A stretch of DNA of 31,318 bases from a virus, in the IMG/VR virus record IMGVR_UViG_3300046616_000107, positions 1 to 31,318 of that record; one strand, written 5' to 3'. This document shows, piece after piece, positions 1 through 31,318 of this stretch. A program made the translations under genes and the position numbers. The notes below the pieces were generated by a model that made no database searches, was not told the origin of the DNA, and saw nothing but the letters and a program-made list of their open reading frames with translations. Each line of letters begins with the position of its first letter. Position 1 is the first letter of the stretch.

Positions 1-108
1 AGCCGGAGTCTCAATGATGCCGGTGGGTTTTCTGCTAACTTCTTGATCCGTTTCAAGCGGTTTTGTTCTGGTAATGATAATCGGCTTGTCGATCTTAAAA
101 TAGGTCAT
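1..108 (-). CDS. Tail-module protein, 5' fragment
   Basis: The first 36 codons of a gene that runs off the left edge of the window. Its ATG at 108 overlaps the TGA stop of the upstream 767-residue gene (ATGA arrangement), which indicates translational coupling. The visible peptide begins MTYFKIDKPIIITRTKP and has no stop. It follows the putative baseplate hub gene, so a tail tip or fibre component is likely from position alone. The fragment is too short to assign to a family. Confidence 0.6.
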   Translation of the reverse strand, partial: MTYFKIDKPIIITRTKPLETDQEVSRKPTGIIETPA

Positions 109-2408
109 TCGCTCACCACCTTAAAGACAAGAGTTTTATCAAGGATTGCTGTTGTAAAAGGAGCATCGATCCGGATGGTGATGGTTTTTAATTCTCCGTC
201 AAAATCAGTCAAAGATAGTCCGGTCTCGATCAGATCCACATCCGGATCCATCACGTCATCAGGTATGGCATAAACCTCCAGATCAACTGCCTGAGCAATT
301 AGTTTTTTGCCGGTTTCTCCAAGTAGTTGGATCTGGATGGTTTTACTTTCGGCACTCTCGATATGGAGAGCTGCACTGCTCAGCGGATTGCCAGCCAGAT
401 CATAAATAATGCCGGTCTCAACCAGATCAGGCTCAGCTGGCTCGGATTCACCAAAATAACCGATAAACCTGACATTGAGGCTGGTGTCAACTTTCTGCTC
501 AGAGCTACCAAGCCGTGATCCGGCAATGGAATAACCCTCAACCAGAAAACAGCCAAGACTGTCACCGTTTCTCTCCTTGAGATTTAAAACGGTGCCTCTC
601 CTGATCGTCAGATCCACTCCGGAGAAAGCCACTGCCAGCTCCAGCTCTCCAGCCTTGGCTCTTTTGATCTTTCTTCTAACCAGCGGAATTGCCAGAAAGA
701 GATCAAGCTCAGCAATCGGCAGCTCAGGAGTCAGTCCGTCACCTTTTACGCTTGATGCCGTTTCCAGCACTAGGAGTTCTCTCTGCCTGGTGGTTTTATT
801 GCCAATTGCAATGTCTCCGGTTTTTGCTTCGTTGTCGGATCTGAAAGTCAGATTTCTCACAAGATCCTCAGATCTTGTTTCCGTCTGCACATATCCGTTT
901 GGCTGTGGAGTGTTGATCGTCGTGACTTTCTTTATGCCGCCCGTTTTAGTTGTAAAATCGGATCTAATACTGCCGGTTCTGTGAGCCTCAACAAAATCCT
1001 GCTCAAAATCCAGATCTAAATATTTATTGGTTGAGTCAATGCCGATCAGTCCGGAGATGGATCTAACGGTTTGCCTGATGTATTGCTTGCCAGCCTGAAA
1101 TGGATGAGGAGCATACTGGACGGTATAAACCTCTTTTTTGACTTCTTTCAAAATAAGATCCGTGCTGGTTGGTACATCCGGCACCAGATTTTTAATTGTT
1201 TTGGTGGCTCCGATTTCTCTGCCGAAAAAATCAAACTCTCTCTCAAGGTTCGTTTCGGAGATCTTTTTGCCGGATCTGTTTTTTACAATGGTTTGCTCTT
1301 TCCAAAGCTCGGTTTTTTGCACCACAGTTGAATCCGGATTTGCCTTGTAGTCTCGCAAAGTCCGTTTGGTGATGGTTTTGGTGTAAGTTTCATCAAACCA
1401 GCTGCCACTCTCTTGCACGTCATCCGGCTCAGTTCTGGTGACAAAATAACCGGAATCCGGATCAGAATCACTTTCCGAATATTGAATTGTAAAGCCGTCT
1501 AAATTGACTTTCTGCTCAGTGATCGAGAGTGTTTTATACCTATCGATCCAGAGATCTCGCGGAGCCGGAAAACCAAGAGGCAGGCTGATCGTTGAGTCTA
1601 TGATCCAGAGATAATTGTCCTTTTCAAAATGCAGCTCATCAAATTGTCCGATATGTGGCTTGACTCCATCCCAAAAGCCGGTTTTCATCCCGAAAGTGGC
1701 AGATCTGATCGGAGATTTTGGCAAGTTTGTCTTGAATCCTGCAAAGCCGGTTCTATTGACCAGGATCTGAAAAAGTTTGTGCAGATTAAACTGAGCCACC
1801 GGCATGATCTCCTCTGGATAGGTGGTGCCGTTTGTGTCAACCAGCGGATCCTGTTTGGCACTCATCTCCATCCTCAGTGGATCATAAATCACCAAATCCG
1901 TCTGAGGAGCCTTGTTGAGCCTGTTGGAGAGTGGTGCCAGCGTGGTGATGCTCAGCTCATCAGATGCTGCACCGTTGCTCCAGCCAATGGAGAGTTGTGA
2001 GCTGGAGAGTGTGGCATCCGCAAAAAGCGGCAACCAGTTATCATCACCGGTCGAGAGATCCACCTGTGAGATCTCAAATAAAAATAAATTTGCTGATCTA
2101 ATAAAATCTCTCTGGCTTGGATCTACCAGAGTTAGATCAAGCTGCTCTCCAGATCCAGAAACTGGAGCAGCCATCTGAAAGGCTTTGATTGAGATTGGAG
2201 TGCCGTCTGCACTCATTCTGAATCTGTTATGCTGGACATTTTGAGAGCTTGGGCTTGGCACCACAGAGACATCCAGAGACAGTTCAGAGGCTCTGGAGAC
2301 TGGCACTCTTGGCATGGCAGAAAAAGCCACTCCAATCAAAAAATTGGTGACTGGCAGCAACTGCTCATCCTCTGCAATTAAAGCCTCATCATGGTTAATA
2401 AAACTCAT
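105..2408 (-). CDS. Putative baseplate hub / tail tip protein
   Basis: A 767-residue protein of mixed beta character with no signal peptide or membrane segment. An internal stretch around LFQILVNRTGFAGF resembles segments of phage baseplate hub or tail-associated proteins, but I see no catalytic motif. The middle third is rich in Thr, Lys and Glu and looks like a long beta-rich insertion. The C-terminal 130 residues look like one or two small beta domains. It lies downstream of the tape measure, two small tail proteins and the fibre, where siphophages usually encode tip proteins. The start at 2408 has no strong ribosome binding site and lies 9 bases after the fibre stop, so coupling is likely. 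The hub call rests on position and size more than on motifs; a second receptor-binding protein is the main alternative. Confidence 0.5.
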   Translation of the reverse strand: MSFINHDEALIAEDEQLLPVTNFLIGVAFSAMPRVPVSRASELSLDVSVVPSPSSQNVQHNRFRMSADGTPISIKAFQMAAPVSGSGEQLDLTLVDPSQRDFIRSANLFLFEISQVDLSTGDDNWLPLFADATLSSSQLSIGWSNGAASDELSITTLAPLSNRLNKAPQTDLVIYDPLRMEMSAKQDPLVDTNGTTYPEEIMPVAQFNLHKLFQILVNRTGFAGFKTNLPKSPIRSATFGMKTGFWDGVKPHIGQFDELHFEKDNYLWIIDSTISLPLGFPAPRDLWIDRYKTLSITEQKVNLDGFTIQYSESDSDPDSGYFVTRTEPDDVQESGSWFDETYTKTITKRTLRDYKANPDSTVVQKTELWKEQTIVKNRSGKKISETNLEREFDFFGREIGATKTIKNLVPDVPTSTDLILKEVKKEVYTVQYAPHPFQAGKQYIRQTVRSISGLIGIDSTNKYLDLDFEQDFVEAHRTGSIRSDFTTKTGGIKKVTTINTPQPNGYVQTETRSEDLVRNLTFRSDNEAKTGDIAIGNKTTRQRELLVLETASSVKGDGLTPELPIAELDLFLAIPLVRRKIKRAKAGELELAVAFSGVDLTIRRGTVLNLKERNGDSLGCFLVEGYSIAGSRLGSSEQKVDTSLNVRFIGYFGESEPAEPDLVETGIIYDLAGNPLSSAALHIESAESKTIQIQLLGETGKKLIAQAVDLEVYAIPDDVMDPDVDLIETGLSLTDFDGELKTITIRIDAPFTTAILDKTLVFKVVSE

Positions 2409-2417
2409 AAAATCACG

Positions 2418-4121
2418 TTAGATCTCTTTATATTGCAAATAAGAGCCGTCCAAAACATTTGTGCTGTTGACGGCATCCAGAGTGTTTTGCGCCCACTGAA
2501 AGGCAAATGTGCCAGCAGCACTTGTCCTGTATGTAATAAAAAATCTGAGCCAGCCTAAGCCGTTAAAAGCCAAGGAGCTTGCTGGCAGTCCAAAACCTGT
2601 GGTGATGGTTCTGGTATTGTTATTATCCACTGTTGTCCTTTCACAAAATCCAGAGACAATTGTTGGAGCCGTAAATCCAAATTTAATATTTGGAGTGGAG
2701 CTTGATGAATAAAGAGGAGTGACAATCTCAATGGCATAGGCTTTATTAGCCAGCATTGAGAAAAACAATGCAGAGTCATTTGCCAGCGTGGTGGTATTTA
2801 CTCTGGATTCATTTGCTGCCTTTGGCACAAACGTCCAGCCACCAGTGATGGCTAAATTGCCAGATCCAAGCAAGCTGGATCCATTAACTGTTTTGATATT
2901 TGTGCCAGATACCAGCAAAGCCTGATAAAGAGTGTCAAAATAAGTCTTGGCTGTTGCCAGCAGATTTGTCCAGCTGAGCTTTTTGGTGATGTTGGATGCT
3001 GCTGAGTCCATCAGCGGGATCTGATCAGCCGCAACTGGAGTGCTTTTGGTAGTGGCTCCATTCACCAAGGACCCAAAGGTGGTGGTAGTTTCTCCACCAC
3101 TGGAGACAACCAGATCACCAGATCCAAGCAGACTGGATCCATTAACTGTTTTGATATTTGTGGCAGAGACTAAAATTGGCTGGTAAAGCGTGTCAAAATA
3201 TGTTTTGGCTGTTGCTAGATGGTTTTGCCAGCTCAGCTTTTTGGCAATGTTTGAGGCTGCTGAATCCATCAGGAGAAAATAATCAGCATTGACCGGCGTG
3301 GTCTTGCCGGTGGCAGCATTGATCAAGGCTCCAAGCGTGGTAATTGTTTCATCACCTGTGTTTGATCCTGAGATGGTGGAGATGCCAAGTTTTGATTTGA
3401 TGCTGGCTGTATCTTCATCTCCAGTGTTGGATCCACTCAGAGTGCTGATGCTCAGCTTTGTTTTGATGGTGGCTGTTGTTTCATCACCAGAATTTGATCC
3501 AGATGTGTTGCTCAGCTTTGTCTTTTCAGCAGCACTGACAAATTTGTTTGTTGTTGAGGTATCACTCAGATCATCTGGATCCAGCACAACAGTGCCGGTC
3601 TGTCCATTTACTGAGGCAACAGCTCCAGCTCCACCAGATGGAAGTGATCCAATCTCAATGAATTTGATCACTCCAGCATCAGCAGAATCCTCAATGAGCA
3701 GCTTGTCTGCACTGATTGGAATGAGTTTTTCATCCAGAGTGCTGAAAGCACCATCTAGAGACAGATCATAAGGCATGGCAAATTCATCAGCCATGATGAT
3801 CTGAATCTTGATCTGTCCAGCCCAACCACCAGCTCCAACAGCCTCAGCATTGATCCTGATTGGTTGACCTTGCAAAACAGCCACAGCCAAACCATCCTTA
3901 ACTCCAGAGGAGCTGGCAGCAGCCATGATCAGTCTGGATCCACCAGAAAAGACATCTGATCCGTCAACCTCTAAATTGGCAATCCCCTCTTGAGCCAAGG
4001 CTCCACCAAGCCAGATGTTGATCTGCAAAATGGTGCCGTCAAATGGAGCAGCAATGCTCATCAAGCCATCCAAAATGGCTGTTAAATTTGCATCTCTAAC
4101 TTTTTGAAAATAATGGATCAT
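2418..4121 (-). CDS. Tail fibre protein with internal repeats
   Basis: A 567-residue fibre. An ATG-less extension to 4211 is open, but I choose the ATG at 4121, four bases after the preceding gene's stop, because it gives a typical beta-rich N terminus (MIHYFQKVRDANLT). The middle contains the motif SVNGQTGTVVLDPDDL, common in phage fibres. It is followed by three units of about 23 residues built on SGSNTGDE..A.IK.KL.IST, then two copies of an 86-residue module ending in TVNGSSLLGSGDL. The C terminus (about 140 residues) is a distinct beta-rich domain with GSYLQYKEI at the end, probably the receptor-binding or trimerisation head. It follows two small tail proteins and precedes the putative hub gene. 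No strong ribosome binding site is visible at 4121. Confidence 0.8.
   Translation of the reverse strand: MIHYFQKVRDANLTAILDGLMSIAAPFDGTILQINIWLGGALAQEGIANLEVDGSDVFSGGSRLIMAAASSSGVKDGLAVAVLQGQPIRINAEAVGAGGWAGQIKIQIIMADEFAMPYDLSLDGAFSTLDEKLIPISADKLLIEDSADAGVIKFIEIGSLPSGGAGAVASVNGQTGTVVLDPDDLSDTSTTNKFVSAAEKTKLSNTSGSNSGDETTATIKTKLSISTLSGSNTGDEDTASIKSKLGISTISGSNTGDETITTLGALINAATGKTTPVNADYFLLMDSAASNIAKKLSWQNHLATAKTYFDTLYQPILVSATNIKTVNGSSLLGSGDLVVSSGGETTTTFGSLVNGATTKSTPVAADQIPLMDSAASNITKKLSWTNLLATAKTYFDTLYQALLVSGTNIKTVNGSSLLGSGNLAITGGWTFVPKAANESRVNTTTLANDSALFFSMLANKAYAIEIVTPLYSSSSTPNIKFGFTAPTIVSGFCERTTVDNNNTRTITTGFGLPASSLAFNGLGWLRFFITYRTSAAGTFAFQWAQNTLDAVNSTNVLDGSYLQYKEI
2860..3338 (-). repeat. Two 258-bp direct repeats in the fibre gene
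   Basis: Two tandem copies at about 2860-3080 and 3118-3338, offset by exactly 258 bases (86 codons). Shared peptides include LMDSAASN, ATAKTYFDTLYQ and TNIKTVNGSSLLGSG. Identity is highest over the CCAGATCCAAGCA..CTGGATCC stretch at the downstream end of each copy. This is typical fibre shaft duplication. Confidence 0.8.
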
Positions 4122-4125
4122 AATT

Positions 4126-4521
4126 TTATAAAGCTGTAAAAACCAGATAGCCAGCTGGAAACCGCAAAGGCAATCCGATCTCAGCCGTGACCGGTGCCGC
4201 AAATTCCGCAAACATTAAAAAATCAGTGGTGTCAGCATCCCTGATCACCACTCCGGCAATATCACTCCACTCCTCAAGCGGAGATCCGAAATCCACCAAA
4301 ACTCCGTTTGTCTTGGTTTTATCGACACTAGCCGGAAAATTTGTGAGATCACAAGCCAGCACCTGAGATCCGTAAGAAGCGGCGGCAAGCTCAGTGCCGC
4401 CGCCTGCCTCAGTGGGCATCTCCGTATAAAGACAGATCTCGACATTTTCCGGCTGAGGCAAAACTCCACCGGAAAGGAGAAAATCTAAAAAGCTATTTCC
4501 AAGAGCGGCTGATGTCGGCAT
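4126..4521 (-). CDS. Small tail or virion structural protein
   Basis: A 131-residue protein. The pattern with a mid-chain Y-G-S-Q, then TNGVLVDFGSP, WSDIAGVVIRDA and a C-terminal LPLRFPAGYLVF resembles small phage structural proteins often annotated as tail-fibre-associated or decoration proteins (alternating beta strands, with a Trp/Ile motif before a variable loop). It starts at ATG 4521 two bases after the stop of the 137-residue gene and ends four bases before the fibre ATG. No Cys pairs, signal or membrane segment. A role at the tail tip is inferred from position. Confidence 0.6.
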   Translation of the reverse strand: MPTSAALGNSFLDFLLSGGVLPQPENVEICLYTEMPTEAGGGTELAAASYGSQVLACDLTNFPASVDKTKTNGVLVDFGSPLEEWSDIAGVVIRDADTTDFLMFAEFAAPVTAEIGLPLRFPAGYLVFTAL

Positions 4522-4523
4522 AA

Positions 4524-4937
4524 TTATTCACTCACAAGACGGATCTCAACTCTCAAAATATTGTCATTAACAAAACTACCGGCAGAGAGCGGATTTTTGG
4601 GATGCACAAAGAAATTTTTGGTAAAGTTTCCAGTCCGTCCGGTGATCTCCACCTCAACCGGATCACCGGCATTATTCAAAGCATTAAAAGCGGCTTTGAG
4701 ATCTTCAAAAACCGCCTGCTTTAATTTCGTCACCGTGATCAATAATTCCACTCCATGCACGTCCACCAATTGAATAAACGGAGATCCGTTTGCCGTTGGC
4801 TCAACATTTCCCGTTTTATCCATCTGGAGCAGACTCAGATCACTGATGGACAATTTGCATGGAGTGGAGCTGGATCCACCATCTCGGGTGACATAAATGG
4901 ATCCAATCCTAACTCTGTTAAATCTATCTGCTGCCAT
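4524..4937 (-). CDS. Putative tail protein downstream of tape measure
   Basis: A 137-residue beta-rich protein starting MAADRFNRVRIGSIYV. Its ATG directly follows the tape measure stop, and an AAGAGG element lies in the end of that gene. The slot after the tape measure usually encodes a distal tail or tip protein in siphophages, but this chain is shorter than typical Dit proteins (about 200-300 residues). I recognise no family motif. The segment VELLITVTKLKQAVFEDLKA suggests one amphipathic helix between beta strands. Confidence 0.5.
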   Translation of the reverse strand: MAADRFNRVRIGSIYVTRDGGSSSTPCKLSISDLSLLQMDKTGNVEPTANGSPFIQLVDVHGVELLITVTKLKQAVFEDLKAAFNALNNAGDPVEVEITGRTGNFTKNFFVHPKNPLSAGSFVNDNILRVEIRLVSE

Positions 4938-4938
4938 T

Positions 4939-7872
4939 TTATTGACTCAACCTCTTTACATCATTTGAGTTTGCTCTGCTGCCAAGACTTCTCTGGCTGG
5001 CACTCAGAGTGTTATCTCTGATCTGAATGTCCACAATCGGAGTTTCTGATAATTTTGTTTTCAGTCCACCGGACAAAAGCTGTTTGTTGATCTCAGTCAT
5101 GGTGTCGGAGACAATCTTAGCCTGCTCTGCTTGTTTTACTGCCTCTTGCCTGGTTTGCGTGGCAGCCACTCCAAACGCTTGAATCCTTGCGGCTTTCAGT
5201 GTCGGATTGAGATTTTGATCACCAAGTTCTCCGGTAATTGCCAGAAATTCCTGGATCTTTTGCGGATCACTCAAGCCTTTTCCGTTGAGATCCAGATTTC
5301 TCAATTTCTCCTCAGCGTCTCGGACGGCATTTTGTTTGATCTGATCCATTGCCAGAGCGTCCTTAAAAGCGGCTTCGGCAGCCGTTTTCTGAGCTTCGGC
5401 AGCCGTCGCGGCAGCTTCAAGTAAAGTTTTGGCGGCATCGGCTCTGCCGCCGCCTTTCGAGAGCTCAGCCAGCAGGATTTCTCTGTCCGGTAAAGCGGCA
5501 GCAATTCTTTCGGCAATCAGACCTTTTCCGGCAGCTCCGGTGCCTTGATCTGATAAACCTTTGAGCGTATTAACCAAACCAAGAGCATCCTGCACAGCCG
5601 GATTGACTCTGCCAAGATCTGAGCCGAATCTGGACTGATCGAAAGTTTTTGGATCGTTCGGATTATAGCCTCTGGCAAAAAATGCAGCCTCTTGAGCTTT
5701 TCTGCTCAGATCGGCTTGCTGGCTGGCAAAATTTGCTGTAGTGCCAACCAGAGAAAGCCGTCTATCAAATTGATTGGTTTGAGAATCCGGCAGCTCACTG
5801 AGCCGTCTTGCCTCTTGCTCAAATTCCAGAGCTTTTTTGGATCCCTCAAATAGCAGTTTGTTGATCTGAGACTGGATCACGGATTTATCAATATCAGCCA
5901 TTTTCTTGACAATGGCATCTCCAAAAAGTCCGAATCTTTTCTCAGCTCTTTCCGTGGCAGAATCTAGATCCACCATGAGCTTGAGGAGCTGGTTATTTTC
6001 CACTCCGGCAACCAGCGCATCCTTGACCGTATCTCTCAGAGCAATGGCTTTTTCTGACATCGATTTGAGAGCTTTCTCATAATCGTTGATCAGTTTTGCT
6101 GTTGTCTCCGGCAGCAAGCCAGCCACTCCAGCCTGTAATTTTCTCAAGCCCGAGACAAGTTTTTCAGCATTGAGATCCACAGCCTGGAGAGACATTTCAA
6201 AACCTTTGGCAATTCCGGAGCTGATCGCCTCAGCGAAATCACGTCTGAGCTTTTCCCTTGCCTCGGGTGGAAAAATGTTCTGAGTTTGGAGAAATTCCTT
6301 TTGTGCCAGCTGCAAAAGACTGACTGATGAATTTTTATCTGAAAGGACGGACTCAAAAGCTTCTTTTCTGGCTTTCAGCTCAGCCTCAGCCTCTTTTTTC
6401 GCATTGTCGATAATTTCAGCCAGTCTGGCATTAACTTCACCTTGATTTTCGAATCTGGTAAGTTTGGATCCATCCGCTCTGACTTCCTCGATCTCCTGAG
6501 CAATCGAGGCAAGTTTGAATTTTCCCTGATCAACTTTTGAAAGAGCTAAATTATCCAGAGATCCGAACGGATTCTTTTGAGCGTCAGCAATTTTGCTTTC
6601 CTGAGACCGGAATCCATCAACGATCAGCTTTGCTCTCTCCTCGGCATCCTTTTGGATCTGCTCTTTGAGCTTGGCTTTTTCCTCTGGAGATGCAAATAAA
6701 CCTTTACCCTGGGAAAAATCAAAAAGATTTGTCAGATTTTCGAGCTGCTGTTTGAAAAACGGAGCCGCTCCTTTTCCGGCTCGGTTGTAGAGATTTTCAA
6801 AGCCAGCAGATACGGAGTCCAGCTGTCCACTCATGCTCTTGAGCCGTTTCTCAGCAGATCCATCAAAAATGGTGCTGAGTTTGACAACGGTGTCAAATCT
6901 CACCTGAGCCTTTTGCGCGTCCGTCAGTTTATCAGCGGTGGTGCCAATGCTGGCTGCGTATTCATTATAGAATTTGGACGGATTGGCTCCGGCAAGACGA
7001 TCAAAAACCTCATCCTGTCCGGTTTTGAGCTGGCTCAGGAGATCATTCATTTTATCTTGCGGAATATTTTTGGCGGCAAAAAGATTGGCAAGTCCGGTGC
7101 TGAGTTTATCAACCTGATCCAATCTACCGGCTTGCTTGGAAAATTCGATAATCGAAGCGAATGATCCGCGCGCGGCAGCTTCGGATTGTCCGGTCACTCT
7201 GGCAAATTCGACCTCTTTGGAATTAACAACATCAAAGCCCACTCCAGCCTGTTTGGCAGCAGCAGCCAGCTGGTTTAATGATCCCTCTTGATCTTTGGCT
7301 GATTTAACCAGATCCGATCCGATCTTGATTGCTCCGACAACGGCAGCGCCGCCGATGGCGGCAGATGAAAGAGGTAAGCCGGTGGCATCCAAAGCTCCTT
7401 GACCAAAACCGGAGCTGTTGCCAGAGGATGAGGATGGAGCCGCTTTGTTGAATCTGGCTTGACTCAGCCTGAGCATTTTTTTTTCAGCGGCATCAAGCTG
7501 GATCGCTAAAGTTTTGGCATCATCCTCATAAATTTTGAGGAGTGATTTTGAGCTGGTTTGGCTGGCAAGTTTTTGGATGCTTTGGAGCTTGGCATTAACA
7601 CCGGCAATTTCTTTTTGACTGGCAATCGATTGCTTGGAGATCCAATCCAAACCTTTACCCGAGGGAGAAACGGCAGCCAGAGATTTTAGTGATCCCTGGA
7701 GAGACAGAGCTTTTCTTTCAGCCTGATCCAATGAGCTTTTAATTTCACTGGAAAAACCGGATCCGAGTTTCACGTTTCCGGTCTCCTCAAGTTTTCGCTT
7801 GAAGTCTGCTAATACCTGACCGGCTTTAGTATCTAAAATCTCAAGCTCTACTTGCTGCACATCATCTGCCAT
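4939..7872 (-). CDS. Tail tape measure protein
   Basis: A 977-residue protein, the longest in the window, dominated by predicted alpha-helical coiled coil (Ala, Glu, Lys, Gln, Leu rich). A glycine/alanine-rich segment around residues 170-195 (AAIGGAAVVGAIKIG) precedes a region resembling the conserved tape measure domain (SIIEFSKQAG, later TADKLTDAQKAQVRFD). I chose the ATG at 7872 over an upstream in-frame start at 7899 because GAGGAGAGAGCA lies directly before it. Tape measure length sets tail length; at about 0.15 nm per residue this gives a tail near 145 nm. It is preceded by the two chaperone frames, the standard order in siphophages. No peptidase or lysozyme motif was seen. Confidence 0.9.
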   Translation of the reverse strand: MADDVQQVELEILDTKAGQVLADFKRKLEETGNVKLGSGFSSEIKSSLDQAERKALSLQGSLKSLAAVSPSGKGLDWISKQSIASQKEIAGVNAKLQSIQKLASQTSSKSLLKIYEDDAKTLAIQLDAAEKKMLRLSQARFNKAAPSSSSGNSSGFGQGALDATGLPLSSAAIGGAAVVGAIKIGSDLVKSAKDQEGSLNQLAAAAKQAGVGFDVVNSKEVEFARVTGQSEAAARGSFASIIEFSKQAGRLDQVDKLSTGLANLFAAKNIPQDKMNDLLSQLKTGQDEVFDRLAGANPSKFYNEYAASIGTTADKLTDAQKAQVRFDTVVKLSTIFDGSAEKRLKSMSGQLDSVSAGFENLYNRAGKGAAPFFKQQLENLTNLFDFSQGKGLFASPEEKAKLKEQIQKDAEERAKLIVDGFRSQESKIADAQKNPFGSLDNLALSKVDQGKFKLASIAQEIEEVRADGSKLTRFENQGEVNARLAEIIDNAKKEAEAELKARKEAFESVLSDKNSSVSLLQLAQKEFLQTQNIFPPEAREKLRRDFAEAISSGIAKGFEMSLQAVDLNAEKLVSGLRKLQAGVAGLLPETTAKLINDYEKALKSMSEKAIALRDTVKDALVAGVENNQLLKLMVDLDSATERAEKRFGLFGDAIVKKMADIDKSVIQSQINKLLFEGSKKALEFEQEARRLSELPDSQTNQFDRRLSLVGTTANFASQQADLSRKAQEAAFFARGYNPNDPKTFDQSRFGSDLGRVNPAVQDALGLVNTLKGLSDQGTGAAGKGLIAERIAAALPDREILLAELSKGGGRADAAKTLLEAAATAAEAQKTAAEAAFKDALAMDQIKQNAVRDAEEKLRNLDLNGKGLSDPQKIQEFLAITGELGDQNLNPTLKAARIQAFGVAATQTRQEAVKQAEQAKIVSDTMTEINKQLLSGGLKTKLSETPIVDIQIRDNTLSASQRSLGSRANSNDVKRLSQ

Positions 7873-7923
7873 TGCTCTCTCCTCAAAAAAAACTAACATT
7901 TGTTTGTTAGGAATTTTCCAAAC

Positions 7924-8259
7924 CTATTCGTTCTCCGGATTTTCAAGATTTTTATTCCATCTATCTATTCTTTTCTTTCTGATCTCCTCAGATTGCTTAA
8001 TGGAGATCAGCTTGCCGATTTTGGCTGACACATGGCTCTGTGGCAGCTTTTCATATTTGAAAATATCCAAGACCGTCTGGAGCAGCAGATCAAAGCCATA
8101 TTGCTGCCACTGATCCGCTGCTCTGGCATTAAGCCAATCTATACACTCCTCAACAAAAGCATCCTGCACCGTTTTCATCGGACATCCATCACAGAATCCG
8201 GCACAAGGCTCTTGCGTATCACCGCAGATCTCACCGCACTCATCATAAGCCGGATCCAT
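7924..8259 (-). CDS. Tail assembly chaperone, second frame (T-type)
   Basis: A 111-codon frame between the 122-residue chaperone and the tape measure, where siphophages encode the extension of the tail chaperone. Its first ATG (8259) has no credible ribosome binding site, and the frame is open upstream to a TAA at 8317-8319. That is in the -1 frame relative to the upstream gene, so it may be made as a frameshift extension from about 8316. The N-terminal part has a cysteine cluster C-x3-C-x6-C-x3-C-x2-C (residues 8-26 from the ATG), which could bind zinc or an iron-sulphur cluster. The rest is helical and ends in a highly charged tail. Chaperone identity is inferred from location and size. Confidence 0.6.
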   Translation of the reverse strand: MDPAYDECGEICGDTQEPCAGFCDGCPMKTVQDAFVEECIDWLNARAADQWQQYGFDLLLQTVLDIFKYEKLPQSHVSAKIGKLISIKQSEEIRKKRIDRWNKNLENPENE

Positions 8260-8312
8260 CTCTGCAAGATCGTCTTGGAAGTAAAGAAACTGCCAGCAGA
8301 CAGCCTTGAAAC

Positions 8313-8681
8313 TTACTTAAAAGAGATCTCCGGATTGAGCTTGGCTAAATAGCCGCGCATCACAAATTCCGAGACTCTTTCTGTCCATGCCGTTTTATTG
8401 TTAAAAAATTGCTCAGCCGTGATCTCAATGTCTTTTTTCTCCGGATCCTGGGTTTTAATGCCGTCCGTCAAATAATTAGTAATCGCATCCGCATTGATCA
8501 GATATTCTTTCGAAATCCTGTCCTTTTGATCTCCATCGTTTAAGGCTGAATACCGCTGCCGGAGCTGCTGCTCCTCTTGCATGGAAACCATCCTCAGCGC
8601 AAAGGTGGCTGATTTTCCAGCCAGTGTTGCCGTGATCACGATCACATCCTGCTCAATTTGTTTTTTATTTTCCTGTGTCAT
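8313..8681 (-). CDS. Tail assembly chaperone, first frame (G-type)
   Basis: A 122-residue soluble protein between the tail tube gene and the tape measure. The order tube, chaperone, overlapping second frame, tape measure matches lambda gpG/gpGT and HK97-type tail modules. The sequence is beta-like at the N terminus (VIVITATLAGKSATFALRMV), then helical, as in such chaperones. Ribosome binding site AGGAG sits 7 bases before ATG 8681. The 3' end contains TTTTAAG just before the stop, a possible but non-canonical slip site. The gene lies downstream of a terminator, so it is probably expressed at a lower level than the tube protein. Confidence 0.65.
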   Translation of the reverse strand: MTQENKKQIEQDVIVITATLAGKSATFALRMVSMQEEQQLRQRYSALNDGDQKDRISKEYLINADAITNYLTDGIKTQDPEKKDIEITAEQFFNNKTAWTERVSEFVMRGYLAKLNPEISFK

Positions 8682-8712
8682 TTTCTGCTCCTGAATATAT
8701 TTCTGGTGATTG

Positions 8713-8751
8713 AAAAAGGAGCTGGCAGCTCACCAGATCTGCACAGCTCCT
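8713..8751 (-). terminator. Intrinsic terminator after tail tube gene
   Basis: Arms AGGAGCTG (8717-8724) and CAGCTCCT (8744-8751) are extended by GCAG/CTGC with one bulged base. On the minus strand the hairpin is followed by five T. It lies in the 90-bp space after the tube gene and before the chaperone gene, so it probably limits transcription beyond the highly expressed tube protein. Confidence 0.8.
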
Positions 8752-8771
8752 GTGTTAAAAGTTAGTTTTTC

Positions 8772-10064
8772 TTAGCTGGTCAATAAAAATGCCGTGGTCT
8801 GGCTGGTGAGCTGTGCCTCAACTCTGAGCGGAGACTCAAGCGTCTCATCTTTATAAGGCACCACGTCCACCGGAATCGCGCTCTTTCCGGCTGTCCCTGC
8901 GAAAACCAAACGGCTTGAAGCCAGAGCCAGCCTTGCCTGCGGAAAGATCAGCGAGACTCGCTCAGCCGGTTCACCCAGGTGGATTTTGAGCTCAGTTGTT
9001 TCACGGTTTTTGGCTTTCGTGTGAATCGAATCACCTTTTGATCCAAGGATCTGCAAGCTGATCGGATAAGTTGGTTTTTCTCCTCTTTCGAGAGAATCAA
9101 CTTCATCACCATCAAAACCAAAAGCGGAATCCTCATCCACCGGCACCGCATTATTTAAATTGGCTGTGCCGGTAAAAAGTTTGTCGGTTTCCAGCTCACC
9201 GTCAATTTCGATCCGGCAATCAGATCCGTGAATGGCTTTCGGCAGATCACAATCCGGCACTGAAAAACTGGCAAGCTCAGCCGGAGTGAATCTACCGACA
9301 ATCGTGATTGTGGCTCCAATGTCACGCCGCCTGTTGAGCGTCAGAGCAATCGTGTCGCAAACGCAGTTGTAAAATTTTTCGAGTGTCGCGGAATCGGCTT
9401 TAAATCCGGTGACAATCGAAAAATAAGCCAGGATGTCATCAATGGATCTGACCGCATGATGAGTGTTATTGGATCCAGGCGTAGTCTGTGCGGCATCACC
9501 GGTGCCGGTAATATTGAGCAGAGGCAGATTGGTGTTGGCGAACTTGCCGCCGAACGTCACGACAAAACCGGCTCCGATGGTGCCGGTGACGGACGTGATC
9601 TGTCCCTCTTTGATCGAATCCAGAGACTCCAGCAAAGCCTTAAATTGAGCCGCGTTTTCCGTTCCTAAAAGAGCTTCGCTGGTGGAATTTTTCCCGTTAA
9701 AGTCGAAAGTGACGGTATCACCGGCAACCAAACCAGTGACGGTCTGAACTTCATTTGCTTGAGCCGCTGAGTCCTTTGAGTAGGAACTGAGCAAATAGCA
9801 GATCCAGCCGAATAAAATCTGAGCGGAGATCTGGACGTAAGTGATCGTGATCCGCATCAACTTGCTGTTGATCGTTTCATCAACCTGATCCTGCTCCTCG
9901 CAATCATAAACCGGCTCACTGCTGATCACTTCCTCATAAGTGATCTGAGCCTTGATCCGTTTATTGATCAAGGCGTTTGCCATTGCCGTACCAATGCCGG
10001 TCTGACGCTTGAACTGCTCAGACATGGCTCCAAAAAATCTTTTTCTTTTCTTAATTCCAGCCAT
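8772..10064 (-). CDS. Major tail tube protein with inserted domain
   Basis: A 430-residue protein, longer than most siphophage tube proteins (about 150-250). The outer parts resemble a tube protein: a beta-rich C-terminal half (PTYPISLQILGSKGD, TTELKIHLGEPAERVSLIFP) ending in AQLTSQTTAF. Residues about 105-195 form a separate module (VTGLVAGDTVTFDFNG ... FKALLESL ... VTFGGKFANTNLPLLNITG). This matches the recurring phage accessory domain pattern in which a short helix (the aLe.l type) sits between beta strands. Such modules usually decorate virion surfaces. AGAGGAAAGCA precedes ATG 10064, and a terminator follows the stop. Position between connector genes and chaperone/tape measure supports the call. 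A sheath protein is unlikely given the size and the absence of a separate tube gene. Confidence 0.7.
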   Translation of the reverse strand: MAGIKKRKRFFGAMSEQFKRQTGIGTAMANALINKRIKAQITYEEVISSEPVYDCEEQDQVDETINSKLMRITITYVQISAQILFGWICYLLSSYSKDSAAQANEVQTVTGLVAGDTVTFDFNGKNSTSEALLGTENAAQFKALLESLDSIKEGQITSVTGTIGAGFVVTFGGKFANTNLPLLNITGTGDAAQTTPGSNNTHHAVRSIDDILAYFSIVTGFKADSATLEKFYNCVCDTIALTLNRRRDIGATITIVGRFTPAELASFSVPDCDLPKAIHGSDCRIEIDGELETDKLFTGTANLNNAVPVDEDSAFGFDGDEVDSLERGEKPTYPISLQILGSKGDSIHTKAKNRETTELKIHLGEPAERVSLIFPQARLALASSRLVFAGTAGKSAIPVDVVPYKDETLESPLRVEAQLTSQTTAFLLTS

Positions 10065-10098
10065 TGCTTTCCTCTTTCCGGTTCTGCCGGATCAGTCC

Positions 10099-10458
10099 TT
10101 AATTAGCGTTTTTAGCAGCCACAAAAGGCTTATATAAAAACCGGTATTCAGCAAATAAAATCTCAGCCTTTTCCGGTTTGAGATAAAACGGCTCAGCCTG
10201 TAATTCTCTGGCTGGCAGCGTCAGATTGCCGGAAGCTCTCCGCACGGTGGTTAAAGCCTTAGTGATGTCAACTTTGCCGTTTTTATCTCGGGCGATAAGC
10301 TGCACATTCGGCTCTTTGTCCGTCTGATCGTGATCGTCATCAGATCCGGCTCCACCGGACGGCGGCAAAGTTTGGTTTGGATCCTGCTGATTTGCCGGAT
10401 CTTGCTGCTCCTGCTCAGAGCCTGCTGTCTGAGCGTCATCTTTTTTCTTGGTTGCCAT
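10099..10458 (-). CDS. Hypothetical protein, low-complexity N terminus
   Basis: A 119-residue protein. ATG 10458 is preceded by AGAGGAGTTGAAA, which is better than the in-frame start at 10482. Residues 1-55 are rich in Gln, Asp, Pro and Gly (QEQQDPANQQDPNQ) and probably disordered. The C-terminal half (IARDKNGKVDITKALTT ... PFYLKPEKAEILFAEYRFLYKPF) looks folded. It lies between the tail-terminator candidate and the tube gene, so a neck or tail completion role is possible, but I recognise no family. Confidence 0.6.
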   Translation of the reverse strand: MATKKKDDAQTAGSEQEQQDPANQQDPNQTLPPSGGAGSDDDHDQTDKEPNVQLIARDKNGKVDITKALTTVRRASGNLTLPARELQAEPFYLKPEKAEILFAEYRFLYKPFVAAKNAN

Positions 10459-10474
10459 TTTCAACTCCTCTTTT

Positions 10475-10981
10475 TTATTCAAGCTCGATCTTGGTGATTA
10501 AATTGCACCAGTGACCGTAAGCTCCTTGGAAAAACTCGCTGTTTTCATCAGTGATGATAAAATTTTGCTGCTTGGCAGCCTCTCGCTCAGTGTTAGGCAC
10601 GCTGTGGATCGTAGCTAAAAATTTATTCCTGACATTGATGATCATTGCCGTGAATGTGTCGTGAGAATTGGTGCCGTCAGATCTTTCCTGGATGAACTGG
10701 TGAAAAAAGTGCATTTTATAGACGATCTTCACAGTCGGATTGTCCTCACACGGATCATCAGGATCATCCTCATATCCAAGCCAGCTGATCTGGCAAAACT
10801 GCACCTCAAGATCATCACCGGCAGCAACTTCTTTGCAGACGGCTTTCACAAAATCCTGCTGGCTGGAAAAAAACTCCGGTCTGATGAAAACCGCGCCTGT
10901 ATCAGCAACGGTTGCCAGATCGGTTTTTAATTTTTGCCGGTGGATCAGTTCCACAGCCGGTGTCAGTTTTGCTGCTGCCAT
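10475..10981 (-). CDS. Putative tail terminator / tail completion protein
   Basis: A 168-residue protein located after the HK97 gp10-like and connector genes and before the tube gene, the usual place for the tail terminator. It has an alpha/beta layout: an N-terminal helix, then strands around QFCQISWLGYED and TVKIVYKMHFFHQF, and a C-terminal strand NLITKIELE. GAGGAC lies 8 bases before ATG 10981, inside the end of the 48-residue upstream gene. I see no diagnostic motif; the call is positional. Confidence 0.5.
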   Translation of the reverse strand: MAAAKLTPAVELIHRQKLKTDLATVADTGAVFIRPEFFSSQQDFVKAVCKEVAAGDDLEVQFCQISWLGYEDDPDDPCEDNPTVKIVYKMHFFHQFIQERSDGTNSHDTFTAMIINVRNKFLATIHSVPNTEREAAKQQNFIITDENSEFFQGAYGHWCNLITKIELE

Positions 10982-10983
10982 TT

Positions 10984-11130
10984 TTAGTCCTCGGGATCTT
11001 CGGGATCCTCACAGAAAAAGTCCTCAATCTCAGACTTGATGCTCTCAATATTCCGGATCAGATCTGCCAGCTTGGTGATGATAAATGCCAGCAGTTTAAT
11101 CCAACTCCAAATCCTAAAGATCAAATTCAC
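10984..11130 (-). CDS. Small 48-residue protein, GTG start
   Basis: A small gene filling the otherwise empty 132-bp space between the connector gene and the 168-residue gene. It starts with GTG at 11130, overlapping the end of the connector gene by 17 bases, and stops with TAA three bases before the next ATG. The product has a hydrophobic N-terminal segment (LIFRIWSWIKLLAFIITKLA) followed by an amphipathic helix and an acidic tail (EDPEDPED). GAGGAC at its end serves as the next gene's ribosome binding site. Exact tiling supports it; the weak own ribosome binding site (GGGTAAAAG) is against it. Confidence 0.5.
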   Translation of the reverse strand: MNLIFRIWSWIKLLAFIITKLADLIRNIESIKSEIEDFFCEDPEDPED

Positions 11131-11674
11131 CTTTTACCCAGGTTTCAAGAATCGATCTGGCTGAAAGCGGCACGTCACGCTCGATCACAAAACCACCAGG
11201 AGTAATCTGGTTTAATGTGCCTTTTTGAGTCTGCCACCACCTGAGCACGATCTGGCTCACAGCCTCGGTAATATCAGCCGGAATAGCGGCAAAACCCCAA
11301 CGGGCAGCCACCACATAAAGAGCGTTTTTCGTCCAGACCGGAAAACCGTCCAGATCAAGATTTGTGGCTGATTGATTTTTATAAAGCCAGCCGCTTTGAT
11401 CGGATTCGTAATAATCAGCCAGCGGCACGTTTTCAACGGTGGCAGTGCCAGCCACATGACGCGGAATTCTGAGCACCTTGGAGCCGTCGCCTCGAAATCT
11501 TTTAACGGACGGATCATTTGGAGCCACATTGAAAAAACCGGCAGCCCTGCCGGTCACTTGATCCGCATAAGCTGACGCACCGAGGATCACAGCCTGAATG
11601 GCTTCTTTCTCCTCATTCCTTTTAACTTCCGGCAGCTTGGCAGCCAGAAAAGCGTCTAAATCCAGATATGACAT
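11114..11674 (-). CDS. Head-tail connector (HK97 gp6 / SPP1 gp15 type)
   Basis: A 186-residue protein with the features of head-tail adaptors that dock on the portal: an N-terminal helical pair (LDAFLAAKLPEVKRNEEKEAIQAVILGASAYADQ, about residues 5-38), a beta middle with VLRIPRHVAG, then WTKNALYVVAARWGFAAIPADI and a helical C terminus. The string WG(F/Y)..IP.DI.EAV is characteristic of this adaptor family. Start ATG 11674 directly follows the TAA of the gp10-like gene. Order capsid, small protein, gp10-like, adaptor is slightly permuted relative to HK97 but within the usual connector block. Confidence 0.75.
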   Translation of the reverse strand: MSYLDLDAFLAAKLPEVKRNEEKEAIQAVILGASAYADQVTGRAAGFFNVAPNDPSVKRFRGDGSKVLRIPRHVAGTATVENVPLADYYESDQSGWLYKNQSATNLDLDGFPVWTKNALYVVAARWGFAAIPADITEAVSQIVLRWWQTQKGTLNQITPGGFVIERDVPLSARSILETWVKGEFDL

Positions 11675-12163
11675 TTATCTCAAAGCCTCTCTTATTTTTT
11701 GCTTGAATTTCGGCTTAAATCTTTCCACGGTCGTTCGAAAAAACGGACGGTTTAACTTTGCCGGATTGTCCAGATACTGACCGTATTTTTTACCTACCGA
11801 AACTCTGCCTTTGAGCTCAGCAATCGGTTTTCCCTCGATTGATCCGATCAAACCGCCGCTGTCCGTTGCCGGTGGATCACCTTGGAGTGATTGCCGGTGA
11901 AATTTATAGCCGGTGATCGCTCTCTCCTTGCCTTTTTTGGTTGTAAAAGTCGGTAATCCGAGAGCCTTGGTGAGCTTGGTGACGGCAGCGGTGATCCTGC
12001 CTCTTTTAACGGTTTTGCCCCTGGCATTTTGATTGCCGATATTCAAAACGGTTTTTATATCAGCCTCAAGCTCCAGCACTGACTCAGCCACCACTCTGGA
12101 AAGTGCAGCTCTCCTGACTGGATCATTCCAGATCGGTGATCTGAGTCTTTGCCGGATGTCCAT
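11675..12163 (-). CDS. HK97 gp10-like head-tail joining protein
   Basis: A 162-residue basic protein. The C-terminal pattern VGKKYGQYLDNPAKLNRPFFRTTVERF resembles the HK97 gp10 / Neck1 family, in which a Y-x-x-Y-(L/V)-(D/E) motif is followed by RPFF and a C-terminal helix. The N-terminal half is helical and Arg/Lys rich. AGGAG lies about 14 bases before ATG 12163, within the end of the upstream gene. Such proteins join the head completion proteins and the tail terminator. Confidence 0.65.
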   Translation of the reverse strand: MDIRQRLRSPIWNDPVRRAALSRVVAESVLELEADIKTVLNIGNQNARGKTVKRGRITAAVTKLTKALGLPTFTTKKGKERAITGYKFHRQSLQGDPPATDSGGLIGSIEGKPIAELKGRVSVGKKYGQYLDNPAKLNRPFFRTTVERFKPKFKQKIREALR

Positions 12164-12166
12164 GTT

Positions 12167-12463
12167 TTATTCAGCTGCTCCTGACTCCTCAGCTAATTTC
12201 TTGGCTGCTCTTGTTTTGGCGGCTTTCTGCTGAGGCGTTAAATTTTCATCATCCGGATCACCCTCTTTGCCGGATCCGGCTAAAGCTTTCTCATCCGTTG
12301 ACTGCTCACCGACAATGGAAAAGCCGCGTTTGATGTAAACGGCATCAAATGCCTTTCTGGTGGCATTGATGGTGCTTTTACCGTCCGTGAGCTGTAAAAT
12401 CTCAGCTCTGTCCTCTCCAGCCAGAACGTCAGCGGGTTTAAATTGATCTTTTTTGCTTGGCAT
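12167..12463 (-). CDS. Small protein downstream of capsid
   Basis: A 98-residue protein following the capsid gene across a terminator. The N-terminal 55 residues may fold (FKPADVLAGEDRAEILQLTDG, INATRKAFDAVYIKRGF); the C-terminal part is charged low-complexity sequence (EGDPDDENLTPQQKAAKTRAA). The 55-residue segment resembles short head-fibre or Ish1-like N-terminal segments found just after capsid genes, but I cannot assign it. AAGGAG is 8 bases before ATG 12463. Confidence 0.6.
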   Translation of the reverse strand: MPSKKDQFKPADVLAGEDRAEILQLTDGKSTINATRKAFDAVYIKRGFSIVGEQSTDEKALAGSGKEGDPDDENLTPQQKAAKTRAAKKLAEESGAAE

Positions 12464-12498
12464 TAAATTGCTCCTTTTTATTAACTTTAAGATTTATG

Positions 12499-12534
12499 AA
12501 AAAGCCGGTGATCTGTTGGATCCAGATCACCGGC
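12499..12534 (-). terminator. Intrinsic terminator after capsid gene
   Basis: A perfect 12-bp stem: GCCGGTGATCTG (12504-12515) and CAGATCACCGGC (12523-12534), with a 7-base loop. On the minus strand five T follow. It lies 18 bases after the capsid stop, as in many phages that make far more capsid protein than connectors. Confidence 0.9.
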
Positions 12535-12552
12535 GATAAAACCGATCCGGCT

Positions 12553-13473
12553 TTATGCAGGCTCGATGACCGAAAACGGAAAAACAGAGTTGTCTCGGGT
12601 ATACCACTGCCAGCCGAGACGCATGGTGATACGCACGAATGTAGCATCACGCTGGAAAGCCGAAAACGGCACTCCGTCCTCGTCAACCACCGTGGCATCC
12701 TGCGAGATCTTGTAAGCCATCTGCTCCCAAATTGCCACTCTAACCGCTTCTTTGTCACCGGCAAGCAACTGAGCAATCGTGTGATCCCACGCGCCGTTAT
12801 TGACGTAAAGCAGATCATTGTCATAGAGACGGTTTGGCGTTCCGGCTTGCAGTGACGGCTGATAAAGCAGACCGCCGTTAGCATCGCGCAATCCGCGCAG
12901 ATCTCCGCGCAATTTTCTGCCGGTTGCCATGATGTTGACATCGTATTCGTCATCTTCGACCAGGCTCATCATGTCCGAAACATCCTCAGCCAGATCCATG
13001 CCGGATCCGCGCTCGATGGTGTTTCCGCGCTCGATGGCTTCCTTGACTAATCCGTCCGGAAAACTTGTCGGCTTGTTATAGCCGGACAAGCCGCCGTAAA
13101 GGACGGTTTTGTCCATTTTTTTCATGAACGCTTTCGGAGCCAGCTTGCGGATCGCTGCCACGATGTCACCGTTTGCGTCTCGGAGCGTGTTGTCCGAGAT
13201 GATCAGGATCGTGGCAAGCTCCTCAGCTTTCATCGGAGTTGCGCGGCTGGTGATCGTGCTGGTTTTCTTCTCACCAAAATCCTCATCAACCCAGTCCGGC
13301 TCAATTGCCGAGTCGAGGAAAACCGTGTTTTCCGTGGAGCCGGTCATTCTTTCCAAGCCAAGCCCTTGAGCGACAAAGGAGATTTTCTCCATGTCATCGA
13401 TGATGAGTTTGGCAACAGCAGTTGGGATCAAGCCTGACAAGGCTGATCTGGTCGTTTTATTAACGGGCGGCAT
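12553..13473 (-). CDS. Major capsid protein, HK97 fold
   Basis: A 306-residue protein directly after the scaffold gene. It has features of HK97-fold capsids: an N-terminal arm, ENTVFLDSAIEPDWVDE in the E-loop region, then KAEELATILIISDNTLRDANGDI (about residues 81-104, start of the P-domain, including the conserved D-x-N pair and spine helix), and a C-terminal strand YKISQDATVVDEDG..AFQRDATFVRITMR. The last part (FQRD.T.VR...R.G...) is typical of the A-domain end. No N-terminal delta domain is visible, in keeping with a separate scaffold gene. Codon use has more GCG/CGC than neighbouring genes. AGGAG lies about 13 bases before ATG 13473, and a strong terminator follows. Confidence 0.9.
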   Translation of the reverse strand: MPPVNKTTRSALSGLIPTAVAKLIIDDMEKISFVAQGLGLERMTGSTENTVFLDSAIEPDWVDEDFGEKKTSTITSRATPMKAEELATILIISDNTLRDANGDIVAAIRKLAPKAFMKKMDKTVLYGGLSGYNKPTSFPDGLVKEAIERGNTIERGSGMDLAEDVSDMMSLVEDDEYDVNIMATGRKLRGDLRGLRDANGGLLYQPSLQAGTPNRLYDNDLLYVNNGAWDHTIAQLLAGDKEAVRVAIWEQMAYKISQDATVVDEDGVPFSAFQRDATFVRITMRLGWQWYTRDNSVFPFSVIEPA

Positions 13474-13523
13474 ATAATTAAAATTCTCCTAATTCAGTAA
13501 AATGATTTGATCTCGTCTCGGGA

Positions 13524-14144
13524 TCATTCATATCCGAGACCGGCTTTTATTGACTGGTTAAATGCCTTGACTGGATCCTTGAGATCGTCTCCTGATCCAC
13601 CACCGGCACCGCCGTCACCTGAGCCGCGTTTCTTCTTACCGAAAAGCTCCTCAAAATCCTTTTTGCCGGATTCAATAAGATCCTCAATATTGTTGATCTC
13701 ACCGTCATCGTCGGCATCAATGTCATCTTTCATCAGTCGAAAAAGTTTTTCGGCTCCAGTTTGGCTGGCTCCGGCATCTTTAGCGGCAATGATGAAATTT
13801 TTTTCCGTGATCTTTCCGGTCAACTTGCTGGCTTTCTCTTTCTCCAATTCCAGCTCAGACTTGTCTTTGCTGTTTTGGGCAGCCGTTAGCTCAGCTTTGT
13901 GCTTTTTATCAAGTTGCTTTTTCTGCCGGTTGAGTCTGTCCTGCATGAGTTTATTAAGCTCAGCTTTACTCTTTGGCAGTTTTTCATCCTGATCATCTGC
14001 ACCATCCTGGTCATCATCCTTTCCCTCAAGATCTAAATCCTGATCCTCAAGATCCTGACCATCATTCCCCTGATTGTTTTTGGTGTCATCAGTGCCACCG
14101 TCCTGCTTGCCAGCGTCTCCACCAGCTCCAGTGCCTTTACTCAT
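13524..14144 (-). CDS. Scaffolding protein
   Basis: A 206-residue very hydrophilic protein immediately upstream of the capsid gene, the usual scaffold position. Residues 1-55 are Gly/Asp/Gln rich; residues about 55-115 form a long charged coiled coil (KSKAELNKLMQDRLNRQKKQLDKK); residues 115-150 contain FIIAAKDAGA..GAEKLFRLM. The basic/Gly-rich stretch near 168-185 and the C-terminal helix VKAFNQSIKAGLGYE match the capsid-binding tail of DUF4355-type scaffolds. AGGAG is about 14 bases before ATG 14144. Confidence 0.85.
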   Translation of the reverse strand: MSKGTGAGGDAGKQDGGTDDTKNNQGNDGQDLEDQDLDLEGKDDDQDGADDQDEKLPKSKAELNKLMQDRLNRQKKQLDKKHKAELTAAQNSKDKSELELEKEKASKLTGKITEKNFIIAAKDAGASQTGAEKLFRLMKDDIDADDDGEINNIEDLIESGKKDFEELFGKKKRGSGDGGAGGGSGDDLKDPVKAFNQSIKAGLGYE

Positions 14145-14174
14145 TTTTATTTTCTGCTCCTAAAAATTTGATCC

Positions 14175-14192
14175 GTGATCATGGCTGATCAC
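14175..14192. promoter_or_regulatory. Inverted repeat upstream of scaffold gene
   Basis: GTGATCA and TGATCAC separated by four bases, 31 bases before the scaffold ATG. It is in the only sizeable intergenic space (14145-14310) of the structural region, downstream of a terminator. It could be an operator or a small mRNA hairpin. I could not identify a convincing -10/-35 promoter beside it. Confidence 0.35.
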
Positions 14193-14245
14193 AATTGAGA
14201 ATTTAACAGAGGAGATTTTTGATGGATCGGCTTGAGTGTAAAAGG

Positions 14246-14275
14246 AAAAAGGAGACTGAAAATTCAGTCTCCTTT
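14246..14275 (-). terminator. Intrinsic terminator after MuF / 81-residue gene pair
   Basis: A perfect 13-bp stem: AAAGGAGACTGAA (14248-14260) and TTCAGTCTCCTTT (14263-14275), with a two-base loop. On the minus strand the right arm runs into TTTTTCCTTTT. It separates the packaging/portal genes from scaffold and capsid, so scaffold/capsid may have their own promoter in 14145-14245. Confidence 0.75.
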
Positions 14276-14310
14276 GAAATTGGTTTGATTTGAAGATAAA
14301 CGATGGAAGC

Positions 14311-14556
14311 TTAAGCCACGGCACCGGCAGGCAGATCCTCTGGTTGATCCACATAGATCACTTTGCTGCCGGTCAGACGCGCGGCATAGTTGGCGGCTGC
14401 TTCATCCTTATCCGGATGATAAGCGTCAGAATTCTCCAGAAATTCATCAGTCAGCTGCTGCAAAGCGGCAGCAACTTCCGGAGAGTTTTCACAACTCCAG
14501 GTTTTATTTTTGACCACACAGATCAATCCGTCCGTCATTTTGATTTTGGCTGCCAT
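14311..14556 (-). CDS. Hypothetical 81-residue protein
   Basis: A small protein between the MuF gene and the scaffold, with its start overlapping the MuF stop by 22 bases and AAGAGGAGAAAA directly before ATG 14556. It has two cysteines (about residues 13 and 22), a beta-like N terminus (KIKMTDGLICVVKNKTWSC) and a helical, acidic middle. No family recognised. Because it follows a MuF protein with a toxin-like C-terminal domain, an antitoxin/inhibitor role is conceivable, but I have no sequence evidence for it. Confidence 0.65.
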   Translation of the reverse strand: MAAKIKMTDGLICVVKNKTWSCENSPEVAAALQQLTDEFLENSDAYHPDKDEAAANYAARLTGSKVIYVDQPEDLPAGAVA

Positions 14557-16385
14557 TTTTCTCCTCTTAATACTCTATACATAAAGTCGAAATACTCAGG
14601 TTGTTCCACTGCCATTTTTACCGGATCGCTCCAATAATATTCGATGCCTCGGGAAATGATCTCGGTGGCATAAATCTTATTATTTGCCCGATAAGGTTCC
14701 TTGCCGTCATAAACATTGAAAAACTTATCCTTTTTGGCTTTCTCATTGGATCTGTAATTCAAGCCGGTGAGTTTTTTCAAAGTCTCCAGTTTTTCTCCTT
14801 TTGTCCGGTGGTTCCAAAAGTCCACGGCAGAATCCAAAACCGTCTGATTTATGTGCTCCAATCCATGAGCCGTTTCGTGCATGATCGTTGTCTCGGATTC
14901 ATTCCGGCTGATGTGCACGTCTTTTTTTAGTCCGTAATATGCACGCCTGCCTCTGATCAGATGATAGCTGAAAGTTTCGTCTTTCAAATATTGACCGGAC
15001 ACCAGAGAATTAAACTCAGCCAGCACTTTATTGATCCGCGCTCTTTCATCTGCCGCCATCGTTTTTGAGGCAAACTTTGCTTTGACGTTTGTTGGATTGC
15101 CAACCTTGATCAGCTCCAAAGCTTTTGATCTCTGATCCGTTTCCAGTGCCGATACCTTTTCTCTGGCTTGATCCAGCTCTTTTGAGATTTGCTGTCTATA
15201 TTCTGACGTTGTGCCGCTAAAATTACTCCAAGCCTGCCTATATTTTATCATCACTGATGCCTCAGCATCTTTGGCAGCTTTGATCTGCTTGTCATATTGT
15301 TTCCCGAGAGCTTTCAGGCTCCTGGCTGCCTCTGCCGCCGTTTTCGGCTGAGTTTTAATGATCGGCTTTGGATCCGGAGTTTTCTTGGTTTTCTTGACCG
15401 GTAGAGCAGTCTGTTTTTTGGTTTTCGGATCCGGCAGCTGATCGATCGGCACAATAAAAGGAACTTTACCAAACTCGGTTTGTTGTTCGGAGACAAAATC
15501 ATCCAGCTCCAGACCGGACTGATAAAGCTCAAATCTTTTCTTGCCGATGATGGCGATTTTCTGAGCGTTAGTGAGTCGCTTGAATTTATCTACTCCGGTT
15601 TCTACGCCGGTTGATGTCACGGCTGGCATATAAACAGTCATAGTGCACCGGCAGTTGACGTGGCTGAGCGGTTTTTTTTGGAGCGGATAGATCTTGCCGT
15701 GGCGGCTCCAGCAAATCACGCACGTCCTTAAATCCAGAGCACTTATCCAGACATATCCATCAACAATGTGAGCATTGTCTTGATAGTTCATGATATTTGC
15801 TTGCCGGTATGCGTTATTTGATTCAGTTCTGGCAATCGTCAGAGCTCTGGCAGCTCCGGATCCAAGTGCCGTGTTAAATCCGGATGCAATCTCCCTGGCT
15901 GAGAGTCCGGCTGCCACTCCGTCAATGAGTGCATTTTTTACTTTTAACGCGACATCAGGAGCCAGACCGGAGAGAAGTTTTTCCAGCGGAGCTCCGGTGA
16001 CGGTGTTCTGGATCAGGCTGGCGGTCGCTGCCGGATTAAACCGGACGATCTGACCGGAATTTGATGCAGTCTGGATCAGATCATTAAAATCATCGTTGGC
16101 GATATTAACGGCTTTTTTCTGCTGATCGGTGACGGCTCCGAGGAGTTCTGTTTGTATGCTCTCGATCTCAGCATTAAGATCCACCAGTAAAGTTGCCAGC
16201 CGCTGCCTTTCAAAAAGAAAAGTTACCGGCACCGGCTGATCATCATCTTTGAGAATCTTAATCTCCTCAAGCAAAGAGCTCAAACGGATTTTCATTCTAC
16301 CCTGGAGCAGTTGAAACTGATTCAGGATCCTGGCTCTGGACTCCTGCTCAGCAAGTGTCAGCTGATTTCTGGCTTTTTGCGTCAT
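14535..16385 (-). CDS. MuF-type minor head protein with C-terminal HExxH domain
   Basis: A 616-residue protein directly after the portal, the normal place of Mu gpF / SPP1 gp7 minor head proteins. Residues about 140-255 carry the MuF domain: GLSAREIASGF, ALTIARTESNNAYRQAN, and the Cys/His signature C222-V-I-C225 ... H242-x2-C245-x-C247. Residues 290-430 are a Lys/Pro-rich linker and a coiled coil. The C-terminal domain (about 430-616) contains TTIMHETAHGLEH, with the zincin motif H503-E-T-A-H507 and acidic residues downstream (E575 in YATEII, E582) that could be the third zinc ligand. This extra domain is unusual for SPP1 gp7 (about 300 residues). MuF proteins with C-terminal toxin-like enzymes are known from Firmicutes prophages; a metallopeptidase-like version carried in the capsid is my inference. 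It overlaps the 81-residue gene. Confidence 0.85.
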   Translation of the reverse strand: MTQKARNQLTLAEQESRARILNQFQLLQGRMKIRLSSLLEEIKILKDDDQPVPVTFLFERQRLATLLVDLNAEIESIQTELLGAVTDQQKKAVNIANDDFNDLIQTASNSGQIVRFNPAATASLIQNTVTGAPLEKLLSGLAPDVALKVKNALIDGVAAGLSAREIASGFNTALGSGAARALTIARTESNNAYRQANIMNYQDNAHIVDGYVWISALDLRTCVICWSRHGKIYPLQKKPLSHVNCRCTMTVYMPAVTSTGVETGVDKFKRLTNAQKIAIIGKKRFELYQSGLELDDFVSEQQTEFGKVPFIVPIDQLPDPKTKKQTALPVKKTKKTPDPKPIIKTQPKTAAEAARSLKALGKQYDKQIKAAKDAEASVMIKYRQAWSNFSGTTSEYRQQISKELDQAREKVSALETDQRSKALELIKVGNPTNVKAKFASKTMAADERARINKVLAEFNSLVSGQYLKDETFSYHLIRGRRAYYGLKKDVHISRNESETTIMHETAHGLEHINQTVLDSAVDFWNHRTKGEKLETLKKLTGLNYRSNEKAKKDKFFNVYDGKEPYRANNKIYATEIISRGIEYYWSDPVKMAVEQPEYFDFMYRVLRGEKWQPKSK

Positions 16386-16387
16386 GA

Positions 16388-17746
16388 TCAGCCGATGTCT
16401 CCAATATTGCCCTGATCAAAGGCAGTCCCGAGAGCCGCGCCGATGGAGCTGGTTTGTTTTTTAACTTCACCAGCCATCTTGGTGATCTCGGTTTCAGCGA
16501 TGCCAAAATCACGCTGGATCTGAGCATCACTCCAGCCAAGCTGTTTTTTGAGGATTCCGTTTTCCAGTTGAGTTTTTTCACCGGTGGACTGAGCATCTTT
16601 CCATTTTGTCTCAATCTCCAGATCCTCATCCGTCTCAATTTTCATGCAGCAAGCCATCAGGCGGCTCCAGCTTTCACCAAAAGCAACCTGAGCATCCGAG
16701 ACGGTTTCAGTGAGCGGAGCCTCAGCTTTTTCGAGAGCTTCGCCGGACGGAAACTGACCGCCTGTGAGCTGCAAATAATGGAGCGGAGTGCCGGTAGATC
16801 TGGCAATAGCTTCTCTGAGATCTTTCATGACGGCAATCGTCTGATTGAGATCCATGTCCGTGAATTCACCGAATTTGGCAATATCGCTTTTGGTGGTTGC
16901 CCACTGCTCATCCACTTCGAACGGCACCAGAGGTCTGCCGGTTTCCTCATCAATCGGATAAGAAATGCCGGTTGTCCATCTTTGGCGTAAAGAGTTAAAT
17001 TCCATTCCGACGAAAAGATCAGCCAAGGCTTTATTTAATCCGGATTGGAGCGGAATTGCGTCAGTGAGCAAACTTTCACCGGCTGAGAAGTGAAAAACAG
17101 GCACCACACCAAGATCATGCTCCAGCGGAAAAGCCTCACCAGGCACCGCGCGTGGCTCAAAGTCCTCGGCATTGGTGATCTCGGCTCCGGATGAGATCTC
17201 ATTTTTGCTGATCCATTTTTCGATCCGATCCGGAAAATACAAAGTCACATAAAGCTTTTGATCAATACCTTTCCAGACCTTGGCAGCCATCTCGGTCTCA
17301 CCGGTTTCCTCGCTCTGCCAGACGGCAATTGATTCAGAGGTTTTCTGAGGATAAATTCTGGCTTTTTTGTCATCTGCCGGATCGTACCAAACCACGGCAT
17401 AAGCATCACCGGCTTTAAACGCCTGCCGGTGGATCTCCTTGGCTCTGAGCGGCATCAGGTTTCTTTTCCAGATTTTCCAGGCTCTGTCTTGGATCTCGGA
17501 GCTGTCGGAGTTAAAACCGATCACCTCAAGCCTGCTCGATGGAGCTTTAACCACCGTTTTGCACATATTATCCTTGAGAGTCTGGAGCCGCTTTCCAAAT
17601 TTTTGTTTGAATTTATCGGATGCGTAATTCAAAGGATGCTTTCCTTTGTAAAAATCCTCAAAGATCGTGTATAAATCAGCCTGACCGGTGATCTGATTGA
17701 TTGCCGTCTGCAAAAATGTTCTGTTCGGTTCCTGATCGTCTGCCAT
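16388..17746 (-). CDS. Portal protein, SPP1 gp6-like
   Basis: A 452-residue protein between TerL and MuF. It fits the SPP1 gp6-like portal family in length and layout: N-terminal helices (residues 10-60), a stem/clip region, the segment HDLGVVPVFHF (210-220), then LNKALADLFVGMEFNS (238-252) and the crown-side motif STGTPLHYLQLTGGQFPSGEAL (317-338), where portal families usually have P-x-x-(L/F)....N/G-x-x-S-G-E-AL. It forms the dodecameric ring at the capsid vertex, docking terminase and later the head-tail adaptor. GAGGAG lies about 15 bases before ATG 17746. Its stop nearly touches the MuF start (TGATCATG). Confidence 0.9.
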   Translation of the reverse strand: MADDQEPNRTFLQTAINQITGQADLYTIFEDFYKGKHPLNYASDKFKQKFGKRLQTLKDNMCKTVVKAPSSRLEVIGFNSDSSEIQDRAWKIWKRNLMPLRAKEIHRQAFKAGDAYAVVWYDPADDKKARIYPQKTSESIAVWQSEETGETEMAAKVWKGIDQKLYVTLYFPDRIEKWISKNEISSGAEITNAEDFEPRAVPGEAFPLEHDLGVVPVFHFSAGESLLTDAIPLQSGLNKALADLFVGMEFNSLRQRWTTGISYPIDEETGRPLVPFEVDEQWATTKSDIAKFGEFTDMDLNQTIAVMKDLREAIARSTGTPLHYLQLTGGQFPSGEALEKAEAPLTETVSDAQVAFGESWSRLMACCMKIETDEDLEIETKWKDAQSTGEKTQLENGILKKQLGWSDAQIQRDFGIAETEITKMAGEVKKQTSSIGAALGTAFDQGNIGDIG

Positions 17747-17788
17747 AAAATAAATTCGCGCTCCTCAATATATATCCTCTAACGAGGA

Positions 17789-19282
17789 TCAAAATCCTCT
17801 TGCCTCATCAGCATCAGTTTCAAGCTCATTAAAAGCTCCTGATCCGGCATCCATTAAATCATCATGCGGCTCATCCGGCTGGTTGTGGATGTGGCTCAAA
17901 TAAAGTCCGTTCCATGATCCGAGTAAAACAAGAATCTCACCGTTCTCCGCTGCCTTTGCCTGCGGCTTTGCTCTTTCGAACTTATCTCCGCGCGGCTTGA
18001 TAAAATCTACGTCTCGGATCCCGAGTTGCCGGATCTCTTTCTCCAGCTTGAAAGCTTCGCGCTTTGCCGCCGATCCACCCTCTAATTCAACCCTGAGCAT
18101 GAATCTGGCTCTGAAAGTCTTGGCAAACTGGAGATCCGTTTGAGCCATCTGTTTGAGCAGCCGGTCAACCTCAGCCGGTGGAGCCTGGATCTGAAAGGCA
18201 TCGAGGATCACAAACTGTTTTGTTTTCCGTGAATAACCGATCATGACTCTGGCTGAATAATCAGGATCTTTATTGCCACCAGATGTCTTGGAGCCTTTGA
18301 TCTCTTTTTCGGTGGCTGCCAGATCCCAAAATGAGCAGATCACATCAATTGGCGGCAGATCCTCTCTGGAGACGATTTCAAACCATGAGCGGTTAAAGAA
18401 TTTGCCTGCTTCAAGTCTGACTTTCCAATTGCCGTTAAGGAGCCGCATCCGGTCAACCAGCGGCAGAGCATACAAATTACCTTTATAGGCTTTATCGACT
18501 TTCAGCAGTTCCTGATTGTCATCGACCAGCGACGGCACAAACGTGATGGATTTGGCAAAATCTTCACCAAGCTCCTCAACCAGCTCCGGAAACTGGTCAG
18601 CTAATTCCTCTTTGGTGTCGCTCCAGATCAGCTCTCCGTTGATCCGAACAAACCAGCGGATCACTCCTGCTCTCTCCTCGATTGGAAAGCCGGTTTCCTC
18701 ATCAATCCACCAGGCAATTAGTTTTGCTACCCAGGAATCCGCATCCGGATTGCAAGTGGCTCTGATGTAAGGTTTCACGCCGGACATGGATCTGTTGCGG
18801 CTGAGCATGTACCAGAATTGACGCTCCAAAAAATGAGTCAGCTCATCAAAGCCGATCATGGCAATTTGTGAGCCCTGCCAATCGCTCAGATTTTTTTCAT
18901 ACTGGAGATGGGCAAACTGGATAATTGCGCCGGACGGAAAAGTCCATTTGTGATCCGTTTGGTTTGGTTTAGCTCTGACCAGCGGAAAAAGCTTGTTTGA
19001 TTCATCCCACAAGCCGCCTGGATTTGTGATCTGAGGAGATGTCCGTCTAAAAATGACGGCTCCGAATTCCGGATTATATGTGTGGCGCATGGACTCCAAT
19101 AGGAGAGTCCAACTTTTTCCACCACCGGCACCACCACCAAAAATAAGGATGTCCGCGTTTGAAGAAAGTGCCAACTCTTGTTTAGGCTGAGGTCTGATAG
19201 CTTTTCTAGCTCCCGTCATAATCTTTCCAGAAAGTGCCAACTCCTGCTTAGGCTGCGGTTTTATAACTCTCCTAGCTAACAT
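17789..19282 (-). CDS. terL: Terminase large subunit
   Basis: The packaging motor ATPase/nuclease. Counting from ATG 19282 (497 residues): Walker A GGGAGGGKS at 49-57, IFRRTSP (the arginine-containing segment) further on, Walker B MIGFDELTHF, then nuclease motifs FWDLAA (first Asp), and the C-terminal HDDLMDAGSGAF with the last catalytic Asp. The start is uncertain: ATG 19351 has no ribosome binding site, ATG 19282 follows AAGGGGAGCA, and ATG 19219 follows GGAAAG. The N terminus contains two copies of (V/A)I(K/R)PQPKQELALS. Only the second directly precedes the P-loop and corresponds to the normal adenine-binding Q motif. Overlap with TerS has been lost here compared with typical coupling. 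It acts with TerS and the portal. Confidence 0.95.
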   Translation of the reverse strand: MLARRVIKPQPKQELALSGKIMTGARKAIRPQPKQELALSSNADILIFGGGAGGGKSWTLLLESMRHTYNPEFGAVIFRRTSPQITNPGGLWDESNKLFPLVRAKPNQTDHKWTFPSGAIIQFAHLQYEKNLSDWQGSQIAMIGFDELTHFLERQFWYMLSRNRSMSGVKPYIRATCNPDADSWVAKLIAWWIDEETGFPIEERAGVIRWFVRINGELIWSDTKEELADQFPELVEELGEDFAKSITFVPSLVDDNQELLKVDKAYKGNLYALPLVDRMRLLNGNWKVRLEAGKFFNRSWFEIVSREDLPPIDVICSFWDLAATEKEIKGSKTSGGNKDPDYSARVMIGYSRKTKQFVILDAFQIQAPPAEVDRLLKQMAQTDLQFAKTFRARFMLRVELEGGSAAKREAFKLEKEIRQLGIRDVDFIKPRGDKFERAKPQAKAAENGEILVLLGSWNGLYLSHIHNQPDEPHDDLMDAGSGAFNELETDADEARGF

Positions 19283-19410
19283 TGCTCCCCTTAACAAAGT
19301 GCCGTTTTCCTTTGTCCACTGCTTTCCGCTCCTCTCAAAACCCTGCTCCATTCACCGAAAATCTAAATATTTCCAAGAGCAATCTCTTGCTTTGGCTGAG
19401 GCTTGATCAT
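19164..19410 (-). repeat. Three diverged copies of the TerL Q-motif segment
   Basis: Copies at about 19164-19219, 19230-19282 and 19363-19410, read on the minus strand. They encode IRPQPKQELALS, IKPQPKQELALS and IKPQPKQEIALG. The first two are in the TerL frame; the third is in another frame (MIKPQPKQEIALGNI then TAG). The copies share GAGTTGGCACTTTCT in two cases and otherwise differ mostly at synonymous positions. Confidence 0.85.
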
Positions 19411-19426
19411 CCTCTTTTTGATCCTT

Positions 19427-19483
19427 TCAGTGATCCGTTTTCTTTGGATCTTTGGTGTGCCGCTCATGGTTTTTATCAGGCAT
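19427..19483 (-). other. Short open frame at the expected TerL coupling point
   Basis: An 18-codon frame (MPDKNHERHTKDPKKTDH) whose ATG overlaps the TerS stop by 8 bases (ATGCCTGA), the arrangement expected for a coupled TerL start. It stops at TGA 19427. One base further on, the +1 frame continues as ERIKKRMIKPQPKQEIALG. It looks like the remains of an older TerL N terminus, or a leader peptide. It is not a normal gene in its present form. Confidence 0.4.
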
Positions 19484-20177
19484 CGCGTCCGTTTTCGGGA
19501 ATGTAAAAGATGACATCAGCACCGTCATCAATGGTGGCATCAATTTTCTGAGTGAAAAGTTTGTGATGTTTGCCAAGCAGCTCCAGAGCCTCGGTGGCTG
19601 AATAGAGCTCAAATTCAACTTCCTCGGTCAAGATCTCAGTGGACATCATTCCGGCTGCTCCAAGTTCATCTAAAATATCCTGCACATCAGACGGTACAGA
19701 TTCCGGCAGATCTACGATCTCGGTTTTTTTCTCTCTGACCATCCTTTTGGTTTTGATTTTCTTAACCAGATGGATGGATCCGTTGGCTCTGGCTTTTGCC
19801 AGGTCGAAAATGATGATATTCGGATTTTTCCCCTCGTCATCATCAGCCAGCACGTCATCAATCGAGCCTCGGGCAATTGATGCAAGCCTTGCCAGATTTT
19901 CTCTGGCTGACATTGCCACTTCATCCATGACGGCATCAATATAAGCCTTGACGTGCGGTCTCCGGATGATCTTATATCCGGCTGAGGTCATAGTGGACTG
20001 ATTGCCGGTATAGCCAGCCAGCTTGGCTGCTCTGGTCGCGTTCATCTGAGCCTCACCAAGATAAAAATCCGCAAAGGTTTTTTCCTTTGCGGTCAAAAGC
20101 TTTCTGAGCTCTGCCGGATCCGGTGGAGATTCAAGATCATCCTCAAACTCATCAAAATTTTCTTGATTTTCACTCAT
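19476..20177 (-). CDS. terS: Terminase small subunit
   Basis: A 233-residue protein matching the Terminase_2-type small subunit. The N-terminal acidic tail (1-24) is followed by LTAKEKTFADFYLGEAQMNATRAAKLAGYTGNQ (HTH DNA-binding region, about 28-62), then IIRRPHVKAYIDAVMDE. The central part is an oligomerisation helix region, and the C-terminal ATEALELLGKHHKLFTQKI is typical of the family and is thought to contact TerL. It recognises viral DNA for packaging. Its start overlaps the upstream membrane protein by 8 bases; its stop overlaps the short frame at 19427-19483. Confidence 0.9.
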   Translation of the reverse strand: MSENQENFDEFEDDLESPPDPAELRKLLTAKEKTFADFYLGEAQMNATRAAKLAGYTGNQSTMTSAGYKIIRRPHVKAYIDAVMDEVAMSARENLARLASIARGSIDDVLADDDEGKNPNIIIFDLAKARANGSIHLVKKIKTKRMVREKKTEIVDLPESVPSDVQDILDELGAAGMMSTEILTEEVEFELYSATEALELLGKHHKLFTQKIDATIDDGADVIFYIPENGRDA

Positions 20178-20514
20178 CTAAAAACTTTGCCTGGATCTTG
20201 TCGAATTCAGCCGCCTGCCAGAGTTGGCTGATCTCCTGACGCTCTTGATCCGTGAATTTTCTGCCAGCCGCAAAAGCATTAATCATCATGATTGCCACCT
20301 TGGCTCTGGCATCCTGCACATTTTCTCTGCTCTGGTGATAAGCATCAGCATCCTTGTAGTGCTGCAAAAGGCTTTCTTTGGTTGATTCTGCCAGCGGCAG
20401 AGCTTTCATGGTGTAATAATTGAAAACCAGTCCACCAAGCTGCATGACCATGATCACCAGCAGCAACCATCTCCAAAACTGTCTTTTCCAGCCAGTTAAA
20501 GTGTCAAAAGGCAT
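20170..20514 (-). CDS. Single-pass membrane protein between receiver and TerS
   Basis: A 114-residue protein with one hydrophobic segment (RWLLLVIMVMQLGGLVFNYY, about 15-34) and a hydrophilic helical C-terminal domain (about 45-114; FTDQERQEISQLWQAAEFDKIQAKF). It overlaps the receiver gene by 11 bases (ATGCCTTTTGA) and TerS by 8 bases, so the three are translationally coupled. The N-terminal KRQFWR before the membrane segment would favour an N-in topology with the C-terminal domain in the periplasm. It could be an antiholin or exclusion protein, or a partner of the receiver. No family recognised. Confidence 0.7.
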   Translation of the reverse strand: MPFDTLTGWKRQFWRWLLLVIMVMQLGGLVFNYYTMKALPLAESTKESLLQHYKDADAYHQSRENVQDARAKVAIMMINAFAAGRKFTDQERQEISQLWQAAEFDKIQAKFLDE

Positions 20515-20992
20515 CCTTTTTCTCTCCTGAATAATTTGTTTTAGCGTTTTGCAGCTCCTCTGACTGCTTTTCTCTTGATTCTAACCATGCAGAAACTTTG
20601 TCATAGAGCTCAGGTGTGTCATCCGGTTTGTGAAAAATTTTCTCCACCTGAGTCTTGGCAGCCACACGCTCAGTGGCTCCACCGGCTGACTGGTGATGTG
20701 CGGTATAAAATGCCAGCGGCACCGGCTCCGAATTATAAGCCTGTTCATTGATCCGGATCTGCTCAGCAATGGTCAGACCGTCGAGCACCGGCAGAGAGAG
20801 GTCGAGCAGCACCGCTTTGATCTTACCGGCTCTGAGCTTCAAAAAATCCAGCAGAGCCGCTCCGGTGGTAAAGCCTGCAACGGATTCGCCTTGATCAATA
20901 AAGATCCATGCGGTCAGATGCAGATTGCTCTCATCGTCATCACAGATCACAATCCATTTTTTTTCCGGTTTTTGTATAAGTTGATCAGCCAT
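20504..20992 (-). CDS. Stand-alone response regulator receiver (CheY-like)
   Basis: A 162-residue protein with a full receiver domain (about 11-140): beta1 followed by the acidic pair within D18-D19-D20, the phosphoacceptor Asp D64 in VLLDLSLPVLDG, T97 in LAFYTAHH and the conserved K122 in FHKPDD. All residues needed for phosphorylation are present, so it should be able to accept phosphate from a host histidine kinase or small donors. There is no output domain; the last 20 residues are hydrophilic. AGAGGGAAA precedes ATG 20992. It sits between lysis-type genes and the terminase and overlaps the membrane protein gene downstream. Receivers are rare in phage structural operons. Function here is unknown. 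Confidence 0.9.
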   Translation of the reverse strand: MADQLIQKPEKKWIVICDDDESNLHLTAWIFIDQGESVAGFTTGAALLDFLKLRAGKIKAVLLDLSLPVLDGLTIAEQIRINEQAYNSEPVPLAFYTAHHQSAGGATERVAAKTQVEKIFHKPDDTPELYDKVSAWLESREKQSEELQNAKTNYSGEKKDAF

Positions 20993-21003
20993 TTTCCCTC
21001 TTG

Positions 21004-21534
21004 TTATTGATTGCCAGTGGTGTGCTGGTCAATGCCTAATTTGTTCTCCAGTTCCATGATCTCAGCTCTCAATCTAAATTCAGTCTTGGCTCTTGCCTCA
21101 TCCTCAAGCTCCATCTCCTCAATAATCTTGACCTTTGCCAGAACTAAAGCAGACTTGGTGGAGATCTCCAGCTCTTTGCTTGAAATTTCCAGCTCTTTGG
21201 CTGCCAGCTCAGCCGTGTGTTTTAATTCCTGAGCTGCAAGCTCAGCTGTATGCTTTAATTTCTGATCACTGAGCTCATCCTTTTGATCCTGGATCTTTTT
21301 GCCTCGGGTATCAGCCAGAGCAGATGCCTCAGCCAAAGCCTTGGTCAGCTCTTCACGGTTTTTGGAGTGCCAGAAAAAGTAAATAATGGCAACAATCAAA
21401 CCAATGGCAGCCACTGGCGTAGCAATGGAGCCAATAGCGTCAATAATCACCTTTGCCTGAGTTGGCTCCGGTGTTGATTGCACTATTGGCGGCAGTTGCT
21501 GCAAGACAAAAATGAGAGATTGTGTCAGTTTCAT
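21004..21534 (-). CDS. Membrane-anchored coiled-coil protein
   Basis: About 176 residues from ATG 21534 (a TTG at 21579 and ATG 21543 are also in frame; none has a clear ribosome binding site). An N-terminal hydrophobic stretch (SLIFVLQQLPPIV) and a transmembrane helix (SIATPVAAIGLIVAIIYFFW) are followed by a long charged coiled coil with tandem heptad-like repeats: LKHTAELAAQE, LKHTAELAAKE, LEISSKE, LEISTKS. It lies between the spanin-like pair and the receiver. The two hydrophobic N-terminal segments would fit a holin-like or membrane scaffold role, but the coiled coil is long for a holin. Confidence 0.7.
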   Translation of the reverse strand: MKLTQSLIFVLQQLPPIVQSTPEPTQAKVIIDAIGSIATPVAAIGLIVAIIYFFWHSKNREELTKALAEASALADTRGKKIQDQKDELSDQKLKHTAELAAQELKHTAELAAKELEISSKELEISTKSALVLAKVKIIEEMELEDEARAKTEFRLRAEIMELENKLGIDQHTTGNQ

Positions 21535-21602
21535 GAAAACCATAGATTTTGAGAGCCATCCCGTTTGTTCAATATGCAAGGATCCGTGGTGCGTTAATCA
21601 GA

Positions 21603-22007
21603 TCAGCATCTTTTAATCTTGATCAGACCGAATAAAAAGCTGGTGGTGCTGCATTGCTTTTCGAGACGCTGGATAAGCTTTTCTGCCGTATCCAACATCG
21701 ATTTGAGCCGCGTGATCTCCTTTTGATCCAGCTCCAGCAGCTCATCACGTTTCATGATTTGATCCAGCCTGTCCTCAGCCAGATCTTTGCACGCTCTGAC
21801 CTCAGCCAGTGACTGATCCAGCATCTGACTGCACTCAGCCAGATCACTTGCGGCATTTGGAGTCTGATTGGTGATCTTGGCACCATTTTGCTCTGGTTTT
21901 GCTCCAGTTGGATTCTCTTGTGCTGCTGTCAGTATTGAGCACAGAATTGAAATTGCTGCCACTAGTAGCAGCCTTGTTGTCAGCTGTTTTAATTTGTTCA
22001 TTTGCAT
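21603..22007 (-). CDS. Putative outer spanin partner (overlapping gene)
   Basis: A 134-residue protein starting at ATG 22007, with GAGGAG 10 bases upstream; the frame is open to 22040. It has an N-terminal signal sequence (KQLTTRLLLVAAISILCSILTAAQ) with a possible signal peptidase I site near TAA/Q. The Cys at residue 23 does not fit a good lipobox (S-I-L-C), so lipidation is doubtful. A helical coiled-coil domain follows, with cysteine pairs (AECSQML, VRACKDL, EKQC). Its first 164 bases lie inside the 3' part of the 124-residue membrane protein gene in another frame, the arrangement seen for Rz/Rz1 spanins. It is longer and less Pro-rich than classical Rz1. Confidence 0.55.
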   Translation of the reverse strand: MQMNKLKQLTTRLLLVAAISILCSILTAAQENPTGAKPEQNGAKITNQTPNAASDLAECSQMLDQSLAEVRACKDLAEDRLDQIMKRDELLELDQKEITRLKSMLDTAEKLIQRLEKQCSTTSFLFGLIKIKRC

Positions 22008-22218
22008 TTTGTCTTTGCTCCTCAATTTGTTTGACTTCACCTTTGCCCTGCTGGATCTCCTGCTTTAGCTCCTCATTTTTCTTTTGCCAGATTTTTCCGT
22101 TGCATGAGTCCACAAAACCGAGGATCCAGAGAAATAGGATCACAGCCAAAACTCCAGCCGTGATCCAGTACCAATTTGCCAGAAAAAAGGCTCTGGCTGC
22201 CTGCCGTGTGATCTGCAT
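21844..22218 (-). CDS. Putative inner spanin (Rz-like)
   Basis: A 124-residue protein with an N-terminal transmembrane segment (FFLANWYWITAGVLAVILFLWILGFV, about 11-36) and a periplasmic coiled coil (KKNEELKQEIQQGKGEVKQIEEQRQNANEQ, about 46-75), ending in a basic, Cys-containing tail. This N-in/C-out layout matches inner-membrane spanins, which fuse inner and outer membranes at the last step of lysis in Gram-negative hosts. The overlapping gene in another frame encodes a secreted partner. It begins one base after the stop of the secreted 120-residue gene. No strong ribosome binding site is seen. Confidence 0.6.
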   Translation of the reverse strand: MQITRQAARAFFLANWYWITAGVLAVILFLWILGFVDSCNGKIWQKKNEELKQEIQQGKGEVKQIEEQRQNANEQIKTADNKAATSGSNFNSVLNTDSSTRESNWSKTRAKWCQDHQSDSKCRK

Positions 22219-22219
22219 C

Positions 22220-22582
22220 TTATTGATAAATGTGGATCACCAGATCATTGATAATGCCGCCTGCTCCGAGAATCGCATCAGCGGCGGCTCCGGCTGAATT
22301 GTAGGTTTTGATCGTCAGCACGTTGGCAGATGTTCTTTGGACCGTGATGACAGAACCGTCAGCCAGCACATTATTGGTGAAAAAGGCTGATGTGTTGGCA
22401 GGAAAGAGACCTGTTTTAGTGACGGTATAAACTCCGACACCGGGTCTGGCAATCACCGGAGCCGCTGGTTTGAGATTCGATCCGGCATTGTCATGTTTGA
22501 CGGTTGCCACCGGAGCAGTTGTGCCGGTCTGCACTAAGCCGATGGTGATCAATAAAAACGGTAAAAAGTTGCGCTTATACAT
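22220..22582 (-). CDS. Short secreted protein with fibre-like beta domain
   Basis: A 120-residue protein from ATG 22582, preceded by GAGGAGAATTTTCAATT; an upstream open stretch to 22696 overlaps the lysozyme gene and lacks a ribosome binding site. The first 22 residues form a signal peptide (KRN, then FLPFLLITIGLVQTGTTA). The mature protein is Ala/Val/Thr rich; its C terminus (ANTSAFFTNNVLADGSVITVQRTSANVLTIKTYNSAG ... IINDLVIHIYQ) has the strand pattern of phage fibre end-domains. A secreted copy of such a domain next to lysis genes is odd. Possible roles are masking of receptors after infection or a periplasmic lysis factor; both are speculative. Confidence 0.7.
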   Translation of the reverse strand: MYKRNFLPFLLITIGLVQTGTTAPVATVKHDNAGSNLKPAAPVIARPGVGVYTVTKTGLFPANTSAFFTNNVLADGSVITVQRTSANVLTIKTYNSAGAAADAILGAGGIINDLVIHIYQ

Positions 22583-22604
22583 AATTGAAAATTCTCCTCG
22601 AAAA

Positions 22605-23876
22605 CTAAAAAATTGATTGGATCCAGCTCTTTTTCTCCTGCACAGCATCAGCTCCAGCCGGTTGATTGAGCTTGATGTCATTTTTGGTGGTGTCACCGTT
22701 GATCCACATCCGCACGATAAAGCTGATCTGGATCAAGATCATTTTGATTGTTCTGTAAATTACATAAGCAATCAGCAGCCAGATGAGATAAGGCAGGATA
22801 AACATCAACATCTGGAGAAAAACTTGCAGCAGCTCAGACCAGTTGATCTGTCCGTCTGCTCCGATGGATTTGATACCGGCGATCAGACCGGAAAAGGACG
22901 GCACACCGAGTCCGAGAGCCGTGAGCCAAAAATTGACCTTTGAACCGATACCCTCAGCCGGTGGAGCGTTCATGGTTTTTGTCTCGGGATCCTGAGCCGG
23001 TGGATTAGGATCTTTATTGCCGGAGCCGTCATTCAAATTGATGATATTTTCAGCCTGCTGAGTTTTGCCGTCACCACCATCCTGCTCCTGATCGGCGGCT
23101 GGCTGCTCATCCGCTTGCTCCTCAGCCGGTTGCTCCGGCTCATCCATTTCCTGATCGGTAAAATCCGACGATTGAGCAATCAGTTGCTCTCTGGCATCCA
23201 TAATGACCTCATCAGGATCCTCAGTGCCAAGATCGACCTGGAGAGCTGCCGTCATAACTTTCTGGCTGGCTCCGGACTGAGCTTTCAGATCCTGGAGCAG
23301 CGGCTTGGCAAACTTCATGACCTGGAGAGCATTGAAAACATAATTCGGATCGTAGGTTTTGCCGGTTGGTTTGCCGGTATTCCAGATCCGGAGACAAGCC
23401 TCATAATTTTTATTGGTGAGAAATTGTCCGGTAACCAGCTCCATGAGCTTGATCGTATAGATCAGATGTTTGTCCGGATCTCTGAGATCCGAGATCGTGC
23501 CTTTGAGATTGTTGATCATGTGCCAGCCCATGATCTGACTTAAACCGTAACTGGTGGCAAGTGCTTTCAGAGCAGCCTCGCTGGCACCCATGATCTGCTG
23601 GCGGCTTACTCCTGAATAATTATTTTTGGTTTTGCCGCCGACAATGCACCAGCCTTTGTCTCTGAGATCTTTGAGATCCTGAAACACTCCGGACTCAAAT
23701 CTGGTGGCTGATTCGATGATCTTGCCGCCTCGGACTCCAGCCTCAACTCCGATTTTTCCAGCCAGAAAAGCCGGATCAATATTGGTGCCTGCAACGGCTG
23801 CGAGAATTTTTCTGCCAACTTGATCAACCACCATCCGCGCCTTGCTTTTGGCTTGGTTTTCCGTATATTTTGCCAT
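22605..23876 (-). CDS. Putative endolysin, lysozyme fold with C-terminal membrane region
   Basis: A 423-residue protein. Residues 1-200 resemble lysozyme-fold muramidases / transglycosylases: FLAGKIGVEAG (candidate catalytic E45), ESATRFESG (E55, E61), ATSYGLSQIMGW (107-118, like the S-x-G-x-x-Q-I-M-G motif of the N-acetylmuramidase/SLT families) and RIWNTGKPTGKTYDPNYV (163-180). Residues 240-310 are an acidic, Gln/Pro-rich linker. Residues 315-395 contain two or three hydrophobic segments (FWLTALGLGVPSFSGLIAG; FLQMLMFILPYLIWLLIAY; IKMILIQISFIV). The C terminus is hydrophilic. AAGGAGCAG precedes ATG 23876. A membrane-anchored endolysin is likely; a virion-associated enzyme is the alternative. 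There is no N-terminal signal or SAR sequence. Confidence 0.75.
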   Translation of the reverse strand: MAKYTENQAKSKARMVVDQVGRKILAAVAGTNIDPAFLAGKIGVEAGVRGGKIIESATRFESGVFQDLKDLRDKGWCIVGGKTKNNYSGVSRQQIMGASEAALKALATSYGLSQIMGWHMINNLKGTISDLRDPDKHLIYTIKLMELVTGQFLTNKNYEACLRIWNTGKPTGKTYDPNYVFNALQVMKFAKPLLQDLKAQSGASQKVMTAALQVDLGTEDPDEVIMDAREQLIAQSSDFTDQEMDEPEQPAEEQADEQPAADQEQDGGDGKTQQAENIINLNDGSGNKDPNPPAQDPETKTMNAPPAEGIGSKVNFWLTALGLGVPSFSGLIAGIKSIGADGQINWSELLQVFLQMLMFILPYLIWLLIAYVIYRTIKMILIQISFIVRMWINGDTTKNDIKLNQPAGADAVQEKKSWIQSIF

Positions 23877-23895
23877 GTTTTCTGCTCCTTAAATG

Positions 23896-23929
23896 AAAAA
23901 ACTCAAGCCAGAGGATCCGGCTTGAGTTT
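23896..23929 (-). terminator. Intrinsic terminator between accessory block and lysis genes
   Basis: A perfect 11-bp stem: AAACTCAAGCC (23899-23909) and GGCTTGAGTTT (23919-23929), with a 9-base loop. Six T follow on the minus strand. It lies after the winged-helix gene and before the endolysin gene, so it marks the end of the rightward block. Confidence 0.9.
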
Positions 23930-23971
23930 GAATTTATCACCTGAGAAAGATGGTGGATTTGCTTGGCTGTC

Positions 23972-24457
23972 TTAGTTCAAAAAGTAGAGATTGTCTCGAT
24001 AAGTCTCAGCCACCGGAGATTCCATTTTTCTGGCAATTTTTTGTTTAACCATCAGATTTAGGATTGATCTGACATCAACAGTGGAGAGATCGGTCTCCTC
24101 AGCAATCTCCTCAACTGTGGAACATGAATGATGCCGCATGGCTTTAAGGATCAGCTTTACCTTTTCTTCATCAGAGCTGGAGCCCGAAACTCTCACCTTG
24201 GTCATCGTTTGATCTAATAGCTCCTTATGCTCAGGGAAAACTCTTTTGAGATGCTGCAAAAGCTGGCTCAAATATAAAGCTCTGCCTTTCTGGCTGCCGT
24301 CTCTCTGGTAAAGCCAGAATCTGCTGGAGAGGTGCTCCTCATCATAAATCTCAGCCGGTGGTGGTGACGGCTCAGGTTTTTCTACTGGCTGATTGTTTGC
24401 CGGATTTGGGATCGATGCAGCGGCTGGCACTGCATCATTTAATTTATGATTTTGCAT
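23972..24457 (-). CDS. Protein with C-terminal winged-helix domain
   Basis: A 161-residue protein. Residues 1-40 are Pro/Ala rich and probably disordered. Residues 45-90 are helical (FWLYQRDGSQKGRALYLSQLLQHLKRVFPEHKELL). The C-terminal 60 residues look like a winged helix-turn-helix: KLILKAMRHH, STVEEIAEETDLSTVDVRSILNLMVKQ and the wing KIARKMES..TYRDNLYFL. It may be a transcription regulator of the late genes since it is the last gene before the terminator; that is inference. It overlaps the preceding gene by 14 bases. No strong ribosome binding site is visible. Confidence 0.75.
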   Translation of the reverse strand: MQNHKLNDAVPAAASIPNPANNQPVEKPEPSPPPAEIYDEEHLSSRFWLYQRDGSQKGRALYLSQLLQHLKRVFPEHKELLDQTMTKVRVSGSSSDEEKVKLILKAMRHHSCSTVEEIAEETDLSTVDVRSILNLMVKQKIARKMESPVAETYRDNLYFLN

Positions 24458-24857
24458 TTTGTTTATTGACCGTAAATGATCCGATTTTCTTTGTGATTAG
24501 ATCCAGTTCTCTGTTTAGATACCGGATTTGTTCTTTAGCGTGTTTTTTGAAAGGTTTGCTCCACCTGTTGGATTTCAAACCGGATTCATATTCCGCGCGC
24601 TTTATATTCAGATCACTTTGTTTCTGCACCAGCCACATCAGCTCCAGTCTTTCGAGGCTTTCAGCAGTCAGTTTTTGTCTTGATGCCGGTTTGTGGCGGT
24701 TTCTGAAATTTTTTACCGGCACCGGTAATCTCCAGCCGTTTCTGGTTTTTTGATATTTACCAGCCACTTTGACTGCTGTTGTAAGCTCAAAATGGATCTC
24801 TCCACCTTTGAGCCGGATCTGTAAAAATTCGTTTTTCTTTAATTCCAGTAAGCTCAT
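24444..24857 (-). CDS. Hypothetical basic protein
   Basis: A 137-residue protein. AAGGAGAG lies before ATG 24857, favouring it over the start at 24887. The N-terminal part is beta-like (FLQIRLKGGEIHFELTTAVKVAGKYQKTRNGWRLPVPV); the rest is strongly basic and helical (FRNRHKPASRQKLTAESLERLELMWLVQKQSDLNIKRAEYE). Lys and Arg are abundant, so nucleic acid binding is possible. No family recognised. Overlaps the genes on both sides. Confidence 0.65.
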   Translation of the reverse strand: MSLLELKKNEFLQIRLKGGEIHFELTTAVKVAGKYQKTRNGWRLPVPVKNFRNRHKPASRQKLTAESLERLELMWLVQKQSDLNIKRAEYESGLKSNRWSKPFKKHAKEQIRYLNRELDLITKKIGSFTVNKQNAKS

Positions 24858-25198
24858 TGTCTCTCCTTGATGCCGTGAGTGATCCATTTGCCATCACCGA
24901 GCTCTCTGACCTTGCCAGCAATCCTGCTCCTTATCTCATCGACAACAGGTTGCTCAGGGAAAAGAAACCAGCCAAAGGATGTGTCTTTGTGAGGATCTGA
25001 CAGATCAGCCGCGTCACTGATCACAGGAGTGATACCGCCACCAAGCCTGCTCCTATTCCAGCTCACAAAATACTTTGGCACCAGATCAGTGCTGTCCTCA
25101 TGAATCACCAATGTGCCAGCGGTCAGCTCTCTCCAGTCAGTCACCGGCTCCAGTGCTTGAATCCACTCTTTCAAATTATTTCCTGGTAAAAGTGCCAT
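24854..25198 (-). CDS. Hypothetical 114-residue protein
   Basis: ATG 25198 is preceded by AAGGAG at the end of the upstream gene, so it is preferred over a start at 25249. The product has a possible alpha/beta fold (LKEWIQALEPVTDWRELTAGTLVIHEDS, VPKYFVSWNRSRLGGG, FGWFLFPEQPVVDEIRSRIAGKVREL). No motif recognised. It overlaps the downstream gene by four bases (ATGA type). Confidence 0.65.
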   Translation of the reverse strand: MALLPGNNLKEWIQALEPVTDWRELTAGTLVIHEDSTDLVPKYFVSWNRSRLGGGITPVISDAADLSDPHKDTSFGWFLFPEQPVVDEIRSRIAGKVRELGDGKWITHGIKERQ

Positions 25199-25199
25199 T

Positions 25200-25679
25200 T
25201 TATTCCATCTCCTTGAGCGGTGATCTAAATCGGTCATCCAGATACTCATCCAATAAATCCAGTATCTTAATGCTCAGATCATCAGCCTGCTCCAAAGTGG
25301 TGGATCCTTTGCAGTTTCTCCAGACTATCTCATTGATCTCCATTTTGAGCGGAGAGAGTTTTCTGAGATCGAGCACCAGCTCGTTTGGATCTGGAATCTG
25401 ATCCGGCTGGAGCTCATTTAGATAATAATCAGCGGCTCGATTTGCAGCTACCTTTACAGAGTCAAGGTTTAATTTATTTGGCTTGTGCTCAGGCTCATCA
25501 TCAGATTTGTAGTCTGCCAGCAGGCACTCCTCGGAGCAGTAATAAAAGGCACCGTTTCTGTGCTGTTGTGACGGATGTGGATGCAGCAAGCTTATGCAGC
25601 TTTTTCTTGCACAGCCTGGTGGTTTTTCCAATTCCGATTTTTGATTGTTTGTATTTTCGTGATTATTTTGTTGATTCAT
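25200..25679 (-). CDS. Protein with N-terminal MYM/TRASH-like zinc motif
   Basis: A 159-residue protein. Residues 24-60 contain C-x4-C, a His-rich loop and FYYCSEECLLADY, which resembles the MYM/TRASH-type treble-clef zinc fold (the C-S-x-x-C pair followed by an aromatic). The rest is acidic and helical (YLNELQPDQIPDPNELVLDLRKLSPLKMEI, LSIKILDLLDEYLDDRF). Such domains are often regulatory or protein-binding. The ribosome binding site is weak (AGGCGCAAGAAA). No closer family assignment. Confidence 0.6.
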   Translation of the reverse strand: MNQQNNHENTNNQKSELEKPPGCARKSCISLLHPHPSQQHRNGAFYYCSEECLLADYKSDDEPEHKPNKLNLDSVKVAANRAADYYLNELQPDQIPDPNELVLDLRKLSPLKMEINEIVWRNCKGSTTLEQADDLSIKILDLLDEYLDDRFRSPLKEME

Positions 25680-25689
25680 TTTCTTGCGC

Positions 25690-25920
25690 CTATTTGAAAA
25701 GATAATTGACCAGCTTTCTGATCAGTTTGAATCTTGATCGTTTGATAAAAATCGAATTGACGGATTTTGCCGCATATTCATTGTGACCGTCTCGGGCATA
25801 ATACCTGAGCTTTACATCACCATGAGCCGTGGCTGGCTCCAGCACTTCAAACTTTATAAACACAACGTCACCTGGTTGCAGATCTTTGCCTCTGATGGCA
25901 TCACTGTTTTGTAAGTTCAT
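25690..25920 (-). CDS. Hypothetical 76-residue beta-rich protein
   Basis: A small protein with a likely beta fold (DLQPGDVVFIKFEVLEPATAHGDVKLRYYARDGHNEY) and a basic C terminus (KRSRFKLIRKLVNYLFK). The DLQPGDVVFI..EV pattern resembles SH3-like small barrels. AAGGAGACGAAA precedes ATG 25920, which overlaps the stop of the 32-residue gene (ATGA). Function unknown. Confidence 0.65.
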   Translation of the reverse strand: MNLQNSDAIRGKDLQPGDVVFIKFEVLEPATAHGDVKLRYYARDGHNEYAAKSVNSIFIKRSRFKLIRKLVNYLFK

Positions 25921-26015
25921 TTTCGTCTCCTTTTAGCTAAAAACTGACCGAATCGACCAGCGAGATATAAAAAGCACACAAACGATATTCCGAACAATAT
26001 TTGACTGATTTTCAT
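25917..26015 (-). CDS. 32-residue single-pass membrane peptide
   Basis: A very small gene tiled between two others: its ATG overlaps the stop of the 57-residue gene (ATATGA), and its TGA overlaps the ATG of the 76-residue gene. The product has one hydrophobic helix (QILFGISFVCFLYLAG) and a basic C terminus (AKRRRK), so probably N-out/C-in in the inner membrane. No family known to me. The exact overlaps on both sides are the main support. Confidence 0.65.
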   Translation of the reverse strand: MKISQILFGISFVCFLYLAGRFGQFLAKRRRK

Positions 26016-26185
26016 ATTGATTTTTGTAATTTTTCAGCTACTTTTCCGCACAGATAGCCTGCTTTGTAATGTTCCGAGAGCTCGTCCGGAACTTCTTTTT
26101 CATAGAAATTGATGATAACGATCACCAAGTTTGCTATTAAATCCAAAAGCTTTTCAAGCTTTTGCTCGGGCGTTTCTTTTTTCAT
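26012..26185 (-). CDS. 57-residue small protein
   Basis: An open frame from ATG 26185, two bases after the stop of the OB-like gene, to TGA 26012, overlapping the next ATG. The product begins MKKETPEQKLEKLLDLIANL, then VIVIINFYEKEVPDELSEHY and GYLCGKVAEKLQKSI. Helical, soluble, with one Cys. A GGAG lies 15 bases upstream, a long but usable spacing. It fills what would otherwise be a 270-bp gap. Confidence 0.65.
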   Translation of the reverse strand: MKKETPEQKLEKLLDLIANLVIVIINFYEKEVPDELSEHYKAGYLCGKVAEKLQKSI

Positions 26186-26186
26186 A

Positions 26187-26594
26187 TTAATTTTCGATTA
26201 CTCCGAAATCTCCCAATTGAGAGATCTTTGTTTTAGTGATCGGCTCCATATACTTGGCAGCCAGAACAGGATCAATGAAAGTCTCCTCATCCACAGGAGT
26301 GCAGTGCAGCATTTTGATCAGCTCCAGATTCCAGTCCTTTGCCTTAAACCACAGAACGTGATTCTTTTGATACTTCACGATCTTGGCTTTGAAAGTTACC
26401 TCACCACCTTTCATCCAATCAGCAAAACCATGTCTGCTGATGTAAACGTGATCACAGATCGGATCTCCATCCATTCTGAGATCGATCAAAAGGACTACGG
26501 AGAGTTTTGCTTCTCCTTTTTTGGCGCAAAACTTTTTCAACGTGGCTGTAAAAATTCGCGTTTGTCCCGAGTATTTTCTGAGTCCTTTTCGCAT
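26187..26594 (-). CDS. OB-fold-like phage protein
   Basis: A 135-residue protein from ATG 26594 (AGAGG upstream; a GTG at 26618 is the alternative). The pattern TRIFTATLKKFCAKKG, LSVVLLIDLRMDG, ICDHVYIS, then MKGGEVTFKAKIVKYQK matches small phage proteins in which a DH(L/V)(W/Y) motif is followed by GD-x-I-x-F-x-A-x-V-x-x-Y-x-K. These are predicted OB-like barrels of unknown role, often among DNA metabolism genes. The last 50 residues are less conserved-looking. Confidence 0.6.
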   Translation of the reverse strand: MRKGLRKYSGQTRIFTATLKKFCAKKGEAKLSVVLLIDLRMDGDPICDHVYISRHGFADWMKGGEVTFKAKIVKYQKNHVLWFKAKDWNLELIKMLHCTPVDEETFIDPVLAAKYMEPITKTKISQLGDFGVIEN

Positions 26595-26631
26595 GATATG
26601 GGATCCTCTAAAAATCACCTTTTGTCAGATT

Positions 26632-28281
26632 CTATAAATTCTTAAAATCCTTGGTGATGAGTGGATGTGCTGCTCCTCTGCTCTGCACTTCCTTTGATAC
26701 GGCGCAAAGGACATCCAAAAATCTGGCGGCTCCGAGTCTTGCCAGATCCTGCTGAGTTTTCGGTGATCCGAGCTCCTCAGCTAAGACATCGATCTGATTG
26801 TTTGCCATAATGTTGATCCAAGACGCGCGGAGATCCTTGTCAGTCTCCAGTTGGTAAGCCAGAGCAGTGACTGCAAGCTCCAAAGAAACATCCACTGGAT
26901 CGAGAATAATTGGATATTTAGGCGTTTTGTTTCTCCTTTTTCCGGTGCCGCCGCAGAAATTACAGTTTGACTCCGGAGCTAATAGATCGAGATCAAGAGT
27001 TTTTCCTGAGCCTTTGCACCAATTGCAATCCAATAAGGTTTCTTTGGAGTTGCCAGTTTGTTTCGATTTGATCTGATTTACGGTTTCATCAATTATCTGG
27101 ATCGATTGCTCAGCCAGACTCCGGTTATTTCGTGGATCCTTAAAACCGCCAAAGGTTTTCTCCCACCCGAGAGCATCCATGCAGTTGATAATTGCAGTGA
27201 TCTGTTGAGCGTTTCTCAGTTCATAAAAGGCATCTATGCAGCCAAGTAAAGCTTGCTCCATTCGTTTGATCCGCACGTCCTTTGGATCCAACACAACGGC
27301 ATTTTTAAGAAGATGTTTGGATTTACCGGAATTGTTCTGCTCATCAAAAAGCGAATTCTCTAAAATCTCAGCCGAAAAATTAACGATCCGATCAATGCCG
27401 TCATTTGAAAGATCTATGGAGACCAGTTGACCGGAATCAGTTTTGATCACCGTCTGCACGTCCAGAAGATCCATTGTGTTCATGTCACTTTCAGCAATTG
27501 CCAAAGTGAGCTCATGCTTGAAATCGTCAATATTGACTTTTACCTCTCTTGGCTCCGGACTGGTAACAGTTTTTTTGCAGACGGAAAGCTCCATAATTTC
27601 CGGCTCTGTCAGTTTTGCCAACTTGAGAGATACAGCCAACTGAGTGAGCGGTGATTTTATGTGCGGATTTTGCTCCTGGAATTTAACCACGGTTGTGATG
27701 ATCTCCTGCTCGATCTCTCTGACGATCCGTTTTTGCTCCTCAGCTTTTCTATTTTCTGTGAGATCTGCTTTTTCATTTTTCTCACCGGCTTTCCAGTTAA
27801 TCTCATGCTCAAAGTGGATTTTGTTGGACGGTTCGATCCAATCAAGTCTGGTGCAGACTTCTTTTGCCATGTGGAGCAAATTTTCTCCAAATTCCTTTTT
27901 GGGAACCACGCTCCAGATACCATGCTCCAAGCCATTCCAGACCGGACATGACGGATGATGACCGGTGAGCATCAGCCAACTGGCATCATAATCACCGCAG
28001 CCTAAATTGATGCAGCTGCAAAGATCCTGCACCGTTTCGGAATTGAGCCGCTCATCATTACCGGCTGGAGAGATTTTCCACGGCAGTTGATCCGGCTGAT
28101 GGATCTTGACCGGCTCCAGCACTTTGCAGGATGGACAAATGGTTTCTCCAGCCCCAAATTGCCAGCCATCTTTTTTAGCCTGCTCCAAAATCTCTGTGTG
28201 GGATCCTGAAAACTCCTGTTTTTTATTGCAATGATTACAAACCGCGATCTTTGGAAAATGATTGTTTATTGGTATTGCCAT
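26632..28281 (-). CDS. Zinc-ribbon and DnaJ-like zinc finger protein
   Basis: A 549-residue protein. The N terminus has a zinc ribbon (C15-x2-C18 ... C49-x2-C52). A second Cys/His cluster follows (DLCSCINLGCGDYDASWLMLTGHHPSC, about residues 86-112). Near residues 419-446 is a DnaJ-type finger: C419-N-W-C422-KGSGK ... C440-N-F-C443-GGTGK. The middle (about 150-330) contains helical and beta segments without motifs I know. The C-terminal 100 residues are helical. It has no J domain, so chaperone activity is unlikely; DNA or protein binding fits better. AAGGAG lies 11 bases before ATG 28281. It is the largest gene of the block. Confidence 0.65.
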   Translation of the reverse strand: MAIPINNHFPKIAVCNHCNKKQEFSGSHTEILEQAKKDGWQFGAGETICPSCKVLEPVKIHQPDQLPWKISPAGNDERLNSETVQDLCSCINLGCGDYDASWLMLTGHHPSCPVWNGLEHGIWSVVPKKEFGENLLHMAKEVCTRLDWIEPSNKIHFEHEINWKAGEKNEKADLTENRKAEEQKRIVREIEQEIITTVVKFQEQNPHIKSPLTQLAVSLKLAKLTEPEIMELSVCKKTVTSPEPREVKVNIDDFKHELTLAIAESDMNTMDLLDVQTVIKTDSGQLVSIDLSNDGIDRIVNFSAEILENSLFDEQNNSGKSKHLLKNAVVLDPKDVRIKRMEQALLGCIDAFYELRNAQQITAIINCMDALGWEKTFGGFKDPRNNRSLAEQSIQIIDETVNQIKSKQTGNSKETLLDCNWCKGSGKTLDLDLLAPESNCNFCGGTGKRRNKTPKYPIILDPVDVSLELAVTALAYQLETDKDLRASWINIMANNQIDVLAEELGSPKTQQDLARLGAARFLDVLCAVSKEVQSRGAAHPLITKDFKNL

Positions 28282-28299
28282 ATTTTTGAAACTCCTTTT

Positions 28300-28509
28300 T
28301 TATTTATTGTTTTTGCACTTTTTGTGCTTTGTGTTAAAACTTTCGATCATTTCTCTGGCTGCTCTCGTATTTTCCGGCTCATCCCAGGCACCGCCGCAAT
28401 GCGTGCACCAGCAGCAGATTTTGCCCTCGGTTTCAATCATGCAGACATGAGCCACGATCCGCTTTAATGTCTTAAAATCTCCGTTTGTCTCTGAAAAAAC
28501 TTTTGCCAT
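28300..28509 (-). CDS. Small Cys-rich protein
   Basis: A 69-residue protein with the cluster ICCWCTHCGGAW in its middle and another Cys near each end, suggesting a zinc-binding site. The flanks are charged and helical. ATG 28509 overlaps the preceding stop by one base (TGATG), with AAGGAT upstream. Function unknown. Confidence 0.6.
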   Translation of the reverse strand: MAKVFSETNGDFKTLKRIVAHVCMIETEGKICCWCTHCGGAWDEPENTRAAREMIESFNTKHKKCKNNK

Positions 28510-28742
28510 CAGATCATCCTTGCTTTTTTCAGATCGGCGTAAATCAGATCGATTTCGTCATCCGAGAATTTACTGACTGCTTGGTTTTTCAAGCCGATGG
28601 ATTCTAAATATTTACCGATCTCCACAGTGCTCCAGCCGTTAAATTTCGGTTTTCCTTGATCTGCAAAACACTGCCGGATCTGTTTGATCTTGGCTGCTCT
28701 GGTGATCTGGTTTTTGTCTGATTGGAGATCGGTTTTAATCAT
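28509..28742 (-). CDS. Hypothetical 77-residue protein
   Basis: A helical small protein (TRAAKIKQIRQCFADQGKPKFNGWSTVEIGKYLESIGLKNQAVSKFSDDEIDLIYADLKKARMI). GAGG is 6 bases before ATG 28742, which directly follows the stop of the 29-residue gene. The W-S-x-x-E-I-x-x-Y-L-E pattern could be a small helical DNA-binding bundle. No family recognised. Confidence 0.6.
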   Translation of the reverse strand: MIKTDLQSDKNQITRAAKIKQIRQCFADQGKPKFNGWSTVEIGKYLESIGLKNQAVSKFSDDEIDLIYADLKKARMI

Positions 28743-28832
28743 TTAATCCTCATGAAAAATCTTTTCGTCACGTCCGGCGAAAACGAATAATAGAATGAGC
28801 ACCAGTCCGATCAATCCTTTAATTAAATTCAT
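28743..28832 (-). CDS. 29-residue single-pass membrane peptide
   Basis: A very small gene with GGAG 8 bases before ATG 28832, overlapping the end of the 118-residue gene by 14 bases and ending exactly one base before the next ATG. The product is one hydrophobic helix (LIKGLIGLVLILLFVFAG) and a charged tail (RDEKIFHED). The tiling and good ribosome binding site make it credible. Possible roles include modulating a host membrane protein or superinfection exclusion; no direct evidence. Confidence 0.7.
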   Translation of the reverse strand: MNLIKGLIGLVLILLFVFAGRDEKIFHED

Positions 28833-29175
28833 CTTCGATCTCCAGCTTATTTGTCAGATAGTTGTAAATTTCAGGATAGGCAGCGGAAAAATCAGCAGCC
28901 AATCCCTCGGAGTGAGGATCATCCACCATTTCGATCATGTGTTTGACCTCATCCACAGGAAAGCCGCCGCATGGCTCCACATCCGTCCTTTGACCATTCA
29001 GAAAGTCTCTGAAAGCATCAGCTCCGTCTCTGTCCACAACTAAGCTGACATTGGTTTTAGCTTTATGATCTTTTGAATCGATCAATAGCCGTCCGTCATA
29101 AAAACCGCTGATCTCTATCTGAGATTCTTCATTTTTTAGGAGCAGTGTATTGGCTCCGTTTTTCTCGATTTTCAT
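28819..29175 (-). CDS. Hypothetical 118-residue protein
   Basis: AAGGAGTAAAAAA precedes ATG 29175, which overlaps the stop of the nuclease gene (ATGA). The N-terminal half is beta-like (NTLLLKNEESQIEISGFYDGRLLIDSKD, NVSLVVDRDGADAFRDFLNG); the C-terminal half is acidic and helical. No motif recognised. Confidence 0.65.
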   Translation of the reverse strand: MKIEKNGANTLLLKNEESQIEISGFYDGRLLIDSKDHKAKTNVSLVVDRDGADAFRDFLNGQRTDVEPCGGFPVDEVKHMIEMVDDPHSEGLAADFSAAYPEIYNYLTNKLEIEDEFN

Positions 29176-29633
29176 TTTTTTACTCCTTGAAAATTAAAAT
29201 TTTGTTTGATCCATCGGCTGATTGGTTTGAGTTTTTCAATGAGCTCCAGCCACTGCTTTTCAAAACTCTCGAAACTATCGGCATTGATCACGAAAGCACC
29301 GGCTCTCAGGAGCTCCTGCTGCCGGAGCAGTTGATCCGGTGATGGTGTGCCGTCTTTGATCTTTGTTTCGATATAAACTGCAAAACCGAAAGCCAGAGCC
29401 AGCAGATCCGGAGTGCCTTTTTTGCAGAGATAGATCCACCGGTTATAGTGAGTGACGGCTCCGGTTTTCTTGCTGGTGTAATTGGTTTTGAGATTGATCT
29501 TGCCCGAGTTGAGCCGGTCGATCTCAAAGCCGGATCCGGAGACGTATTGCCGGATCTGCTTTGAAATAGTGCTCTCGGATTTATCATCGGAGAGCTGTTT
29601 TTTATAATCGGTGATGCTCATCTTTTCGGTCAT
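29172..29633 (-). CDS. VRR-NUC-like nuclease
   Basis: A 153-residue protein from ATG 29633 (AAGGAGTTTT upstream; an upstream start at 29693 would overlap the cupin gene). Residues 70-120 carry the VRR-NUC signature of the PD-(D/E)xK nuclease fold: KKGTPDLLAL with D76, YIETKIKDG with E89-x-K91, SPDQLLRQQELLRAGAFV with Q101 and the G-A motif. Such stand-alone domains in phages are thought to act on branched or single-stranded DNA intermediates, such as Holliday junctions or replication forks. The N-terminal 60 residues are helical and basic. All catalytic residues are present. Confidence 0.85.
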   Translation of the reverse strand: MTEKMSITDYKKQLSDDKSESTISKQIRQYVSGSGFEIDRLNSGKINLKTNYTSKKTGAVTHYNRWIYLCKKGTPDLLALAFGFAVYIETKIKDGTPSPDQLLRQQELLRAGAFVINADSFESFEKQWLELIEKLKPISRWIKQNFNFQGVKK

Positions 29634-29649
29634 AAAACTCCTTGATTTT

Positions 29650-30075
29650 TTAATCGCATGACGGACGCGAAACGCCTGGTTTAACGTATTCACGCCAATT
29701 GATAAATTTGCCGTCTTTCCAAAATCCCCAGGATCGTGACGCGCGCAAAACGATCACCAGAGTCCAGCAATCGGAGCCAGGTTCGGTCATGCGGAGCCTG
29801 TGTTTATGTTCTACCGGAAAAGAGCGGATCCAAGGTGCTTTATAAATCTTTTCTCCGGTTGGTGTTTCTTCGACATAACCGCCGCTCAGCCCAATGCTGA
29901 TAAATCTTTTCGGATGATCGTGCTGATCCAGAGCCCAGTCATCACCTACAAAATGATGGAGATAAATTCCAAGAATTTTGCCTAATCTGAGCAACGTCCA
30001 TCTATATAAATAAGTTGGGCAAATCTCATGTCCGTTGATCTCCTCTAAGCGAAATAATCTATCTAAAAATTTCAT
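29650..30075 (-). CDS. Cupin-like protein
   Basis: A 141-residue protein resembling a widespread phage family with a cupin fold. Recognisable segments are YLYRWTLLRLGKILGIYLHHFVGDD, DQHDHPKRFISIGLSGGYVEE (the HDHP motif, probably metal-binding), FPVEHKHRLRM and CWTLVIVLRASRSWGFW. The His residues H71/H73 and the later H-K-H fit the two cupin motifs. Substrate is unknown. It may modify a sugar or an oxidised metabolite. AAAGGAG precedes ATG 30075. Confidence 0.7.
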   Translation of the reverse strand: MKFLDRLFRLEEINGHEICPTYLYRWTLLRLGKILGIYLHHFVGDDWALDQHDHPKRFISIGLSGGYVEETPTGEKIYKAPWIRSFPVEHKHRLRMTEPGSDCWTLVIVLRASRSWGFWKDGKFINWREYVKPGVSRPSCD

Positions 30076-30089
30076 GGTGTTTTCTCCTT

Positions 30090-30806
30090 TTATGAATGGG
30101 TTTGCTCCTCTGGCTGCTCATCCAAGATCAATTTCAGATTTTGAGCAAAATCTGAAATTGGCGGTGCTCTGCGAATGATCTGCCGTGCGCGATGAATTGC
30201 CGTCCGTCTCCGGATAAAATCCATCGGCGTATCAGACCAGTCATCACGAAAGGCAGCCACTTGATCCTCACTTTGAATTTTCCAAGTGATCGAAGCATCA
30301 ATCTTGGTTTCTTTTGTTCGAAAACCGCCGAGATTAAGAATCCTCACGGCTTTCTCCAAGCTCAGAGGTTTTGAGGATCTGGATCCGCGTGTTTTTTTCG
30401 GTTGAATAAAATTGAAATAACCTCGGAGATCGAGGATGTGCTGCTCCATCGTCGGCATCCGGTCATTGATCGAGCCGTCTCTGGACGTTCGCTGGTGGAA
30501 AGTCATCCGGATCAAATTGATGTTTGCGGCTGCAATATCGATCCGGATCATCAGATCATGAGAGAGCAGCACCAGTCTGGACAGAAAATCAAAATCGAAA
30601 GTTTGGAGCGATCCTCGAAACTCGACTTGAATGATGTATTGATCAGTCCAGTCAGCCTTTTTTAACTTTTGTTCATCAAGGTGATAAATTCCGCTCCAGG
30701 CATAATCCAGCAGATCAGCCACAGCAGCTCCGAGGTCGCTTATCTCGATCTTGAAAGTTTTCCGGATCCATTCAGATCCGGCTCCGTTTGTTATTTGTTT
30801 AATCAT
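30090..30806 (-). CDS. Hypothetical 238-residue protein
   Basis: A soluble protein with a central helix-rich region (LSRLVLLSHDLMIRIDIAAANINLIRMTFHQRTS) and a basic C terminus rich in Arg (DFIRRRTAIHRARQIIRRAP). Composition and position suggest nucleic acid contact, but no motif is recognised. AAAGGAGC precedes ATG 30806. It is the first complete gene at the right end of the window, separated from the pentapeptide gene by a hairpin. Confidence 0.65.
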   Translation of the reverse strand: MIKQITNGAGSEWIRKTFKIEISDLGAAVADLLDYAWSGIYHLDEQKLKKADWTDQYIIQVEFRGSLQTFDFDFLSRLVLLSHDLMIRIDIAAANINLIRMTFHQRTSRDGSINDRMPTMEQHILDLRGYFNFIQPKKTRGSRSSKPLSLEKAVRILNLGGFRTKETKIDASITWKIQSEDQVAAFRDDWSDTPMDFIRRRTAIHRARQIIRRAPPISDFAQNLKLILDEQPEEQTHS

Positions 30807-30828
30807 ATTTTGCTCCTTTTATTAATTT

Positions 30829-30854
30829 CCGGAGAGATCGGTTAATCTCTCCGG
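30829..30854. repeat. 10-bp inverted repeat after pentapeptide gene
   Basis: CCGGAGAGAT (30829-30838) and ATCTCTCCGG (30845-30854) with a 6-base loop, 14 bases after the pentapeptide gene's stop. On the minus strand the stem is followed by AAATTAATAAAA rather than a T tract, so it is a poor intrinsic terminator. It may be a processing or regulatory hairpin upstream of the 238-residue gene. Confidence 0.6.
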
Positions 30855-30868
30855 ATGGATCCGCTGCA

Positions 30869-31303
30869 TTAAAATGGATTGTCGGTATTGGTTGCCGGTT
30901 TTATGATCTCCAGGAGTTCAAGTTTTGCGCATCTGGCTTTGCCGTCAGTATTGAAAGGCACGATCACATCAGCAAGATCGATCCAGCGGATCCGGCATCT
31001 CCAAAGCGGCTGGCTGCCGTGTTCGTTTAGGCACCATTCCTTTGTGGCAAAATTTACGCCGCAGCCACACGATTGAGTTCTTGTCGGGTTTGGGTTTTCG
31101 GTGATAAAGGATCCTGGCTCGATCTTCCATTGATCCGGCACTGGATATGTTGTGTTGCCGATGGCTTTATAAACGATCAGACCAAGCTCATCCTGCTCGA
31201 ATTTGGATAGAAAATCGGCAGCGTTGAGCAGTGCTTTCGCGCCACTCAAATTCGCGTCACTCAAATCCGCGCCACTCAAATTCGCGTCACTCAAATTCGC
31301 GCG
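30869..31303 (-). CDS. Pentapeptide-repeat protein, 5'-truncated
   Basis: The frame is open to the contig end and has no start; the first in-window residues read RANLSDANLSGADLSDANLS, i.e. A(N/D)LSx pentapeptide coils of a right-handed beta helix. The C-terminal 110 residues form a separate globular domain (GLIVYKAIG, W.IEPGSFITEN, CGCGVNFATKEWC, LADVIVPFNTDGKARCAKLELLEI). This domain is shared with pentapeptide phage proteins that I recall under the name DUF5758, although I cannot check. Function unknown. The 5' end merges with adapter sequence. Confidence 0.75.
   Translation of the reverse strand, partial: RANLSDANLSGADLSDANLSGAKALLNAADFLSKFEQDELGLIVYKAIGNTTYPVPDQWKIEPGSFITENPNPTRTQSCGCGVNFATKEWCLNEHGSQPLWRCRIRWIDLADVIVPFNTDGKARCAKLELLEIIKPATNTDNPF
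31239..31298 (-). repeat. 15-bp tandem repeat coding for pentapeptides
   Basis: Four near-identical units GCG(C/T)CACTCAAAT(T/C)C in a row (31239-31253, 31254-31268, 31269-31283, 31284-31298) plus five bases of a fifth. Each unit encodes one pentapeptide. The repeat probably stopped the assembler. Confidence 0.9.
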
Positions 31304-31318
31304 AGATCGGAAGAGCGT
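31304..31318 (+). other. Illumina adapter remnant
   Basis: The final 15 bases AGATCGGAAGAGCGT equal the start of the Illumina TruSeq adapter. They directly follow the pentapeptide repeat and are not biological. Confidence 0.95.

Follow-up and report, generated by a model that had tools for sequence, protein, structure and literature searches.

The receiver gene and its neighbours in the window

A single receiver gene was revealed in the window, by which we mean the whole analyzed stretch of viral DNA with a length of 31,318 bases. It is located in a run of minus-strand genes with the following features:

17789..19351, minus strand: TerL, terminase large subunit (PF03237, E 1.9e-27)
19476..20177, minus strand: terS, terminase small subunit (PF03592, E 6.4e-19)
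20170..20514, minus strand: small protein with one transmembrane (TM) segment and a helical tail, between the receiver and terS, overlapping both neighbours
20504..20992, minus strand: receiver gene, single-domain REC, 162 aa, ATG start
21004..21579, minus strand: membrane-anchored coiled-coil protein (TM-CC) with an N-terminal hydrophobic stretch, a TM segment and a long coiled coil
21603..22040, minus strand: signal-peptide protein, outer-spanin candidate by its ORF and sequence; lipobox not canonical
21844..22218, minus strand: Rz-like inner-membrane spanin candidate with an N-terminal TM segment and a coiled coil (weak PHROG Rz-like match, E 0.0025)
22220-22696, minus strand: small signal-peptide protein upstream of the spanin candidate
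22605..23876, minus strand: candidate lysis enzyme with VEAG and YGLSQIMG motifs found by eye and a C-terminal TM segment
23899..23929, minus strand: strong intrinsic-terminator-like hairpin with a 14 bp stem, by consensus match only

The receiver belongs to the PF00072 (Response_reg) family. Its residues 14-133 match the Pfam profile with an E value of 4.4e-12 and 46.6 bits against a cut-off of 30.2, and its AlphaFold model (mean pLDDT 80.7), examined with Foldseek, has the (beta-alpha)5 fold with five strands and five helices; residues beyond approximately 137 lengthen helix alpha-5. The top PDB match to the model is the D1 receiver of GacS (TM-score 0.86 normalised by target), and the next-best solved structures are receivers too. 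Residues D18, D19, D64 and K122 line up with D12, D13, D57 and K109 of CheY, while T97, found at the end of beta-4 in the model, was taken as the equivalent of CheY T87, the automatic alignment setting T97 of the window clade one column off that position. The acidic pair, the phosphoacceptor Asp, the Thr/Ser and the Lys are all present. The only Pfam domain found in the protein was PF00072, with no output domain, and assignment to response regulators carrying one (OmpR, PhoB, NtrC etc.) was rejected, every NCBIfam score being far under its cut-off. The original prediction of an intact receiver lacking an output domain was thus correct, coordinates included, and the protein can probably be phosphorylated on D64.

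The TM-CC gene stops 11 bases upstream of the receiver start, the receiver gene overlaps that of the small TM protein by 11 bases, and the latter overlaps terS by 8 bases, which bears out the predicted coupling to a membrane protein gene and then to TerS. A membrane-anchored coiled-coil gene therefore adjoins the receiver. No holin or antiholin family in any library matched TM-CC, which bears a weak coiled-coil resemblance to Rz-like spanins. Basic residues stand right behind its TM segment and, in a topology read from the sequence and not from a predictor, its coiled coil most likely faces the cytoplasm. The window TerL is about 46% identical to a Rhizobium phage TerL; the relatives of this TerL that were checked carried no receiver, and no relatives of the window TerS were found.

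The genes upstream of TM-CC have features of a lysis cassette. The outer-spanin candidate overlaps the inner-membrane one in a different frame. The putative lysis enzyme contains the lytic-transglycosylase-like motifs VEAG and YGLSQIMG in its N-terminal stretch by eye reading only; it had no match in Pfam, PHROG or NCBIfam and none meaningful in PDB, and its AF2 model (pLDDT 43.8) was unusable. The hairpin at 23899-23929 directly precedes the run of lysis and packaging genes. Taken together, the receiver probably closes a lysis cassette whose own endolysin and spanin calls are weak. The previously proposed packaging operon is accordingly half of the context only: terS and TerL do lie downstream, but the upstream genes of the same strand form the probable lysis cassette.

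It should be mentioned that a winged-helix-like protein (weak match, E 4e-4, below cut-off), a candidate regulator of late genes, is encoded upstream of the lysis genes, at 23972-24457. At the contig edge, the product of 30869-31294 has a pentapeptide-repeat-like short start (LSDANLSGADLSDANLSGA) followed by a cysteine-containing domain. No HATPase, histidine kinase or Hpt match was detected in the window record, and PADLOC gave no meaningful match to a defence system.

Related receivers in IMG/VR records and cultured phages

Protein and motif searches of IMG/VR revealed only two relatives of the window receiver, in records IMGVR_UViG_3300022936_000002 (L002; 38% identity in the tblastn segment) and IMGVR_UViG_3300028590_000042 (L016; about 35-37%). 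All three contain the motif DGLTxAExIR and have Ile at the position of CheY Y106. In a tree with 41 host receivers they group together as a clade of their own (support 99/92), and the nearest host receiver there comes from a CqsS-like hybrid kinase (L100). The proposed structural search and phylogeny thus led to GacS D1 by fold and to a CqsS-like hybrid kinase by tree.

In all three phages the order is a TM-CC gene, the receiver and the terminase genes, TerS of L002 and L016 being assigned from position. Their TerL families are different or very distant (PF03237 in the window, PF04466 in L002 and L016). In the stretches compared, the window and L002 have in common only the receiver (E 9e-22) and TM-CC (phmmer E 6e-5), and L002 has no counterpart of the small TM protein that separates receiver and TerS in the window. 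L016 matches the window in the receiver (E 5e-19), the spanin candidate (E 2.4e-4), three genes near the capsid/tail end, one nuclease-like gene and the small TM protein, which occupies the same place (phmmer E 5.5e-6; 0/500 block shuffles, z 6.9). The TM-CC link between these two phages rests on block shuffles (3/500 and 0/300), and the TM-CC proteins of the clade have a common juxtamembrane motif, LA(D/E)(T/A)R. The 21603-22040 product weakly resembles that of L016:1187-1525 (16/500 shuffles).

A clear endolysin gene lies upstream of the receiver in the L016 phage (L094:10551-11546, PHROG_181 E 2e-37), in a position like that of the lysis-enzyme candidate of the window. The corresponding candidate in L002 (4943-6031) appears M15-like by eye; its sole match is PHROG_32486, whose function is not annotated. 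All three endolysins or candidates have a C-terminal hydrophobic TM-like segment, which is unusual for endolysins. The nuclease-like gene, at 29172-29693 in the window, matches L094:5317-5742 (E 6e-19) and is among the few common early genes.

The possibility, raised along with the original prediction, that the region is a chimeric host fragment is contradicted by these data, since receivers of the same clade recur at the same position and in the same order in L002 and L016, and the window record contains no histidine kinase or Hpt gene. Similarly, no kinase or Hpt was found in L002, L016 or the clade-B records. A scan of genome contigs with query A1 gave no match; with query A2 it gave 50 ordinary host receivers, at most 39% identical in the best segment and at most 34% near full length. 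Samples of Pseudomonadota and of Verrucomicrobiota (the latter search run without a positive control) contained nothing closer than the CqsS-like hybrid kinase. Record L004, considered as a family member, was rejected: its protein is an OmpR-type regulator, encoded on a conjugative-like element with a histidine kinase as neighbour. INPHARED contained no direct relatives of the window or L002 receiver; apart from the phages described below, matches to the L016, V22 and R9Y1 receivers there were mostly unannotated faecal contigs or host-DNA-like records.

A structure search among viral proteins led to Alteromonas phage V22, and the neighbourhoods of further matches were then studied. In total, single-domain receivers were found in seven cultured phages of Alteromonas: V22, A5, PB15, XX1924, R9Y1, R8W and H4/4 (the R9Y2 and R9Y3 receivers are near-identical to that of R9Y1). 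They span podo-, myo- and sipho-type virions and include Schitoviridae, Autographiviridae (the T7-like R8W and H4/4) and other tailed phages. In all seven a membrane-anchored coiled-coil or helical gene is located directly 5' of the receiver, frequently overlapping it, and lysis genes adjoin the pair:

V22: TM-CC, receiver, Rz-like spanin (PHROG E 7e-6), 2-TM protein
A5: TM-CC, receiver, spanin-like protein, 2-TM protein, annotated endolysin
R9Y1: TM-CC, receiver, GH108 lysozyme (E 5e-24)
PB15: CC-TM, receiver, M15 peptidase (E 3e-13), GTA_holin_3TM (E 3e-16)
XX1924: CC-TM, receiver, DUF5675, GTA_holin_3TM (E 1e-14)
R8W and H4/4: class II holin, 1-TM protein, receiver, TM protein, TerS, TerL

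In R8W (MW043865; L106, 3485-5168) and H4/4 (MF278336; L107, 2985-4644) the receiver and two membrane genes are located between the class II holin gene and terS, and the order of receiver, membrane and terminase genes is the same as in the window. Endolysin, holin or spanin genes in the run are clear in L016 and the Alteromonas phages, but weak in the window itself.

The acidic pair, phosphoacceptor, Thr/Ser and Lys are kept in the aligned cassette receivers, and reading R8W and H4/4 by eye gave DD, D, S and K. The Alteromonas receivers fall into a single, moderately supported group (91/92), and a single origin of this group and the window clade was not rejected (p-AU 0.149). Basic residues stand behind the TM segment of the coiled-coil protein in the window clade, V22, A5, R9Y1 and R8W. 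Homology of the TM-CC proteins across the two receiver groups could not be demonstrated, and in the Alteromonas proteins the TM segment is found at either the N or the C end; the pattern is for these reasons architectural.

In the window, L002, L016, R8W and H4/4, terS follows the receiver either immediately or after one small intervening gene. This position would suit a scaffold or chaperone for membrane or terminase assembly, in which the receiver serves as a protein-binding fold and phosphorylation is irrelevant, and single-domain receivers can indeed act as docking proteins. We nevertheless consider such a role unlikely: a pure scaffold would not need the phosphorylation residues that are kept, and in R9Y1, PB15, XX1924, V22 and A5 the receiver adjoins lysis genes, not terS.

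The receiver and membrane coiled-coil pattern is recurrent and not universal, since in a third receiver group (L080, L092) a partly helical TM protein adjoins the receiver and a GerE-like HTH gene stands upstream, no lysis enzyme having been identified nearby, and two more groups (L083/L090 and the degenerate L089 group) had no lysis-cassette context in the stretches examined. In L080:1828-2876, L095:5951-7348 and L096:4874-6681 the order is a GerE-like HTH gene, a 143 aa receiver, a protein with a C-terminal TM segment whose helices are cytoplasmic, and a hydrophobic holin-like protein; this group could be a split response regulator. Conserved single-domain receivers of 122-133 aa were also seen in L078, L083, L087 and L090, IMG/VR contigs without evident virion genes nearby, and L085, L088, L089, L091 and L093 encode a 120-aa receiver-like protein whose active site is broken (IND for DD, no Lys).

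A two-gene relay of this kind, in which late genes would be switched by the receiver and a second phage protein, with an HTH, working as partners, could be imagined for the window as well. It would draw on the weak GerE-like HTH matches upstream of clade-B receivers (L095:5951-6244, E 0.003; L096:6202-6681, E 0.0009) and on the winged-helix-like gene of the window. We regard it as very improbable, as the Alteromonas cassettes examined, L016 and L002 show no HTH gene adjacent to the receiver.

A possible switch in lysis control

The receiver is real and no artefact, and it is more general than the first finding implied: together with a membrane coiled-coil partner it recurs in phage lysis cassettes. 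Since late operons are compact, adjacency to lysis genes would by itself be merely suggestive. Because the phages were found via receiver similarity, their lysis context did not enter the selection; they form a small set dominated by Alteromonas phages.

A probably phosphorylatable receiver, a likely cytoplasmic coiled coil and a lysis cassette, combined with the absence of any phage kinase from the matches, point to a lysis switch gated by the host, and the most economical reading of the receiver output is the adjacent membrane protein. The receiver would be the cytoplasmic switch of a lysis-control module and would be expressed late, along with the genes for lysis and terminase. D64 would be phosphorylated by a histidine kinase or phosphotransferase of the host, none having been detected in the phage, and in one phosphorylation state the receiver would bind the cytoplasmic coiled coil of the adjacent TM-CC. 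This contact would hold back or release hole formation, so that the timing of lysis would be tied to a host signal. We infer receiver phosphorylation, TM-CC as the binding partner and the effect on lysis from the gene arrangement and the residues kept, and our confidence that lysis is gated by a host-phosphorylated receiver through its action on the membrane coiled-coil protein is evenly balanced. The wider evidence agrees well with the earlier idea of a receiver that times late functions by sensing host state, the late function in question being likely lysis and not packaging.

The strongest rival, already raised with the original prediction, is a phosphate sink or decoy, because the nearest known receivers belong to hybrid kinases: the protein would drain a host kinase or Hpt and mute an envelope-stress or quorum-sensing response during infection, and its placement in the lysis cassette would be a mere route to late expression. 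Such a role agrees with a single domain free of output and with hybrid-kinase receivers that work with Hpt (GacS D1, the CqsS-like protein) as nearest solved structures and nearest host receiver. It leaves unexplained both the recurrent membrane coiled-coil partner and the stable lysis-cassette placement in several phage families, and late expression is a poor moment to mute a host response; we judge it improbable, if worth keeping in mind.

The published annotations of the R8W and V22 genes, in the passages devoted to them (PMC8228385, PMC7289586), point instead to host adaptation, that is to PhoB-like transcription control or a signalling auxiliary metabolic gene. There is little chance, in our estimation, that this holds for the receivers described here. 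No DNA-binding domain was seen in them, those of the window, L002 and L016 reach no NCBIfam regulator cut-off, and the neighbours are lysis and packaging genes, not metabolic ones.

Both burst size and phage fitness depend on when lysis occurs, and sensory control of this timing is known in few cases, e.g., T4 lysis inhibition. The recurrence of the receiver beside a membrane coiled-coil gene in unrelated phages suggests that lysis may, in some phages, be timed or gated by a host signal. More broadly, there might be a widespread class of lysis control in which the host two-component network is wired to lysis via a phage receiver and a membrane coiled-coil protein, with host sensors timing the burst; this generalization is tentative and stands at somewhat less than even confidence. 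If true, a switch that the host can phosphorylate, placed among the lysis genes, would give phages a general means of reading the state of the host, and annotations as auxiliary metabolic genes or PhoB would need correcting. Direct testing is possible because cultured phages (R8W, H4/4, R9Y1, PB15, V22 and A5) carry the receiver.

Comparison with known systems

Several of the Alteromonas genes have been described before. In the relevant passages V22 gp30 and A5 gp11 were presented as CheY-like auxiliary genes, and the CheY-like gene of A5, V22 and P24 was placed within a shared host-recognition module (PMC7289586, PMC10579305); R8W gp48 was presented as PhoB, serving low-phosphate adaptation (PMC8228385). 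The published passages on the V22, A5 and R8W receivers do not discuss their lysis context, and the main text of the A5 paper does not mention endolysin, holin or spanin. No paper joining phage two-component genes, holin and lysis timing was found in the open literature, most subscription journals being outside this coverage.

Like V22 gp30, A5 gp11, R8W gp48 ('PhoB') and H4/4 gp44 ('PhoB'), the window receiver is an intact single-domain receiver beside a membrane coiled-coil gene and lysis genes, the latter only probable in the window. Unlike them, it falls in a separate clade, and the partner membrane proteins are not demonstrably homologous. The receivers of the hybrid kinases GacS (D1) and CqsS are the closest solved fold and the closest host receiver found, respectively, whereas the phage receiver is free-standing and about 26% identical to GacS D1.

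In T4, the cytoplasmic antiholin RIII and the periplasmic RI act on the holin T (PMC8385771). The proposed switch would resemble T4 lysis inhibition in principle only, as partners that gate a holin upon a signal, and no sequence relation is claimed. The T4 lysis-inhibition system is not known to include a receiver.

Finally, the cREC proteins of jumbo phages (Iyer et al., 2021, PMC7824862) are a divergent kind found in linkage with genes for NAD/ADPr processing. The window receiver shares with them the receiver fold and conserved Asp residues in a phage protein. Assignment to cREC was rejected, as the neighbours identified are membrane, lysis-like and terminase genes and not NAD/ADPr-processing ones; unlike cREC, the window receiver is canonical and lies in a lysis and packaging context.
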